DNA from: Myxococcus dinghuensis
Lineage (GTDB): Bacteria; Myxococcota; Myxococcia; Myxococcales; Myxococcaceae
Reading direction: 5' to 3'
Assembly: GCF_024198235.1 (NCBI RefSeq)
Contig: NZ_JAKCFB010000034.1
Span: 1 to 64,000, forward strand
Length of the DNA stretch: 64,000 nt
Of this stretch, positions 1-64,000 are shown piece by piece. Position 1 is the first letter of the stretch, and the number at the start of each line of letters is the position of its first letter. The notes under the pieces are model-generated. The model ran no database searches and was not told the DNA's origin. It saw only the letters and a list, made by a program, of their open reading frames with translations. The translations under genes were made by a program, and so were the position numbers.

Positions 1-2
1 CC

Positions 3-302
3 CGACACCTGAGCCTCTCAGTGGGCGCGGAAGCCTTCTCGTGGGGGCGCGTCGACGTGGACGGTCGCGTGGCGGTTCAGCTCTTCGAGCGTGCCCTGGA
101 AGTGGCCGTGAAGGGCCTCGCCGTCGGTGCGGGCAAGCCGGGGGCGCGTTACCTCGGGTCGGCGGAGGTTCGCTGGAGGTTCCTGGGCGGCAAGCTCTAC
201 GCGATGGGGACGGGTGGCACGCTGCTGTTCCCCACGGCGGACGGAACGTTGCGACCGGGTGCGTTCGCCTCGGTGGGCCTGGGGGTGGACAATGCGCGCT
301 GA
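3..302 (+). CDS. 3' end of an unrecognised protein upstream of the toxin gene (partial)
   Basis: An open frame enters from the left edge and stops at 300-302; 99 codons are visible. The residues alternate hydrophobic and polar and are rich in Gly, Val and Leu (SVGAEAF, AVQLFERALEVAV, ARYLGSAEVRWRFLGG, GAFASVGLGV). This suggests beta-strands of an outer-membrane or secreted protein, but no named domain is recognisable in the fragment. Its last 11 bases overlap the start of the toxin lipoprotein gene, so the two are translationally coupled. In Myxococcus SitBAI cassettes an accessory gene (sitB) lies directly upstream of sitA; the position fits that role, but the assignment is inferred from position only. 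Confidence 0.5.
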   Translation, partial: RHLSLSVGAEAFSWGRVDVDGRVAVQLFERALEVAVKGLAVGAGKPGARYLGSAEVRWRFLGGKLYAMGTGGTLLFPTADGTLRPGAFASVGLGVDNAR

Positions 303-1836
303 CGCCTTGCTCTTGGCCGTGGCGTTGCTGGCCACTGGATGCGCCTCGATGACGCCAGCCTCGGGTCGTCGGGGGCTGGTGCGCCACCTGCCGGGCGTTG
401 CTCGTGGGGAGCTGCCGCACGACCCCCGACTTCTGGGGCAGCTCCATGCGCTGGCCGGGTCTTCGGACGGCGACCGGAATCGTCACCACCAAACGTTTCG
501 CTCGGACACGTCGAACAGCGCCACGGGCGGGAGCGTCCGGAGCGGGGACGTGTGGGAAGAGCTGCTGACGAACGCCGGGCTGGAGGACCGGGACGAGCGA
601 CCGATTCCAGGCGCCTCGCTCACGCCTGCACAGGCCGCGCGATTGATGTCGGAGCTGCTGCGCAAGCCCGTGACGTTGGGGCAGTTCCCTGCGCGGCTCG
701 CGGTGGGCCGTGTGCTTCGCGTCGTGCTGGAGCGCGGGGAACTGTCGCGGCCTGAGTTGGTGCGCCAGGTCGAGCGCTTCTCTCAACTGGCGGTGCTCCG
801 TCCTGACGGCTGCATGGCGTGGGTACTGAGTGGGAGGACGCAGCAACGGGTCGCGCCCGTCGAGTGGAAGGACGGTGCCTTCCGCGCGCACCGCTTCGAG
901 CTGGGGCGCTTCTACTCGGGACACTCGGGCGTCTACCGGCTGCTGGATGACGAGCTGCGGGAAGTGGATGGGCGCCCAGTGGCGGAGGTCTACGACGACG
1001 CGGATTACGTGGGCCGCGCGTTGGATGGGGCCGAGTCGGCGGTCGTGAAGCTGGCGCTCTCCATCGGCCACTTCTTCACCTACCCGCTGGACAGCATCGC
1101 CTCCCTGAAGAACCTGCCGGCAGGCGTGGCCGCGCTCATCGAGTCGTCGCCCGCCTACTTCGAGCGCTTCCGGTACATGACGCGCGGGGAGCAAATCGAG
1201 GCGGTCGCCGAACTGACGACGAACCTTCTCCTCACGACAGGGACGGCCGGGGCCACGACACGAGCGGTGACGGGAGCCCTCGCGGGAGCGGAAGTCTCGG
1301 TGCCCGCGCTGGCTCTATCCGCCCAGGGGGCCCTGACCATCGAACGTGTGGCGGTGCCCGTGGGGCGGGCGGCTGCGGTGCTCGGGGGCGGTCCCGGAGC
1401 AGCCAGCATCCTCCAGCGGGCGAGTACGGCAGCTAACGAGGGAGCACCGCAAGAGGAGCCCGGCAAGTGGGGGCCTGCTAACGAGAAGATGTCCCCTCGT
1501 GCACGGCGCTACCAGGAACAGATCTCCGGGCACTCGGCGGACGAGGCATACTGGGTTAGAGGCGTAAAGTTCGATGGGTTCGAGAGGGGCGTGCTGCTTG
1601 AGGCGAAGGGGCCGGGCTACGCCAAGTTCTTCGAGGGGCTCGACCCGAAATCCTGGTTCAATAACTCAGGGGCGAGGTCGCTCGTTGCGCAGGCCGACCG
1701 CCAGTTTCGCGCGGCGAGGGGAGCGACCATCAGGTGGCATGTCGCTGAAGAGAGTGCCGCCAGAGCCATTCAGAAGTTGCTGAGCGATAACGATCTTCGG
1801 GGTGTAGAGGTCGTCTTCACTCCGCCCAAGCCGTGA
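292..1836 (+). CDS. Lipoprotein polymorphic toxin with C-terminal Tox-REase-5 nuclease domain (SitA-like)
   Basis: 514 residues. The ATG at 292 is chosen over upstream in-frame starts because it gives a clean lipoprotein signal peptide ending in the lipobox LATGC (Cys17), with no Asp at +2, as expected for outer-membrane sorting. The middle is an Ala/Gly-rich region with possible hydrophobic helices (about 325-400). The last ~110 residues (from YQEQISGHSADEAYWVRGV) match the Tox-REase-5 pattern: a conserved VKFDG, the LLEAKGPGYAKF box carrying the Glu-x-Lys typical of the restriction-endonuclease fold, WF, a QADRQ helix, WHVAE, and a terminal VVFTPP. Family knowledge: these are DNA-cleaving effector tips paired with immunity proteins. 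Base composition drops toward the 3' end, as in modular toxins whose tips are exchanged. The next gene is a matching immunity protein. Delivery by TraA/B outer-membrane exchange is inferred from the lipoprotein architecture. Confidence 0.85.
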   Translation: MRADALLLAVALLATGCASMTPASGRRGLVRHLPGVARGELPHDPRLLGQLHALAGSSDGDRNRHHQTFRSDTSNSATGGSVRSGDVWEELLTNAGLEDRDERPIPGASLTPAQAARLMSELLRKPVTLGQFPARLAVGRVLRVVLERGELSRPELVRQVERFSQLAVLRPDGCMAWVLSGRTQQRVAPVEWKDGAFRAHRFELGRFYSGHSGVYRLLDDELREVDGRPVAEVYDDADYVGRALDGAESAVVKLALSIGHFFTYPLDSIASLKNLPAGVAALIESSPAYFERFRYMTRGEQIEAVAELTTNLLLTTGTAGATTRAVTGALAGAEVSVPALALSAQGALTIERVAVPVGRAAAVLGGGPGAASILQRASTAANEGAPQEEPGKWGPANEKMSPRARRYQEQISGHSADEAYWVRGVKFDGFERGVLLEAKGPGYAKFFEGLDPKSWFNNSGARSLVAQADRQFRAARGATIRWHVAEESAARAIQKLLSDNDLRGVEVVFTPPKP

Positions 1837-1842
1837 AGGTGA

Positions 1843-2574
1843 ATGTTCGTGAGTGAGACTTATTACGCTGGTGGTTACTGGGGGCCACGAAAGGAAGGCC
1901 CAGAGGACTGCGCACAACGGTTGGAGCGCTTTCTAAAGGGGCTCCCGACCGCAGATCCATCTTTGGCGCGCTGGTACGAGACGGCAAAGACCATGGAAGC
2001 GTCGTTGAAGCGTCCACTTCGGCCGGCTCATGACGAGCTGACCCGGTTCATCCGGAAGAACAGGGACCCTGTCTTCGAGGACATTGGGTTCCACATCGGT
2101 GGATGGAACGGCGAAGCCAAGGCCCATGAGGATTGTGGATTCCTAATTAGGTGCGGGAGCTACGATGCTCGAACGGTCAATCGATGCGTGTTCAATCTGC
2201 CTCGTCCCGGCACGAGTGCGGCCCACGTTCTGAGCGCGTCCGTCTTGTCGAACATGCTGCGAGAAACCGCCGCGGCATGGGAGCCTGATTGGGGCGTGGC
2301 GATGTCCCACGAACACCGCGACAAGGTCGAAGCTGGGCGTATCGCGAGGTCGCCCTACGTCGGCTGGGTGACCTATCTCGCCCAACACCGGGGCACCGTG
2401 CCCCCCCTACCCGCCCCGGTGCGCATCGAGAAGGTGGAGGACAAGGGCACGCTGATTGTCCTCACCCCCGAGCGCTTCACGGCCAGCAACCCGGAGCATC
2501 TGGCGCTAGCTGAGCGAGTGCGGGAGCTGCTGGACGGAGCAGGGCTGTTGAATCCGCTCCACGTCGAACCGTAG
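1843..2574 (+). CDS. Immunity protein, Imm52-like, cognate to the upstream toxin
   Basis: 243 residues, beginning 6 bases after the toxin stop. The start could equally be the in-frame GTG at 1849, since the AAGGTGA motif at 1836-1842 is better spaced for it. There is no signal peptide, so it is cytoplasmic. N-terminal YYAGGYWGPR, followed by an E-D-C-A-Q-R-L helix, a central G-G-W-N-G-E box and a C-G-S-Y near N-R-C-V-F-N-L-P, agree with the Imm52 family, which is known mainly as the partner of Tox-REase-5 toxins. It presumably binds and blocks the nuclease tip in producer and sibling cells. Codon use is more relaxed (AT-ending codons frequent around 1850-2280) than in the housekeeping genes to the right, pointing to horizontal origin. 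Confidence 0.8.
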   Translation: MFVSETYYAGGYWGPRKEGPEDCAQRLERFLKGLPTADPSLARWYETAKTMEASLKRPLRPAHDELTRFIRKNRDPVFEDIGFHIGGWNGEAKAHEDCGFLIRCGSYDARTVNRCVFNLPRPGTSAAHVLSASVLSNMLRETAAAWEPDWGVAMSHEHRDKVEAGRIARSPYVGWVTYLAQHRGTVPPLPAPVRIEKVEDKGTLIVLTPERFTASNPEHLALAERVRELLDGAGLLNPLHVEP

Positions 2575-2581
2575 GAACGAA

Positions 2582-2612
2582 GAGGGGCCGGGTTACCGTC
2601 GCTCGGCCCCTC
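2582..2612 (+). terminator. Hairpin after the immunity gene
   Basis: GAGGGGCCG (2582-2590) and CGGCCCCTC (2604-2612) form a perfect 9-bp stem with a 13-base loop, 8 bases past the immunity stop codon. No T-run follows, which is common in such GC-rich genomes, so efficiency is uncertain. Confidence 0.55.
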
Positions 2613-2618
2613 GCTCCG

Positions 2619-2683
2619 TAACAACGAAATGACAACGACAAGTGGCCGGGGGCGAACTTGGGTGAACACTTGGGGCGTTGTAA
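2619..2683. repeat. Cluster of TNACAACG boxes, possible recombinase arm sites
   Basis: TAACAACG (2619-2626) and TGACAACG (2630-2637) are direct repeats 3 bases apart. A third copy lies inverted as CGTTGTAA (2676-2683), flanked by GGGG and CCCC. A further repeat, GAACACT, occurs at about 2664 and 2690. The cluster sits in a relatively AT-rich gap between the immunity gene and the broken comF, where a site-specific element border would be expected. No integrase is visible, so the function is inference. Confidence 0.35.
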
Positions 2684-2722
2684 CCCCGCGAACACTCAGG
2701 AGTTCGACGGAGCGAATCTCCT

Positions 2723-2998
2723 TTACATCGCATATTTGAAGCGGTGGATGGCGCGCGCCACCGGCCCCTCGTGGACGAAGGGCGCCCAGGCCCGGGTGAA
2801 CGGAGGGGGCGCGGCGCGGCACCGCGGGCACGTGTCCCCCGGGAACCGTCCCGGCTCCGAACAGCCGCGGCAGCGGACCGGCGGCAGTCGCTCCAGCGCG
2901 GTGTCACAGGTTTCACAGAAGGAGGCGGCGCCTGGCAGCACCCGCGCGCACGCGACGCAGGCGGGGGGATACAGCAGCTCGAGGAGGGCTTGCAGCAC
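2723..2998 (-). pseudogene. comF: comF fragment: zinc-ribbon N-terminus only, phosphoribosyltransferase domain missing
   Basis: About 91 codons from a GTG at 2998 (start uncertain; the frame is open to 3112). The protein begins with the LLYPPACVACARVLPG zinc-ribbon typical of ComF, with Cys pairs C-x2-C, C-x2-C, C-x2-C and C-x2-C, then AWAPFVHEGPVARAIHRFKY. That RFKY is where the type I phosphoribosyltransferase domain normally starts; here it is followed by Ala-Met-stop. ComF proteins are normally about 220-250 residues, so more than half is missing, including the PRPP loop. The break coincides with a fall in GC content and with the toxin cassette. I infer that an inserted element separated the two halves of the gene. 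The fragment is unlikely to retain ComF function. Confidence 0.75.
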
Positions 2999-3294
2999 GC
3001 GTCCGGGCCTGATGCATCCGACGGGCCGCCTGGGATGGGCGCGGGTCTCACCTCGGCGCGCAGCGTCCGACCGGCGTCCACGGGGTGGGATGCGTGTCGC
3101 GCCATGAGACACACAACGCAGGCGCGGGCTTCCCGTCGCATTTCCCGGGCCCGGAGCGCGCTGCGGGCAAGTGTCTGGTGTCCGGGGAGGGATTTGTCAG
3201 GGGCGCTTCAGCAACTTGTTTACAGTAGATTCGCCGTCCACACTTCTTTGGGCGGCGCCCCCCGAATGCGGGATTCACCGCAGGAGCAACCACC

Positions 3295-3603
3295 ATGAAG
3301 AAGCACTTCCTCCTCATCGCCGCGCTGTCCATGCCCTTCCTCGCGGGCGCCTCCGAGCAGTCCGCCTCCGCCGAGGCGAGCTACGAGGCACAGCTCGTCA
3401 GCGAGGACCCGGCTGCCAGCGCGCGGCTCATCCCGCCGCTGCTCCAGTACTGCTGGGACCTGGACCAGGACGCGTGCACCAGCGTGGGCTCCACGCAGAA
3501 CTGCACGGACGGCATCTGGACGGACTACGTCTGCACCTGTCGCTCGTACTCGGTGTTCCCCACCGGGACCAAGCGCATCTGGGACTGCCCCGAGGTCCGC
3601 TAG
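3295..3603 (+). CDS. Small secreted Cys-containing protein of unknown function
   Basis: 102 residues. An ATG preceded by an AGGAG-type site (about 3282) starts a typical signal peptide, MKKHFLLIAALSMPFLAGA, with likely cleavage near residue 20. The mature part has six cysteines (YCW, ACT, NCT, VCTC, DCP) in the last 55 residues, suggesting three disulfides and export to the periplasm or outside. No family is recognised; short secreted Cys-rich proteins of this kind are common in myxobacteria. It is a single gene, convergent with gpmI, with a hairpin between them. Confidence 0.75.
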   Translation: MKKHFLLIAALSMPFLAGASEQSASAEASYEAQLVSEDPAASARLIPPLLQYCWDLDQDACTSVGSTQNCTDGIWTDYVCTCRSYSVFPTGTKRIWDCPEVR

Positions 3604-3616
3604 TCGAGCGGATGCC

Positions 3617-3647
3617 AGGGCGGGCTCGCGAAGTGGCCTCCCGCCCT
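3617..3647. terminator. Bidirectional hairpin between the Cys-containing gene and gpmI
   Basis: AGGGCGGG (3617-3624) pairs with CCCGCCCT (3640-3647), loop 15 bases. It lies 14 bases after the upstream stop and 50 bases past the end of gpmI on the other strand, so it could end transcription from both sides. Confidence 0.5.
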
Positions 3648-3697
3648 CGTCGCTCCAAGGCCACCCGCGCCGCGTGTCGGCGCGGGGGCCTGTCTCG

Positions 3698-5239
3698 TCA
3701 GGGCAGCACGCCCTGCCGGTTCATCTCCTTCGACTGGGGCAGGTTCATCACCTTGCACAGCGTGGGCGCGATGTCCGCGAGGATGCCGGGCCGCAGCTTC
3801 TGTCCCCGGAAGGCCGGGTGGATGAGGTGGAAGGGCACCGGGTTGAGCGTGTGCGCGGTGTGCGGCTCGCCCGTCACCGGGTCCACCATCTGCTCGCAGT
3901 TGCCGTGGTCGGCGGAGATGGCCATCACCCAGCCGTTGCGCTCGCACGCCTTGCCGAGCACGCCCAGGCACTCGTCCACCACGCGCACCGCCTGCATCGC
4001 CGCGTCCAGCCGGCCGCTGTGGCCCACCATGTCCGGGTTGGCGAAGTTCACCAGCGCGAAGTCGTAGGCGCCGGAGTCCAGCCGCCGCACCAGCTCCGCC
4101 GTCACCTCGCGCGCGGACATCTCCGGCTTCAGGTCGTACGTCTTCACGTCGCGCGGGCTCTGGACCAGGTGCCGGTCCTCGCCCGGGTAGACGACCTCGC
4201 GGCCGCCGTTGAAGAAGAACGTGACGTGCGCGTACTTCTCCGTCTCCGCGGTGCGGAGCTGGCGCAGCCCCTGGCGCGACAGCAGCTCCGGGAAGATGTC
4301 CTGCGGCTGGTCCGGCGCGAAGGCCACCGGCAGGTCGAACGTCTCGTCGTACCGGGTCATGCAGACGTAGCGGCCCAGCCGCAGCCCGCCCCGGTCGAAC
4401 TCCTTGAACTCCGGGTGCGCCAGCGCCTGCGTCATCTCCCGCGCGCGGTCCGCGCGGAAGTTGAAGAAGAGGACGGTGTCGCCATCCTGGATGCGGCCCA
4501 CCGGCGTGCCGTCGCCGCTGGCAATCACCGTGGGCTTCACGAACTCGTCCGTCACCTTCTCCGCGTAGGACGCGCGGATGGCGGACAGCGCGTCCGGCGC
4601 CCGGGGGCCCTTGCCGAACACCAGGGCCTCGTAGGCCAGCTGCACGCGGTCCCACCGCTTGTCGCGGTCCATGGCGTAGTAGCGCCCGCCCACCGTGGCG
4701 ATGCGGCCCGCGTGGGTCTCGTGGAGGAAGCGCTCCAGCTCCTCCACGTAGCCCAGCGCGCTCTGCGGCGGCGTGTCGCGCCCGTCGAGGAAGGCGTGGA
4801 CGTAGACGTGCGGCAGGCCCTTCTCGCGCGCGGCGCGCAGCAGGGCGAACAGGTGCTCCATGGACGAGTGCACGCCGCCGGGCGACACCAGCCCCAACAG
4901 GTGCAGCGCCTTGCCGTCCGCCTTCACGCCCTCCATGGCGGCGCGCAGCACCGGGTTCTGCGCCAGCTCACCGGACTCGGCCGCGCGGTTGATGCGCACC
5001 AGGTCCTGGTAGACGATGCGGCCCGCGCCGATGTTGGTGTGCCCCACCTCCGAGTTGCCCATCTGCCCCTCGGGCAGGCCCACGGCCAGGCCCGCGGTCT
5101 GCAACTCGGTGAACGGGTAGGGGCCCGTCAGCTTGTCGAGGTTCGGGGTGCCGGCCAGGAGGATGGCGTTGGACTCACGCTCCTGGCGGAGACCCCAGCC
5201 ATCCAGGATGCACAGCAGGACCTTGTGCGCGGGTTTCAT
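3698..5239 (-). CDS. gpmI: 2,3-bisphosphoglycerate-independent phosphoglycerate mutase
   Basis: 513 residues, the normal length for this family. It interconverts 3- and 2-phosphoglycerate in glycolysis and gluconeogenesis in the cytoplasm. The N-terminal metal-binding ILDGWG (Asp13) and the catalytic serine in GQMGNSEVGHTNIGAGR (Ser63) are present, followed by the phosphatase-like domain with FLDGRDT, the FFNFRADRAR box, and the late metal motif SADHGN. It is the last gene of a minus-strand run rsfS-rlmH-rtcB-like-gpmI; the first two are often found next to gpmI-type genes in related bacteria. The gap to the preceding gene is 84 bases, so it may be cotranscribed. Confidence 0.97.
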   Translation of the reverse strand: MKPAHKVLLCILDGWGLRQERESNAILLAGTPNLDKLTGPYPFTELQTAGLAVGLPEGQMGNSEVGHTNIGAGRIVYQDLVRINRAAESGELAQNPVLRAAMEGVKADGKALHLLGLVSPGGVHSSMEHLFALLRAAREKGLPHVYVHAFLDGRDTPPQSALGYVEELERFLHETHAGRIATVGGRYYAMDRDKRWDRVQLAYEALVFGKGPRAPDALSAIRASYAEKVTDEFVKPTVIASGDGTPVGRIQDGDTVLFFNFRADRAREMTQALAHPEFKEFDRGGLRLGRYVCMTRYDETFDLPVAFAPDQPQDIFPELLSRQGLRQLRTAETEKYAHVTFFFNGGREVVYPGEDRHLVQSPRDVKTYDLKPEMSAREVTAELVRRLDSGAYDFALVNFANPDMVGHSGRLDAAMQAVRVVDECLGVLGKACERNGWVMAISADHGNCEQMVDPVTGEPHTAHTLNPVPFHLIHPAFRGQKLRPGILADIAPTLCKVMNLPQSKEMNRQGVLP

Positions 5240-5323
5240 GCCCGAACCCTAACCACGCGGGCGTCGGACGGGAGAGCACAAAAAGCAGGGCGGGGACCCC
5301 TGGTTCCCGGGGTGGGGAGCGCG

Positions 5324-6478
5324 TCATTCCTCGTGGGAGCGCGTCTTGTACGTCAGCACCGGCGCCAGCGTGGCCACCACCCGCGCCAGCCCCGCCTCGA
5401 CCAGGTCCGTCACCACGCGGTCGATGGGCTTGTACGCCGGGGGGGCCTCCTCGAAGAGCAGGTCCTTGTTCTCGCAGACCACGTGGCTCTTGAAGGACGT
5501 GCGCGTCAGGGACTCCGCGGTGAAGCGCTCCCGCATGCGCTCGCGGGCGGAGGTGCGCGTCCATTTGCGCCCCGCGCCGTGCGCCAGGCTGTGCGCGCTG
5601 CCGGCGCCGTCCCCCTGGGGGAGCACCAGGTAGCTGAGCGCGCCGCGGCTGCCGGGAATCACCACCGGGCCCTCGTCCGCGGGGGCCGCGCCCTTGCGGT
5701 GCAGCCACTGCCGCGCGCCGGGGCCGTGTCTGGGGGTGACGCTGTTGTGGCAGACATCCAACACCCGGCGGCCCGGCGCCCCGATTCCGTCCAGGACCCG
5801 ACGCGCCACCAGCGCCCGGTTGGCGCGGGCCCACGCCACCGCGTGGTCGTGACGCGTGAGGTACTCCCGCGCCTCGTCCGAGTCCTCCACCAGCCCGCCC
5901 GCCGCGTGGCGGTCCACGTGGGCCCGGAGGACGGCCTCGCCCAGCCCGCGCGAGCCCGAGTGGACCAGGAGGAGCATCCGGTCCGCCGCCAGGCCCAGTG
6001 ACGCGAAGGCCTCCGCGTCGTGGACCGCCTCCACCCGCTGCACCTCCGCGAAGTGGTTGCCGCCGCCCACCGTGCCCAGCGCCGCCTCGAAGCCGGTGGG
6101 CTTCACCCCGTGCTCGTCGAGGAATCCGTCGACGTCGCCGTGCCAGCTCCCCTCGATGTCCAGCTTCGCCGCCCACCGCTCCGCCCGCGCCTTGCGCGCC
6201 GGCAACCCCACGTCCCACAGCCCCATCCCACAGCCGATGTCGTTGCCCACCAGGTAGGGATAGAAGCGGCCCTCGGAGGTGAAGGCCGCGCCCACCGGCG
6301 CGCCCTTGCCGGGGTGCAGGTCCGGCAGTCCCACCGCCAGGCGCATGCCGGGCAGCCGCGCCACGGCCTCGAGTTGTCGTACCGCCTCTCCCTCCATCCA
6401 CGACTGGGACGACGCGATGATGCGCACCTGGGCGTGCGCGGCGGGGGCGGTGGACTCGGAGGAGGGGGCGGTGCTCAT
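5324..6478 (-). CDS. RtcB-family RNA ligase homologue (short form)
   Basis: 384 residues from the ATG at 6478. RtcB joins RNA 2',3'-cyclic phosphate or 3'-phosphate ends to 5'-OH ends through a guanylylated histidine, using Mn and GTP. Visible family elements in order are DLHPGKGAPVGAAF, NDIGCGM (metal-binding Cys), GTVGGGNHF with the following metal His, HSGSRGLG, CHNS, the SRGALSYLV segment and, near the end, the SLAHGAGR box, whose His is the guanylylation site in the family. The protein is shorter than canonical RtcB (about 400-480) and most resembles the subgroup often linked to the release-factor-like PrfH; no prfH is present here. It lies between rlmH and gpmI on the same strand, 71 bases after rlmH. 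Confidence 0.85.
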   Translation of the reverse strand: MSTAPSSESTAPAAHAQVRIIASSQSWMEGEAVRQLEAVARLPGMRLAVGLPDLHPGKGAPVGAAFTSEGRFYPYLVGNDIGCGMGLWDVGLPARKARAERWAAKLDIEGSWHGDVDGFLDEHGVKPTGFEAALGTVGGGNHFAEVQRVEAVHDAEAFASLGLAADRMLLLVHSGSRGLGEAVLRAHVDRHAAGGLVEDSDEAREYLTRHDHAVAWARANRALVARRVLDGIGAPGRRVLDVCHNSVTPRHGPGARQWLHRKGAAPADEGPVVIPGSRGALSYLVLPQGDGAGSAHSLAHGAGRKWTRTSARERMRERFTAESLTRTSFKSHVVCENKDLLFEEAPPAYKPIDRVVTDLVEAGLARVVATLAPVLTYKTRSHEE

Positions 6479-6549
6479 GATTTTTGCGCAGACGCCCCCT
6501 GTGCGCGGCGCCTGACGCCCCACCCCGGTGCCCGCCGCGGCGAGGCCGC

Positions 6550-7014
6550 CTACTTGTGGTACGGCTCGCCCTTCAGGATGGTGAACGCGCGGTAGAGCTG
6601 CTCCACGAGCACCACGCGCGCCAGCCGGTGGGGCAGCGTCATCTTCGACAGCGACAGCGTCAGGTTCGCCGCGTCGCGCACGCGCGTGTCCAGGCCCTCG
6701 TCGCCGCCGATGACGAACAGCAGGTCCTTGGCGCCCACCTGGGCCTTGGCGACGTAGCGGCTGAGCTCCACGGAGTCGAGCAGCGCGCCGCGCTCGTCCA
6801 GCGCCACCACCAGGTCCTGGGGCTTGCGCTTGTCGAGGATGGCGTCGGCCTCGGCGGACTTCGCGTCACCGGGCTTGAGCTTGCGACCGCTCGCCTCCGA
6901 CAGCTCCACCAGCTCGAAGCGGGTGTAGTGCGAGAGGCGGCGGGCGTACTCCTGGACCGCCGGCTCGTACAGGCCCGAGCGGTCCTTGCCGATGGAGAGC
7001 AGGCGGACCTTCAG
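6550..7014 (-). CDS. rlmH: 23S rRNA pseudouridine-1915 N3-methyltransferase RlmH, probable CTG start
   Basis: 154 residues, the usual size of this SPOUT methyltransferase, which methylates pseudouridine 1915 in helix 69 of 23S rRNA. Conserved features are [11 protein letters not shown] at the N-terminus, [27 protein letters not shown] (the knot/SAM loop) and [24 protein letters not shown], with the final EPYHK. No ATG, GTG or TTG exists at the expected N-terminus. The codon matching the family's initial Met is CTG at 7012-7014, which overlaps the rsfS stop (CTGA) and is preceded by GGGAGA at good spacing. A CTG start with translational coupling to rsfS is therefore the best reading. Confidence 0.93.
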
Positions 7015-7565
7015 GAGAGCTTCTCCCGCGCCGCGTCCGCCCAGAGCCCCTCGAAGTCGTAGTGGGAGCGCATGTCCGTGAGGAACAGGTGCGCCACCAC
7101 CTCGCCGTAGTCGAGCAGCACCCAGCGGCCCGTCTCCAGGCCCTCCGTGCTGATGGCGCGCACCGGCGCGTCGCCCTTCTTGAGCTCCACCTGGACGTTG
7201 TCCGCCATGGCGAGCACCTGACGGTCCGTCTCCGCCGACGTGACGACGATGTAGTCCGTGTAGGACGTCTTGCCCCGCACGTCGAGGACGACGACCTCCT
7301 CGCCCTTCTTGTCCACCAGCAGCTGGCCGATGCGGTGCGCCAGCGCCTTCGCCTGCGGATTCTCCTCCGGGCCCGCCTTCTGCTGCGGGACGACCGGGAG
7401 CTTCGCCTTCTTGCGCGCCGGAGCCCGGCCCGCCGTCTTCTTCCTCGCCGGGGCCTTCGCGGCCGGCGCCTTGCCCTTGCCCTTGCCCTTGCCCTTGGGG
7501 GCGGGGGACTTCTTGGCGCGGGGGCTGCTCGTCTTCCGGGTGCCTGTCTTCTTCTTCGTGGCCAT
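7011..7565 (-). CDS. rsfS: Ribosome silencing factor RsfS with a basic Lys/Ala/Pro-rich N-terminal extension
   Basis: 184 residues. The C-terminal ~110 residues are the RsfS/DUF143 domain ([20 protein letters not shown], then the signature [18 protein letters not shown], and [19 protein letters not shown]), which binds ribosomal protein uL14 and blocks subunit joining when nutrients fall. The first ~70 residues are a low-complexity basic tail made of repeats such as [13 protein letters not shown] and PAAK. This is unusual, since RsfS is normally 100-120 residues, and it resembles histone-H1-like tails that bind nucleic acid. It heads the run rsfS-rlmH-rtcB-like-gpmI and is divergent from the TPR gene at 7625 across only 59 bases. 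Confidence 0.93.
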
Positions 7566-7624
7566 GTGCGGCGCACCCTACCGCACCCTTGGCAACGCGC
7601 CATGGGTCCTCTAAGGGGGTGTCC

Positions 7625-7939
7625 ATGAGCGACGCCCGGCTGGAACAGTTCAAGAAGATGGTGGCGGACTTCCCGGACTCCCCCATGAGCCATTTCTCGT
7701 TGGGGAAGCTCTACCTGGAGCGCAAGCAGTACGCCGAGGCGGCCGCCGCCCTGGAGAGCGCGGTGCGCCTGGATGCGACCTACGCCGCCGCGCTGGTGGC
7801 GTTCGGGGACGCGCTGGCGGGGGCCGGGCGCCCGGAGCGGGCGCGCGAGGTGCTCACCCAGGCGCGCGAGCACGCGCTCGCCCAGAACCACCCCGGGCTC
7901 GCCGAGGAGATCGACGAGCGCATCGCCGACCTGGGCTGA
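7625..7939 (+). CDS. Small tetratricopeptide-repeat protein
   Basis: 104 residues. The ATG at 7625 follows AGGGGGTG with good spacing. There is no signal peptide, so it is cytoplasmic. Two to three TPR helices are visible: [20 protein letters not shown] / [18 protein letters not shown] / [20 protein letters not shown], then a helical tail. Such proteins act as small protein-binding adaptors; no partner can be named. It is divergent from rsfS and convergent with the barrel gene, only 7 bases from its stop. Confidence 0.8.
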
Positions 7940-7946
7940 AGGGCCC

Positions 7947-9002
7947 TCAGTCGCGCCAGGTGAAGCCCACGCCGAACACCTGGCGCGTGTAGGAGAGGTC
8001 GTTGCGCGGCAGGCGGGTGCTCCACAGGCCCCACGTCACCTCCAGGTCGACGTGGTCCGACACCGGCCGGGCCAGCTTGAGGGACAGGGAGTTCTGCCCC
8101 TCGTCCTCCTCGACCAGGATGATCTCCGGCGAGAGGAAGATGCCGTCCGGGTAGCGGGTGAACCCCAGCGAGCCCTGCGCCAGCAGCGTCACCCGCCAGG
8201 GCAGGCGCACCCCCGCGTTGCCCGTGACGCGGTGGCGCAGCAGCGTCTCGCCGAAGCTGTTGGAGGACGACTCCTGGTACGAGTACGTCAGCCCCAGCGA
8301 CACCGGGCCCCGGTAGGCGTACGTGACGCCCGCGGTGAGCGCGCCGTCCTCGCGCCGTCCGACCCGGGAGCCCAGGGCCCCTGGCCGGGCGCGCGCCTCG
8401 ATGCCGAAGCGGCGCGTGCCGAAGTCCCCGAAGAGCGACAGGCTGTGGCGCCGGTCGAAGCGGTAGCGCCCCAGCACCCCCAGCTCCGGGCCGCCGAAGT
8501 TGGCCGTGGCGTCCGGGCGGTACACGAAGCGCCGGGCCCCCGCGCGCAGCCGCAGCGCCAGGCGCACGTCCGGCGCGTACTCGGCGAAGACGCTCGTCCC
8601 CAGGTCGGAGTAGTCCCGGGAGCCGCCGCGGCGGTCCTTGGCGTGGCCCTCCACGCCCACGCCGAACTCGGTGCCCAGGGCCAGCGAGCCCTCCAGCGCG
8701 CCGGCCTGGATGAGCGTGTCCTCGTCCGCGAAGTCCAGGTACTTGCGCGCCCCCAGCTCGTAGCGGCCCACCACCTGGGTGCGCTCGAAGGTGGCGCGGC
8801 CCTCGGCGGAGCCCAGCACGCTGAGCGCCGTGTCCGCGCCGGGCGCGCGGTTGCTGGTGTCGACGAAGTCCCGGGGCGCGTTGGTGTCCACCATCAACCG
8901 CGCGGTGCCCTTGAGGGTGCCCTCCCATTCGACCGCGGACGCACCCCGGGCCGCGAGGAGCAGCGCGAGCAGCAGCGGCAGTGGGGGGCGGGAGCGATGC
9001 AC
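7947..9002 (-). CDS. Predicted outer-membrane beta-barrel protein of unknown function
   Basis: 351 residues from a GTG at 9002, with an N-terminal signal peptide (basic start, then LPLLLALLLAARGASA). The mature protein alternates polar and hydrophobic residues in many amphipathic strands separated by short Asp/Gly-rich turns (for example GRYELGARKYLDFADEDT, RLALRLRAGARRFVY, VSLGLTYSYQESSSNSF) and ends in VFGVGFTWRD, an outer-membrane-like C-terminal strand. About 14-18 strands are plausible from the length. No transporter motif is seen. It is divergent from the lipoprotein gene at 9116. Confidence 0.7.
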   Translation of the reverse strand: MHRSRPPLPLLLALLLAARGASAVEWEGTLKGTARLMVDTNAPRDFVDTSNRAPGADTALSVLGSAEGRATFERTQVVGRYELGARKYLDFADEDTLIQAGALEGSLALGTEFGVGVEGHAKDRRGGSRDYSDLGTSVFAEYAPDVRLALRLRAGARRFVYRPDATANFGGPELGVLGRYRFDRRHSLSLFGDFGTRRFGIEARARPGALGSRVGRREDGALTAGVTYAYRGPVSLGLTYSYQESSSNSFGETLLRHRVTGNAGVRLPWRVTLLAQGSLGFTRYPDGIFLSPEIILVEEDEGQNSLSLKLARPVSDHVDLEVTWGLWSTRLPRNDLSYTRQVFGVGFTWRD

Positions 9003-9115
9003 GACGGTCGGACCATAGCCGGCCTCGTGCCTGCATGCCCCACTCGCGGGAGGGCGGGCCCGGCCGCCCGCCAGGCGACGGTGACGCGGCGGCGTCCTCC
9101 CGGTACATTGGTGGA

Positions 9116-9655
9116 ATGCGCCCTGCCTTCCTGCTCGCGGCGGTGGTCGGCCTCGGGCTGGCCGCCTGCGCCCAGTCCTCGTTCACCACGGAGGTGACGG
9201 GCGAGACGACCATCCCGGCCAGCCAGCCGGGCGGCAGCACCGAGCTCAACGCCTTCCCCGCCATCAGCAGCCTGGCGGGCATGGACTTCGACCAGAACCA
9301 GGACTTCAAGAACCAGGGCATCACCAAGGGCGAGGTGACGTCCGCCCGGGTCGACTCGCTGACGCTCCAGGTCCTCTCCCCCAACGACCAGGACTTCACC
9401 TTCCTGGACACCGTGGAGTTCTACATCCGCGCGGGGGACCGGGAGACGCGCATCGCCTGGAAGCAGGACGTCGCGCGCGCCAGCCCCAGGCCGCCCCACC
9501 CCACGCTGTCCCTGAACGTGGCGGACACGGAGCTGCAGCCCTACGTGGCCACGCCCTCGGTGAGCATCATCATCCGCGGCAAGGGCCGCACGCCGGAGCG
9601 CGAGGTGCGCCTGCGCGCGGTGGTGCGGCTGGAAGTGGAGACGGGCCTGCTCTGA
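9116..9655 (+). CDS. Lipoprotein of unknown function
   Basis: 179 residues. MRPAFLLAAVVGLGLAAC is a lipoprotein signal with Cys18. The mature part is a single probable beta-sandwich domain (DSLTLQVLSPNDQDFTFLDT, VEFYIRAGDRETRIAWK, VSIIIRGKGRTPEREVRLRA) ending in LEVETGLL. No family is recognised. It is divergent from the barrel protein and nearly touches (13 bases) the convergent coiled-coil gene. Confidence 0.75.
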   Translation: MRPAFLLAAVVGLGLAACAQSSFTTEVTGETTIPASQPGGSTELNAFPAISSLAGMDFDQNQDFKNQGITKGEVTSARVDSLTLQVLSPNDQDFTFLDTVEFYIRAGDRETRIAWKQDVARASPRPPHPTLSLNVADTELQPYVATPSVSIIIRGKGRTPEREVRLRAVVRLEVETGLL

Positions 9656-9668
9656 GGCGCCGCGGCGC

Positions 9669-10727
9669 TCAGGGCGCCGTCAGCTCCTTCGCGCGGCGCT
9701 CCAGGGCGCCCGCCCGTCCGTCCAGCTCGCCCGCCAGCGACTCCAGCCGCTTCGCCTCCGCCTCCATCTGCGCCAGGTCCGCCGGGCCACCCGCCGCCAG
9801 CGCCTGGGCCCGCACGCCGTCGAACTGGGGCCGCCGGTCCGTGGCGCGGGCGGGAGGAGGCGGGGACGGGAGGGAGGGCTCCGACGGGTTGCCGCCGACG
9901 CCCGGGCTGGTGGGGTTGGGGCCGCCCGACATGGGGGGCGAATCGTCCGACATCACCTCGCCGCCGAACATGCCGCCGGAGCGCTGGGTGGGCTCCACCT
10001 GGAGCGTCGCGTCCGAGCTCAGCCGCAGCCGCAGCCGCCGGTCCTGCTCGTCGAACATCGACTCCTCGCCGAGGAAGTCGTTCATCCGGCGATCCAGGTC
10101 CTTCTCCTCGCGCGCCTCGGTGATTCGCGAGCGCAGGAGCTTGAGCCGCTCGCGCACCTTGTCCTCGGCGTCGCGCAGCGTGTCCGCCTGCTCCAGCAGG
10201 TCCTCCGGGTCGTCGCCGCCGGGGGCCGCCCGCTCCAGCGTGGGCAGGCGCGAGGCCGGCAGCGCCGCGCGCACCGCGTCGCGCTCCTCGCGCGTGGCGC
10301 GCATCACCTCCAGCAGCCGCGCGCGCGCCTGTCGCTCCTGGGTGTCGTCCCACGCGGCGCGCAGCCGCGCCAGCTCCTCCGACAGGGCCTGGTGCAGCGC
10401 CAGGTGCGCGCGCTCCGACTCGCCCTCCGCCGTCGCCACCGCCTGGGCCAGCCCGGTGAGCTTGCCGGACAGCTCCTGCGAGCGCCGCAGCGCCGTCTCC
10501 AGCTCGGAGCCCGTCGTCAGCCGCCCCTGTCGCTCCGCCTTCAGCGTCTCGATGCGCGACGCCAGCGCGTTCAGCTCGTCGCGCAGCGCCTGCTGCTGAC
10601 CCCGCAGGCCCCGCGCCTCCGTCCGGACCGCCTGCGCCCGCACCCGCGCGGCCTCCACCCCGGACGCACCCCATGCGGGTGCGCCCAGCACCACGCACAG
10701 CAGGAGGATGGCGGAGCGGAGGTTCAT
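9669..10727 (-). CDS. Exported coiled-coil protein of unknown function
   Basis: 352 residues with a signal peptide (MNLRSAILLLCVVLGAPAWG, cleavage probably just after). Residues ~25-225 are a long heptad-like coiled coil rich in Arg, Glu, Leu and Ala. A Gly/Pro/Ser-rich linker follows (about 250-300, with SEPSLPSPPPPARATD), then a second short coiled coil at the end (LAQMEAEAKRLESLAGELDG). This points to a periplasmic structural or scaffolding protein. It lies downstream of the sigma-54 activator on the same strand, but 172 bases apart. Confidence 0.7.
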   Translation of the reverse strand: MNLRSAILLLCVVLGAPAWGASGVEAARVRAQAVRTEARGLRGQQQALRDELNALASRIETLKAERQGRLTTGSELETALRRSQELSGKLTGLAQAVATAEGESERAHLALHQALSEELARLRAAWDDTQERQARARLLEVMRATREERDAVRAALPASRLPTLERAAPGGDDPEDLLEQADTLRDAEDKVRERLKLLRSRITEAREEKDLDRRMNDFLGEESMFDEQDRRLRLRLSSDATLQVEPTQRSGGMFGGEVMSDDSPPMSGGPNPTSPGVGGNPSEPSLPSPPPPARATDRRPQFDGVRAQALAAGGPADLAQMEAEAKRLESLAGELDGRAGALERRAKELTAP

Positions 10728-10899
10728 CAGCGGCGCTCCCGGAGCAAGGCGGATGCCAGCCCGCTCGCCGCTCCACTCCGCCCCGTCGCCGGAAAAGCAC
10801 TGCGATTCCGGGCCCCTGCGGTCAGGAGGTGGGACAAGGTGCGTGGCCGAGGGTGTTGGAAAGTCATGGGAGCGGGGAGGGGATCACGAATTTCCGAGG

Positions 10900-12309
<1,410 letters not shown>

Positions 12310-12454
12310 GGTGGGCCCGGGTCTCCATGCGCCACCTCGGGGCCGGCCGCCCCGGGTGGGCGGCGGGAGTGTACACCCGGGACGAAACCGTACACGTCCC
12401 CGCGGGCGCGAAGTCGCTGGCGCCCCGGGGGGCTCCGGGGATACGTGGGCACGC

Positions 12455-13033
12455 ATGCACTCCCCTCCCGCCGCCGCCCTCCAGGCCCTCCTGTCGCGCC
12501 ACGTCCCCGCGGACGACAAGGAGCGCGAGGACCTGGCGCGCATGCGGCACCACGCCGGGACGCTCGCCGAACCCTTCTCCCGCGCGCAGGCCGGGGCGCA
12601 CTTCACCGGCAGTGCCGTGGTGGTGGACCCCACGGGCGCGCGCGTGGTGATGGTGTTGCACGGCAAGCTGCGCCGCTGGCTGCAGCCGGGCGGGCACGCG
12701 GACGCGGCGGACGGCGGCGACATGGGGGCCACCGCGCTGCGCGAGGCGCGCGAGGAGACCGGCTGCCGTGTCGCGCCGCACCCCTCCGCGCCCCTGCCGC
12801 TGGACGTGGACATCCACACCATCCCCGCGCGCAAGGACGAGCCCGAGCACCAGCACCTCGACGTGCGCTTCCTGGTGGTGGCCGAGGACCCGGAGTCGCT
12901 CGCCTTCGACCCCGCGGAGTCCACCGGGGCACAGTGGCTGTCCTGGGACGACGCGCTCGCGCGCGCGGACGAGGCGCCCCTGCGGCGGCTGTTGGAGAAG
13001 GCGCGGGACGTGGCGGTGCGCGCGGGGGCGTGA
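12455..13033 (+). CDS. NUDIX hydrolase
   Basis: 192 residues, cytoplasmic. The NUDIX box follows G-x5-E-x7-R-E-x2-E-E-x-G closely at about residues 87-109 ([18 protein letters not shown]), so the metal-binding glutamates are intact. Upstream [14 protein letters not shown] and downstream [12 protein letters not shown] fit the family fold. Family members cleave nucleoside diphosphates linked to another group; the substrate cannot be read from the sequence. Confidence 0.9.
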
Positions 13034-13107
13034 AGGCGTCGTGTCGTCAACGGCGCGGCGCTCGTGTCGCGCCCGAGGTGGCCTTCCGGACGCAAGCCGC
13101 ACAGCGT

Positions 13108-13127
13108 GGTGAGAAAAATGTCTCACC
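13108..13127 (+). terminator. Hairpin downstream of the NUDIX gene
   Basis: GGTGAGA (13108-13114) and TCTCACC (13121-13127) form a perfect 7-bp stem around the loop AAAATG, 75 bases after the NUDIX stop. It may be a terminator or a regulatory element in the leader of the next gene. Confidence 0.35.
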
Positions 13128-13238
13128 CTTGCGGACAGCCTGCCGGGCAGTGGCCCCGCCATCAGCTTGGGCGGGCTCCGTGCGGGTGGCATGGCTGGGC
13201 CCCGTCGGGTCCACCGCCGCCGGAGCGGAAAGCGAGCC

Positions 13239-14015
13239 ATGTCGACGCCCGGCAATGTCGTGAGTGGTCCGAGGTTCGAGTCCCGTGTCCGCCGTTACGC
13301 GCCCCCGCCGCTCGTCGTCACGCCCCATCCTCCCTGGGTGGAGGCGATGCGGGCCTCCCTGCGCGAGGACTGGGAGGTGGCGTGCTGGCCGCGCCTGTTC
13401 CGCGACACCGCGGACGGCCGCCGGCCGCCGTTGAGACACTGGCGCCGCGTGCTGTCGGGCTTCTTCGCCATCGTCGAGGCGTTCCCCAAGTACATGGGGC
13501 TGTCGCTGGCGAAGACGACGTACGGCCTGCGCCGGGGGGACGCCAGCATCCGCCGGTGGCTCCTGCAGAACATGGCGGTCGAGGCGAAGCACGCCGAGTG
13601 GTACCTCGACTGGGTGCGGGGAATCGGCGTCGAGCCGGAGGCCGTCTTCGCGCGGCCCCTGTCTCCACACCTGCGCGCCCTGCACGCGCACCTCCTGCGC
13701 ACCTGCGCGCAAGGGTCGCTGGCGGAGGGCGTCGCCGCGTCCAACTGGGCCATCGAGGGCATCACCGGCGTGTGGACCCGGGACGTGGTGGAGCCCTTCC
13801 GCGCGTACGCCGCCGAGGGCGCGCGCATCGACGCCGCGTCGATGATGTGGCTCAAGGCCCACGCGCGGTACGACGACGCCCACCCACACGAGGCGCTCGA
13901 AATCATCAAGCTGGCCACCGCCCCGGACGGCGACGCACCCGCACGCGTGGAGGCCGCCGCGCGCACCTCGCTGCGCCTGTATTCGGCCGCCATCCGCGCG
14001 TGTTGTGAAGATTGA
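13239..14015 (+). CDS. Heme-oxygenase-fold (TenA/PqqC/iron-containing redox enzyme) family protein
   Basis: 258 residues, all-helical pattern, no signal peptide. Candidate metal or substrate residues lie in the helices VEAFPKYMGLSLAK, MAVEAKHAEWYLDWVRG (Glu and His spaced as in diiron members), VAASNWAIEGITGVWTR and WLKAHARYDDAHPHEALEII. The pattern agrees with the TenA/PqqC-like superfamily, which includes thiaminases, PqqC oxidases and newer diiron oxygenases. The reaction cannot be assigned. It is a single gene, separated by about 200 bases on both sides. Confidence 0.7.
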   Translation: MSTPGNVVSGPRFESRVRRYAPPPLVVTPHPPWVEAMRASLREDWEVACWPRLFRDTADGRRPPLRHWRRVLSGFFAIVEAFPKYMGLSLAKTTYGLRRGDASIRRWLLQNMAVEAKHAEWYLDWVRGIGVEPEAVFARPLSPHLRALHAHLLRTCAQGSLAEGVAASNWAIEGITGVWTRDVVEPFRAYAAEGARIDAASMMWLKAHARYDDAHPHEALEIIKLATAPDGDAPARVEAAARTSLRLYSAAIRACCED

Positions 14016-16010
14016 GACACACGCCGCTCGCCCGCTCGCCCAGGTCTTCTGGATGTCTTTGTTTTGCTGGGTTTGTATGTCTTTCGACAGGGGCGGGTGT
14101 GTCTTGTGTCGTATCGGCGGGAAGAGGTCGGGGGTGACTCGCTTTCCCAGCGCGGCCGTGCGGAAATCAGCGGCTCAGGTCCCAGTGACCGAGATGTGTC
14201 TGATACGTGGCCGCACGGCACGGGAAGGCGACCCGCATGCATTCCGAGGACCTGGTTGTTCGTGAATACCGCTGGCGCGCGCTCGGGGTCTTCATGGCCT
14301 GGGTGGTGCCGGCGGCGCCCATCGCCGCGTACCTCAATGGCATGTCCATGGGCGTCTCCGGGTGGGAAGGGGTGCGCGCGGTGGCGTGGGTGCTGCCGCC
14401 CATCCTCATCGGGTTGGGGGTCCTGTATCCGTGGCTGTTCTTGCGCTGGCTGGTGCGGGACGCGTTGCGGGTGGACGCGGAGGACCGGCCGGGGGCGCGG
14501 CTGGAGCGCATCCTCCGGTTGCCGTGGCGGGCCGCGGTGGGGACGTCGTGTGTCGGGTGGACGCTGGGGGGCTTCTGGTTCAGCCTCCACGTGTGCCTGA
14601 CGTGGCAGAAGGACGTGTCGCAGGTGGTGCTGGGCACCGTCATCGGCGTGTGCTGCGGCGTGCTGCTGGGCTTCCCCATCGGCGTGTCCCTGGAGCGGCT
14701 GTTCCTGCCGCTGGCGCTGGAGGAGCGGCGTCGCCATCCGGACACGGCGCTCGTGGGGCGGGGGCCCACCTGGCCCCGGCAGGCCTGGTTCCTGCCGTTC
14801 ACCTTCGGCAGCTCCATCGTCTCCGCGCTCGTGCTCAGCGGGTGCGTGGTGATGGTGAAGCTGACCTCGCTGCGCGACGAGCTGCACGGGGAGCTGGTGG
14901 GGGAAGGGGCGCTGCGGTCGGCGCGGCTGTTGATGGACCTGGGCGGGGTGCTCGCGGGGGACCTGGCCTTCAGCCTGATGTGGGTGGGCGGGCTGCTGCT
15001 GCTGCCGGGCATCACCACGTGGATGCTGGCGCGCCGTCAGGCCCGCGCGGCGCGGGCGGTGGGTGAGGCCATCGAGGCGCTGGCGGCGGGGCGCGTGACG
15101 GCGCCCGCGTGGGTGTCCACGGACGAGATGGGAGACCTGGCGGCGGGGATGGACGCGGTGCTGGCGCGGCTGCGGCAACTGCCCCTGGCGTTGCAGGCGG
15201 CCGCGGCGCGGCTGGGCGAGGCGAGCGAGCAGCTCCGCACGGCCCAGGTCGAGCAGCAGCAGAGCCTGGAGCGGCAGGCCGCGGCGCTGCACGAGGCGCA
15301 GACGACGTCGGAGGAGATTCGCCGCACCTCGCTGCTGGCGGCGGAGCGGGCGGAGGCGGTGCTGCAGGTGGCGCGGCGCTCGGAGGAGCTGGGCGTGGCG
15401 GGCGAGGCGTCCGTGGGGCACAGCATGGCGGGGCTGGCGGACATCCGGGGCGCGGTGGACGGCATCCAGCAGCGGCTGGCGCGGCTGGCCGAGCGCGCGT
15501 CGCAGATTGGCGACATCACCCAGACGGTGAAGGACCTGGCGTCGCAGTCCCACCTGCTCGCCATCAACGCGGCCATCGAGGCGGCGCGCTCCGGGGAGCA
15601 CGGCAAGGGCTTCGCGGTGGTGGCGCGAGAGGTGCGCGCGCTGTCGGACCAGTCCCTCCAGTCCACGCGCCGCATCCACCTCATCCTCCAGGACGTCACG
15701 GAGGGCATCCGCGACGCGGCCTCCATGGGCGAGCAGGGCGTGCGCATCATCGGCACGGGGCTGGAGCAGATGCGCGCGTCGGGCGAGTCGCTGCGGGGGC
15801 TGTCCGTCATGTCGCGGGAGAACTCGTCGGCGGCCCGGCAGATCGCCGCGGCGGTGACGCAGCAGAACGCGGGCATCTCGCAGATCTCCACCGCCATCGT
15901 GGACCTGGCGTACGTCATGGACGTGACGATGAAGCACCTGGAGTCCACCCAGGAGGCCACCCGGACGCTGACCCACGTCTCCGGCGAGGTGGGGCAGATG
16001 TCGCGCCAGT

Positions 16011-17483
<1,473 letters not shown>

Positions 17484-17520
17484 GCGTGGCGCGGACTGTA
17501 GACCACGCCCGCGCGCGCCG

Positions 17521-18294
17521 TCAGGCGGCGTCGGGGGCGAGCAGCCGGGGCAGGACGTCCTCGGCGCGCCCCAGCAGCTCCGTGTCGAAGTCCGGGTGTC
17601 GGGGCTCCATGGGCGTGAGGTTCACCATCACCGTCCACGCCCCCGCGTACTTCGCGCCCCGGACGAAGTTCGCCGCCGGCGTCACCTGTCCGGACGTCCC
17701 CACGGCGAGGAAGAGGTCGCAGTCGCGCAGCGCCCGCTTCGCCGTGTGCTCGGCGTCCACCGGCAGGGGCTCCCCGAAGAGGACGACGTCCGGCCGCAGG
17801 GGGGACTCGCAGCGAGGACAGCCGGGCGCGTGCTCCGGCGTGGTGGTGTCCACGTAGGCCTCCAGCGCGCAGTCCGGGGCGCCGCAGCGGGTGTGTCGCA
17901 GCGAGCCGTGCAGCTCCACGACCCGCCGGCTGCCGGCGCGTGAGTGCAGCCCGTCCACGTTCTGGGTGAGCAGCGTGAAGCGCGCCTCCGGCGACAGCCG
18001 CCGCTCCCAGTCCGCCAGCGCCACGTGCGCGGCGTTGGGGCGCGCCGCCTCCACCTGGCGGCGCAGCGGCCCGAACAGGGACCAGAGGCGGGACGGGGCG
18101 TTGGCGAACGTCTCCGCGTCCGGCACGGCCCGCGTCCCCGGGAGCGTCCACAGGCCGCCGGGGCCCCGGTAGGTGGGCAGTCCAGAGGCCACGGAGATGC
18201 CCGCGCCGGTCAGCACCACGATGTCCCGCCACGTCCCGCCGTGGAGCCGGCGTCGGCACTCCTCCAGTCGCGCCTCGGGGCTCACGCTCGGCAT
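17521..18294 (-). CDS. SIR2-family NAD-dependent protein deacylase
   Basis: 257 residues from the ATG at 18294. It shows [19 protein letters not shown] (NAD-binding), TQNVDGLH, the catalytic His in VVELHGSL, and a zinc ribbon of two Cys pairs (RCGAPDC and PGCPRC), then [12 protein letters not shown]. It removes acyl groups from lysines using NAD. The Tyr-x-x-Arg pair that marks class III (CobB/Sirt5) desuccinylases appears to be replaced: the matching place reads LFGPLRRQ, with Phe and Leu. Plain deacetylation is therefore more likely. It lies 37 bases upstream of the histidine kinase on the same strand. Confidence 0.92.
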
Positions 18295-18461
18295 GCCCGA
18301 CAGCCTACCGCGGCGGGCGCATCCCGGATATTCCAGCCAACCCCGTTCCACCGCGCGGGCGCGACCCGGTGAAACGCACCGGGCCGCGAGTTCGGGTGAC
18401 GACCTCCGGGGGGGATGTCCTCTAGCATCCAGTGCATCCCCGCCGCTGAAAGCCGACTCCG

Positions 18462-19610
18462 CTGAACACCACCGAACCGCGTCACCTCGCCGGCCTGGAC
18501 CTGCTCCGGGGGCTGGCCATCTTCATCGTCGTCCTCTTCCACTACCCGCGTCCCGAAGGGCACGAGGCGTACCGGACGCTCGCCAACTTCGGATGGACGG
18601 GCGTGGAGCTGTTCTTCGTGCTGAGCGGCTTCCTCATCGGCTCGCAGCTCCTGGAGCAGGTGGCCCGGGGCGAGGAGCCGTCCTTCAAGCGCTTCTACCT
18701 GCGGCGCTCGCTGCGCATCCTGCCGCCCTACCTCATCGTGGTGGCCCTGTACGTCTTCGTCCCCGCGTGGAGCGAGAGTCCCCTGGAGACGCCCGCGTGG
18801 CGCTTCCTCACCTTCACGCAGAACTTCGGACTGCGCCGCAACGGCTTCTCCCACGCGTGGTCGCTGTGCGTGGAGGAGCACTTCTACCTGGCGCTGCCGC
18901 TCCTGGTGCTCGCGCTGCGCGGACGCGTCCGGGCTGCGCACCTCCTCGTGGGCGCGGCGGGACTGGTGGCGGCGGGCATGCTCCTGCGGGGTGTCCTGTG
19001 GCAGCGCCACTTTTCGATGTTCGGACCGGATGACATCGGGTGGCGCGGCTACGACACGCTCCTGTACTACCCGACGTATGCGCGGCTCGACGGGTTGACG
19101 TTCGGCGTGCTGCTCGCGGCGCTGCGTGTCTTCCGGCCCGCGGTCTGGGAGCGCTGGACGCGAGGGCCGCGCGCGGGCGCCCTGGCGGTGGTGGGGCTCG
19201 CGTGTCTGGGCGGGGTGCTCTGGCTGAACGAGGCGTACTTCCGGAACCTGCCCTACACGATGATTGCCTTCCCCCTGACGTCGCTGGGCTACGGGGCGCT
19301 GCTCGTGGCCGTGTCGGGCCCCACCGCCTCGCGCGTGTGCGCCCGCGTCCCCGGCGCGAAGACCTTCGCGCTGCTGAGCTTCACCCTCTACCTCACCCAC
19401 AAGGCCGTGCAGCACAACGTCCGCGTCGCGCTGGAGCCGTATGGCCTGGACGCCTTCCACCCCGTCACGCTGCTGGGAGGCGCGGTGGCGGTGCTGCTCG
19501 CGTCGCTCGCGCTGCACCACGGCGTGGAGCGGCCCGCGCTGAAGTGGCGCTCGCGACTGGAGGCGCGGCTCGTCCGCGCGCCTTCGCCCCGGCCCTCCGT
19601 CGCCGGCTGA
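18462..19610 (+). CDS. Acyltransferase-3 (OafA/YrhL-like) membrane protein, probable CTG start
   Basis: 382 residues if started at the CTG at 18462. The first standard start in frame (GTG, 18603) would remove the first transmembrane helix and the family's key His in LLRGLAIFIVVLFHYPRP. An in-frame TGA lies five codons upstream of the CTG, so no earlier start exists. About ten transmembrane segments are visible, with VELFFVLSGFLIG, the RFYLRRSLRILPPYL segment and WSLCVEEHFYL, all standard in this family, which transfers acyl groups (often O-acetyl) to surface sugars. The substrate is unknown. A strong hairpin follows the stop. Confidence 0.9.
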   Translation: MNTTEPRHLAGLDLLRGLAIFIVVLFHYPRPEGHEAYRTLANFGWTGVELFFVLSGFLIGSQLLEQVARGEEPSFKRFYLRRSLRILPPYLIVVALYVFVPAWSESPLETPAWRFLTFTQNFGLRRNGFSHAWSLCVEEHFYLALPLLVLALRGRVRAAHLLVGAAGLVAAGMLLRGVLWQRHFSMFGPDDIGWRGYDTLLYYPTYARLDGLTFGVLLAALRVFRPAVWERWTRGPRAGALAVVGLACLGGVLWLNEAYFRNLPYTMIAFPLTSLGYGALLVAVSGPTASRVCARVPGAKTFALLSFTLYLTHKAVQHNVRVALEPYGLDAFHPVTLLGGAVAVLLASLALHHGVERPALKWRSRLEARLVRAPSPRPSVAG

Positions 19611-19622
19611 GCCGGGCTCGGG

Positions 19623-19646
19623 CTCGGGCCCGTGTCCGGGCCCGAG
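19623..19646. terminator. Perfect 10-bp hairpin between convergent genes
   Basis: CTCGGGCCCG (19623-19632), loop TGTC, CGGGCCCGAG (19637-19646). It lies 13 bases after the acyltransferase stop and 60 bases beyond the end of the chitosanase gene on the other strand. The short loop and full-GC stem make it a convincing terminator despite the lack of a T-run. Confidence 0.7.
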
Positions 19647-19706
19647 GGGAGGCGTGAGCGGTGGTCCACCCGCGCGGCCGGTGTCGCGCGGGGGCTCATG
19701 CCGGAG

Positions 19707-20990
19707 CTACTGGCACGCGAAGGTGTACGTGCCCGGCGTGCTCCAGGTGCCATCCGGGTTGATGTTGCGCACGGTGTAGCCGCTGACCGGATAGGCGGTG
19801 CTCCAGCAGTCGCGGGCGCGCACGTCGTTGCGCACGGCGGCGGACAGGTCCCAGTTGCCCTTGCGGCGCAGCTTCTCGTAGGCGGCCACGCGGTCGATGG
19901 CGTCGACCCAGGTGGAGTCCGCGGCCAGCACGTCGCGGCGCTTCTCCAGGAACCGCTGGAGCCAGGCCGTCTCCGTGATGCCGTTGTAGCCCACCACCGG
20001 CGCCACCTGGCCGCTGTTGCCCACGGCGGTGTTGGCCGCGCGAATCATGCTCTTCGCGCCGGACTCGCCGTGGTTGATGTACGCGTCGTAGAGCGCCATG
20101 CGCGACAGCGCGGTGGCCAGGCCCCACTTGCGCGCCTCCGCCATGGCCGGCGCGTAGTACAGCGCGTCGCTCACCTGGTCCTGGCATGCCTTGAAGTCCG
20201 CGCGCGTGGTCGTGTTCGTGTCACTGGCCGCCCAGTCCGCCCGCCAGTCGCCGAGCACGTCCAGCTCCGACGTGGACGCCTGCGACTGGCCCGTGGACAG
20301 GAAGCGGTTGTTGATGGTGGTGAGCCCCGGCATGTATTTGGCCAGCAGGTTGCCGTTGCCCGCGCTGCGCAGGTTCACATAGCACTGCACCACCTGGATG
20401 GCGTCCCCGGTGCCCGTGCAGAACCCCGCGCGCCCGTTGGTGTAGCCGCGCCCGTCCTGGATGTTCTCCGAGTAGGCGTAGTCGAGCGTGGGCGTGTCGT
20501 TCTCCCAGATGCTGGTGAGCGCCTCGGCCACCTTCTTCTGGTTCGCCGTCAGCCCCGGCTCGGGCGTGGTGCCGCCACAGCTCGGGTCGGTGATTCCCAC
20601 GTTGCCCGCCGTCCACGACGTGTTCGAGTTCGTCGAGTAATAGAACGTGTACGACGCGTTGACCGCCACCGTCAGGCCCGACGTGCGCGAGTAGACACAC
20701 GTGCTGCCCGTCTGCGTGTGCGTCCAGCCCGGCTCGTCGTGGTCGCACGTCACGCCGCCCGGCACGCCGAACGAAATCGTCGGCGACGTCATCGCGCTCG
20801 TCCCCGTGTTCTTGAACACCAGCGTGCCCCAGTAGTCCGGGCCGTCGTACGTGTTCGTCGTCACCGTGTACGAACAGGCGGCCAGCGCCCGCGGGCCCTC
20901 CACCTCCGCCGCCGGCTCCTCGCTCGCGTCCGCCGCACAGCCGGTGAACGCGGCTGTGAGCCCCGCCAGCACCCATGCGCGATATTTCAT
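19707..20990 (-). CDS. Secreted GH46 chitosanase with an N-terminal carbohydrate-binding-like domain
   Basis: 427 residues from the ATG at 20990 (an upstream ATG at 21020 only adds ten polar residues). The signal sequence ends in AAFTGC, so it may be a lipoprotein (Cys18). Residues ~38-138 form a beta-sandwich with two likely disulfides and exposed aromatics (DYWGTLVF, EPGWTHT, YTFYYSTN), resembling a CBM2-like chitin/cellulose-binding module. The GH46 domain follows: the catalytic acid Glu163 in SIWENDTP and base Asp179 in IQDGRGYT match the Glu/Asp pair of Streptomyces chitosanase. It hydrolyses chitosan, consistent with predation on fungi or scavenging. It is convergent with the acyltransferase gene. 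Confidence 0.92.
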   Translation of the reverse strand: MKYRAWVLAGLTAAFTGCAADASEEPAAEVEGPRALAACSYTVTTNTYDGPDYWGTLVFKNTGTSAMTSPTISFGVPGGVTCDHDEPGWTHTQTGSTCVYSRTSGLTVAVNASYTFYYSTNSNTSWTAGNVGITDPSCGGTTPEPGLTANQKKVAEALTSIWENDTPTLDYAYSENIQDGRGYTNGRAGFCTGTGDAIQVVQCYVNLRSAGNGNLLAKYMPGLTTINNRFLSTGQSQASTSELDVLGDWRADWAASDTNTTTRADFKACQDQVSDALYYAPAMAEARKWGLATALSRMALYDAYINHGESGAKSMIRAANTAVGNSGQVAPVVGYNGITETAWLQRFLEKRRDVLAADSTWVDAIDRVAAYEKLRRKGNWDLSAAVRNDVRARDCWSTAYPVSGYTVRNINPDGTWSTPGTYTFACQ

Positions 20991-21189
20991 TCCGGATGCA
21001 TCATTCCGACCGTATTCCATGCGTGTCCTCCCGCGGGATGGCTGTCATTGCTATAGTGGAAAAACGAGGAAAAGCAGTCGAATCTTCCGATGCCTGCCTG
21101 CCCGCCGTTCGGACGTGGCGGCTTCCGGCCGGGCGTGAACCGGAGTGCATACCCTTCGTCGAGAACACATCGCGCCGAGGAGGGATGAG

Positions 21190-21459
21190 ATGTCATTGGA
21201 AACGATTCTGGTCTGGGCGGTCATCGGCCTCATCGCCGGGTGGTTGGCGTCGGCCGTGGTCGGCGGAGGCTATGGCCTGATTGGCGACATCGTGGTGGGC
21301 GTGGTGGGCGCCTTCCTGGGTGGCTTCATCTTCCGGGCGCTGGGGGCGGGGCAGCCCTTCGGTGGACTGGCGGGGACCATCTTCGTGGCCTTCATCGGGG
21401 CGGTGGTGTTGCTCCTCCTCTTGAGAGCCATCCACTCGGCATCCGCCAGGCGGGTCTGA
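21190..21459 (+). CDS. GlsB/YeaQ/YmgE-family small membrane protein
   Basis: 89 residues. The ATG at 21190 follows GAGGAGGGATGAG. Three hydrophobic helices (TILVWAVIGLIAGWLASAVV, a Gly-rich middle GDIVVGVVGAFLGGFIFRALG, and TIFVAFIGAVVLLLLLRAI) with the glycine patterns of the 'transglycosylase-associated' family. These proteins are stress-induced and sit in the inner membrane; biochemical activity is unproven. A second, diverged copy lies at 29390. Confidence 0.85.
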   Translation: MSLETILVWAVIGLIAGWLASAVVGGGYGLIGDIVVGVVGAFLGGFIFRALGAGQPFGGLAGTIFVAFIGAVVLLLLLRAIHSASARRV

Positions 21460-21478
21460 GTGACGGCCGGAGGAGGGC

Positions 21479-22114
21479 TCAGGCGCCGCGCCAGCCCTCC
21501 ACGGCCGTCACGAGCGCGGCGAGCATCATGAGCGCGCCCACCACGCGGGCCGCGTGCAGGCTGGCGGAGGGTCGAGCCTCCAGCCAGCCGCGCGCGCGGG
21601 CCGCGGCCAGGGCGATGGCGCCGTACACCGCCACCTGGGTCACCGCGATGATGGCCCCCATCACCAGCGCCTGGAGCCACAGCGGGCCGTACTCCTCGCG
21701 CAGGAACTGGGGGAACACGGCCAGCATGAAGACGTAGGCCTTGGGGTTGAGCAGGTTGGTGACGGCTCCCCGCCGGAAGGTCGACAGGGAGGAGCGGGGG
21801 GCCTCCAGCGGCGAGGGCTGGAACGCGGCCCCGCCGCGCCACAGCGACAGCCCCATCCACGCCACGTACAGCGCGCCCGCCCACAGGAGCGCGTTGAAGG
21901 CCAGGGGCAGGACGGTGAGCAGCACCGCCACGCCCGTGGCGCCCACGACGACGTGGCAGGCGCCCCCCGCGACGATGCCGCCCACCGCGCACAAGCCCGC
22001 GCGCCGCCCTCCGACCAGCGAGCTGGCCAGCACGAAGGCCATGTCCAGCCCGGGCAGGAGGACGATGCCGAACACCAGGACGAAGAACAGCCAGAGGTGG
22101 GGGGTGTGAGTCAT
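21479..22114 (-). CDS. LysE/RhtB-family amino-acid exporter
   Basis: 211 residues with six predicted transmembrane helices. The family start is recognisable: LFFVLVFGIVLLPGLDMAFVLASSLVGGRRAG in two parts, then ALYVAWMGLSLWR and VTNLLNPKAYVFMLAVFPQF, the conserved Asn-Pro-Lys segment. LysE-type proteins export amino acids or their analogues; the substrate cannot be inferred. It is convergent with the GlsB-like gene across 19 bases. Confidence 0.92.
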   Translation of the reverse strand: MTHTPHLWLFFVLVFGIVLLPGLDMAFVLASSLVGGRRAGLCAVGGIVAGGACHVVVGATGVAVLLTVLPLAFNALLWAGALYVAWMGLSLWRGGAAFQPSPLEAPRSSLSTFRRGAVTNLLNPKAYVFMLAVFPQFLREEYGPLWLQALVMGAIIAVTQVAVYGAIALAAARARGWLEARPSASLHAARVVGALMMLAALVTAVEGWRGA

Positions 22115-22254
22115 GGGGCTCCGTGTGCCTTCCGCCCGGAAAGGGCCATGGGCCCCGGCGCGTCTTCACCGGAGCACGTGGCGGACCCTACGGAGCATCT
22201 AGGGCGGAACCGGTCCTCATTCGGACGTGGGCGCCGCGTGGCCTCCCGGCCCGC

Positions 22255-22548
22255 TCAGGCCTCCGGCAGGCCGCACGTCGCGTAGGACTGCTGCGAGTAG
22301 TAGCCGCCGCGCGAGCCGGACGCGGTCTCCACGCCGTCGCAGCAGAAGTCCCACCCGGTGACGAGGGTCTTCGCCGCGTTGGAATACCAGGTGCGCACCC
22401 AGCGGTCGTTCGGTTCGCACAACCAGATGATGCGCTGCTCGGACGACTCCAGCGCGTCCGGCGCCGTCTCGTCCTGTGTTCCCCCACCACACCCGACCCC
22501 GAGCCATGCCGCTGCGACACACGCCACTGCCAGGAGCTTCTGGAGCAT
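22255..22548 (-). CDS. Short Cys-rich lipoprotein of unknown function
   Basis: 97 residues. MLQKLLAVACVAAAWLGVGC ends in a lipobox Cys20, followed by a polar linker with GGGTQDETAPDALESSEQ. The mature C-terminus has a WLCEP, FCC and ATC pattern that could form two disulfides, plus several Trp and Tyr. No family is recognised. It is divergent from the WYL regulator at 22629. Confidence 0.65.
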   Translation of the reverse strand: MLQKLLAVACVAAAWLGVGCGGGTQDETAPDALESSEQRIIWLCEPNDRWVRTWYSNAAKTLVTGWDFCCDGVETASGSRGGYYSQQSYATCGLPEA

Positions 22549-22628
22549 GCGAGCCTCAATCACGACGGGTGGTGTACGGCGCGAGGGATTGTACGCGAAG
22601 CGGCGCGCCACGCATTAGGCTGCGCGCC

Positions 22629-23579
22629 ATGTCCCGCCCCACGACGCGTGTGCTCACCGTGCTCGAGCTGCTCCAGACGCACGGGCGGATGACCGGCTCG
22701 GAGCTGGCGCGGCGGCTCGACGTGGACCGGCGCACGGTGCGCCGCTACATCGTCCAGCTGGAGGAGCTGGGCATCCCCGTCACCGCGGAGCGGGGGCGCG
22801 ACGGCGCCTACCTGTTGGTCGCGGGCTTCAAGCTGCCGCCCATGGTGTTCACGGACGACGAGGCGCTGGCGCTGTCGGTGGGCCTGCTGGCCGCGCGGGG
22901 CCTGGGCCTGTCGGAGGCCGCGCCCGCGGTGGCCAGCGCCCAGGCCAAGCTGGAGCGGGTGATGCCCGCGCCGCTCAAGCGCCGGGTGCGCGCGGTGGAC
23001 GAGACGGTGACGCTGGACTTCTCCCGCTCGCGCGAGACGCTCGACAACACCGCCCTCGTCTCCTTGAGCGCGGCGGCCCAGGCCCGCCAGCGCGTGCGGA
23101 TGCGCTACCAGGCGGCCCGCGACGAGGTGAGCGAGCGCGACTTCGACCCGTACGGGCTCGCCTGGCGCGCGGGGCGCTGGTACGTGGTGGGCGTGTGCCA
23201 CCTGCGCCACGGGCTGCGCACCTTCCGGTTGGACCGGGTGCGCGCGGTGGCGCCGCTCGACCTCCACTTCGAGCGCCCCGAGGACTTCGACGCGCTGGCC
23301 CACGTGACGCTGTCGGTGGCCACGCTGCCGCGCGCCTTCGCGGTGGAGGTGCTGCTCCACACGCGGCTCGACGTCGCCCGGCGGGAGCTGTTCGCCACGC
23401 TGGGGGTGCTGGAGGTCGTGCCGGAGGGCGTGGTGCTGCGCGGCCAGACGGACGACCTGGACTGGTTCGCCCGCGAGCTGGCGCGGCTGCCCTTCGCCTT
23501 CCAGGTGCGTCGGCCAGACGCGCTGCGCGAGGCGCTGGACGCCCACGCCCGGAAGCTGCTGGAGCGGGCGCGGTCGTGA
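22629..23579 (+). CDS. YafY-type transcriptional regulator (HTH + WYL)
   Basis: 316 residues. An N-terminal winged HTH (RVLTVLELLQTHGRMTGSEL, then LDVDRRTVRRYIVQLEELG), a GAYLLVAGFKLPP wing, a helical linker, a WYL domain (YGLAWRAGRWYVVGVCHLR, FRLDRVRAV) and a C-terminal WCX extension. WYL proteins bind nucleic acid or nucleotide ligands and regulate nearby or global genes. The WYL triad here reads W-Y-V. The target is unknown; the divergent lipoprotein gene and the gene's own promoter are candidates. Confidence 0.9.
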   Translation: MSRPTTRVLTVLELLQTHGRMTGSELARRLDVDRRTVRRYIVQLEELGIPVTAERGRDGAYLLVAGFKLPPMVFTDDEALALSVGLLAARGLGLSEAAPAVASAQAKLERVMPAPLKRRVRAVDETVTLDFSRSRETLDNTALVSLSAAAQARQRVRMRYQAARDEVSERDFDPYGLAWRAGRWYVVGVCHLRHGLRTFRLDRVRAVAPLDLHFERPEDFDALAHVTLSVATLPRAFAVEVLLHTRLDVARRELFATLGVLEVVPEGVVLRGQTDDLDWFARELARLPFAFQVRRPDALREALDAHARKLLERARS

Positions 23580-23622
23580 ACGGCGGGGACGCGCCCGCGG
23601 TCCGCCCGGCGGTGGCGGGACG

Positions 23623-24243
23623 CTAGCGCGTGCGCTTGCGCTGGGGCGCGGGGGGCGCCTTCGGCGCCTGCTTCCTCGCGGTCTTGTTCGCGCAGGCCGT
23701 CTTTCCGCAGAAGCGGCGCTTGCCCGCGGTCGACGTGTCCAGGAAGACGGTGCCGCAGCCGTCCTGGGGACACGCGCGCACGCGCTCGGAGCGCGGTCCA
23801 CCCAACAGCTCCGCGGCCTCGCGCGCCACCGCCGAGAGCTGTCCGCGCACGCCCGCGCCGGCCCACATCAAGCCCCGGGGGCCGAGCTGCGGCGCGGGAG
23901 GCGGCTCCGCCGCCCAGCGGTTGACGATGGCGCGGTCCCTCGCGGAGAAGCTCTCCCCGCGCGTGCGCGCCACCGCGAGCCGGTAGATGCCCTCGCGCAG
24001 CTCGCGCGCCGCGACCAGCTCCTCCGGCGACGCCTGCTGCGGCTGCTCCGTCAGGCCCGCGGCCACCAGCCAACGACTCAGGTCGTTCGTCGTCTGGAGC
24101 TGGTCCGCGGGGGAGGTGAAGCGCCCCGGGAGCGTCGCCGCCAGGTCCAGCGCCAGCCGCCCCGCGCCGAACTTGAAGCCATCTCGGAGCTCTCCCTTGG
24201 GAGCAGGGGATTGGGGGGATGCGGCGCGGTGTCGGACGGGCAT
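23623..24243 (-). CDS. ABATE/CGNR zinc-finger protein, probable transcription factor
   Basis: 206 residues. The N-terminal half carries the stress-type ABATE region (FGAGRLALDLAATL, then LSRWLVAAGL and REGIYRLAVARTRGE). The C-terminal zinc finger is CPQDGCG ... RRFCGKTACANK, four cysteines as in the family, but the name-giving C-G-N-R reads C-A-N-K. A basic tail follows (KQAPKAPPAPQRKRTR). Proteins of this type are predicted stress-responsive regulators. It is convergent with the WYL regulator. Confidence 0.85.
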   Translation of the reverse strand: MPVRHRAASPQSPAPKGELRDGFKFGAGRLALDLAATLPGRFTSPADQLQTTNDLSRWLVAAGLTEQPQQASPEELVAARELREGIYRLAVARTRGESFSARDRAIVNRWAAEPPPAPQLGPRGLMWAGAGVRGQLSAVAREAAELLGGPRSERVRACPQDGCGTVFLDTSTAGKRRFCGKTACANKTARKQAPKAPPAPQRKRTR

Positions 24244-24346
24244 GAAGGCTCTCTGAGGGGGATTGGTGGTACGCAAAACAAGGTACCTCGGACCGGTCTC
24301 CTTGTCCGGGGAATGTCGGTGACGACATGTTGCGACACACCCGACC

Positions 24347-25021
24347 TCACGGGTTCCAGACCACGTCGAACAACACCGCGTAGTGCGCCGTGGCCGCGGC
24401 GATGACCATGAGATGGAAGACCTCGTGGTAACCGAAGAATGCGGGGATCGGGTCCGGCCACCGTCGCGCGTAGACGACGGCGCCGAGCGCGTAGCAGAGC
24501 CCGCCGGCCAGCAGCCACGCGGCGCGTGCGGCGCCAATCACTTCTGGCAGTCGCAGCATCACGGGCGCGGCCAGCGCGCCCAGCAGGACGTAGAGCACGG
24601 AGCGCACGCCGCGCGACCCGGAGATGCCCGCCAGCGACAGCCCCGCCCCCGTGAGGGCGCAGGGCCACATGAGCCACAGCAGATGTCGCGTCCAGGCGCC
24701 CGCCGCGTCCAGCGTGGCCAGGGGTGTGAAGGTCCCCGCGATGAGCAGGTAGATGGCTGCGTGGTCCAGCCGGCGCAGGCGCTGGTGCGCCGCGGGGCTC
24801 CAGTCCGGGCAGTGATACGTCGCGCTCGTCCCGAACATCAGCACCAGCGCCGCGCCGAAGACGCCGTCCGCCCAGCGCTGCGTCCCCTGCACCGGCGCCG
24901 CCAGCAACACCCCGCTCCCGGCGAGCGCCGCCAGGAAGGCGAGCGCATGGGAGAGTCCTCGCAGCCGGGGTTTCACCTCGGCGTCGAGCGCGGGGGACGG
25001 GAGCGGGGCAGGGGACGGCAT
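24347..25021 (-). CDS. TrhA/hemolysin III-family (PAQR-like) membrane protein
   Basis: 224 residues, seven predicted transmembrane helices. The conserved polar residues of the family are all present: GTSATYHC, RRLDHAAIYLLIAGTFTP and FGYHEVFHLMVIAAATAHY, giving the Ser, Asp and three His that bind a metal in PAQR relatives. These bacterial proteins help maintain membrane fluidity; the old name hemolysin III is misleading. The start at 25021 is chosen over an upstream ATG because it removes a short polar extension. Confidence 0.9.
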   Translation of the reverse strand: MPSPAPLPSPALDAEVKPRLRGLSHALAFLAALAGSGVLLAAPVQGTQRWADGVFGAALVLMFGTSATYHCPDWSPAAHQRLRRLDHAAIYLLIAGTFTPLATLDAAGAWTRHLLWLMWPCALTGAGLSLAGISGSRGVRSVLYVLLGALAAPVMLRLPEVIGAARAAWLLAGGLCYALGAVVYARRWPDPIPAFFGYHEVFHLMVIAAATAHYAVLFDVVWNP

Positions 25022-25413
25022 GCCCCCGTGGTAGCCCCGGCGCGTCACGGCCGCGTCAGCGACGCGGACTCCCCGTCCGACCGTGGACGTCTACGCGCCG
25101 CGGCATCATCGGCCGGACGACAGCGGCGTGTCTCCCGTGTCACATCCGTGACGGCGTGAAATTCCAGACACGGCGGCCGGATGGCTGTCTGGATTTATCG
25201 CGCCCGCCTGCCCCCGCTGTGAGTCTTTGACGCTGCGTCCGGGGCTGGCAAAGCTTCCAGATGTATCACGGTTCCCACGGGGAGCGGTGTATCATCCGGG
25301 TCTCGTCCCACCCATTTGAAGCGGTGTGAGGGTTTGGGCATATCGTCTCCCATCCCGGTCTGGACGCCTCTTCCCCTGTCACCCCTGTTTCAGCGTCCGG
25401 CCCGTGCGCGCCC
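25022..25413. other. 391-base divergent intergenic region with two repeat pairs
   Basis: No gene is seen here. TCCAGACA (25163-25170) and TGTCTGGA (25186-25193) form a perfect inverted repeat with a 15-base spacer. TGTATCAC (25262-25269) and TGTATCAT (25288-25295) are direct repeats 26 bases apart, about two and a half turns of the helix. Both lie between trhA-like and STAS genes that are transcribed away from each other, so they are candidate operators. No clear promoter hexamers can be assigned. Confidence 0.45.
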
Positions 25414-26112
25414 ATGACTCAGCCGCAGACGCAGTCCCAGGTCATCGAAGTCAACCTCGAGCGCCTCGAGCGCATCCGTGACGTGCTGGCCATGATTTCC
25501 CTGGGGGAGTTCGACCCGGACCAGCACCTCATCCCGGTGGAGGGGCACGACACGTTCGCGTCCTTCGAGGACACCATCAACCTCTTCGCGCGCCAGCTCC
25601 ACGCCTCCGTGAAGGAGAACGAGCAGTCCATCCGCAAGCTGGACTCCACGCGCCGCGAGCTGGAGGAGAAGCTCTCCACCATCGAGAAGCAGCGGCTGGC
25701 CATCCGCGACCTGTCCACGCCCATCATCGAGCTGTGGGAGGACGTGCTCACGCTGCCCATCGTCGGCGTGGTGGACACGCAGCGCTCGCTGGAGATGACG
25801 GAGCGGCTCCTGCACCGCATCTCCCAGGGGAAGGCCCGCTGCGTCATCATCGACATCACGGGCGTGGAGGTGGTGGACACCTCCACCGCGAACCACTTCG
25901 TGAAGATGGTGAACGCGGCCCGGCTCCTGGGCACCTACTGCGTCGTCACCGGCATCAGCCCGGTCATCGCGCAGACGCTGACCCAGATCGGCGTGGACCT
26001 GCGCGACGTGAAGACGCTGGGCAGCCTGCGCGACGGCCTGAAGGAGTGCTTCCTGTACCTGCGCAACCACACCGCCTACCGCGCCTTCGACTCCAACGGT
26101 CGTCAGGGCTGA
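25414..26112 (+). CDS. RsbR-like STAS-domain protein
   Basis: 232 residues, cytoplasmic. The N-terminal ~100 residues are a helical linker (with a HAMP-like coiled coil, KENEQSIRKLDSTRRELEEK). The STAS domain begins at LRDLSTPIIELWEDVLTLPI-type sequence and has the phospho-acceptor loop DITGVEVVDTSTANHF, then LLGTYCVVTGISPVIAQTL. In RsbR relatives a kinase such as RsbT phosphorylates the DTST-type residues, releasing a partner-switching cascade inside the stressosome. No rsbS or rsbT is adjacent; instead an unusual sensor-like gene follows 50 bases downstream and is probably cotranscribed. Confidence 0.88.
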   Translation: MTQPQTQSQVIEVNLERLERIRDVLAMISLGEFDPDQHLIPVEGHDTFASFEDTINLFARQLHASVKENEQSIRKLDSTRRELEEKLSTIEKQRLAIRDLSTPIIELWEDVLTLPIVGVVDTQRSLEMTERLLHRISQGKARCVIIDITGVEVVDTSTANHFVKMVNAARLLGTYCVVTGISPVIAQTLTQIGVDLRDVKTLGSLRDGLKECFLYLRNHTAYRAFDSNGRQG

Positions 26113-26162
26113 GACCGCTCTTCCGGCGGCTCCAGGAGAGCCGCCCCCAGGACCTTCGAGCA

Positions 26163-26765
26163 ATGAGCCAGTCGTCCCAGTTCCCCATCGAGCCCGGCGT
26201 CACCGTGACGGGCGCCAGCGTCTACTCCATCGTGGAGGCCATCCAGTCCTTCTCCGTCCTGGTCGACGCGCTGCTGGACGTGATGAAGGTCGTGCCCCGC
26301 GCGGACGGCACGCGCACCATCGACCAGAGCCACTGGTACCCCATCGAGGACTACCTGTTGGCGTACAAGAAGATCGACACCCTGCTGGGCGGCCGTGGCC
26401 TGGAGAAGGTGGGGTCGATGATTCCGAAGAACGCGGTGTTCCCGCCCAACGTCGCGGACATCCACGCCGCGCTCGGCTCCATCGACGTGGCCTTCCACAT
26501 GAACCACCGGAAGCACGGCAAGGAGATGTTCAACCCGGCCACCGGGGAGATGGTGGAGGGCATCGGTCACTACTCCTACACGCCCACCGCCGGGAAGAAG
26601 GAGGGCGTCCTGGTGGCGGCCAACCCGTACCCGTGCCGGTTCGACCAGGGCCTCATCAAGGGCATGGCGCAGCGCTTCGCGCCGGACGCCGCCGTGACCC
26701 ATGACCCGGCCCACGGCTGCCGTCAGAAGGGCGGCGGCTCCTGCACCTACGTCATCACCTGGTAG
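26163..26765 (+). CDS. V4R/heme-NO-binding-like sensory protein (tentative)
   Basis: 200 residues without signal or membrane segment. The last ~70 residues carry GIGHYSYTP, then NPYPCRFDQGLIKGMAQRFA, AVTHDPAHGCRQKGGGSCTY and a final ITW. This order (Cys-containing middle strand, then C-R-x-K-G-G-x-x-C, then a hydrophobic end strand) resembles the end of V4R and related small-molecule-binding domains. The first half is helical with many Tyr/Asp. With the RsbR-like gene just upstream it may supply the ligand input to a partner-switching module; this is inference from context. Confidence 0.55.
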   Translation: MSQSSQFPIEPGVTVTGASVYSIVEAIQSFSVLVDALLDVMKVVPRADGTRTIDQSHWYPIEDYLLAYKKIDTLLGGRGLEKVGSMIPKNAVFPPNVADIHAALGSIDVAFHMNHRKHGKEMFNPATGEMVEGIGHYSYTPTAGKKEGVLVAANPYPCRFDQGLIKGMAQRFAPDAAVTHDPAHGCRQKGGGSCTYVITW

Positions 26766-26836
26766 TCCTCCCGCCGCGCGCATCGCGCCCCCGCCGAGCC
26801 GCACGGGGCGCGATGTGCCGCGACGGAGGGCGTCCG

Positions 26837-27265
26837 TCAGCGCAGCTTGCGCAGCGGCAGCAGCGCGCGCAGGCGCGGGTCGCGCAGGAACAGGCTGCCC
26901 CAGGCGAGCACGCCCAGGAGGACGGGGAACACGAAGCTGTCGCCCTGGCGCACGTGCGTCTCCGTGGCGCCGCCCAGGTAGCCGGTGACCAGGATGGCGC
27001 CGAGCACCGCCGTCTGGGGGATGGCGAAGAGCACCGCGGAGACGACCTCCGCCACGCCGATGCCGATGATGGTCGAGGACGAGAAGCCGCCCTTCTGCAT
27101 GCCCTCCAGCACCTGGGGCGACAGGGTGAGCTTCATCGACGCGCTGAAGCCCAGCATGGCCACGACGACGAACGCGAAGACGCGGCCCACCCACAGCATC
27201 CAGGGCTTGGGGGCGGCGGGGGACTGCTCCACGGGGAGCGAGGCGGGGGACGGGGAGGCCGACAT
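26837..27265 (-). CDS. DoxX-family small membrane protein
   Basis: 142 residues from the ATG at 27265 (another in-frame ATG at 27274). An N-terminal Ser/Pro-rich tail is followed by four transmembrane helices: WVGRVFAFVVVAMLGFSASM, IIGIGVAEVVSAVLFAIP, TAVLGAILVTGYLGGATE and FVFPVLLGVLAWGSLFL. DoxX-like proteins are linked to membrane-bound quinone or redox functions; the activity here is unknown. It is divergent from an HxlR regulator with an inverted repeat between them, a common arrangement in which the regulator represses the doxX-like gene. Confidence 0.88.
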   Translation of the reverse strand: MSASPSPASLPVEQSPAAPKPWMLWVGRVFAFVVVAMLGFSASMKLTLSPQVLEGMQKGGFSSSTIIGIGVAEVVSAVLFAIPQTAVLGAILVTGYLGGATETHVRQGDSFVFPVLLGVLAWGSLFLRDPRLRALLPLRKLR

Positions 27266-27315
27266 GGGGGGCACCTGCGGGGGCTGCGATGGGGTGGGTT
27301 CTGCGGGGGTCCTCG

Positions 27316-27345
27316 GTTACAACCCGGAACCGGCGCACCTGTAAC
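27316..27345. promoter_or_regulatory. Inverted repeat GTTACA-N18-TGTAAC, probable HxlR operator
   Basis: GTTACA (27316-27321) and TGTAAC (27340-27345) are perfect inverted half-sites whose centres are 24 bases apart, roughly two helical turns. They lie in the 113-base divergent region between the doxX-like gene and the HxlR regulator gene. A dimeric winged-helix regulator of the HxlR type could occupy both halves and control both genes. Confidence 0.65.
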
Positions 27346-27378
27346 GAGCTGGTGCCGCGCGCACAAGGAGGCACACCC

Positions 27379-27792
27379 ATGACACCAGCCCTCAGCCGGG
27401 TCCCCTCCGCCACGTCCGAGTCCTGTCTGGCCGTGCGGGACGTGCTGGACCGGGTGGGAGACACCTGGAGCGTCAACGTGGTGGGCCACCTGGGGGCGGG
27501 CCCCCGGCGCTTCAACGACCTGAGGCGCTCCATCGAGGGCATCAGCCAGCGCATGCTCACCCTCACCCTGCGGGGGCTGGAGCGGGACGGGCTGGTGAGC
27601 CGCACCGTCCACGCCACGCTCCCGCCCCAGGTGGAGTACGCGCTGACGCCGCTGGGCCAGACGCTGCTGGAGCCCGTCAGCGCCCTGTTCCAGTGGGCAT
27701 CGCGCCACCGCCCGGCCATCCAGGAGGCGCGCCGGCGCTACGACGCGCGCACCCCGGCCGAGCCGGCGACGGCCGACAAGCGGGCCCGGTAG
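27379..27792 (+). CDS. HxlR-family transcriptional regulator with the redox-type N-terminal Cys
   Basis: 137 residues. SESCLAVRDVLDRVGDTWSV places a single Cys just before the first helix, where redox-responsive members (HypR and QorR types) carry their sensing cysteine. The winged helix follows (RFNDLRRSIEGISQRMLTLT, LRGLERDGLVSRTVH, VEYALTPLGQTLLEPV). A GGAG site precedes the ATG at 27379. It is divergent from the doxX-like gene over a matching operator, so repression relieved by quinones or oxidants is a fair inference. Confidence 0.92.
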   Translation: MTPALSRVPSATSESCLAVRDVLDRVGDTWSVNVVGHLGAGPRRFNDLRRSIEGISQRMLTLTLRGLERDGLVSRTVHATLPPQVEYALTPLGQTLLEPVSALFQWASRHRPAIQEARRRYDARTPAEPATADKRAR

Positions 27793-27803
27793 GCCCGCCC
27801 GCC

Positions 27804-29165
27804 TCAGTCGAACATCGCGGCGAGGGCCTCGCCCAGGGTCTCCACGCCCACCACGCGCAGCTTCGTGGCCTCCATGCGCCGGGCGCTGCCCGCGGGCATC
27901 ACCACGCGCTGGAAGCCCATCTTCGCGGCCTCCGCCAGCCGGGGCTCCACCTGGCCCACCGCGCGCACCTCGCCCGCGAGGCCCACCTCGCCCAGCACCA
28001 GCGTGTGCGGGTCCAACGGGCGGTTCTGGAGGCTGCTCACCAGCGCCGCGCAGACGGCCAGGTCGCAGGCGGGCTCGTTGAGCTGCATGCCGCCCGCCAC
28101 GTTGACGAACAGGTCGCAGCCCACCAGCGGAATCTCCTCCTTCTTCTCCAGCACCGCGGCCAGCAGCGCCACGCGGTTGCCGTCCACGCCGATGGCGGTG
28201 CGCCGCGCGGTGCCGTAGCCGGTGGGCGCCACCAGCGCCTGCACCTCCACCAGCAGGGGGCGGGTGCCGTTGAGGGTGCTGGTGACGACGCTGCCGGACT
28301 TGCCCACCGGGCGCTCGGACAGGAAGAGGGCGGAGGGGTCCGTGACCTCCACCAGCCCCGCGCCCTTCATCTCGAAGACGCCGATTTCATTGGTGGAGCC
28401 GAAGCGGTTCTTGTGCGCGCGGAGGATGCGGAAGGGGTGGCCGCGCTCGCCCTCGAAGTAGAGGACGGTGTCCACCATGTGCTCGAGCACGCGCGGGCCC
28501 GCGATGGAGCCCTCCTTCGTGACGTGGCCCACGATGAAGGTGGGCACGCCCGTGCGCTTGGCGTACGCCATCATCCGCCCGGCCACCTCGCGCACCTGGG
28601 TGATGCTGCCCGGCGCGTTGCCCAGCTCCGGCAGGTACATGGTCTGGATGGAGTCCACCACCAGCGCCTGGGGCTTGAGCGCCTCCGCCGCGGCCAGCAC
28701 CCGCTCCGCGTCCGTCTCCGCGAACAGGTGGATGGCGTCCGCCTCCACGCGCAGCCGCTCCGCCCGCATCTTCGTCTGCCGCAGGCTCTCCTCGCCGGAG
28801 ACGTAGAGCACCGGCCCGTGCCGCGCCAGCCGGTCCAGCGCCGCCAGCAGCAGCGTGGACTTGCCGATGCCCGGGTCGCCGCCCAGCAGCACCACGCTGC
28901 CGGCCACCACGCCGCCGCCCAGCACCCGGTCGAACTCCGCGATGCCCGTGCGCCGCCGCGCCTCCGCGTCGCCGCTGACGTCCCTGAGCAGCGTGGGCTT
29001 CGCCGCGCCCCCGGACGCGCCCCACGCCGGGCGCTTCTCGTCGTCCTTCGCCCCCGCCTCCTCCAGCAGCGAGCTCCACGCCCCGCAGTCCGGGCACTTC
29101 CCCAGCCACTTCGCCGTCTGGTACCCGCACGCCTGGCAGGTGTAGTGCGTCTTCGCCTTCGCCAT
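27804..29165 (-). CDS. radA: DNA repair protein RadA (Sms)
   Basis: 453 residues, normal length. It is a RecA-like hexameric helicase that promotes branch migration in recombination. N-terminal C4 zinc finger (Cys10, 13, 24, 27; YTCQACGYQTAKWLGKCPDC), Walker A GGDPGIGKSTLL (about 95-106), Walker B in ALVVDSIQTM, the RadA-specific KNRFG motif in AHKNRFGSTNEIGVFEM, and a C-terminal Lon-protease-like domain (VNVAGGMQL, LGEVGLAGEVRAV) that lacks the Lon catalytic dyad. The ATG at 29165 is the natural start before KAKTHYTCQ. It is convergent with hxlR, 11 bases apart. Confidence 0.97.
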   Translation of the reverse strand: MAKAKTHYTCQACGYQTAKWLGKCPDCGAWSSLLEEAGAKDDEKRPAWGASGGAAKPTLLRDVSGDAEARRRTGIAEFDRVLGGGVVAGSVVLLGGDPGIGKSTLLLAALDRLARHGPVLYVSGEESLRQTKMRAERLRVEADAIHLFAETDAERVLAAAEALKPQALVVDSIQTMYLPELGNAPGSITQVREVAGRMMAYAKRTGVPTFIVGHVTKEGSIAGPRVLEHMVDTVLYFEGERGHPFRILRAHKNRFGSTNEIGVFEMKGAGLVEVTDPSALFLSERPVGKSGSVVTSTLNGTRPLLVEVQALVAPTGYGTARRTAIGVDGNRVALLAAVLEKKEEIPLVGCDLFVNVAGGMQLNEPACDLAVCAALVSSLQNRPLDPHTLVLGEVGLAGEVRAVGQVEPRLAEAAKMGFQRVVMPAGSARRMEATKLRVVGVETLGEALAAMFD

Positions 29166-29389
29166 GGGTCGGGTGTGTATCGCGGAACCCTGACGTCGCG
29201 GCGCCTGGTCGCGAAGGGATGTCCGCAGGGCAGGCAGGCTGGGTGTCAACCCCCGGGGCGTCGAGTTGTACGCCGGGGTGGGGGGACCCAGCTTCATTCC
29301 CACGGGCGGCACGGCGGCGTGCCGCCTCCCGCACCAGACAGGTGGGCGCCGCGTCGGGCGTCCGCCCCAACACTCACAGTGAGGTCGTC

Positions 29390-29656
29390 ATGGGTATCAT
29401 CGCCTTCCTCGTCATTGGCCTTCTCGCGGGTCTGCTGGCGCGCGCCATCATGCCGGGCAACCAGTCCATGGGGCTGCTGGCCACCACGCTCCTGGGCATC
29501 GTCGGCTCGTTCGTGGGCGGCTTCATCGGGTCGCTGCTCAGCAGCAACGGCCGCGTCTTCGACCTGCAGCCGTCCGGTCTGCTGTTCTCCGTGCTCGGCG
29601 CCCTCCTCGTCCTCTTCCTGGTCGGCTTCGCGGGCCGGCGCCGCGTCCACGTCTGA
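29390..29656 (+). CDS. GlsB/YeaQ/YmgE-family small membrane protein (second copy)
   Basis: 88 residues, ATG after GAGGTCGTC. Three transmembrane helices: IIAFLVIGLLAGLLARAIMP, LLATTLLGIVGSFVGGFIGSL and GLLFSVLGALLVLFLVGFAG, ending with a basic RRRVHV tail. The pattern matches the copy at 21190 (same family, low identity apart from the glycines). Such proteins are usually induced by envelope or stationary-phase stress; the 224 bases upstream hold the radA promoter as well, with no clear hexamers. Confidence 0.85.
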   Translation: MGIIAFLVIGLLAGLLARAIMPGNQSMGLLATTLLGIVGSFVGGFIGSLLSSNGRVFDLQPSGLLFSVLGALLVLFLVGFAGRRRVHV

Positions 29657-29723
29657 CGCGCCGTTCCCCTCCTGACTCCGGGCGGGCGCCCACGGGGCGC
29701 CGCCGGGCCTTCCGCCGGGCGGT

Positions 29724-29767
29724 GGGAAGTCGTCAACCTGTTCGCGCGACAGCGTTGACAACTTCCC
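29724..29767 (+). promoter_or_regulatory. Long inverted repeat overlapping a -35 box upstream of bioB, probable BirA operator
   Basis: The left arm GGGAAGTCGTCAACCTGT and the right arm (reverse complement GGGAAGTTGTCAACGCTGT) agree at all but two places, with the 7-base centre TCGCGCG. The core TCGTCAAC-N16-GTTGACAA resembles known biotin repressor sites (TTGTTAAC/GTTAACAA or TTGTAAAC/GTTTACAA halves with about 14-16 bases between). The right half contains TTGACA (29755-29760), a perfect -35 hexamer, so binding would block RNA polymerase. bioB starts 44 bases downstream. Confidence 0.75.
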
Positions 29768-29810
29768 GCCGCCCGCGCACCTTGGCGCTCCCGAGTCTCC
29801 CGAGGAGCCC

Positions 29811-30842
29811 ATGTCCGACACCGCCTCCAGTGAGTCCTTCCACGGCCACGCGCACCACGCCTCGCCTCCGCCCGCGGGCGTCGAGGTCCGGCACGACTGG
29901 GCGCTGGCGGAGGTCCGCGCGCTCTACGGGATGCCGCTGCTGGACCTGGTGCACCGCGCGCAGACGGTCCACCGCGCCGTGTTCCAGGACAACAAGGTGC
30001 AGTTGTGCTCGCTGCTCTCCATCAAGACGGGGGGCTGTTCGGAGGACTGCGCGTACTGCCCGCAGGCGGCCCGCTACAAGACGGGCGTGAAGGCGGAGAA
30101 GCTGATGGCGGTGGCGGACGTGCTGTCCGCGGCGTCCAAGGCCCGCTCGGCGGGGGCCACGCGCTTCTGCATGGGCGCGGCGTGGCGCGAGGTGAAGGAC
30201 GGGCCGCAGTTCGACAGCGTGCTGGAGATGGTGCGCGGGGTGCGCGCGCTGGGCATGGAGGCGTGCGCCACGCTGGGCATGCTGACGGAGGGCCAGGCGA
30301 AGCGGCTGAAGGAGGCCGGCCTGGACGCGTACAACCACAACCTGGACACGTCCCCGGAGCACTACGGCGACATCATCTCCACGCGCCTGTACGAGGACCG
30401 GCTGCGCACGTTGGACCGCGTGCGCGGCGCGGGCATCTCCGTGTGCTGCGGCGGCATCATCGGCCTGGGCGAGTCCGTGGACGACCGGTGCAACCTGCTG
30501 CGCACGCTGGCCAACCAGGACCACCACCCGGAGTCGGTGCCCATCAACGCGCTGGTCGCCGTGGAGGGCACGCCGCTGGAGGACCAGCCCCGCGTGGAGA
30601 CGGTGGACATGGTGCGCACCATCGCCACCGCGCGCATCCTCATGCCCCAGTCCATGGTGCGCCTGTCCGCGGGCCGCCAGCAGATGAACGAGGAGGCGCA
30701 GCTGCTGTGCATGATGGCGGGCGCCAACTCGCTCTTCTTCGGGGAGAAGCTGCTGACCACCGGCAACCCGGAGTACACCCAGGACATGGCGCTGTTGGAG
30801 AAGGCCGGCATCCGCCCGCTGGAGCCCCGGCGGGAGCGGTAG
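29811..30842 (+). CDS. bioB: Biotin synthase
   Basis: 343 residues. A radical-SAM enzyme that inserts sulfur into dethiobiotin. The 4Fe-4S motif CSEDCAYC is at Cys76, Cys80 and Cys83, and the second-cluster ligands and substrate residues are in the usual segments ([51 protein letters not shown]). The first ~30 residues form a His/Ser/Pro-rich extension. It is the first gene of bioB-bioF-bioD, preceded by the probable biotin-repressor operator. bioA is not in this window. Confidence 0.98.
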
Positions 30843-30852
30843 GGAGTCCATC

Positions 30853-32070
30853 GTGAGCGAGGTGACGGAGGCGGGAGCGCCCCCGCCGGGAACGCCGGAG
30901 GGGCGCGTCGCCTCCGGCTGGGCCGCGGAGGAGCTGGCCGCGCTGCAGGCGAGGGGCTTGCGCCGGTACCTGGAGCCGCTCGACTCGCCGCAGGGCCCGG
31001 TGGTGCGCATCGGCGGCGAGACGCTCGTCAACTTCTCGTCCAACGACTACCTGGGGCTGGCGGCGTCCGCGCCCGTGCTCGCCGCCGCCGTGGCCGCGGT
31101 GGAGCGTCACGGGCTGGGCTCCGGCGCCAGCCGGCTGGTGGTGGGCGACACGACGGCGCACCACCGGCTGGAGGCGCGGCTGGCGGCCTTCGAGCGCGCG
31201 GAGGCGGTGCTGCTGTTCAACAGCGGCTACGCGGCCAACACCGGCGTCATCCCCGCGCTGGTGGGCGCCGGCGACGCCGTCTTCTCCGACGCGCTCAACC
31301 ACGCCTCGCTGGTGGACGGCTGCCGCCTGTCGCGCGCGCGCGTCGTCGTCTACCCGCACGCGGACGTGGAGACGCTCGCGCTCGAGCTCGAGCGCACGCC
31401 CGCGCGGCGCAAGCTGGTCGTCACGGACACGGTGTTCTCCATGGACGGGGACGTGGCGCCGCTCGGGGCCATCGTCGACGTGTGCCGGGCGCACGGGGCC
31501 GCGCTGATGGTGGACGAGGCCCACGCCACGGGCGTGCTGGGCCCGCGCGGCGCGGGGCTGTGCGAGGAGCTGGGGCTGGAGGCGCGGGTGGACGTGCGCA
31601 TGGGCACGCTGAGCAAGGCGCTGGGCGGCCTGGGCGCGTACGTGGCCACGTCGCGGGCGGTGGCGGACCTGCTGGTCAGCCGGGCGCGGCCGTTCGTGTT
31701 CTCCACGGCGCTGCCGGCGGCGGTGTGCGCGGCGGCGGAGGCCGCGGTGGACGCGGTGGAGCGGGACGTGGAGCTGCGCGAGCGACTGTGGCGCAACATC
31801 CGCCGCTTCGCGCGGGGGCTCCAGGCGCTGGGCCTGCGCGCGGAGGCCCGCAGCGCGGTGTTCCCCGTGGTGCTCGGCGAGCCCGAGCGGGCGCTGGAGG
31901 CCGCCGGGCGCCTGCGCGAGGCGGGGGTTTTGGTGAAGGCCATCCGCCCGCCCACCGTGCCGGAGGGCACCAGCCGGCTGCGCTTCTGCCTCTCCGCCGG
32001 CCACACCCTGGGACACGTGGACCTGGCGCTGGACGCGCTGTCCCGCGTGGGAGTGCATCGCCGTGACTGA
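30853..32070 (+). CDS. bioF: 8-amino-7-oxononanoate synthase
   Basis: 405 residues from a GTG 10 bases after bioB, with GGGAG before it. It condenses pimeloyl thioester with alanine using pyridoxal phosphate. Family motifs: [53 protein letters not shown], and the PLP lysine in [14 protein letters not shown]. The last codons overlap the bioD start by 8 bases, showing translational coupling. Upstream of residue 40 is a short non-conserved extension. Confidence 0.96.
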
Positions 32071-32743
32071 CTCCAGGCCCTTCCAGGTCTTCGTCACCGG
32101 CACCGACACGGGCGTGGGCAAGACGCAGGTGTCGCGCGCGCTCGTGTCGCTGCTGGCCGACGCGGGCCTGTCCCCCCAGGGCTTCAAGCCCTACGAGAGC
32201 GGCTGCCCGACCCTGAAGGCCCCGGCGGACGCGCTGGCGCTGCGGGAGGCGGCGCGCAGCACGCTGCCGCTGGACGTGCTGTGCCCGCACCGCTTCCGCG
32301 CGCCCGTGGCGCCGGGGGTGGCCGCCGCGCGCCTGGGGCGGGAGCCGGACTTCCGCGTCACGCTGGCCGCCTGGGAGGAGTTGCGCCACGGCCCGGTGGT
32401 GGTGGAGGGGGCGGGCGGGCTGTTCGTGCCCCTGGACTCGCGGCGCGACGTCATCGACCTCATCCAGGCGCTGCGGCTGCCGGTGGTGCTGGTGGCGCGC
32501 GCGGGCCTGGGGACCCTCAACCACACGGCGCTGTCGCTGGAGGCGCTCGCCGCGCGCCGCATCCCCGTGAAGGCCGTGGTGCTCTCTCGCGGCGTGCCCC
32601 AGAAGGACGCGTCCGAGCGCGACAACCGCGCGCGGCTGGAGGCGCGGCACGGCGTGCGGGTGCTCGGGCCGGTGCCGTTCGAGGCCGACGCGCGCCGCCG
32701 CCACGCCGCGTTCCGGCGGGCCCTGCGCCCTCTGGTGCCGTGA
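32063..32743 (+). CDS. bioD: Dethiobiotin synthetase
   Basis: 226 residues from a GTG that overlaps the bioF stop by 8 bases. It is the ATP-dependent carboxylase that closes the ureido ring. The P-loop is [19 protein letters not shown], followed by FKPYESGC (substrate Lys), [12 protein letters not shown] and the C-terminal nucleotide base contact region. It is the last gene of the biotin operon, followed at once by a hairpin. Confidence 0.96.
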
Positions 32744-32748
32744 GCGCT

Positions 32749-32768
32749 GAGGCCGGAAATTCGGCCTC
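32749..32768 (+). terminator. Hairpin ending the biotin operon
   Basis: GAGGCCG (32749-32755), loop GAAATT, CGGCCTC (32762-32768), 5 bases after the bioD stop. No T-run follows. Confidence 0.6.
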
Positions 32769-32874
32769 CGGCGCGTTCGCGGCGCAGGGCGGGTGCTACA
32801 GGTCGCGCAAGTTTTCGGGTGTCGCGGCCGTGAAATGGACGGGCCGATTTTTCCGCGCGAGAAAGCCGTCACGA

Positions 32875-33153
32875 ATGGCGGACATCATCGACCTCACGTT
32901 CCTCGCGGACGTCCGACGCTTCTTCAACAAGCTCATCGATCAGAGGGGGCTGTCCTACTTCCTGCAGAAGGAAGGGGCCCGGCTTTTCCACATCGAGCCG
33001 TCCAAGGTGGAGCTTGTGTTGCGGACGGCCCTGCGTGCCCGTAACCCCGAGCTGCCCCGACCCCACGAGCAGGCCATCGAGCACTGTCGTCGGGAGGTGC
33101 GCCGCGAGCTCATCCGCCGCGTCGCCAACGCCATGCTGCAGACGGGGCTGTGA
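32875..33153 (+). CDS. Small conserved-looking cytoplasmic protein of unknown function
   Basis: 92 residues with no signal or membrane segment. Mostly amphipathic helices rich in Arg and Leu (TFLADVRRFFNKLIDQRG, VELVLRTALRARNPELPR, EHCRREVRRELIRRVANAM). No family is recognised. Its stop overlaps the start of the aminotransferase gene (GTGA), so both are made from one message. The 106 bases before it are somewhat AT-richer and may hold the promoter. Confidence 0.7.
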   Translation: MADIIDLTFLADVRRFFNKLIDQRGLSYFLQKEGARLFHIEPSKVELVLRTALRARNPELPRPHEQAIEHCRREVRRELIRRVANAMLQTGL

Positions 33154-34346
33154 GCCGCTTCTCCCCGCGCTCCGACTTCTCCCGCACGCCCAACGCTCTG
33201 GCGGAGGCGCTCACCCGGCGCCGCGCCAGCCAGCTCCCCCTGCTGGACCTCACCGACTCCAACCCCACCCGCGTGGGGCTCCCCTCTCCGGACGTCGGCC
33301 TCCTCCGGACTCCTGGCGCCATGGGCTATGCGCCAGAGCCCGCGGGGCTGTCCTCCGCCCGCGAGGCGCTCGCCGCCCACCTCTCCCGGCGCGGCGGGGC
33401 CCTGCTCCCGGAGCACCTGGTGCTGTCGGCCAGCACCAGCGAGGCCTACGGGTGGCTCTTCAAGCTCCTGTGCGAGCCCGGGGACGACGTCCTCGTCCCC
33501 GCCCCCTGCTACCCCCTCTTCGAGCACCTGGCGCGCCTGGAGGGTGTCCAGACGCGTCCCTATCGCCTCCCGCTCGCGCATGGCTTCGGCCTGGACGTGG
33601 CGGAGGTGGAGGCCACGCTCGGCCCGCGCACCCGCGCCGTGCTGGTGGTGAACCCCGGCAACCCCACCGGCCACTTCCTGCACGAGGGTGAGCTCGCGGC
33701 GCTCGCGGACGTGTGCGCGCGGCGCGAGGTGGCGCTCGTCGTCGACGAGGTGTTCTCCGACTTCCCCTGGGACGTGGAGGAGGGGCGGGTGGACACGGTG
33801 GCGGGGCGCGCGCTGCCCGCGCTCACCTTCACCCTCTCCGGCCTCTCCAAGGTGGTGGGGCTGCCCGGCCTGAAGCTGGGCTGGACGCACGTGGGCGGAC
33901 CGGCCGCGGCGCGCGACGAGGCCCTGGCGCGCCTGGAGTGGGTGGCGGACGCGTACCTGTCCGTGGGCACGCCGGTGCAACTGGCGCTGCCGTCGCTCCT
34001 CGCGCACGCGGCGGACTTCCAGGCGGCGGCGGTGGCGCGCGTGCGGGAGAACAGAAAGCGCCTGTCGGCCGCGCGTCCCGCGGGCGCGTGCTGGGACGTG
34101 GTGCCGGCGCACGGCGGGTGGAGCACGGTGCTGCGGATTCCGAGGGAGCCGGGTGAGGAGGCGACGTGCCTGGCGCTGCTCGACGCGGGCGTGCTCGTCC
34201 AACCGGGCTACTTCTACGACTTCACGGGTGGCGCGTTCCTGGTGCTGTCGCTGCTGACGCCACCCGGAGACTTCGCCGCCGCCCTGGCGCCGCTCACGCG
34301 GGTGCTCGGGGCGGCGGGGGAGGGCGGCCCGGGCCCCTCCGTGTGA
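33150..34346 (+). CDS. Class I/II PLP-dependent aminotransferase
   Basis: 398 residues from the GTG overlapping the previous stop. Fold type I features are present in order: LTDSNPTRVGLP, VLSASTSEAYGWLFKLL, PAPCYPLFEHLARLEG, VVNPGNPTGHFLHE (Asn for the pyridine ring), LVVDEVFSDFPWD (Asp and Tyr-equivalent), the PLP lysine in TLSGLSKVVGLPGLKLGW, and the C-terminal Arg region. It transfers amino groups between an amino acid and an oxo acid; the substrate pair cannot be read. It is convergent with the binding-protein gene after 27 bases. Confidence 0.92.
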   Translation: MSRFSPRSDFSRTPNALAEALTRRRASQLPLLDLTDSNPTRVGLPSPDVGLLRTPGAMGYAPEPAGLSSAREALAAHLSRRGGALLPEHLVLSASTSEAYGWLFKLLCEPGDDVLVPAPCYPLFEHLARLEGVQTRPYRLPLAHGFGLDVAEVEATLGPRTRAVLVVNPGNPTGHFLHEGELAALADVCARREVALVVDEVFSDFPWDVEEGRVDTVAGRALPALTFTLSGLSKVVGLPGLKLGWTHVGGPAAARDEALARLEWVADAYLSVGTPVQLALPSLLAHAADFQAAAVARVRENRKRLSAARPAGACWDVVPAHGGWSTVLRIPREPGEEATCLALLDAGVLVQPGYFYDFTGGAFLVLSLLTPPGDFAAALAPLTRVLGAAGEGGPGPSV

Positions 34347-34373
34347 CGGGAGGCCCGGGTGCGCGCGAGGACG

Positions 34374-35816
34374 TCAGTCCTCCGTCGGGGTGATGAGCTC
34401 CACCGTCTTGAACGCACCACCCTCGATGCGGAACAGCTCGTACTCGGACGGGGCCTCGCCGTTGGCGTCGAAGTCCAGCTCGCCGCTGGCGCCCCGCACG
34501 TTGATGTACTTGCCGGCGCTGATCTCACCCCGGGCCTGGGAGAAGCCCGCGATGCCCAGCGCGAAGATGGTGGCCGCCTCGCCCTCCGGCGGCGTCACGT
34601 GCGCCAGGCCCTTGGCGATGCCCGCGCCGTCGATGGTCCGGGGCGCGTTGGCGTCCGGTCCCGCCGCGTACGCGGCACCGAGCGCCACCAGGTACATGGC
34701 GTCGTACGCGTGAGCGGTGAAGGAGTACTGGCCGGGGTCCGTGTTGTTGTAGGTGGACCGGAAGCGCTGGTTGAACGTGTTGTACACCGGGTCGCCAGGG
34801 CGGGCCTGCGCGGGCGCGGTGCCGTAGGCTCCCTCCACCAGCGGGCTGTTGGTCTTCAGCGTGGTGATGAGGGTCGGGTCCTTGCTGGCGTCGGTGAAGA
34901 ACCACTTCTGGGTGGTGTTCCCGCGCGAGGCCACCTGCTCGATGAGCCGCGCGTTGTCCTCGGAGAAGCCCGCCAGCACGCCCACGCTCGGCGGCGCCCC
35001 CGTCTGCGGGACGAAGAGATCCCGCGCGGAGGAGATGTCGCCGTTGCGCGGGTACTTCGCGGAGGTCACCGTGCGGTCGGTCCCGATGCGGGTGAGGAGC
35101 TGGTCGAAGAGGCCCTGGCCGTAGACGTCGTCCACGTACGCGATGCCCACCGACGTCGCCGTCGCGTAGGGGCGCGAGGTGTCCGCCAGCGGCCGGGCGT
35201 TGCGCACCAGGTCGCCGATGATGCGGCCCTGCAGCGTGTCCGAGGGCGCCGTGCGCCACACCGTGCCCACGGTGGGGTCGTCCGGCAGCTTGTCGCTCAG
35301 GTTGGCGATGTCCGGGCTGGTCGCCGTATGGGAGATGAGCAGCACCTTGGCCTTGATGGTCTCGCTGCTGATGGCCACCGTCTGGCCGCTGCCGGACGAG
35401 AAGATGGCGGGCACCTTCTTGTCGTTCACCAGCCACGCGGCCTGCGTGCGCGCGCGGTCCGGGTTGGAGGCCGTGTCACAGATGAGCAGGTTGAACAGCC
35501 GTCCGCCCACGCCCTGGCGGTCGTTGATCTCGCTCAGGGCCATCTTGATGGCGTTGAGCGCCTGCTCCTCCGACGCGTCCTGCCCGGCGGACGTCGACAG
35601 CGGCAGCGCCGCGCCCAGGACGATGGGGTTGCTCGCCGTGGGGCCGTAGACCTCGCCGCAGCCCTCCGGCTGGGGCAGGCAGTAGCCCTGCGTACAGACC
35701 TGGTTGGAGCTGCAGTCGGAGCTGGTCTCACACTCGGTGAGCCCGCCCGCGGTGGTGAAGCTGCAGCCGGTCATCGTCAGCACCGCGCAGCACGTCAGGA
35801 ATCCGAGCGTTTTCAT
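34374..35816 (-). CDS. Orphan type-I periplasmic binding lipoprotein with a Cys-rich N-terminal insert
   Basis: 480 residues. Lipoprotein signal MKTLGFLTCCAVLTMTGC (Cys18), then a short Cys-rich module (TECETSSDCSSNQVCTQGYC, six cysteines) often seen in myxobacterial surface proteins, and then a branched-chain-amino-acid-type binding fold (PIVLGAALPLSTSAGQDASE, NAIKMALSEIND, VPAIFSSGSGQTVAIS, LLISHTATSPDIANLS, VGIAYVDDVYGQGLFDQ, AYDAMYLVALGAAYAAG). No ABC permease or ATPase is nearby, so it more likely works as a surface receptor or in signalling. It is coupled to the upstream TPR gene by a one-base stop/start overlap. Confidence 0.85.
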   Translation of the reverse strand: MKTLGFLTCCAVLTMTGCSFTTAGGLTECETSSDCSSNQVCTQGYCLPQPEGCGEVYGPTASNPIVLGAALPLSTSAGQDASEEQALNAIKMALSEINDRQGVGGRLFNLLICDTASNPDRARTQAAWLVNDKKVPAIFSSGSGQTVAISSETIKAKVLLISHTATSPDIANLSDKLPDDPTVGTVWRTAPSDTLQGRIIGDLVRNARPLADTSRPYATATSVGIAYVDDVYGQGLFDQLLTRIGTDRTVTSAKYPRNGDISSARDLFVPQTGAPPSVGVLAGFSEDNARLIEQVASRGNTTQKWFFTDASKDPTLITTLKTNSPLVEGAYGTAPAQARPGDPVYNTFNQRFRSTYNNTDPGQYSFTAHAYDAMYLVALGAAYAAGPDANAPRTIDGAGIAKGLAHVTPPEGEAATIFALGIAGFSQARGEISAGKYINVRGASGELDFDANGEAPSEYELFRIEGGAFKTVELITPTED

Positions 35817-36634
35817 CAGAAGCTCACCTCGGCGCCGGCGCCCACGCCACGCGGAGCCAGCGTCATTCGGACCTCGCCCTCCACCGGGGGGCCGTCCTTG
35901 GGATAGAGGATGATGGCGGTGATGGCGCCGGCCAGGCCCACGCCGAAGCCGATGTCCGCGAGCAGCGCCTTGCTCTTCGTGTCGTCGGAGAAGGACTGCT
36001 TGGTCTCCAGCGTCGTCGCCGCGTCGAACTTGTCGCGCGAGTCCTTGGCCTGCATGCCGAAGAGGATGCCGGCGCCCACGCCCAGCACGCCCACGCCGCC
36101 GACGGCGAAGGCCGCGATGCGCTGCGTCTTGTAGGACTTGAGCGCGCGGTCGAACTCGGCCTTCTTCTGCCGCTGGTTCTCCTCCTCGGCGCGCCGCGTG
36201 GCCAGCTGCTCCTCGTCCGCGCGCTTCTTCGCGACCTCGGCCTCCTCCTGGAGCTTCTGCTTCTCCGCGTCCGCGCTGGCCTGGGCCTGCGTCTCCTTGT
36301 CCAGGAGCAGCCGCAGCTTGTCGATGCTGCGCGCGCTGCGCTTGAGCAGCGTCGGGTCCGTGCCCTCCGTGGCGCCGACGTACTGTTGATACCAGGACAG
36401 CGCCTCGCGCAGGTCGCCCGCGTTCTCCAGCGCCACCGCGATGTTGAAGATGAGCCGCGGGTTGGGCTGGGCCTCGTGGGCCTTCTTCAGCACGTCCGCG
36501 GACTCCCGGAACTTGCCCGCCTGGTACAGCCGCTCGCCCTCCTTGATGAGGGCCTGTGGATTCTTGGCGCGCTGGGCGAGCGCCACCTGGGGCGACAGCA
36601 CGAGTGCCGCCGACAAAACGAGGACCAGTCTCAT
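35816..36634 (-). CDS. Exported TPR/coiled-coil protein with two C-terminal hydrophobic segments
   Basis: 272 residues with a signal peptide (MRLVLVLSAALVLSPQVALA). TPR helices follow (ALIKEGERLYQAGKFRESAD, NPRLIFNIAVALENAGDLRE, ALSWYQQYVGATEG), then a highly charged coiled coil (about 115-165), a Gly-rich transmembrane helix (IAAFAVGGVGVLGVGAGILFG) and another (GFGVGLAGAITAIILY). It has the layout of a common myxobacterial protein type of unknown role. It precedes the binding lipoprotein in one transcription unit (TGATG overlap). Confidence 0.8.
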   Translation of the reverse strand: MRLVLVLSAALVLSPQVALAQRAKNPQALIKEGERLYQAGKFRESADVLKKAHEAQPNPRLIFNIAVALENAGDLREALSWYQQYVGATEGTDPTLLKRSARSIDKLRLLLDKETQAQASADAEKQKLQEEAEVAKKRADEEQLATRRAEEENQRQKKAEFDRALKSYKTQRIAAFAVGGVGVLGVGAGILFGMQAKDSRDKFDAATTLETKQSFSDDTKSKALLADIGFGVGLAGAITAIILYPKDGPPVEGEVRMTLAPRGVGAGAEVSF

Positions 36635-36700
36635 GGTGGACGGAGACTAGCGCGGAGCCGGCCGTGTGGCGAAGAGGGCCACCTCACTCCTCGTGAACGG

Positions 36701-36750
36701 CGTCGGGGCCGCCTCCCACCCGGCGCGCGGGTGGGGCGACGGCCCCGACG
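36701..36750 (-). terminator. Nested double hairpin downstream of pckG
   Basis: Outer arms CGTCGGGGCCG (36701-36711) and CGGCCCCGACG (36740-36750) pair perfectly over 11 bases. Inside, CCCACCCG (36715-36722) pairs with CGGGTGGG (36728-36735) around GCGCG. It begins 28 bases past the pckG stop and precedes the TPR gene's start region. It is by far the strongest stem in the window; termination of pckG is the simplest role. Confidence 0.7.
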
Positions 36751-36777
36751 GTGTTCCAGGCTGCTACAGCCGGTGGA

Positions 36778-38571
36778 CTACCCGCCCAGCCGCGAAATCA
36801 GGAGCTTGCGCTGGAGCATCAGGGCCTCCGGGGCCTTGGTGCCCAGCTGCTCGAAGAAGACCTCCTGGCTCTTGAGCTCGCTCTTCCACTCGTCCTCCTT
36901 GATGGAGGTGGCCTCGGCCACGGCGTCCGCGGGGACGTCCAGGCCCTTGAGGTTGAGGCCCTCGTCCTGGCGCGGCACCCAGCCCAGCAGCGTCTCCTGC
37001 GTGGGGACGCGGCCGTGCACGCGGTTCACGATCCACTCGAGCACGCGCATGTTGTCGCCGAAGCCCGGCCACAGGAACTTGCCGTTCTTGTCCTGCCGGA
37101 ACCAGTTCACCTGGAAGATCTTCGGGAGCTGGCCGATGGACTTCTGCATGTCCAGCCAGTGCTGGAGGTAGTCGCCCATGTGGTAGCCGCAGAAGGGCAG
37201 CATGGCCATGGGGTCGCGGCGCACCACGCCCACCTTGCCGGTGGCGGCGGCCGTCGTCTCACTGCCCATGGTGGCGCCCAGGAACACGCCGTGGGTCCAG
37301 TTGAAGGCCTGGATGACCAGCGGGACGGTGGTGGAGCGGCGACCGCCGAAGATGAGGGCGGAGATGGGCACGCCCATGGGGTCGTTGGCCTTGGGGCTGA
37401 GCACCGGGTTGTTGCTCATGGGCGCGGTGAAGCGGCTGTTGGGGTGCGCCGCCTTCTCCGCGCTGCCCTTCTTCCAGGGCCGGCCCTGCCAGTCCGTGAG
37501 CTCCTCGGGGACCTCGCCGTCCTTGCCCTCCCACCACACGTCGCCGTCCGGCGTCAGGGCCACGTTCGTGAAGAGCGTGTCCTTGGCGATGGTCTCCATC
37601 GCGTTGGGGTTGGTCTTGTAGTTGGTGCCCGGCACCACGCCGAAGTAGCCGGCCTCCGGGTTGATGGCGTACAGCCGGCCATCCGGACCGGGGCGCATCC
37701 AGGCGATGTCGTCGCCCACCGTCTCGACCTTCCAGCCCTTGTACTCGGCCGGAGGGATCATCATCGCGAAGTTCGTCTTGCCGCACGCGGACGGGAAGGC
37801 GGCGGCGACGTAGGTCGTCTCACCCTTGGGGCTCGTCACGCCGAGGATGAGCATGTGCTCGGCGAGCCAGCCCTCCTCGCGGCCCAGGTAGCTGCCGATG
37901 CGCAGCGCGAGGCATTTCTTCCCGAGCAGCACGTTGCCGCCATATCCCGAGCCGAAGCTCCAGATGGTGTTGTCCTGCGGGAAGTGGCAGATGTAGCGGC
38001 GGTCCGGGTTGACGTCGCCGGTGCTGTGCAGGCCGCGGTTGAAGTCGTCGCTGTCGCCCAGCATGTCCAGGGCCTGCTTCCCCATGCGCGCCATGATGCG
38101 CATGTTGAGCACCACGTAGACGCTGTCGGTCAGCTCCACGCCGATCTTCGTGAAGGGGCTGCCGATGGGGCCCATGGCGTAGGGCACCACGTACATCGTC
38201 CGGCCCTTCATGCTGCCGGTGAACAGCTGCTCCAGCTTGGTGTACGCCTCCTCCGGCTCCATCCAGTTGTTGGTGGGGCCCGCGTCCGTCTTGTTCGGCG
38301 TGCAGATGAACGTGAGGTGCTCGACGCGCGCCACGTCGTTCGGGTTGGAGCGGTGCAGGTAGCAGCCCGGGCGCTTCTGCTGGTTGAGGGGGATGAGGAT
38401 GCCCTCGTCCACCGCCTGCTGCGTCAGCCGCTTCTTCTCCTCCTCGGAACCGTCACACCAAACGATGCGGTCCGGCTGGGTCATCTGGGCCATCTGGGCG
38501 ACCCAGGCCAGCAGCGTGGGGTTCTTGGTGGGGGCGTCCGTGCCCACCGCCGCCACTTGCGTCGAAGCCAT
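36778..38571 (-). CDS. pckG: Phosphoenolpyruvate carboxykinase (GTP)
   Basis: 597 residues, the GTP-type length. It converts oxaloacetate to PEP, the first committed step of gluconeogenesis, important in amino-acid-eating myxobacteria. The P-loop is [15 protein letters not shown] with the hyper-reactive Cys (about 259-268), followed by VGDDIAWMR (metal binding), the [11 protein letters not shown] region and the [16 protein letters not shown] and PMSNNPVL segments. The N-terminus has [18 protein letters not shown] for substrate binding. The ATG at 38571 gives the typical start. A TTGACT box (complement of 38697-38702) lies about 126 bases upstream and may be part of the promoter. Confidence 0.97.
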
Positions 38572-38831
38572 GGAAGTATCCTCGTGTCGTCTCAAGGTAG
38601 GGATGTTCGAGTCCGCCAAGAAGGGCGAGCACCCTACCTGCGGGAAGGACGACAAAACTTCTGGAAGGGGCGTCCAAAAGCAACTGGCGTCCGGCAGTCA
38701 ACCGGCCCTCCAGCCGGGGCGCTCCTAATTCCTCTTATCAGCGACCGGGCATCCAGTAGTTGACGGCGCGGTGCGGCAGGGGCTCACCCCATCCTCGGAG
38801 TGACAACAAGTTGGAGGCCCTCCGGGTTTCC

Positions 38832-40778
38832 ATGACCATCGCCATCGTCCTGGGCATCGTCGTCGTCGCGTTGGTGCTGTTCTCCATCGACGCCATCCCC
38901 CTCGAAGTCGCGTCCTTGAGCATCGTGTGCCTCCTGGCGTTGACGGGCGTGTTGACGCCCGCGCGCGCGTTCGAGGGGTTCAGCAACGACACCGTCATCT
39001 TCATCTTCACGCTGTTGGCGATGACCCAGGGGCTCGCCGCCACGGGCGTGGTGCAGTGGGTGGGGCAGCGGCTGGCCTTCTTCGCGCGCTTCGGCCACCA
39101 GACGTTCGTGCTGGCGATGATGGTGTCGGTGGCGGCGTTCTCCGCGTTCATCTCCAACACGGTGACGACGGCGGCCTTCCTGCCGGTGGCGGTGGGGGCG
39201 GCGAACCGGGCGAAGGTGCCCACGAGCAAGGTGCTGCTGCCGCTGGCGTACGCGTCGATGCTGGGCGGCATGGTGCTCTTGTACGGCACGTCCACCAACC
39301 TGGTCATGTCCGCGGCGCTGGAGCGGCTGGGGCAGCGGGGCATCGGCGTGGTGGAGCTGGCGCCGGTGGGGTTGCCGGTGGTGGTGCTGGGCATCGTGCT
39401 GGTGGTGGCGCTGGGGCCGTGGCTCCTGCCCGCGCGGGAGGGCACGGAGGGCGCGGAGGCGTGGACGCTGCGCGACTACCTCACGGAGGCGGTGCTGCCG
39501 GAGGGCTCGCGCTACATCGGCAAGCCGCTGGCGGAGATTTCGGAGGGGCTGGGCGTGCGCGTCATCGGCCTGGTGTGTGACGGGCACGCGGTGTCGGCGG
39601 TGCCCACGCACGTGCTCACCGGCGAGGAGCGGCTGCTGGTGGAGGGCCCGCGCGAGGACATCCTGCGGGTGAAGGACCTGCGCGGCATCGAGCTGCGCCC
39701 GGACGTGCGGCTGTCGGACGCGGAGCTGCGCGACGAGGACACGGCGCTGGTGGAGGCGACGGTGCCGCCGGGCAGCCCGCTGGTGGGGCGGAGCCTGAAG
39801 GAGTCGCTGTTCCTGGAGCGCCACGGCCTGGTGGTCCTGGCGCTGCACCGCCACCCCGCCATCCGCCGCGTCACCAAGCTCCAGCTCCTGGGCCGCATCT
39901 TCGGCGAGCGGCGCATGTCGCTGCTGCCGCTGGCGGTGGGGGACGTGCTGCTCCTGCGCGGGCCGCGGGAGAAGGTGGCGGAGCTGGCGGAAGGGGGCAC
40001 CCTGGTGGTGCTCGGCGGACACGACTACCAGCCGCCGCGCCACGGCAAGGCGCTGCTGGCGGTGGGGCTGTTCCTGGGCGCGCTGGGGGTGGGCTCGCTG
40101 GGGGTGTTGCCGCTGTCGGTGGCGGGGCTCACGGGCATGCTGGCGATGATCGCCACCGGCTGCGTGGACGCGCGCGTCGCGTTCCGCGTGGACTGGCGGG
40201 TGGTGGTGCTCATCGGGTCGATGATGGCGCTGGGGCTCGCCATGGAGGAGAGCGGGGCGGGGCGCTTCCTCGGCGAGCGCGTGGCGACGCTGGGCACCTA
40301 CGGCGGCCCCCGCGCGGTGCTGGGGGTGCTGATGGTGCTGACCATCGTCCTGTCGGCGCCCATGAGCAACCAGGCCGCGGCGCTGGTGGTGCTGCCGGTG
40401 GCGCTCAACGCCGCCCAGCAACTGGGCGTGGACGCCCGGCCCTTCGCCATGGGCGTGACGCTGGCGGCCAGCTGCTCCTTCATCACCCCGCTGGAGCCCA
40501 GCTGCGTGCTCGTCTACGGCCCCGGCCACTACCGCTTCACGGACTTCTTCCGGCTGGGCACGCCGCTGACGGCCGCGCTGCTCGTCGTGCTGACGGTGAT
40601 GGTGCCGTGGGTGTGGCCCTTCGAGGCGGGCCGGAAGCCGCGGCCCTCAGTGGATGGCGGCGCGCAGGCCCACGTCGTCGAGCACCCGCGCCTCGTGCGC
40701 GAGCAGCGTCTCCAGCCGCTCCCGCACCCGGGCCTCGTCGTCGCCGGAGGCGGTGACGGCCAGCCGGAAGAAGAGTGA
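38832..40778 (+). CDS. SLC13-type transporter with two central TrkA-C domains
   Basis: 648 residues from the ATG at 38832. N-terminal helices (IAIVLGIVVVALVLFSID, VFIFTLLAMTQGLAATGVV-like) are followed by the conserved FISNTVTTAAFLPVAVG and GMVLLYGTSTNLVMSA substrate loops. Two TrkA-C/RCK-C regulatory domains (about 210-290 and 310-395) come next, then more helices with SAPMSNQAAALVVLP and SCSFITPLEPSCVLVYGPG. This is the standard layout for predicted sodium-coupled anion (sulfate or dicarboxylate) transporters. The last ~44 residues (from SVDGGAQAHVVEH) are low-complexity and antisense to miaE, with which the gene overlaps by 132 bases. Confidence 0.88.
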   Translation: MTIAIVLGIVVVALVLFSIDAIPLEVASLSIVCLLALTGVLTPARAFEGFSNDTVIFIFTLLAMTQGLAATGVVQWVGQRLAFFARFGHQTFVLAMMVSVAAFSAFISNTVTTAAFLPVAVGAANRAKVPTSKVLLPLAYASMLGGMVLLYGTSTNLVMSAALERLGQRGIGVVELAPVGLPVVVLGIVLVVALGPWLLPAREGTEGAEAWTLRDYLTEAVLPEGSRYIGKPLAEISEGLGVRVIGLVCDGHAVSAVPTHVLTGEERLLVEGPREDILRVKDLRGIELRPDVRLSDAELRDEDTALVEATVPPGSPLVGRSLKESLFLERHGLVVLALHRHPAIRRVTKLQLLGRIFGERRMSLLPLAVGDVLLLRGPREKVAELAEGGTLVVLGGHDYQPPRHGKALLAVGLFLGALGVGSLGVLPLSVAGLTGMLAMIATGCVDARVAFRVDWRVVVLIGSMMALGLAMEESGAGRFLGERVATLGTYGGPRAVLGVLMVLTIVLSAPMSNQAAALVVLPVALNAAQQLGVDARPFAMGVTLAASCSFITPLEPSCVLVYGPGHYRFTDFFRLGTPLTAALLVVLTVMVPWVWPFEAGRKPRPSVDGGAQAHVVEHPRLVREQRLQPLPHPGLVVAGGGDGQPEEE

Positions 40779-41273
40779 CTGGTGCCCGTCCTCGGACTGG
40801 GCCAGCTCCCCGTAGAAGCGGGCGAGCGCCGGGTCCGTGAGGCCCTCGGCCAGCAGGGACAGCCGCTCACAGGAGCGCGCCTCGATGATGGCGGCCACGA
40901 GCAGCCGGTCCACCCGCCGCTCCAGCGCCGGGGTGCGCACCAGCTTCTGGAGGCCCTGGGCGTACGGGTCCCCCGCGTCCTTCGTCAGCGTCAGGCCGCG
41001 CGCGGCCATCAGGTCCAGCACGCGGGCCAGGTGCGCGGACTCCTCGCGCGCCAGCCGCGCCATCTGCGCCGGCAGGTCCGGCAGGTCCGGGTACGCCTGG
41101 AGCATGGACAGGGCGTTGGCCGCGGCCTTCTTCTCGCAGTGGGCGTGGTCCACCAACACCGCGTCGAAGTGCTCGAGCGCCAGGGGCAGCCAGCGGGGGT
41201 CCGTGGCGCGGTGGAGGATGACGGGGCCCTCTCCGGAGAGGGGACGGCGGGACGGCGTGGGACGGCTGCTCAT
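40647..41273 (-). CDS. miaE: tRNA-(ms2io6A37)-hydroxylase MiaE-like
   Basis: 208 residues, ferritin-like diiron fold. The six ligands can be read from the helices: Glu in HAHCEKKAAANA, Glu and His in AREESAHLARV, Glu in IIEARSCERL, and Glu and His in AQSEDGHQSLFF. MiaE hydroxylates the isopentenyl side chain of modified A37 in certain tRNAs, using oxygen. It is the second-to-last gene facing the SLC13 transporter and overlaps its 3' end by 132 bases. Confidence 0.93.
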   Translation of the reverse strand: MSSRPTPSRRPLSGEGPVILHRATDPRWLPLALEHFDAVLVDHAHCEKKAAANALSMLQAYPDLPDLPAQMARLAREESAHLARVLDLMAARGLTLTKDAGDPYAQGLQKLVRTPALERRVDRLLVAAIIEARSCERLSLLAEGLTDPALARFYGELAQSEDGHQSLFFRLAVTASGDDEARVRERLETLLAHEARVLDDVGLRAAIH

Positions 41274-41315
41274 GGGCGGCGCGGACTGTAGGGCATTCCC
41301 GTCCGGGCCGGCGAA

Positions 41316-42152
41316 CTACTCCACCAGCACCAGCCGCCACGTCCGGCCGGCCAGGTAGCCCACCTTGCGGGCGATGCGCGCGGTGCTCTCGTCGCGCTCG
41401 TCGATGCGCAGCGTGAGCCGGGGCAGCGACGACAGCAGGTGCCGGGAGATCTGCCCCAGGCACAGCAGGGCATGGCCCTTCCCGCGCTCGGCGGGGAGCG
41501 TGTACAGGCCCTCCAGCTCCGCGCCGTACTGGGAGCGGCTGCCGATGTCGACCTTGAACACCAGCGCGCCGTTCTCCTCCAGCACGTAGGTGCGGCGCTG
41601 GCGCACGCGCTGGACGACGCGCGCCTCGTACCCGCGCGGGTCCTCCGACAGCGGGTCGCGCTCCAGCGCCTCGCGCACGTAGCCCTGCGCCAGCGGCAGG
41701 AGCCGGGGCAGGTCCTCCTCGCGCGCCAGGCGCAGCAGCGGGTTGGTGAAGGGCCCCAGGTCGTCCGCGGACACGGCGAACAGCCGCTGCGTGCGCGACA
41801 GGCGGGGCTTGCCCGGGGACAGGCTGCGCAGGAGCGCGTCCACCGACGCCTTGTCGCCCACCGTGGCGCGCAGGCGCAGCGACGAGGCGAGCGCGTCCGC
41901 GATGACGCTGGTGGCGCTGGCGTCGCTGGCGCTGGGCACCACGAGCCCGCCCTCGCCGCCCACGAACACGGCCGCGGTGAGCGCCTTGTTGTCGAAGCGG
42001 CCGTAGTAGGCGAAGGGCACCCGCCCCCGGGCGTGGATGCCGAACTCCTCCAGCAGGCCCAGCAGGTAGAGGTTGTGGACCGGGTCCTTCGCAAGCAACG
42101 CCCGCAGGGCATCCGCGTCCTGAGGGCCAAGCTGTTCGACGGAGACGGGCAT
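41316..42152 (-). CDS. GNAT-family N-acetyltransferase with an N-terminal extra domain
   Basis: 278 residues. The N-terminal half (DADALRALLAKDPVHNLYLL, LLEEFGI) has the DUF4081-like pattern often fused ahead of a GNAT fold. The C-terminal half is the GNAT core with KVDIGSRSQYGAELEGLYTL, PAERGKGHALLCLGQI (the acetyl-CoA pyrophosphate loop R-G-K-G-H-A) and LRIDERDESTARI. The substrate is unknown. It lies 42 bases from both neighbours on the same strand and could be cotranscribed with miaE. Confidence 0.87.
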   Translation of the reverse strand: MPVSVEQLGPQDADALRALLAKDPVHNLYLLGLLEEFGIHARGRVPFAYYGRFDNKALTAAVFVGGEGGLVVPSASDASATSVIADALASSLRLRATVGDKASVDALLRSLSPGKPRLSRTQRLFAVSADDLGPFTNPLLRLAREEDLPRLLPLAQGYVREALERDPLSEDPRGYEARVVQRVRQRRTYVLEENGALVFKVDIGSRSQYGAELEGLYTLPAERGKGHALLCLGQISRHLLSSLPRLTLRIDERDESTARIARKVGYLAGRTWRLVLVE

Positions 42153-42193
42153 GAACGGTGGGGGGCTCGCGAAACCTTACGCAAAACCGGCCG

Positions 42194-42844
42194 TCACCGG
42201 CCAGTCTCCTCCGGTACGCGGAACTCGAAGGGGTACACCACCGTCGCCTTCCCCCCCCGGGAGGGGGTGGAAAACCGGACGTCCAGCAGGGAGTCCTGCA
42301 CACACGCCTGGACCATCGGGTCCGGGATGGTGCTCGACAGCACCTCCCCACCCCCCAGGTCCCCCTTCCCGTCCTCGCCCCGGGCCTCCACCTGGAAGCG
42401 CAGCTTCACCGTCTGTGACCCCCGGTTCCGCTGTGCGGAATCCTGGAAACATTGCTGCACGAGCGGAGTCACGGCGCGCAGGGCGGCCCGGACGTCCTCC
42501 GGGCGCAGGTCCCCCTGGGTGGACTCGATGACGGGCTCCACCTCCACCACGCGCCGGGGGTCGGGCTTCCCGGGGCCGGGCAGCACCGGGACGGCGGACT
42601 GGGGGGAGGGGAAGGCGGGGGGCGGCACGACGGGCGCGGACGGGGACTCCGGCGGAGAGGGCTCGGAGGGCACCGGTTCCGACGGGGGCGGGGGGGACGG
42701 CGTCCGCTCGGGCGGCGCGGTGGGTTCGGAAGGGGGGACGCGGGAGGGCTCCAGCAGCCAGGAGGACACGGCCGCGACGAGCACGAGGAGGCCCAGGCAG
42801 GCCAGGGGGAGGACGAGCCAGCGGATGGTGGAGCGGTGGGACAT
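42194..42844 (-). CDS. Membrane-anchored Pro-rich protein with an AgmX/PglI C-terminal domain
   Basis: 216 residues. One transmembrane helix (IRWLVLPLACLGLLVLVAAV) is followed by a ~60-residue Pro/Ser/Glu linker made of PSEP and PSPPPP repeats. The C-terminal ~105 residues match the AgmX/PglI domain: LVQQCFQDSAQRNRGSQTVK, a Gly-rich turn, IPDPMVQACVQDSLLDVRFS and GGKATVVYPFEF. In Myxococcus AgmX and PglI take part in adventurous gliding; the TonB-like layout suggests a periplasmic reach from the inner membrane. This protein is shorter than AgmX and its own role is not known. Confidence 0.8.
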   Translation of the reverse strand: MSHRSTIRWLVLPLACLGLLVLVAAVSSWLLEPSRVPPSEPTAPPERTPSPPPPSEPVPSEPSPPESPSAPVVPPPAFPSPQSAVPVLPGPGKPDPRRVVEVEPVIESTQGDLRPEDVRAALRAVTPLVQQCFQDSAQRNRGSQTVKLRFQVEARGEDGKGDLGGGEVLSSTIPDPMVQACVQDSLLDVRFSTPSRGGKATVVYPFEFRVPEETGR

Positions 42845-43160
42845 GGACGCGCGCGCGGGACGCCTGGGGGCGCCCCTCCCGCGAAGGTATGCCTCAGTCC
42901 TCGGGGGGATGCACCCACTCCGGAGCGCGCGCGGCCCGTGCCTCGCTGGAAGTCGGCGGGCCCCGGCGGGAGGAACGCGCGGAGTGCGAGCCTAGCACGC
43001 TTTCGCGAAGGGCCCTGGCGCGGGCCCGCCTGGGAAACGGACTCTCTCGTTTCGTTGGAACAGTAGCAACTCCGTCACGGGAAACGCGGGCGCGTGCTTC
43101 AATCGCCCGCGGAGGGAGCGCGCGTCGACGCGGGGCTCCCCGTGAAAGCGAGAGAACGTC
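42845..43160. other. 316-base divergent region without a gene
   Basis: It separates the AgmX-like gene (minus) from a Cys-rich lipoprotein gene (plus). Nothing coding is credible. A relatively AT-rich patch around 43045-43075 (TCTCTCGTTTCGTTGGAACA) is the likeliest promoter area for the lipoprotein gene. No repeats or clear hexamers are seen. Confidence 0.4.
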
Positions 43161-43556
43161 ATGAAGCGGTATTCCGGAGTCCTGGTGGCATGGGGGGTGT
43201 TGGTCCTGGCGGCGTGTGGTGGGGCGGGGCCGGCCGAGTCGGCGGAGGGGCTGGCGCAGTCGGAGGCCGCCATCGTGTCGTGTTCGGCGGAGTGCGCGTC
43301 GGGGTTCCAGTTGTCGTGTCTGGGGGAGACGTGCTCGGCCTCCAACGGCGCCTATGTGGAGTGCGACGGCGCGTACCAGTTCTGCGAGCCGTCGCAGCCG
43401 GAGCCGGCGTGCCTGCTGCTGTCCAACCACTGCGGGAACATCGCGGGCACGGCGTGCTCGCGCAACGCCACGCGCGAGTGCTGCCTCGACGGGCAGCTCA
43501 CGGGGGACTGCTTCTGCTCGTTCAACAAGTGGGCCTGCTCGGTGCAGCGCCCGTAG
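43161..43556 (+). CDS. Cys-rich lipoprotein of unknown function
   Basis: 131 residues. Lipobox in LVLAACGGAG (Cys19), then a mature domain with about 14 cysteines (VSCSAECASG, LSCLGETCS, VECDG, FCEP, ACLL, HCGN, ACSR, ECCLD, DCFCS, ACSV). This spacing predicts a disulfide-knotted surface domain. No family is recognised; it belongs to the broad set of myxobacterial Cys-rich surface proteins. It is convergent with the patatin gene. Confidence 0.72.
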   Translation: MKRYSGVLVAWGVLVLAACGGAGPAESAEGLAQSEAAIVSCSAECASGFQLSCLGETCSASNGAYVECDGAYQFCEPSQPEPACLLLSNHCGNIAGTACSRNATRECCLDGQLTGDCFCSFNKWACSVQRP

Positions 43557-43570
43557 TCGCGGTCGCGCCG

Positions 43571-43596
43571 GCCCCGGCGTCTCGAGTCGCCGGGGC
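43571..43596. terminator. Hairpin between convergent genes
   Basis: GCCCCGGCG (43571-43579), loop TCTCGAGT, CGCCGGGGC (43588-43596): a perfect 9-bp stem located 15 bases after the lipoprotein stop and 12 bases beyond the patatin stop. It serves either direction. Confidence 0.65.
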
Positions 43597-43607
43597 TGGT
43601 GGTCGCC

Positions 43608-45446
43608 TCAATCGCAGGAGCGCTGCTCGGGCTTGCCCTGGGTGCACTGGCCCTCGGGTGGGAAGCTCGCCTCGGCCTCGGCCACCGCCGCGTCCGCGGC
43701 CTTCGCGCACTCCGCCTGGGCGATGCCGCCGCGGATCTCGAACAAGCGGAGCACCTCCTGGCAACGGGCCTGGAACGTCCTCACGCCCTCCTTGAAGAGG
43801 GGCCGCATCACCTTCGGGGAGAAGGCATAGCCGTTGGCGGTCGCCAGGGCGGACTCGGGGCGGAACATCCACGACGTGCGCCAGCTCGACGCCACCTGCT
43901 CGAAGCGCGCCGGGCCCAGCCACATGCTGGTCGCGGCGGGCAGCGCCCGGGCCTCCGGTGGCACGAAGCCCGTGCCCGCGCGGCGGCAGAAGGACTCGGC
44001 GCCGGGGCGGGACTCCACGGCCTGCAGCCGCGCCTCGCAGACGTTGTACTCGGCGAAGCGCCGGCCCACCGCGGCCAGCTCTCCCTGCTGCACCTCGCCC
44101 ACGCGCGGCTGGGCCACGAACAGGTCGATGGTGCGCATCAGCGTGTCGACGGCGTTGCCCGGGGGCCCCTCGGGCGAGGGGTCCACCCCGCCCGTCGAGA
44201 TGACCAGCACGCGCTCGGCGCCGCGCTGGACGGCCTGGAGCAGCGGCAGCCCGGAGCGCACGCCGCCGTCGAGGAACGTGCCCGGGTGGCGGCCGGTGCG
44301 GGAGGGCACCCAGCCGACGGGCTCCGCGAGCACGGGCTCGACGATGGAGGCCACCGCCGCGTTGATGACGCCCTCCACGCGCTGGGCCTCCGTGGCGTTG
44401 GGGGCGAAGTCCTCCGGGTCCTGGTCGCTGATGCCGTAGACGTCACCGGTGTCGAAGTCCACGCTGACCGTCACCAGCTCCGTGCCGTTGGTGAGCTGGG
44501 CGGGCACCATCGCCGAGCGCAGCTTCTGGTAGACGCCGTCGAAGCGGACGAGGCCGCGCACGTCCGTGGCGATCTTCCAGATCCACGTCGAGTTGACGCA
44601 GTACAGGTCCGACTCCACCGAGCACGTGTAGTTGTCGAGCAGGACCTTGCGCGCGCGCGCCTCCTGGCCGGGCGTGTGGAACAGGTCGACCAGGGCGCTG
44701 ATGAGCGCGCCGGTGCTGGTGCCCGCGGCCAGGTCGATGCGCGCGTCGCCGCAGCCCTGGGGCGCGGGCTTGCCCCGGCACTGCTCCAGCACGCCGAGCA
44801 GCCGCCACATGATGCCCGCGCTGAACGCGCCGTTGGCGCCGCCGCCGCTGAGGACCACCGCGTTGGACGGGCGCCCGAGCGTGCGGCCCCACTTGCGCGC
44901 GCTCACGGACCGCGCGGCGGACTCCGCGCCCTCGAGGATGCCGCGCTCGGTGGGGAACGGCTCCAGGGGCGCGGCGAGCGCGTCGCCCAGCACCATGAGC
45001 GACGGGGCGATGCCCAGGGTGTTGGCGAGGAAGCGCTGCGCGTCGACCTCGAGCGCGTCCGGGGTGTTGGGGTCCACGGCCTTGGGCGCGGAGGGCAGGC
45101 CCCAGGGGGCCTCGCGCGCCACGCGGGTGAGGAAGGTGTCGTAGCAGGCGCGGTTGTCGCCGCCCGCGGTGTCGCGCAGGCAGGCCAGCTGCTCGAGGAC
45201 GAGCTGGGGGGAGCGGCCCAGCTCGGACATCCACTTCGCCACCTCCGCGGGGTTCGCGTAGGCGTCCACCAGGTGCGAGCGCGTCAGCCGCGCCACGCGC
45301 TCGCGGATGGGGATGGGCAGCGGCGGGTTCTTCACCTCCGAGGGCTTGTTCAGCTCCGAGAGGATGTAGTCCGTCCGCAGGAAGCAGCCGCTCGACACAA
45401 CCGCCAGCGCCGAGAGGCACAGCAGGTACGTGGTACGCCGGTTCAA
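43608..45446 (-). CDS. Patatin-like phospholipase lipoprotein
   Basis: 612 residues from a TTG at 45446, chosen because it directly begins the signal NRRTTYLLCLSALAVVSSGC with lipobox Cys20. A helical region (about 30-160) precedes the patatin fold: VVLSGGGANGAFSAGIMWRL (oxyanion hole), the nucleophile in LAAGTSTGALISALV (Gly-Thr-Ser-Thr-Gly) and the catalytic Asp in TFLDGGVRSGLPL. The Ser-Asp dyad is intact, so lipid acyl hydrolase activity is expected at the envelope or outside. The C-terminal ~150 residues are extra. The protein may have Cys bridges in the middle (YTCSVESDLYC). Confidence 0.9.
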   Translation of the reverse strand: MNRRTTYLLCLSALAVVSSGCFLRTDYILSELNKPSEVKNPPLPIPIRERVARLTRSHLVDAYANPAEVAKWMSELGRSPQLVLEQLACLRDTAGGDNRACYDTFLTRVAREAPWGLPSAPKAVDPNTPDALEVDAQRFLANTLGIAPSLMVLGDALAAPLEPFPTERGILEGAESAARSVSARKWGRTLGRPSNAVVLSGGGANGAFSAGIMWRLLGVLEQCRGKPAPQGCGDARIDLAAGTSTGALISALVDLFHTPGQEARARKVLLDNYTCSVESDLYCVNSTWIWKIATDVRGLVRFDGVYQKLRSAMVPAQLTNGTELVTVSVDFDTGDVYGISDQDPEDFAPNATEAQRVEGVINAAVASIVEPVLAEPVGWVPSRTGRHPGTFLDGGVRSGLPLLQAVQRGAERVLVISTGGVDPSPEGPPGNAVDTLMRTIDLFVAQPRVGEVQQGELAAVGRRFAEYNVCEARLQAVESRPGAESFCRRAGTGFVPPEARALPAATSMWLGPARFEQVASSWRTSWMFRPESALATANGYAFSPKVMRPLFKEGVRTFQARCQEVLRLFEIRGGIAQAECAKAADAAVAEAEASFPPEGQCTQGKPEQRSCD

Positions 45447-45647
45447 GATGGCCCCCGTCGGGAGTGAGGGGCGGAAGGCGGGACGAAGGTGTCCGGAGGG
45501 CCTCCGCGTCACAGGTGCAATCCCGACGTTATCGCATGCGGCTCCCATGCGCGGGCCCCGAGTTCCGGGCGCGGCGACGCCCCGCTCACGGGCGACCGGC
45601 AGGTCCGGCCGCGCGCGTGGCGGGGCGTGGAGCCCGCGGGGAAGGCC

Positions 45648-46589
45648 CTACGGGTAGACCTCGCGGCGCGTCGTCGTGGTGCGCGTGCCGCCGATGACGC
45701 CCTCCGCGTGGACGCGCTGGCGCTTGCTGACGCCCAGGCCCGCGCCGAGCACCGACGCGATGAGCCCCAGCAGGAGCGAACCGAAGATGCCCCAGAAGAC
45801 GTGCCCCGTCGTGCCCGCGGCCTGGAGCGCGCCGTGCTGCACCTGCTGACCCACCTGGCCCGCCTTCTCCTTGGCCTGGTCGATCTGCGTCTGGACGCGG
45901 TTGGCCACGTCCTCCGCGTCCGCGCGCGACAGGCGCGTGTTCTGGGCGATGGAGGTGACGAGCACCTCGCGGTCCACGTTCCCCGTGCGCACCCCGGTGG
46001 TGACGATGTCCTTGGTCGCCGCCTCCAACTGGTTGGCGGTGATGGTGGGCTTGCCTTCCTCGCGCAGGCGCTGGTTGATGGGGCCGAGCGCGTCGTTGGC
46101 GTCGATGCCGAAGCTCTGCGCGACGTTGCCGCCCTCGGAGACCGCGCCCGCCGCCGCCGCGCCCGTGGCGCCGACGATGCCCGTGGTCGCCTTGAAGGCG
46201 GTGCCGAGCACCGTGGAGACCACCATGCCCATGAGCAGGACGCCCGCGATGGTGGTGAGCCCCCACATCACCGCGCCATGCATGGCGCCGCCGCCCTTGT
46301 CCACGACGCCCGCGGTGCGCGCGGCCACGAAGCCGCCCACGAACAGCGAGATGAGCGGCGCGATGATTCCCCAGATGCCGGTGCCGACGCCGGCCGACTT
46401 CGCGCTGGCCGGGTTGTTCGGGTCCACCGACGACAGCCCCAGCGCGAGCCCCAGGGAGTACAGCAGGATGAGTACGCCGAGCGCGACGAAGGCGCCGCCG
46501 AGGATGGCTCCCCAGCTCAGCTTGAACGGCGTGCCCGCGCTGGCGGGGATGACGCCGGGTTTCTCGTTCTCCACGATGGTCGTTGCCAT
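45648..46589 (-). CDS. Polytopic membrane protein of unknown function
   Basis: 313 residues. Four hydrophobic segments are clear: WGAILGGAFVALGVLILLYS, IWGIIAPLISLFVGGFVAAR, GLTTIAGVLLMGMVVSTVLG and GIFGSLLLGLIASVLGAGLG. Between the third and fourth is a soluble ~110-residue region with helices (ANQLEAATKDIVTTGV, NTRLSRADAEDVANRVQTQI). The first three segments look like TIGR04086/YrzE-type membrane proteins; the function is unknown. The ATG at 46589 gives the first helix a natural start. The 56 bases upstream of the first hydrophobic segment are Thr/Glu-rich. Confidence 0.75.
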   Translation of the reverse strand: MATTIVENEKPGVIPASAGTPFKLSWGAILGGAFVALGVLILLYSLGLALGLSSVDPNNPASAKSAGVGTGIWGIIAPLISLFVGGFVAARTAGVVDKGGGAMHGAVMWGLTTIAGVLLMGMVVSTVLGTAFKATTGIVGATGAAAAGAVSEGGNVAQSFGIDANDALGPINQRLREEGKPTITANQLEAATKDIVTTGVRTGNVDREVLVTSIAQNTRLSRADAEDVANRVQTQIDQAKEKAGQVGQQVQHGALQAAGTTGHVFWGIFGSLLLGLIASVLGAGLGVSKRQRVHAEGVIGGTRTTTTRREVYP

Positions 46590-46686
46590 AGGCCGGGCCC
46601 TCCTGCCACGGCGAGCCCTCCACGCGTGGGAGTGGCTCGGGTCCGCGGGAAAGATGGGCATCGTCACGCAGCCGACGATTTTTCTC

Positions 46687-46720
46687 CGCCGTCCGCCCGC
46701 CCGGCGAGAAGGGGACGGCG
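46687..46720 (-). terminator. Hairpin downstream of gluQRS
   Basis: CGCCGTCC (46687-46694) pairs with GGACGGCG (46713-46720), loop 18 bases, 6 bases past the gluQRS stop on the minus strand. A plausible terminator but with a long loop. Confidence 0.35.
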
Positions 46721-46725
46721 AGGCC

Positions 46726-47673
46726 TCACTCCAGGCCGAGTGCCTCCGCGATGACGGCCTCGTGGGCCACGACGGGCACCCGGGGGAGCGCGTCCACCGA
46801 GAAGGCCCGCGCCAGCGCGTCGAGCGTGCGCGGGCTTCCATCCCCCAGGCCGCTCCACGCGGCGAGCAGGCCGAGCACGCGCTCGGGGGCGACGCCGCGC
46901 TCCCTCAACTCCGCGAGCGCGAAGGCGCCCTCGCGCTTGGCGAGCCGCTTGCCGTCCTCTCCGAACACGAGCGGCACGTGGAGGAAGGCGGGCGCGGGCC
47001 TGCCCAGCGCGGCGTAGAGCTGCAACTGCCGGGGCGTGGAGGAGAGCAGGTCGTCGCCGCGCAGCACGTGGGTGATGTCGCTGGCCGCGTCGTCCACGAC
47101 GACGGCGAGCTGGTAGCTGGCCACCCCGTCGTTGCGGCGCACCACGAAGTCCCCCACCACCGCGTCGACGTCCTGCGTGTACGGCCCCATCAAGCCGTCC
47201 ACGAACGTCACCTCGCCGGGGCGCGCGCGGAAACGCCAGGCCGGCACGCGCGTGCGGGCGCGCTCGGAGCTCTGCGCGGCGGTGAGGTGGGCGCAGGTGC
47301 CGGGGTAGCGCGGGCCCTCCTCGGACAGGCCGTGGGGCGCGCTGGCGGCGCGGGCAATCTCCGCGCGCGTGCAGAAGCACGGATAGACGAGCCCCTGGCG
47401 CTCCAGCGTGGACAGCGTGTCGCGGTACAGGTCGTCGCGCTGGCTCTGGAACAGGGGCGTCTCGTCCCAGTCGAGCCCGAGCCAGCGCAGGTCGCGCATC
47501 AGGTCCTCGACGTACTGGGGCTTGCAGCGCGCCCGGTCCAGGTCCTCGATGCGCAGGAGGAAGCGTCCTCCCGCCGCGCGTGCCTGGAGCCAGCCCAGGA
47601 GCGCGCTGCGGATGTTGCCCAGGTGCATGCGCCCCGTGGGGCTGGGCGCGAAGCGTCCGCGGAAGGTGCTCAT
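46726..47673 (-). CDS. gluQRS: Glutamyl-Q tRNA(Asp) synthetase
   Basis: 315 residues, the length of GluRS catalytic cores without the anticodon-binding domain. It attaches glutamate to queuosine at position 34 of tRNA-Asp. FAPSPTGRMHLGNIRSAL is the HIGH-type region; RIEDLDRARCK, the zinc ligands in YPCFCTRAEI and YPGTCAHL, VVRRNDGVASYQLAVVVDD, HVLRGDDLLSSTPRQ and the KMSKS-like GKRLAKREG follow. It overlaps the PEGA-like gene by 4 bases (ATGA), so the two are coupled. Confidence 0.95.
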   Translation of the reverse strand: MSTFRGRFAPSPTGRMHLGNIRSALLGWLQARAAGGRFLLRIEDLDRARCKPQYVEDLMRDLRWLGLDWDETPLFQSQRDDLYRDTLSTLERQGLVYPCFCTRAEIARAASAPHGLSEEGPRYPGTCAHLTAAQSSERARTRVPAWRFRARPGEVTFVDGLMGPYTQDVDAVVGDFVVRRNDGVASYQLAVVVDDAASDITHVLRGDDLLSSTPRQLQLYAALGRPAPAFLHVPLVFGEDGKRLAKREGAFALAELRERGVAPERVLGLLAAWSGLGDGSPRTLDALARAFSVDALPRVPVVAHEAVIAEALGLE

Positions 47674-48884
47674 GGGCGGACCAGCGGCTTGCGGATGGGC
47701 TGCTCCGGCCTGCGCTCCGGCGTCGCGGCGGGGCGGGCCCTCTCGGGTGACGGCGGGGTGTACGTGGCCTGGGTGGGACGGGCCGGGCGGGAGAAGCCGG
47801 GCGTGGGCGACAGGGGCACGCTCTCCGCGAGCCCCGCCTCCAGGCCCCGCGTGGCCACGGCGGCGACGAGCGTGCGCAGCGGCGCGCCGGCGTCGAGCAG
47901 CTCCAGGTCCATGGCCATGCGCGGCAGCCTGCGCGGGGCCGCGTCTCCCGGGGCGACGAGGAAGGTGTCCACCGCGAGCCCCGGGCCCGCGCGGGACAGG
48001 GTGCCCACGATGACCAGGTCCGCGCCCGCCGCGCGCCCCAGCTCGGCGGCGGCCTGGAGCGCGGCGGTGTCCAGGCGGTTGTCCGCGAGGGCATGGGCGA
48101 GCGTGGCGGAGGGGCCGGTGCCGGAGGGCTGGATGGTGACGGTGGCTTCCGCGCCGGAGCGCGCCTCCACGATGCCGCCCACGGTGTCGCCGGAGGGGAG
48201 GGCGGCGCGCCACAGGTGCGCGCCGGGTGGCACCTGGGTGACGCGCACGGGCGCCGGGCCCACTGGGACGCCGTCGAGCGTCACGGCGATGCCGGGCGGC
48301 ATGGCGTCGAAGCGGACGGTGCCCGGCGGTTGGGCGCCGAGGGTGGTGCGCACGCGCTCGACGGTATGGGTGAAGAGGGGCGAGGTGGCGGCGAGCGGGA
48401 GGTCCCGGTCGGGCGCGACGGCGAGCGCGTTCGAGAGGTCGAGCGTGGCCTCGTCATCGCGGCCGGTGGCGAAGCGCACGGCGGCGCGGAGCGCGTAGGT
48501 GTCGGCGAGCTCGGCGGCTTCGGGCAGGCCCTGGGCGTAGGCGTCCAGCGCGCGGCTCAGCGCGGCGTCGGCCCGGGCGAAGTCGCGCGTGTCGCGTGCG
48601 GCGGTGGCCTCGCGGACGGCGGCGCGGGCGGTGGTGAGCACGTCGGGCGTGGGGGCCGGCTCGGCTCCGGAGGAGGGTGGTGTGGCTTCGACGAGGGCGA
48701 GGCCCTGCGCGCCATGGACCTCCGACGCGAGCCTCGCGGCGAGCCGTGGCCCGGCGCGCGCGGGGACATCCCCGGAGACGGCCTGGAACGGGAGGACGAC
48801 CACCTTCTTCCGGGACGGGTCCGGGCGCGCGGCCAGGGCCGTGGTGCCGGACAGGAGGATGAGCAGGAGCGCGAGTCGCTTCAT
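47670..48884 (-). CDS. Exported TPR/PEGA-like protein
   Basis: 404 residues with signal peptide MKRLALLLILLSGTTALA. The first domain reads KKVVVLPFQAVSGDVPARAG with a Rossmann-like look often found in TolB-N/CsgG-like regions. TPR helices follow (ARADAALSRALDAYAQ, ALRAAVRFATGRDDEATLDL), then a PEGA-like beta domain (GTVRFDAMPPGIAVTLDGVP, VPVGPAPVRVTQVPPGAHLW). A second alpha/beta part (GADLVIVGTLSRAG) and a Pro-rich tail end the protein. It is translationally coupled to gluQRS, an odd pairing with no obvious shared role. Confidence 0.75.
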   Translation of the reverse strand: MKRLALLLILLSGTTALAARPDPSRKKVVVLPFQAVSGDVPARAGPRLAARLASEVHGAQGLALVEATPPSSGAEPAPTPDVLTTARAAVREATAARDTRDFARADAALSRALDAYAQGLPEAAELADTYALRAAVRFATGRDDEATLDLSNALAVAPDRDLPLAATSPLFTHTVERVRTTLGAQPPGTVRFDAMPPGIAVTLDGVPVGPAPVRVTQVPPGAHLWRAALPSGDTVGGIVEARSGAEATVTIQPSGTGPSATLAHALADNRLDTAALQAAAELGRAAGADLVIVGTLSRAGPGLAVDTFLVAPGDAAPRRLPRMAMDLELLDAGAPLRTLVAAVATRGLEAGLAESVPLSPTPGFSRPARPTQATYTPPSPERARPAATPERRPEQPIRKPLVRP

Positions 48885-48962
48885 GGTCGGAGGGGGCCGG
48901 ACCGGTTTCCTAGCATGGGGCCACGCGTCGCGCTCGACGGGCCCGGTGGCGCCGGACGTGTC

Positions 48963-50006
48963 CTACTGGGCGGCGGGTTGGAGGTTGTGCCGCTGCTTGA
49001 AGCGTTGCCACTGCTGCGCCAGGGAGTCTTCGGGGGGCTCGTCCAGGGGGGTGGGCGTCCCGCGCGGGTCGTGCGGACTCGCGAGCAGGCGGGTCCGCTG
49101 GACGGGGCGCTCGCCGTAGCGCTCACGCAGCAGGTCGAAGGCGAGGCGCGCCCAGTAGGGAGGGTCCTCGGGTTCCTTCTGGAGCAGCGCCTCCAGGGCG
49201 TTCGTGGCGGCGCGGTCCACGTCCCGGCTCGCGAAGCCTCGCAGGGCGGTGAGCATCATGGGCAGTTCGTCGTCGACGAGCGGGTGCTTCGCGGTGCTCG
49301 CCGCGAGCAGCGCGCGGTGCTCCGTCGTCAGGTAGGGCTCCACTTGGAGGAAGGCGCGGGGCCGCGCGTGCGCCGGGGCGCCGTCGGAGGGCAGGCCGGC
49401 GAGGCCATCCCGACGGGTCGCGGGCAGGGTGGCGGCGAAGACCTGCCAGTTGAGGCGCGTCACGCCCAGGTCGTAGGTCCTGCCGGCGATGCGTGAGTGG
49501 ATCCACTCCTCCTGCGTCATCCGGGCGAGCCGGACCACCTGTCGGTAGGCCGCGGTCGCCAGCGCGTCGGGCAGGGTGCGCGTCCCGTCCGCGAGGGCGG
49601 GGGTGCGCCACTGGCCGCGCTCGCGCACGAGGAACACGAGGACGGAGAACCCGGGCTCGTAGCTCGCGTCATCGGGGCCGTTCAGCTCGGGCTGGAAGTG
49701 CACCTCGATGCGCTCGCCGTCATGCTCGGAGCCCTTCCACGTCTCGCGGACATGGAGCCGGGCGATGGCATCCGTGGGGGACCGGACGCCGCTGGGCGGC
49801 GGCGCGGACTCCTCCACCTCCTCGACGTCCGCCCACACCACGAGCTGCGCTTCGGCCGTCAGGTCCCAGAGCGTCCGCGGGGGCCTGGCCTCCGCTCCCC
49901 GCACGGGAGCGAGGGCCATGAAGCACAACAGGGTCAACGGGAGCAGTCGCGTCCCCAGGCGTCCAGTGGACGAGCCGCCATGGGGAACGGGGCTGTGCTC
50001 TCGCAT
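48963..50006 (-). CDS. Secreted protein, tandem paralogue A of three
   Basis: 347 residues from the ATG at 50006, which has AGGAGCG six bases before it. The signal peptide is long (MREHSPVPHGGSSTGRLGTR, then LLPLTLLCFMALAPVRGAEA). The mature part opens with LWDLTAEAQLVVWADVEEVE, then ARLHVRETWKGSEHDGERIE and VLVFLVRERGQWRTPALADG, a beta-rich domain of about 120 residues shared by the three genes. A helical second half ends in LAQQWQRFKQRHNLQPAAQ, also shared. No known family is recognised. The domain layout suggests a small binding domain followed by a helical repeat region (LPMMLTALRGFASRDVDRAA). Confidence 0.7.
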   Translation of the reverse strand: MREHSPVPHGGSSTGRLGTRLLPLTLLCFMALAPVRGAEARPPRTLWDLTAEAQLVVWADVEEVEESAPPPSGVRSPTDAIARLHVRETWKGSEHDGERIEVHFQPELNGPDDASYEPGFSVLVFLVRERGQWRTPALADGTRTLPDALATAAYRQVVRLARMTQEEWIHSRIAGRTYDLGVTRLNWQVFAATLPATRRDGLAGLPSDGAPAHARPRAFLQVEPYLTTEHRALLAASTAKHPLVDDELPMMLTALRGFASRDVDRAATNALEALLQKEPEDPPYWARLAFDLLRERYGERPVQRTRLLASPHDPRGTPTPLDEPPEDSLAQQWQRFKQRHNLQPAAQ

Positions 50007-50136
50007 GCAGCGCTCCTCGTCGAACTGGGAGTCCGGAAGTCCTCGCGGCCCGCCCGGTCAACGTCGCGCATTCTTCCATGGATGCCTCGCGATGGCGACC
50101 CGGCGAGGGATGACGCGGGGAGCCGCGGAGCCACAC

Positions 50137-51198
50137 TCAGGGGGTGGACCGAGGCTGGGGGAGCACGAGGCGAGGGTTCAGGCGATGGCGCTGCCTGAAG
50201 CTCTGCCATCGCTGGGGCAGGGGGGCTTGGGAAGTGAGGCCCATGAGCGACGACACGCGACCCAGCCAGGTCGGGGCGAGCTCGAAGGAGTGCTCCCCCA
50301 GGCGCTCGAGCAGCAGCTCGAACGCGGTCACCTCGAAGTCGGTGTCGCCACGCTCGGGAGCGGACTGGAGTCGAGCGTCGAGGACGTCCACGGCGAGTTG
50401 GTCCAGATGCGGGTTCTTGAAGCCTCGCATGGCGAAGAGCAGGTTCGTCAAATCGCGGATGGGCGGCGGGGGTGGCACCGCGCTGGCCTCCATGAGACGA
50501 CGATGCGCCGCCGTCATCCCGGCGCGGGGTGAGTCGCCCGATTCGTCCGCGCGTGACCAGGGCCAGGAGGTGACCCGTGCGGTCCACTCCAGGTCCTCGC
50601 ATGCGGAGTCAGCCACGGCGGGGATGAACCCGCGTGACGACCAGCGCTCCTGGAGGCGTCGCTCCTGGTGGTACCATTGGCGCCTGCGGTCGATCTTGGC
50701 TGGGTCGTCCGGATAGGCAATTCCTCCAAAGGAGGCGTCGGGCACGATCCACGTTCCATTCCACCGGTCGAGAAAGAGGATGACTGTGCGTCCTGTCTCG
50801 AAGCGCGGGGGCGTGGGGCATATCTGGTCGGCGTCGAAGTGGATCTCGATGAATTCGTTGTCGATCCGGCGGCCCTTCCAGGTCTCGAGCACCTGAAGGC
50901 GGGCAATGTCCCGCTCGATGAAGCCCGTCTTGCAGCCGAGCGATATCGCGAGTGGGGCCTGGGGCCGCCTCGTCCACGGCAACGGCTTCACTCGAACCTG
51001 CTGGACCTCCGCCAAGACCAGCCATGTCGTGCTCTCCAACCTGTCTTCGGGAGAGAGGGGCGCGCGCGGGTCTGCGTCGGCGCGTGAGCCGTGAGTGAGC
51101 ACTCCGAGCAGAGGCATGAGCCACGGCCACGAGCGCCGCGGGAGCGGCGACGTTCGCCTCGGCAAACCTCGCGGAATGGACCCTTGCGTTCGGGACAC
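50137..51198 (-). CDS. Secreted protein, tandem paralogue B of three
   Basis: 353 residues from the GTG at 51198, preceded by GAGGAGG five bases away; longer open frames upstream have no such site. The signal contains RRSWPWLMPLLGVLTHGSRADA. The shared core is recognisable (TTWLVLAEVQQVRVKPL, ARLQVLETWKGRRIDNEFIE, VILFLDRWNGTWIVPDASFG) and so is the tail LPQRWQSFRQRHRLNP. It is the most diverged copy and its composition is slightly less GC-rich than A and C. Confidence 0.68.
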   Translation of the reverse strand: MSRTQGSIPRGLPRRTSPLPRRSWPWLMPLLGVLTHGSRADADPRAPLSPEDRLESTTWLVLAEVQQVRVKPLPWTRRPQAPLAISLGCKTGFIERDIARLQVLETWKGRRIDNEFIEIHFDADQICPTPPRFETGRTVILFLDRWNGTWIVPDASFGGIAYPDDPAKIDRRRQWYHQERRLQERWSSRGFIPAVADSACEDLEWTARVTSWPWSRADESGDSPRAGMTAAHRRLMEASAVPPPPPIRDLTNLLFAMRGFKNPHLDQLAVDVLDARLQSAPERGDTDFEVTAFELLLERLGEHSFELAPTWLGRVSSLMGLTSQAPLPQRWQSFRQRHRLNPRLVLPQPRSTP

Positions 51199-51305
51199 GG
51201 AGTCCTCCTCGTCGAGACGGAGAGACTCCCGCGATGCGCGATGGACGTGGCCGTCCGGTGCCCATGATGACGTCATCGTTTCGTCATGAGCGCCGTGGAC
51301 TCGCT

Positions 51306-52400
51306 TCAGGGAGGTGTATCGCCTCCCGTTCCCGAGACGAGCGGCTTGCGTTGGAGCGGGGGATGGGGCGCTGGCTTCAGGTGATGGCGTTGTTTGAATT
51401 GCTCCCACTGCCGCGCGAGGTGGTGCAGCTCCTCCTGGGGCATTGTCGTCAGCGTCCGGTCTTCGAGGAGGTCGGATGGCCTTTCGACCTTTTCGCCAAG
51501 CCGCTCTCGCAGGAGGTCGAACGCGAGTCGGGTCCAGAGGGGGATGTCTTTCCCGGGTGGGTTGAACAGGGTCTCGAGCGCGCTCGTCGCCGCTGCGTCG
51601 ACCTCGTCGTTCGCGAAGCCGCGCAGGGCGGCGAGCAGCATCGGCAGCGCTTCCTCGGTGGGCGGGTCCTTCACGAAGCCGTCCGCCAACTGCTTCCGGT
51701 GGGCCTGCGTCAGGTTCGGCGCCGTCTTGGCGGGGCGCTGGTCATAGAAGAAGTGATTCGTGTCGGATTGAGGGAGGAGGTCGTAGAGCGCATCCCAGCG
51801 GAGCGCGGGCTGCGTGGCCGCGAACACCGACCAGTCCAGATGCAACCGTGCGAGGTCCGCCGGCGGGCTCCCCTCCTTCGTCGAGGTGGCGTGGACCTGG
51901 GCCCGATGGGCCCGCGTCACGGCTTGTCGATAGGACTCTGTCTCGACCGCGTCCGCTGGGTACCGGGTCCCATGGGACAGCGCCACCGTCCGCCATCTTC
52001 CCTGGTCCTGCTCGAGGAACGCGACCACGGCGAGCCCGGGCTCGTACCGGGGTGGCGCGGGGCAGATGACCGTGGGCGAGAAAGACACGCCGATGCGCTC
52101 GCCCACTTGTGCCGTGCCCTTCCAGACCTCGCGGATGCGCAGCGTCGCCACGGACTCGTCCAAGAACGCGAACTTGTTGTCCTTGTCTTCGGCTGAGCGC
52201 GGGACTTCCTCGACGCCCTCGACGTCGGCCCACACCACCAGCCCCGCGCGCTCCGTCAGTTCCCAGAGTGGGACGGGGGAGATGGGGTAGGCCTCCGCCC
52301 GGCGCATGGGCACGACCAACAGCAGGCACAGGGTCAGCACCCACGGGCCTGATGCGAGACTGCCTTGGATGGGATGGGGGCCCGGGGCTCGTCGACGCAT
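51306..52400 (-). CDS. Secreted protein, tandem paralogue C of three
   Basis: 364 residues from the ATG at 52400, with AGGAGGT directly upstream. The signal is SGPWVLTLCLLLVVPMRRAEA. The core LWELTERAGLVVWADVEGVE, ATLRIREVWKGTAQVGERIG and VVAFLEQDQGRWRTVALSHG is close to copy A, as are LPMLLAALRGFANDEVDAAA, WTRLAFDLLRERLGEKVERP and the end LARQWEQFKQRHHLKP. The tail is longer and basic. A and C are clearly the closest pair, so B branched off earlier or changed faster. Confidence 0.7.
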   Translation of the reverse strand: MRRRAPGPHPIQGSLASGPWVLTLCLLLVVPMRRAEAYPISPVPLWELTERAGLVVWADVEGVEEVPRSAEDKDNKFAFLDESVATLRIREVWKGTAQVGERIGVSFSPTVICPAPPRYEPGLAVVAFLEQDQGRWRTVALSHGTRYPADAVETESYRQAVTRAHRAQVHATSTKEGSPPADLARLHLDWSVFAATQPALRWDALYDLLPQSDTNHFFYDQRPAKTAPNLTQAHRKQLADGFVKDPPTEEALPMLLAALRGFANDEVDAAATSALETLFNPPGKDIPLWTRLAFDLLRERLGEKVERPSDLLEDRTLTTMPQEELHHLARQWEQFKQRHHLKPAPHPPLQRKPLVSGTGGDTPP

Positions 52401-52582
52401 GTGACCTCCTCTGGAAGACGTGGACAGCCTGGGCCATCCCCGGCAGCCGAGGCTCATCGCGTGCCCATTCGTTCGTCATGGTTCCGTCACGCTGCCCACC
52501 CGGTCGCAATGGGGCTTCCCTCCACGGCGACTCCGGAGAGAATGTCCAGCCCCGGTCACCGGTTGTCCGGGCCGGAACTCCG

Positions 52583-53437
52583 ATGCGCATCGTTCACTGC
52601 TCCGACGTCCACATCACCGACGACTACTTCGCGCTCCCGTTGCACCGGCTGGGGTGGCGCCGCTGGGTGGCCCTGGCGGAGCTGACCGTGGGAGGCCGGG
52701 CGAAGCGCTATGCCCAGGCACCCCGCGCGCTGTCCGCCATCGCCCGCGCGGCGGAGGCCCACGCGGCCGACCACTTCATCCTCTCCGGGGACCTCACGGC
52801 GTACGCGCTCGACAGCGAGTTCCGGGGCGCCCGCGAGGCGCTGGGGCCGCTCGCCGGAGACCCTCGTCGCTGCACCATCATCCCCGGCAACCACGACGTC
52901 TACACGCCCGGCAGCTTCCAGAAGGACCGCTTCGCGCGCCACTTCGGCCACCTGCTGGAGAGCGACCTGCCCCAGTACCGGCGCGAGGGGGCCTTCCCCT
53001 TCGTGCGGCTCGTGGGCGACGGGCTCGCGGTGGTGGGGCTGCGCTCCGCGCGCGTGCCGCCGTCGCCCGGTCTCTCCTTCGGCGTCATCGGAGACGCCCA
53101 GCTCGCCGGGCTGGAGGCCCTGCTGAAGGACCCCCGGCTGGAGGGGCGCGCGGTGCTCGTCATCGTCCACCACGCCCCCCTGAACCGGAAGGGTGCTCCG
53201 GACCACTGGCACCACGGCCTGCGTGACGGCGAGGCCCTCCTGCGGCTGTTGCCCGGCCCCCGCTACGCGGTGCTGCACGGCCACATCCACCAGCGCTACC
53301 ACCACCCCGCCACGGCGGAGCGCCCGCACCTCTTCGGCGCGGGGTCCTCCACCGAGGCGGGGCGCGAGGGCTACTGGCTCATCGACGTGGCCCACGGCCA
53401 GGTGGTGGGCGGGCAGGCGCTCGCTCCGAGCTTGTGA
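52583..53437 (+). CDS. Calcineurin-type metallophosphoesterase
   Basis: 284 residues, no signal peptide. All five family motifs are present: IVHCSDVHI (D-x-H), FILSGDLTAY (G-D), IIPGNHDVY (G-N-H-D), VIVHHAPL and VLHGHIHQRYHH (G-H-x-H). These bind two metals for phosphoester cleavage. Family members include nucleotidases, cyclic nucleotide phosphodiesterases and phosphatases; a nucleotidyl cyclase gene follows 31 bases downstream, so cleavage of its product is an attractive inference. Confidence 0.92.
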   Translation: MRIVHCSDVHITDDYFALPLHRLGWRRWVALAELTVGGRAKRYAQAPRALSAIARAAEAHAADHFILSGDLTAYALDSEFRGAREALGPLAGDPRRCTIIPGNHDVYTPGSFQKDRFARHFGHLLESDLPQYRREGAFPFVRLVGDGLAVVGLRSARVPPSPGLSFGVIGDAQLAGLEALLKDPRLEGRAVLVIVHHAPLNRKGAPDHWHHGLRDGEALLRLLPGPRYAVLHGHIHQRYHHPATAERPHLFGAGSSTEAGREGYWLIDVAHGQVVGGQALAPSL

Positions 53438-53468
53438 CAGCAGGCGCACACGGCGGTAGAACCCGCCC

Positions 53469-55094
53469 ATGTCGCGTCCGTCGCAACCCCAACCGTCGTC
53501 CCTGGACCTGTCGCTGGAGGAGTACAAGTCGCTCCGCGCCCTCCAGCGCGCCGTGGACGACCTCCTGGAGGAGAGCCTCCGGGAGCGTGAGACCCTCACC
53601 CGGACCTTCCGACGTTGCTTCCCGCCCATCCTCGCGATGACGGGCACGCGCGCCGTGGCCGTCTCCACGCGGGACGAGGACCTGGTGGAGCAGACGTGGT
53701 CCGAGGGCGATTGGGGCGAGGACTATCCCGGCCCGCTCCTCGACGCCGTTCCCGGTGTGCGGCGCCTGGGCAGCCGCACGCTCGTCACCCAGCCGTTGGA
53801 CGTCGCCGGCAGCCGCGTGGGCACCATGGGCCTGCTGTTCGCCGGGGACCACACCGCGCCCGCCGCGTCCGCGCGCGCCCTGCGCGTGCTGGACACCATC
53901 GCCGAGCAGCTCGACACCGTGCTGTGCCTGGTGCACACGGCGTCGGAGAAGCACCAGCTCATCCTCCAGTGCAACACGCACCTGGCCAACCCCGTCTTCG
54001 AGGTGGGCATGGACCAGGCGGTGCTGACGCTGGCCCAGCGCGTGCGCCTGCCGGGCTTCCTCCTGCTGTACCGCGACGCGGTGCGACCGCAGTTGCTGCA
54101 CTACCGCTCGTACCGCAACGGCCACCTGGAGTTCGAGAGCGGCGAGCAGCCCAGCCCCGTGCTGGAGCAGGCGCTGCGCCAGCACGGCACGCGGCTGTTG
54201 TCCGCGGAGGAGGCCACGCTGCGGCAGTTGCTCTCCGGACGCACCACGGAGGCGGTGCTCATCTCCGGCGCGGCCGTCAACGAGCCCCTGGGGAAGCTCG
54301 CCGTCTCCAGCGACGAGGGCTTCTCCGCCTACTCCATGGACCTCATCCGCGTGCTGGCCTCCACGCTCAGCCAGCGGCTGCAGGACTACAACCGCGAGCG
54401 CGTCCACCTGTCGCAGTTCTTCCCCACGTCCATCATCGACGCGCTCCTGCAGGACCCCAACTACGCGCAGCACCTGCGCGCGCAGGACCAGGAGGTGGGC
54501 ATCCTGTTCGCGGACATCAACGGCTTCACGCGCATCTGCGAGCAGGGCTTCGACAGCCCGCGCAACATCGGCCGCTTCGTGGACGAGTGGAGCGCGCGCG
54601 CCGTGGACTGCATCTGGGAGCACGGCGGCGTGTTCGACAAGATGGTGGGCGACTGCGTCATCGGCCTGTTCGGTCCGCCCTTCTTCCAGTCCTCCCGCCA
54701 GGAGCGCGCGCTCGCCGCGGTGCGCGCCGCGTGCGACATCCAGACGCTCACCGCGACGCTCGGCGCGCGCGAGGAGGTGGCCGCGCTGTGTCAGCGCGTC
54801 AAGCTGCCCGGGCTGGGCGTGGCCGTGGGCGTCAACCTGGCCCACGCCAACTGCGGCCTGTTCGGCCCCAACCGCCAGTACACCGCCTTCTCCAGCGGGA
54901 TGAACCAGACCGCCCGGCTCCAGTCGCTGGCCGGCTTCCGCGAGACGCTGGTGATGGCGGGCGCGAGGGACGCGCTCACGGACGCGGCGGACCCCTTCGC
55001 GCGGGCGCTGCGCTTCGGCGCGCTGACCGAGACCCCGGTGAAGAACGTCGCGCAGCCGTTGCGGCACTACCGGCTGGAGACGCTCACGCCGTGA
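53469..55094 (+). CDS. GAF-type sensory class III nucleotidyl cyclase
   Basis: 541 residues. An N-terminal helix and one or two GAF-like domains (about 40-155 and 160-300) are followed by a class III cyclase domain. Metal-binding Asp349 (ILFADINGFTR) and Asp395 (FDKMVGDCVIGLFG) are present, with Lys391 in the adenine-recognition place. The matching Asp in the usual Y-T-x-x-G-D-x-V-N motif reads Ser476 (YTAFSSGMN), resembling class IIIb enzymes, which use Thr there; Asn479 and Arg483 are kept. Adenylate cyclase is likely but the substitution should be tested. It is coexpressed with the phosphoesterase at 52583. Confidence 0.88.
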   Translation: MSRPSQPQPSSLDLSLEEYKSLRALQRAVDDLLEESLRERETLTRTFRRCFPPILAMTGTRAVAVSTRDEDLVEQTWSEGDWGEDYPGPLLDAVPGVRRLGSRTLVTQPLDVAGSRVGTMGLLFAGDHTAPAASARALRVLDTIAEQLDTVLCLVHTASEKHQLILQCNTHLANPVFEVGMDQAVLTLAQRVRLPGFLLLYRDAVRPQLLHYRSYRNGHLEFESGEQPSPVLEQALRQHGTRLLSAEEATLRQLLSGRTTEAVLISGAAVNEPLGKLAVSSDEGFSAYSMDLIRVLASTLSQRLQDYNRERVHLSQFFPTSIIDALLQDPNYAQHLRAQDQEVGILFADINGFTRICEQGFDSPRNIGRFVDEWSARAVDCIWEHGGVFDKMVGDCVIGLFGPPFFQSSRQERALAAVRAACDIQTLTATLGAREEVAALCQRVKLPGLGVAVGVNLAHANCGLFGPNRQYTAFSSGMNQTARLQSLAGFRETLVMAGARDALTDAADPFARALRFGALTETPVKNVAQPLRHYRLETLTP

Positions 55095-55467
55095 GGTGCG
55101 GGGCCGCGTAGCGGCGCGAGAAGTGGATCCACCGCCGCTCGTCCACCTCCACCTGCCACTCGGAGTTGGGCGTCAGCGGCAGCCGCTGCTTGAGGAAGCT
55201 CTCCAGGTGGTCCGCCGCCTTCACCGGTGTCAGCCCCGGCGCGCGGAAGGCGATGTGCAGCGACACCTCCAGCGATTCGGCGACGTCGACCGAGGCGCAG
55301 ATGCGCAAGGGTCCCACGCGTCGCTGGTAGAGCGTGTTCTGCCCGGGCCATGTCGCCGGGTCCAGCTCACGTCGCACGGCCGAGAGCCAGTTGGACGGCT
55401 GGAGGATGAAGTCGAGCAGGTCCATGCTCGCCTCCTCCGTCGTCGCGTGCTCCTGGATGGAAAGCAT
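55084..55467 (-). CDS. Small protein of unknown function
   Basis: 127 residues without signal. A compact alpha/beta pattern: FILQPSNWLSAVRRELDPAT, LRICASVDVAESLEVSLHIA, KAADHLESFLKQRLPL and WQVEVDERRWIHFSRRY. No family is recognised. Its 3' end overlaps the cyclase gene by 11 bases. Confidence 0.6.
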   Translation of the reverse strand: MLSIQEHATTEEASMDLLDFILQPSNWLSAVRRELDPATWPGQNTLYQRRVGPLRICASVDVAESLEVSLHIAFRAPGLTPVKAADHLESFLKQRLPLTPNSEWQVEVDERRWIHFSRRYAAPHLTA

Positions 55468-55660
55468 CGCCCACCTCCCCGGGAAGCCGATGGAAAGAAT
55501 GTGCCCACGGCCATGGGGCGTGCAAGAGGCCGCGCGCGGAAACCGCGAAGGTGTCCGCCAGCGACCTGCGCGTGACTCAGGTGTGGGGCCGGGACCGCAC
55601 CTGCCGGCGGCGCACGTTACCGGGAGCGGCTGACACGGGCGCGCCCATCCACCACGCGAC

Positions 55661-56740
55661 TCACGGGCTGGTGGGAAGTGAACGGCGCGTGCGCCGCTCC
55701 ACCGTGGACTTGAGCTGGCCGCAGCCCGCGTCGATGTCGATGCCCCGGCGTTGACGCACGGTGCTGGGGACGCCGTGCGACATGAGCACGTCCTGGAACG
55801 CGCGCACCGATGCGGGCTGGCTCGGGCCGCCGTCGTAACCCACCGTGGGGTTGAGGGGGATGACGTTGACGTGCGCGTCCATGCCGCCGAGCAGCCGCCC
55901 CAGCGTCTGGGCGTGCTCCACCGTGTCGTTGCGACCGGCGATGAGCGTCCATTCGAAGAAGATGCGCCGTCCGCGTTTCTCCGTGTAGTAGCGACAGGCG
56001 TCCATCAACTCGTCGAGCGGCCAGCGCCGGCCCGCGGGCACCAGCGCCGCGCGCTCCGCGTCCGTCGCGCCGTGCAGGCTCACCGCGAGCTGCACGGGAC
56101 GCTCCTCGTCCGCCAGGCGGCGGATGCCGGGCACCACGCCCACCGTGCTCAGCGTGATGAAGCGCGGCCCCAGCGCCAGCCCGAGCGGGTCCACCAGGAC
56201 ATCCACCGCGGCCATGGTGTGCTCGTAGTTGTGGAGGGGCTCGCCCATGCCCATGAGGACGACGTTGCGCAGCGCCTCGCCGGACTCGCGCAGGAGCCGC
56301 TGCACGTGCAGCACCTGGCCCACGATTTCGCCTGGCGAGAGGTGGCGTGAAAGACCCATCTGCCCGGTGGCGCAGAAGACGCAGCCCATCGCACACCCGG
56401 CCTGGGTGCTGATGCACACCGTCGCGCGGCCCTTGAAGCGCATGAGGACGGTCTCGATGGTCTGCCCGTCCTCCAGGCGCAGGAGCAGCTTGTGGGTGTG
56501 GCCGTCGGAGCTGAAGGTCTCGTGGTGGGTGGCCAGGTGGCCCAGCCGCGTGTGCGCGTCCAGCCGCGAGCGCAGGTCGGGGCGCAGGTCCGCCACCTCG
56601 TCCAGCGCGCGTGCCTGCTGACGATACAAGCCCGTCCACAGCACGTCGCGGTGGTGGGGACGGTAGCCCCAGCCGGAGAGCAGCTCGCCCAGTGCGGGCC
56701 GCGTCAGGTCGTAGAGGTTGATGGGTGTGTCGGACGGCAT
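55661..56740 (-). CDS. rlmN: Dual-specificity 23S rRNA/tRNA adenine-C2 methyltransferase
   Basis: 359 residues from the ATG at 56740. A radical-SAM enzyme that methylates C2 of A2503 in 23S rRNA and A37 in tRNAs. The cluster motif CAMGCVFC is at Cys116, 120 and 123; the methyl-carrying cysteine near the end is Cys340 in IDAGCGQLK; and the RRGIDIDAGC end box is intact. RNVVLMGMGEPLHNYE, LSTVGVVPGIRRL and VQLAVSLHGATDAERAALVP are characteristic. Length and motifs are normal, so it is functional. Confidence 0.96.
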   Translation of the reverse strand: MPSDTPINLYDLTRPALGELLSGWGYRPHHRDVLWTGLYRQQARALDEVADLRPDLRSRLDAHTRLGHLATHHETFSSDGHTHKLLLRLEDGQTIETVLMRFKGRATVCISTQAGCAMGCVFCATGQMGLSRHLSPGEIVGQVLHVQRLLRESGEALRNVVLMGMGEPLHNYEHTMAAVDVLVDPLGLALGPRFITLSTVGVVPGIRRLADEERPVQLAVSLHGATDAERAALVPAGRRWPLDELMDACRYYTEKRGRRIFFEWTLIAGRNDTVEHAQTLGRLLGGMDAHVNVIPLNPTVGYDGGPSQPASVRAFQDVLMSHGVPSTVRQRRGIDIDAGCGQLKSTVERRTRRSLPTSP

Positions 56741-56857
56741 GGCCGGGACCTGGATAACACACCCGGGCCGGGGGCACCTGGGCCCGGGGGGCCGGCGGCT
56801 CGGCGGGCCCCCGGGGCTCCCTGCCAGGGCGTGCGGCCATGCACATGCTGTCCGGGT

Positions 56858-58345
56858 ATGGGACAGGCCATCGAGCAGGAGACGTTCGCCCCGGAGGACT
56901 TCGAGCGCTTCTCGCGGCGGCTGGAGGAGAACCTGGAGGCGCTGCGCGCGGTGCTGGCGCGGCCGGGCTTCGGCGTGGGGGCGCCCACCATCGGCGCGGA
57001 GCTGGAGCTGTTCCTGGTGGACGCCGCGGGCTTCCCGCTCCCCATCAACCGGCAGGTGCTGGCGCGCACGGTGGACACGCGGGTGACGCTGGAGCTGGAC
57101 CGGTTCAACCTGGAGCTGAACCTGCGGCCGGGGCCGCTGGCGGGGCGGCCCTTCCAGGCGTTCCGCGCGGAGCTGGAGGACTCGCTGGCGGAGGTGCGCC
57201 GCGCGGCGGCGACGCAGGGCGCGCGGGTGGCGGCCATCGGCATCCTGCCCACGCTGCGCGAGGCGGACCTGGGCCGCGGGGCGCTGACGAACCAGCCGCG
57301 CTACCACGCGCTGTCCCACGAATTGCGCAAGCGGCGCACGCGGCCGTTCGAGGTGGCCATCTCCGGTGAGGAGGCGGTGGCGCTGCGCGCGGACGACGTG
57401 ACGCTGGAGGGGGCGAACACGTCGCTCCAGTTCCACCTGCGGGTGGCGCCCGCGGACTTCGCGCGCCTGTACAACGCCGCGCAGCTGGCCACCGCGCCGG
57501 CGCTGGCGGTGGCGGCCAACTCGCCCCTGTTCCTGGGCCGCAAGCTCTGGGACGAGACGCGCGTGGCGCTGTTCCGCCAGGCGTTCGACGACCGGGGCGA
57601 GCCGGGGGAGGGCGGCCTCCATCCGCCCGCGCGCGTGTCGTTCGGCCACGGGTGGGCGCGCGAGGGGCCCTACGAGCTGTTCGCGGAGTCGGTGGCGCTG
57701 CACGCGCCGCTGCTCCCCGTGGTGGGCAAGGAGCCGCCGTTGGAGCGCGTGGCGGTGGGCGCGCTGCCGGGGCTCACCGAGCTGCGGCTGCACCAGGGCA
57801 CCGTCTGGTCCTGGAACCGCGCCATCTACGACCCGAAGGAGGACGGCCACCTGCGCATCGAGATGCGCGCGCTGCCCGCGGGTCCCTCCGTGGTGGACAT
57901 GGTGGCCAACGGCGCCTTCCTGCTGGGGCTGACGCTGGGGCTGGCGTCGCGGCTGGAGGCGCTCCTGCCGGCGATGCCCTTCGTGCACGCGGCGGGCAAC
58001 TTCACCCGCGCGGCGCGCCTGGGGCTGGACGCGGAGCTCCTGTGGCCGGCGGACGCCGCGCCCAGCCCGCGCGCCGTCCCGATGGTGGACCTGCTCCCCC
58101 GGCTGCTGCCCGTGGCGCGGGAGGGGCTGCTGGGCGCGGGCGTGGACGCCGCGGACGCGGACCCGATGCTGGACGTCATCGCCCGGCGCGGGGAGCGGCG
58201 GCTGACCGGGGCCCGCTGGCAGCGGCGGATGCTCGAGAAGCTGGAGGAGGGCATGCCACGGCACGACGCCCTGGCGGCGATGCTGGAGCGCTACCTCGGG
58301 CACGCCGCGTCCGGCGCGCCCGTGCATGCCTGGCCGGTGGAGTAG
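56858..58345 (+). CDS. Glutamate-cysteine-ligase-family (GCS2-like) carboxylate-amine ligase
   Basis: 495 residues from the ATG at 56858. GAPTIGAELELFLVDAAG (metal-binding Glu pair) and LDRFNLELNLRPGPLAG are the GCS2/YbdK-type catalytic strands; EGANTSLQFHLRVAP, WDETRVALFRQAFD, LRLHQGTVWSWNRAIYDPKE and LRIEMRALPAGPSVVDMVAN follow in family order. It is probably an ATP-dependent ligase forming a gamma-glutamyl or similar amide; true glutathione synthesis cannot be claimed. It is divergent from rlmN across 117 bases. Confidence 0.88.
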   Translation: MGQAIEQETFAPEDFERFSRRLEENLEALRAVLARPGFGVGAPTIGAELELFLVDAAGFPLPINRQVLARTVDTRVTLELDRFNLELNLRPGPLAGRPFQAFRAELEDSLAEVRRAAATQGARVAAIGILPTLREADLGRGALTNQPRYHALSHELRKRRTRPFEVAISGEEAVALRADDVTLEGANTSLQFHLRVAPADFARLYNAAQLATAPALAVAANSPLFLGRKLWDETRVALFRQAFDDRGEPGEGGLHPPARVSFGHGWAREGPYELFAESVALHAPLLPVVGKEPPLERVAVGALPGLTELRLHQGTVWSWNRAIYDPKEDGHLRIEMRALPAGPSVVDMVANGAFLLGLTLGLASRLEALLPAMPFVHAAGNFTRAARLGLDAELLWPADAAPSPRAVPMVDLLPRLLPVAREGLLGAGVDAADADPMLDVIARRGERRLTGARWQRRMLEKLEEGMPRHDALAAMLERYLGHAASGAPVHAWPVE

Positions 58346-58455
58346 GGCGCTTGCAGGCCGGGGGGGAGCGCGGGGCCGTTGCGAGCGCGGGCATCCCGGG
58401 TTGAATATCCGCCCGCCCGCCGCGTCAGCGGCCTGGCTCTCCGCCCACGCCCGCC

Positions 58456-59880
58456 ATGGTCCGACTCCTCGCGACGCTGCTGCTCTCGTTGTCCCTCGGC
58501 GCCTGTACCACCCTGCGCGGCCGCGCCGACGCGCTGGCCCGGAACGGCCAGTTCGTGGAGGCCGCCGGAATCTACGACGAGCTCGTCGCCAAGAGCCCCT
58601 ACGAGAAGGAGCTGGTCGTCGAGCGCGACGACCTGCGGGGCAAGGCGCTCAGCCAGCTCCTGGGCAACGCGCGCCGGCTGCGGCTGGAGGGCCAGGACGA
58701 GAAGGCCGAGGACCACCTGTTGGGCTTCCTCGACCGGCGCGTGGCGTGGAACGCCAGGCTGAGCGGCGGGCTGGAGAGCTCGCTGCTGGAGGAGATGGGC
58801 GGCACCGACCAGCACCTGCAGCGCCTCATCACCGAGCCCGCGCGACAGGGCTTCGCGTTGACGGCGGAGGAGGCGCTCGTGCGCAAGCGCCCGCTGCTCG
58901 CGCACGAGGAGATGGTCCACATCCGCAAGCGGATGGAGGACGCGGTGCTCCAGGGGGGCCAGGGCACCTGCGAGCGGCTCAAGGGCCTGTCGTCCGAGGG
59001 CGGCTCGCACTGGCGCGAGCTGGTGGCGCGCTACTGTCACCACTGGGGCGGGTTCGCGCCGGAGCCGCCGCCGGGCCCCGAGCTGACGCGCGTGCCCTCC
59101 TGGACCGGCGCCGTCGTCGGCCTGGACGCCGCGCAGGAGGAGCTGCTGCGCGGCCGGCTCACCCGCGTCTACGAGTCGTCGCCCTGGTTCTCCAACGCCG
59201 CGCGCGCCGCGCCGGAGCTGTCGCTCGCCGGCCGCTTCACCACCGAGCGCGACAGCCACACCGTGGAGCTGACCGCGCCCTACTACGAGCAGGTCCCCTA
59301 CACCGACCACGAGGACCGCACGGAGACCATCGAGGAGCCGTACGACGAGGTGGAGGAGTACACGGACAAGGACGGCAACAAGAAGACGCGGACCGTCACC
59401 AAGGTGCGCAAGTACACGCGCACCTTCACCGTCCCCGTGACGCGCTACAGGGATGTGGCTCGCACCTTCGAATACCGCGCGCTGCGTCGCTCCGTGGACT
59501 ACCAGCTCACGCTGTCCTCGTCCGGTGTGTTGGATGGTCGACGCGGCCCGCTCTCCACCGTGCTCCAGGACCACTATTCGCAGTTCGGCTACGAACACGA
59601 CGTGCGCTTCGGCCCCGGTGACGTGCAGCCCCAGCGCGCCGTCTTCTCCGCGCCCGACGCGTGGCTCACGCAGCGCGTGGAGCAGATGGCCGCCATCTTC
59701 GCGCAGCAGCTCGTCGAGCACTGGCGGCAGTCCTACTGTGGGGCGTCAATCCTCACCTTGGACGATGCCGCGCGTTGTGCCCGCGCCGGCACCGCGCTCC
59801 CTACTCCTGCATACCAGGTCCTCTCTGGAATCCTCGGTGACGACGCGGCGCGTGTACCGTCGCTCTTCGTGGCGCGGTGA
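58456..59880 (+). CDS. Lipoprotein of unknown function with a Tyr/Glu/Thr-rich beta segment
   Basis: 474 residues. MVRLLATLLLSLSLGAC is a lipoprotein signal (Cys17). The N-terminal half is helical and TPR-like (LARNGQFVEAAGIYDELVAK, ARRLRLEGQDEKAEDHLL). The middle (about 270-340) is a repetitive, charged beta stretch (YYEQVPYTDHEDRT, EEPYDEVEEYTDKDGN, RTVTKVRKYTRTFTVPVTRY). The C-terminal domain has FEYRALRRSVDYQLTLSSSG. No family is recognised. Weaker stop-codon-to-promoter spacing suggests it is transcribed alone. Confidence 0.72.
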   Translation: MVRLLATLLLSLSLGACTTLRGRADALARNGQFVEAAGIYDELVAKSPYEKELVVERDDLRGKALSQLLGNARRLRLEGQDEKAEDHLLGFLDRRVAWNARLSGGLESSLLEEMGGTDQHLQRLITEPARQGFALTAEEALVRKRPLLAHEEMVHIRKRMEDAVLQGGQGTCERLKGLSSEGGSHWRELVARYCHHWGGFAPEPPPGPELTRVPSWTGAVVGLDAAQEELLRGRLTRVYESSPWFSNAARAAPELSLAGRFTTERDSHTVELTAPYYEQVPYTDHEDRTETIEEPYDEVEEYTDKDGNKKTRTVTKVRKYTRTFTVPVTRYRDVARTFEYRALRRSVDYQLTLSSSGVLDGRRGPLSTVLQDHYSQFGYEHDVRFGPGDVQPQRAVFSAPDAWLTQRVEQMAAIFAQQLVEHWRQSYCGASILTLDDAARCARAGTALPTPAYQVLSGILGDDAARVPSLFVAR

Positions 59881-60029
59881 CGCACCGCGAGACACGCGTT
59901 CGCTACATGGCGGGGTCAAACGAGACCATGTGGATTGTTCAAGCCTTCTGACGTGAAATACCTGGGAGTGCGGGTCAGACCCCGCTGTCAGGATTCGTAC
60001 TTGGCAGTTCATTTCACACAGAGGACCGT

Positions 60030-60842
60030 ATGCATCCGAATGAAGCCCGAAGCTTCGCCCGACGTCGAACCCTCGTGATGTGGATGGCTTCGTCCCTGGC
60101 CCTCGCCGCGTGCGGTGACGGGGCGCAGGACGCCGCCGACAGCCTGGACACGCAGACGGTGGTCCAGCAGGTCATCATCCCGGACGACTCGCAGGGCGCG
60201 ACCTCCGACCGTCGCATCATCGTCTACCTGACGGGTGACCAGTCGCTGTACGCGGTGCAGAACGGCGAGACGACGCTGGTCTCCAAGCGCAGCGGCGCGC
60301 CCTCCGTCTCCCCGGATGGTCGCGAGGTGGTCTACGCCAAGCTGCCCGACTCGTGGCGCGCCGGTGACGCCGTGCGGAACACCGAGCTGCACGTCTACAA
60401 CGTCCGCAACGGCAAGGACGAGAAGCTGACCTCCGGCCACGACGACTCGGACCCCACGTGGGCGCCGGACGGCAAGTACGTGTTGTTCCAGTCGCAGCGC
60501 CGCACCGGCGTGGCGTCCTTCTGGAAGGTGAAGGCCAACGGCAAGGACCTGGAGCAGGTGACCAACGTGTCGTGCAGCCGCGACTCGGACCGCGCCTACG
60601 TGCCGGCGGCGCTCACGGGCAGCCCGGTGCAGTGGGCCCCCGCGGACCGCCGCATCATCGTCTACTTCACGTCGCAGACGAGCGACAGCGAGGTGCGCGT
60701 CATCGAGTTCGACAAGGGCTACGACGTCGCGTCCGCCTACAGCCTGGGCAAGGGCTTCTCGCCCGCGTGGACCGACGACGGCACGGTCCGCTTCAAGCGC
60801 CAGGTGGGCGCCCGCGTGGTCGACGTCGAGGTGGGCCTGTAG
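60030..60842 (+). CDS. Lipoprotein with TolB-like beta-propeller repeats
   Basis: 270 residues. The signal RRRTLVMWMASSLALAAC has a lipobox (Cys28) after a polar start. Beta-propeller PD40 blades are recognisable: SGAPSVSPDGREVVYAKLPD, TWAPDGKYVLFQSQRRTG, PVQWAPADRRIIVYFTS and FSPAWTDDGTVRF. There are only four or so blades, fewer than a closed TolB propeller, so it may pair with itself or another protein. The 149 bases upstream are AT-richer than average and probably hold its promoter. Confidence 0.8.
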   Translation: MHPNEARSFARRRTLVMWMASSLALAACGDGAQDAADSLDTQTVVQQVIIPDDSQGATSDRRIIVYLTGDQSLYAVQNGETTLVSKRSGAPSVSPDGREVVYAKLPDSWRAGDAVRNTELHVYNVRNGKDEKLTSGHDDSDPTWAPDGKYVLFQSQRRTGVASFWKVKANGKDLEQVTNVSCSRDSDRAYVPAALTGSPVQWAPADRRIIVYFTSQTSDSEVRVIEFDKGYDVASAYSLGKGFSPAWTDDGTVRFKRQVGARVVDVEVGL

Positions 60843-61033
60843 GGGTTCGCACGCGGCGCGGGAAGGCACCTCGCGCGGCGGCTGGCGGTGACGGCCGTGA
60901 ACGGCGGCCGGTGTGGTGACGACGTCGATGTCCAGGTGAAGCAGGCCGCAGGCGGGCCGGCGCGGAGGTTTCGGAGCGCAGGCGCCCGAGGAGAGGGGCA
61001 GTGGAGGCCCTCTCTCGCCGCGGCGGGCTTCAC

Positions 61034-61053
61034 GGCCCCGTGACGACGGGGCC
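61034..61053. terminator. Hairpin between convergent genes
   Basis: GGCCCCGT (61034-61041), loop GACG, ACGGGGCC (61046-61053). On the plus strand it is followed by CTTCCTCCTTC, the most pyrimidine-rich tail of any hairpin here; it lies 9 bases beyond the end of the LytTR gene. Confidence 0.65.
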
Positions 61054-61062
61054 CTTCCTCCT

Positions 61063-61842
61063 TCAACCCTCCTCTTCGGACGCGCGGCGCAGGCCGAGCA
61101 TCCGCCGCAGTTCGCGCGCGGACTGGCGGCTGACCTCCACGGCGTGGCCCCGGTGCGTCCGGGCCAGGTAGCCGCCCGTCTCCAGCGGCTCCAGCCGCGC
61201 GACGTGGGAGAGGTTGAGCAGGGCGCGGCGGTGGACGCGCTGGAAGCGCTCCGCGGGCAGCTTGTCGGCCAGCTCGTTGAGGGTGAAGTCGGTGAGGAAG
61301 TCTCCCTGCGCGGTGAACACCGTCACCAGCTCGTCGTCCAGCGCGGCGTGCGAAATCGTCTCCGGGTCCACCAGGACGATGCCCTGGCGCGTGGGGATGG
61401 GCAGGCGCGCCAGCGCGCGCGGGGCGCCCGTGGCCACACCGGGCTTCTCCGCGGGCTCGGAGGGGCGCGTGTCCGCGTCCAGCCGCGCGCGGGCGCGCTC
61501 CAGGGCCTTCTGCAGGCGCGCGGGCTCCACGGGCTTGAGGACGTAGTCCACGGCGCCGTGCTCGAAGGCGTCCACCGCGTGCTCGGCGTGGGCGGTGCAG
61601 AGCACGACGCGGGGCCGCCCCTCCGGCATGAGGGCCAGCGCGTCCAGGCCGGTGAGGCCCGGCATGTGGATGTCGAGCAGCACCACGTCGACGCCGCCCT
61701 CGCGCACGCGGGCGAGCACGCCGTCCCCGTCGGAGGCCTCGCCGCACACCTCCACGTCCGGCAGCGCGGCCAGCAGGCGCGAGAGCCGCTTGCGGGCGAT
61801 GAGCTCGTCGTCGGCGATGAGGACACGCAGGGGCGGACTCAC
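61063..61842 (-). CDS. LytTR-type response regulator
   Basis: 259 residues from the GTG at 61842, which overlaps the kinase stop by 4 bases (GTGA). The receiver has the acidic pair in LIADDE, the phosphorylatable Asp57 in VVLLDIHMPG, and Lys107 in YVLKPVEP. After a linker rich in Pro/Arg (about 120-155), a LytTR DNA-binding domain follows (ISHAALDDELVTVFTAQGDF, LTDFTLNELADKLPAERFQR, VHRRALLNLSHVARLEPLET). It should bind direct repeats upstream of its targets, which are unknown. It pairs with the LytS-type kinase. Confidence 0.94.
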   Translation of the reverse strand: MSPPLRVLIADDELIARKRLSRLLAALPDVEVCGEASDGDGVLARVREGGVDVVLLDIHMPGLTGLDALALMPEGRPRVVLCTAHAEHAVDAFEHGAVDYVLKPVEPARLQKALERARARLDADTRPSEPAEKPGVATGAPRALARLPIPTRQGIVLVDPETISHAALDDELVTVFTAQGDFLTDFTLNELADKLPAERFQRVHRRALLNLSHVARLEPLETGGYLARTHRGHAVEVSRQSARELRRMLGLRRASEEEG

Positions 61843-62900
61843 GTGAGGACTCCGGGGAGCGGCCCCGTGCGGGGCAGGGTGACGGTGACGCGGGTGCGGC
61901 CCTCCGCGCTGGTGAGCGCGAGCCGGGCCTTGCCGCCGTACGCGAGCGCGAGGCGGCGCTCCACGGTGGGCAGGCCCGCGCTGCCCTCGCGGGGGCCCTT
62001 GGAGGCGCCGGGGTTCTCCAGGGCCACCTCCACCTCCGCGTCGCGCGCGTGGACGCGCAGGGACACGGGGCCCCGGTGGCCCGCGGCGGGGCCGTGCTTC
62101 ACCGCGTTCTCCGCCAGGGGCAGCAGCACCAGCGGGGGCACGGGCAGGTCGACGGCGCGCGCCTCGTCCGGGAGGTCCAGCGTGAGCTGGAACAGCTCCG
62201 GGTCGCGCAGCAGGTGCAGGTCGAAGAGCGTGCGCATCAGCTCCAGCTCCTGCGCCAGGGGCCAGGTGGCCTTGCGCACGCCGGCGAGCACCGAGCGCAG
62301 CATGGTGGACAGCCGCAGCACCGCGGCCTCCGCGACGGCGCCGTCCTCGCGGCACCACTCGGCGATGGCGTTGAGCGTGTTGAAGAGGAAGTGCGGGTCC
62401 AGGTGGCTGCGCAGCGCGAGCAGCTGTGCCTGCTCCGCCTCCAGGGCGAAGCGCGCCGCGCGCGCCCGCTCGCGGGCCAGCGTCTCCTCGAAGCCGATGT
62501 CCCGCCCCAGCCCCCAGCCGCTGACGAGGAACAGCGCGTTGCACACCGCCAGGTTGGTGGGCTGGGTGAGGAAGGTGGGGCCCATGCCCAGGAGCTTCGG
62601 CAGCACGAAGCCGGACATGAGCACCACGCCGCTGCCCACCGTGCCGTAGAGCAGCAGGCGCACGCCGCCGTGGCTCAGGTCCAGGCCCTCCGGGAACAGC
62701 ACCCGGTAGGAGACGGGCGCCACGCCCACGGCGAGCAGGCACATCAGCACGCCCAGGTGCGGGGCGAGCGGCTCGTGGCTGAAGCGCGTCTGCGCGGCGA
62801 CCAGGGGCGCGGACACCAGGAGGATGGGCAACAACCTCCGGGGCTCCGCGAGGGCCCGCAGCGTGGCGCGGACGATGGACCCTTCCGGCTGCTCCGACAT
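61839..62900 (-). CDS. LytS-type sensor histidine kinase
   Basis: 353 residues from the ATG at 62900. Four transmembrane helices (about 22-38, 47-66, 80-104 and 112-130) form the sensor, followed by a short coiled coil and the His_kinase domain with His170 in LRSHLDPHFLFNTLNAIAEW, then the HATPase with VPPLVLLPLAENAVKHGPAA and GSAGLPTVERRLALAYG. There is no large extracytoplasmic part, so it likely senses a membrane or small hydrophobic signal. It is coupled to the LytTR regulator and preceded by a 40-residue membrane ORF. Confidence 0.93.
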   Translation of the reverse strand: MSEQPEGSIVRATLRALAEPRRLLPILLVSAPLVAAQTRFSHEPLAPHLGVLMCLLAVGVAPVSYRVLFPEGLDLSHGGVRLLLYGTVGSGVVLMSGFVLPKLLGMGPTFLTQPTNLAVCNALFLVSGWGLGRDIGFEETLARERARAARFALEAEQAQLLALRSHLDPHFLFNTLNAIAEWCREDGAVAEAAVLRLSTMLRSVLAGVRKATWPLAQELELMRTLFDLHLLRDPELFQLTLDLPDEARAVDLPVPPLVLLPLAENAVKHGPAAGHRGPVSLRVHARDAEVEVALENPGASKGPREGSAGLPTVERRLALAYGGKARLALTSAEGRTRVTVTLPRTGPLPGVLT

Positions 62901-62931
62901 GTTCGGGTCGCAGCCTACACCCTCGGGCGGC

Positions 62932-63054
62932 TCAGCGCGCGGGCCGCGCCTCCAGGTCCACCTCGAGCGCGTCGAGCGCGATGCTGCCGACGAGGACGAG
63001 GGGGAAGAGGACGATGGCGCCGAGGACCAGCAGCGGGGTGGGGACGGTGAGCAT
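62932..63054 (-). CDS. Predicted 40-residue single-pass membrane protein
   Basis: An ATG at 63054 preceded by AGGAG six bases away opens a 40-codon frame ending at 62932. It encodes a leading MLTVPTPLL, a hydrophobic helix VLGAIVLFPLVLVGSIALDA and an acidic/basic tail ending in ARPAR. Codon choice strongly favours G/C third positions as in neighbouring genes. It sits 31 bases upstream of the LytS-type kinase start, in the same direction and likely the same message, so it could be a small accessory of that kinase or of heme metabolism. Its reality rests on the ribosome site and composition only. Confidence 0.55.
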   Translation of the reverse strand: MLTVPTPLLVLGAIVLFPLVLVGSIALDALEVDLEARPAR

Positions 63055-63160
63055 CGCGAGCTCCTGGGGCCTGGAAGCATGCCCGCGGAGTCTGACGCCT
63101 CCCTGTCCCCACCGCTGACCGCGCCGGGCGGACGGTCGCCCGCCCGGCCCGAGCGGTCGC

Positions 63161-64000
<840 letters not shown>

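Follow-up and report, generated by a model that had tools for sequence, protein, structure and literature searches.

Three genes, here called A, B, and C, lie in tandem on the minus strand of the window, which is the whole 64 kb stretch of DNA that was analysed (Table 1), with gaps of 131 bases between A and B and 108 bases between B and C. A preliminary description had placed three paralogues at 48963, 50137, and 51306 on this strand, each with a strong ribosome site of its own, and the open reading frames were found in place. The ribosome sites are of the GAGGAG type and are located 6-10 bases 5' of the start codon, reading GACGAGGAGCGCTGC-ATG for A (ATG at 50006), GACGAGGAGGACTCC-GTG for B (GTG at 51198), and CCAGAGGAGGTCAC-ATG for C (ATG at 52400). 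A longer open frame of B reaches 51408, but has no ribosome site there. As read from the sequence, the N-termini of all three products carry a hydrophobic, signal-peptide-like segment ending in A-x-A, indicating their probable export from the cytoplasm. In the alignment, no lipobox cysteine was present at the end of this segment in A, B, or C.

Table 1. Coordinates of the genes, predicted domains, and sequence elements at the locus (positions in the window).
Feature	Position	Strand	Remarks
Gene A	48963..50006	minus	347 aa; putative exported NTR-helical protein (ORF list, BLASTP, alignment); no C-D loop cysteine, no upstream box
Signal-peptide-like segment of A	49899..50006	minus	Cleavage near AEA/RPP; from alignment and sequence reading; boundary approximate
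NTR-fold domain of A	49500..49898	minus	Assigned by alignment with C
Helical C-terminal domain of A	48966..49499	minus	Ends in the tail motif QQWQRFKQRH
Gene B	50137..51198	minus	353 aa counted from GTG 51198; most diverged paralogue
NTR-fold domain of B	50638..51081	minus	Assigned by alignment with C
Helical C-terminal domain of B	50140..50637	minus	Assigned by alignment
Box RTGAYG-N5-RTGAYG-N5-RTG upstream of B	51263..51287	minus	Exact copy
Gene C	51306..52400	minus	364 aa; putative exported NTR-helical protein; structure predicted for C
Signal-peptide-like segment of C	52293..52400	minus	Cleavage near AEA/YPI; from alignment; boundary approximate
NTR-fold domain of C	51885..52292	minus	Mature residues 1-136; predicted strands 18-29, 47-58, 66-71, 88-96, 99-102
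Helical C-terminal domain of C	51309..51884	minus	Mature residues 137-328; no confident fold match
Loop CPAPPRY of C	52043..52063	minus	Mature residues 77-83, between predicted strands 3 and 4
Box RTGAYG-N5-RTGAYG-N5-RTG upstream of C	52466..52490	minus	Exact copy

Relationship and age of the three copies

Pairwise BLASTP indicated an identity of 45% between A and C over 322 aa (E 3e-70), of 32% between A and B (E 4e-28), and of 29% between B and C (E 3e-30). A, B, and C are paralogues, homologous along nearly the whole length with a similarity far above chance, and they are the only copies of this family, hereafter the long family, in their own 10.4 Mb genome, which named relatives place in the genus Myxococcus. 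The core that had been given as LVVWADVE/ETWKG is shared in part: LVVWADVE is present in A and C, with LVLAEVQ instead in B, and WKG is common to all three, as ETWKG in A and B and as EVWKG in C. The terminal motif, described as Q-R-W-x-x-F-x-Q-R-H, occurs in all three, but the literal Q-R-W is found in B only, and [QR][QR]W-x-x-F-[KR]-QRH is the better rendering.

The values of dS were 0.93 for A and C, 0.84 for A and B, and 1.04 for B and C, and those of dN were 0.47-0.82 among the three, while orthologues exhibited a dN/dS of about 0.2-0.35, which represents moderate purifying selection. In the tree, A grouped with its orthologue in the closest relative (G070), B formed a long branch of unsure placement, and the three did not cluster together as a recent duplication would. 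The copies are old and strongly diverged, and a recent triplication is not supported.

In Pfam, NCBIfam, and PADLOC, no match above the curated cut-off was obtained for A, B, or C; a match of A to NF033920 (E 9e-4, 18.8 of 150 bits) and those to TPR_14 and HEAT_2 were far below the cut-off and were rejected. A search of the PDB by sequence gave nothing convincing, and no description of the long family was found by literature searches.

Predicted NTR fold of the front domain

Structure prediction of the core, which had been proposed as a check, was conducted on C. The AlphaFold2 model of the mature protein (eight sequences) had a pLDDT of 77 and a pTM of 0.75, with residues 10-30 and 50-70 above 90, and the predicted order was a short helix, five strands, and then helices. 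This, together with the signal-peptide-like starts, is consistent with the earlier suggestion of secreted proteins that combine a beta-rich core with a helical middle. In a Foldseek search of the PDB with the C model, the top 20 rows were all NTR-type domains (best E 5.7e-3), with agrin NtA, TIMP-2, TIMP-1, the PCOLCE NTR domain, and TIMP-3 ranked at the top and complement C345C also included. All 50 rows obtained by VIA-align were likewise NTR domains, among them chicken agrin NtA (1pxu; Z 11.8, the best, with an rmsd of 2.4 and 114 aligned), TIMP-1 (6mav; Z 10.5, rmsd 3.0, 114 aligned), and TIMP-3 (3cki; Z 10.3). The front half of C is, hence, predicted to have the netrin/TIMP (NTR) fold, a five-stranded OB barrel with the NTR arrangement, where the prediction covers C only and the NTR domains of A and B are assigned by alignment with C. 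Because the Pfam profiles TIMP (PF00965) and NTR (PF01759) had no match in the own genome at E<=10, descent from animal TIMPs is unsupported, and the likeness is at the level of the fold. The helical half modelled alone had a pLDDT of 67 and a pTM of 0.64, with no Foldseek match below E 1.7 and a best Z of 5.7. It is as conserved as the front half, with invariant W, R, D, and G and the W-x-x-F-x-QRH tail.

In TIMPs, Cys1 of the N-terminal Cys-x-Cys chelates the protease zinc, and at this reactive site it is bonded to the cysteine of the C-D loop. The cysteine of the CPAPPRY loop is, according to the alignment, the sole cysteine in most mature long-family members. Nearly every core member has retained it, B and C among them, but A and its orthologue have lost it. 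We take the loop after predicted strand 3 to be the place of the TIMP C-D loop cysteine, a correspondence based on strand counting and not by residue-level structural alignment. The TIMP-type Cys-x-Cys is absent, there being no cysteine at the mature N-termini of A, B, and C in the alignment. A cysteine near the mature N-terminus is found only in three distant relatives (L021, L022, and L038), and L021 has exactly two mature cysteines, one N-terminal and the other in a C-D-type loop after strand 3.

Single-domain relatives encoded with matrixins

When the long-family profile was searched against 195 Myxococcota genomes, a wide search that had also been proposed, matches to the front domain were obtained in many exported proteins of about 180-230 aa that consist of this single domain. 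A single-domain profile (A5), which is an alignment of 20 of these relatives, matched the long family in hhalign with a probability of 98.8 and an E of 5.7e-17 over 127 columns, and it found A (2.5e-10) and C (3.4e-10) in the own genome. Members were present in 178 of the 195 genomes, a count that may include a few genomes with long-family matches only, the best matches listed being overwhelmingly single-domain. Profile homology suggests that the single-domain relatives (about 190 aa) share the NTR fold. Across the phylum, the single-domain family is almost ubiquitous, in contrast to the patchy long family. The long family is unrecognised in that its sequence has no curated match, but its front domain has the predicted NTR/TIMP fold and belongs to a phylum-wide, matrixin-linked superfamily.

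The linkage was evaluated in 20 phylogenetically spread single-domain loci, drawn from families f1, f3, f9, f10, f17, and f28 of the search, and a zincin gene (HE-x-[GA]-H-x-x-G-x-x-H) was located directly downstream on the same strand in 16 of them. An HExxHxxGxxH gene was directly downstream also in the own genome and in 30/30 of the best single-domain loci, which are mostly from one taxonomic family and, hence, not independent. The stop of the NTR gene and the start of the protease gene overlapped by 4 nt at every junction measured (31/31). Pfam Peptidase_M10 was above the cut-off at two loci (L074 and L075) and in the own-genome operon on contig C101, in which two matrixins (8613-8897 and 9233-9853) come after the NTR gene (7669-8208); these are two of only ten Peptidase_M10 matches in the genome at E<=0.01. 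The single-domain NTR proteins are co-translated with the downstream matrixins and probably inhibit, chaperone, or regulate them. Beside long-family members, examined as a control, no matrixin was found in any of 20 loci (10-19 kb each for most), and the HExxHxxGxxH motif was absent from the 64 kb window.

Distribution and locus history

Long-family members (E<=0.01) were present in 22 of the 96 genomes of the taxonomic family at 1-4 copies each, often in tandem, with four in G072; within the genus, the number ranges from 0 to 4. Universal single-copy orthologues with an assigned role, which together with a known family match had been named as evidence against a new family, were not found, and neither was such a match. 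The locus in the window is common to G070, G061, G064, and G058, and other members are located elsewhere. It is flanked on one side by a PEGA/TPR-like exported gene and a glutamyl-Q tRNA synthetase-like gene and on the other by a metallophosphoesterase gene and an adenylate-cyclase-like gene, all named from reading the sequence. The two genes that border the locus are about 0.1 kb apart in G079, 1.8 kb apart in G070, and 5.2 kb apart in G064, compared with 3.7 kb in the window. In G070, A is 80% identical, only a 3' piece of B is left, and C is absent. Where the locus is empty or short (G055, G057, G054, G068, G067, G073, G056, G063, and G079), no remnant of the family was found. A tRNA as the general insertion point was considered and rejected, as only two loci (L032 and L033) adjoin tRNA-Gly. 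A contig scan with the long-family alignment detected five loci, all in Myxococcaceae; the scan with C alone detected no loci, and a plasmid search for the long family gave no match.

Upstream box

Of 27 family genes, 16 have a box, RTGAYG-N5-RTGAYG, about 90 bases 5' of the start codon when up to one mismatch is allowed, compared with 0.8% of 130-mers drawn at random at these loci, and other spacings gave none. It is absent upstream of A. The triple form in Table 1 has three exact copies in the genome, namely, those before B and C and one before an exported endonuclease/exonuclease-like gene. The same pattern read backwards, as a control, gave one match in the genome, and the third site may, therefore, be due to chance. 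The 11-base period resembles the direct-repeat sites of OmpR/PhoB-type regulators. A sigma-70 promoter scan of the region gave nothing above chance.

Comparison with known systems

The control of matrixins by TIMPs is a textbook animal system. A, B, and C resemble the TIMP/NTR proteins (PF00965, PF01759) in the predicted front fold of C, with Z of 10-12 to N-TIMP-1, N-TIMP-3, agrin NtA, and PCOLCE NTR, in their signal-peptide-like starts suggestive of export, and in the cysteine after strand 3 in most long-family members. They differ in that the long family is bacterial, is fused to a helical domain, and has neither a Pfam sequence match nor the Cys-x-Cys N-terminus, with at most one conserved cysteine compared with six in N-TIMP.

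A bacterial precedent is the Mtz-Tim pair of a metzincin and a TIMP-like lipoprotein in Listeria and other Gram-positive bacteria, in which Listeria Tim is cleaved by the metzincin and then released; that paper, from 2021, reported no earlier record of bacterial proteins with a TIMP-like structure (PMC8235301). The Myxococcota proteins share with it a TIMP-like exported protein in bacteria and, in the single-domain sister family, the pairing with a metzincin gene. The order of the genes is different, with the protease first and Tim second in Listeria and the NTR gene first, with the 4-nt overlap, in Myxococcota, and Tim is a lipoprotein in Gram-positive bacteria, whereas the single-domain NTR genes are in Gram-negative Myxococcota. 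A, B, and C differ further in having no protease neighbour and no lipobox and in carrying the helical domain. The KLIKK proteases include a matrixin, karilysin. In Tannerella forsythia, potempin inhibitor genes directly precede KLIKK protease genes (PMC7296668). This inhibitor-then-protease order resembles that of the single-domain NTR-matrixin operon, the likeness being one of gene order; potempins are small lipoproteins, and no protease gene is linked to A, B, or C. In view of both precedents, the idea of such a partnership in bacteria is itself already known. The closest comparison within the own genome is the single-domain NTR protein on C101, whose front domain is homologous to those of A, B, and C, but which has no helical domain and is co-translated with two matrixins.

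Interpretation

Because the single-domain cousins are encoded nearly always directly before a matrixin, A, B, and C may, as free-standing proteins, regulate or block extracellular proteases. Our preferred reading, to which we tentatively give a probability of roughly 45%, is that they descend from a matrixin-partner domain and, as NTR-helical proteins standing alone, still bind extracellular metalloproteases. They would be two-domain exported proteins with an N-terminal NTR (TIMP-type OB) domain, an offshoot of the phylum-wide single-domain NTR family encoded with matrixins, and a C-terminal helical domain; having left the protease operon and acquired the helical domain, the long family would have turned into an accessory family with several copies and a patchy distribution. 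Acting in trans outside the cytoplasm, the NTR domain may dock on a metalloprotease, whether a matrixin of the producing cell, of its prey, or of a competitor; the helical domain may set the specificity or anchor a second partner, by which the diverged copies could cover different targets. The computed support consists of the paralogy, the predicted NTR fold, the homology to matrixin-linked NTR proteins, the lost linkage, the patchiness, and the shared box, whereas export, protease binding, inhibition, and a division of labour between the copies are inferred. The loop cysteine kept in most members and the two bacterial precedents also speak for this reading. Counted against protease binding are the absence of a matrixin near long-family members, the failure of the Pfam TIMP and NTR profiles to match, the missing Cys-x-Cys and, in A, the missing loop cysteine, the fact that fold similarity by itself shows no function, and the existence of NTR domains, such as those of agrin, netrin, PCOLCE, and complement, that are not metalloprotease inhibitors. 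The co-translation of a TIMP-type fold with matrixins in most of the genomes from this phylum, whose members are social predators, together with a stand-alone accessory branch, would be a testable case of an NTR-metzincin partnership, ancient or convergent, and it provides A, B, and C with their first biochemical hypothesis. A more extended picture, which we regard as rather unlikely, would have a phylum-wide co-translated NTR-matrixin system in Myxococcota as a Gram-negative counterpart of TIMP-MMP, from which Myxococcus would have derived patchy, multi-copy NTR-helical inhibitors; in predation or in conflict with kin, these would target extracellular metalloproteases in trans, whether foreign or the cell's own.

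The main rival to metalloprotease binding, which we consider quite possible, is that the NTR domain has been re-used as a binding scaffold for a partner other than a protease, such as a matrix polysaccharide, a lipid, or an envelope or surface protein, with the function lying in the helical half, for example, in surface or matrix assembly. The complete loss of the protease linkage in the long family is consistent with such re-use, as are the equal conservation of the two halves and the purifying selection that persists with no protease nearby, and the NTR domains of agrin and netrins bind rather than inhibit. However, the single-domain sister family is tightly coupled to proteases across the phylum, and TIMPs, too, act in trans, unlinked to their targets.

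It is improbable, in our estimation, that the genes form an immunity-like array, in which diverged copies that turn over by gain and loss guard against toxins or proteases that competing or predatory kin secrete. The patchy presence at 0-4 copies, the tandem arrangement, the loss and truncation in the closest relative, and the spacer that varies from about 0.1 to 5.2 kb would accord with such turnover, but no toxin gene was recognised beside members, PADLOC gave no match, and the orthologues are under purifying and not gene-wide diversifying selection.

A recent local triplication that boosts the amount of one secreted protein, in line with the earlier suggestion of selection for dosage, for which the tandem order with separate ribosome sites would speak, is hardly tenable and is largely refuted by the divergence of the copies (29-45% identity, dS 0.84-1.04), since they are old, do not group as a recent duplication, and are being lost in G070, differing also in the loop cysteine and the upstream box, and since the tree contains old, separately inherited copies in other arrays.

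Genes neighboring and related to the NTR-helical paralogues

The genome of M. dinghuensis also carries an NTR-matrixin operon, in which a single-domain NTR gene is followed by a matrixin gene, a second matrixin gene, and an ORF for a HAD-type phosphatase-like protein, with a 4-base overlap between the NTR gene and the first matrixin gene and with a glutamyl-tRNA synthetase-like gene adjoining the operon. The same NTR-matrixin order was found repeatedly across Myxococcota. At two other loci with such genes (L074 and L075), the matrixin frames have a C-terminal tail that is cysteine-rich or hydrophobic-RRRR, resembling MYXO-CTERM sorting signals.

Features in and outside the window
Feature	Position	Remark
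NTR-matrixin operon	G000:C101:7669-9853	own genome; L118, L171
RTGAYG-N5-RTGAYG-N5-RTG box	51263-51287	upstream of B
RTGAYG-N5-RTGAYG-N5-RTG box	52466-52490	upstream of C
PEGA/TPR-like exported protein gene	47670-48884	adjoins A

The direct-repeat box occurs in three copies in the genome, the one outside the window (L175) preceding a gene for an exported endonuclease/exonuclease-like lipoprotein. The PEGA/TPR-like protein was found in 14 of the 27 Myxococcus genomes searched (E<=1e-30), and the 9 Mb genomes were without it.

Many long-family members outside the window (e.g., L025-L029, L036, and L043) share a conserved C-terminal tail, LPLPVEPPVPGTGG[DEN][ST], of which only GTGGDT remains in C and which is absent from A and B. 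At L032 and L033, in two genomes of another genus, a tRNA-Gly(CCC) gene lies just upstream of the long-family gene.
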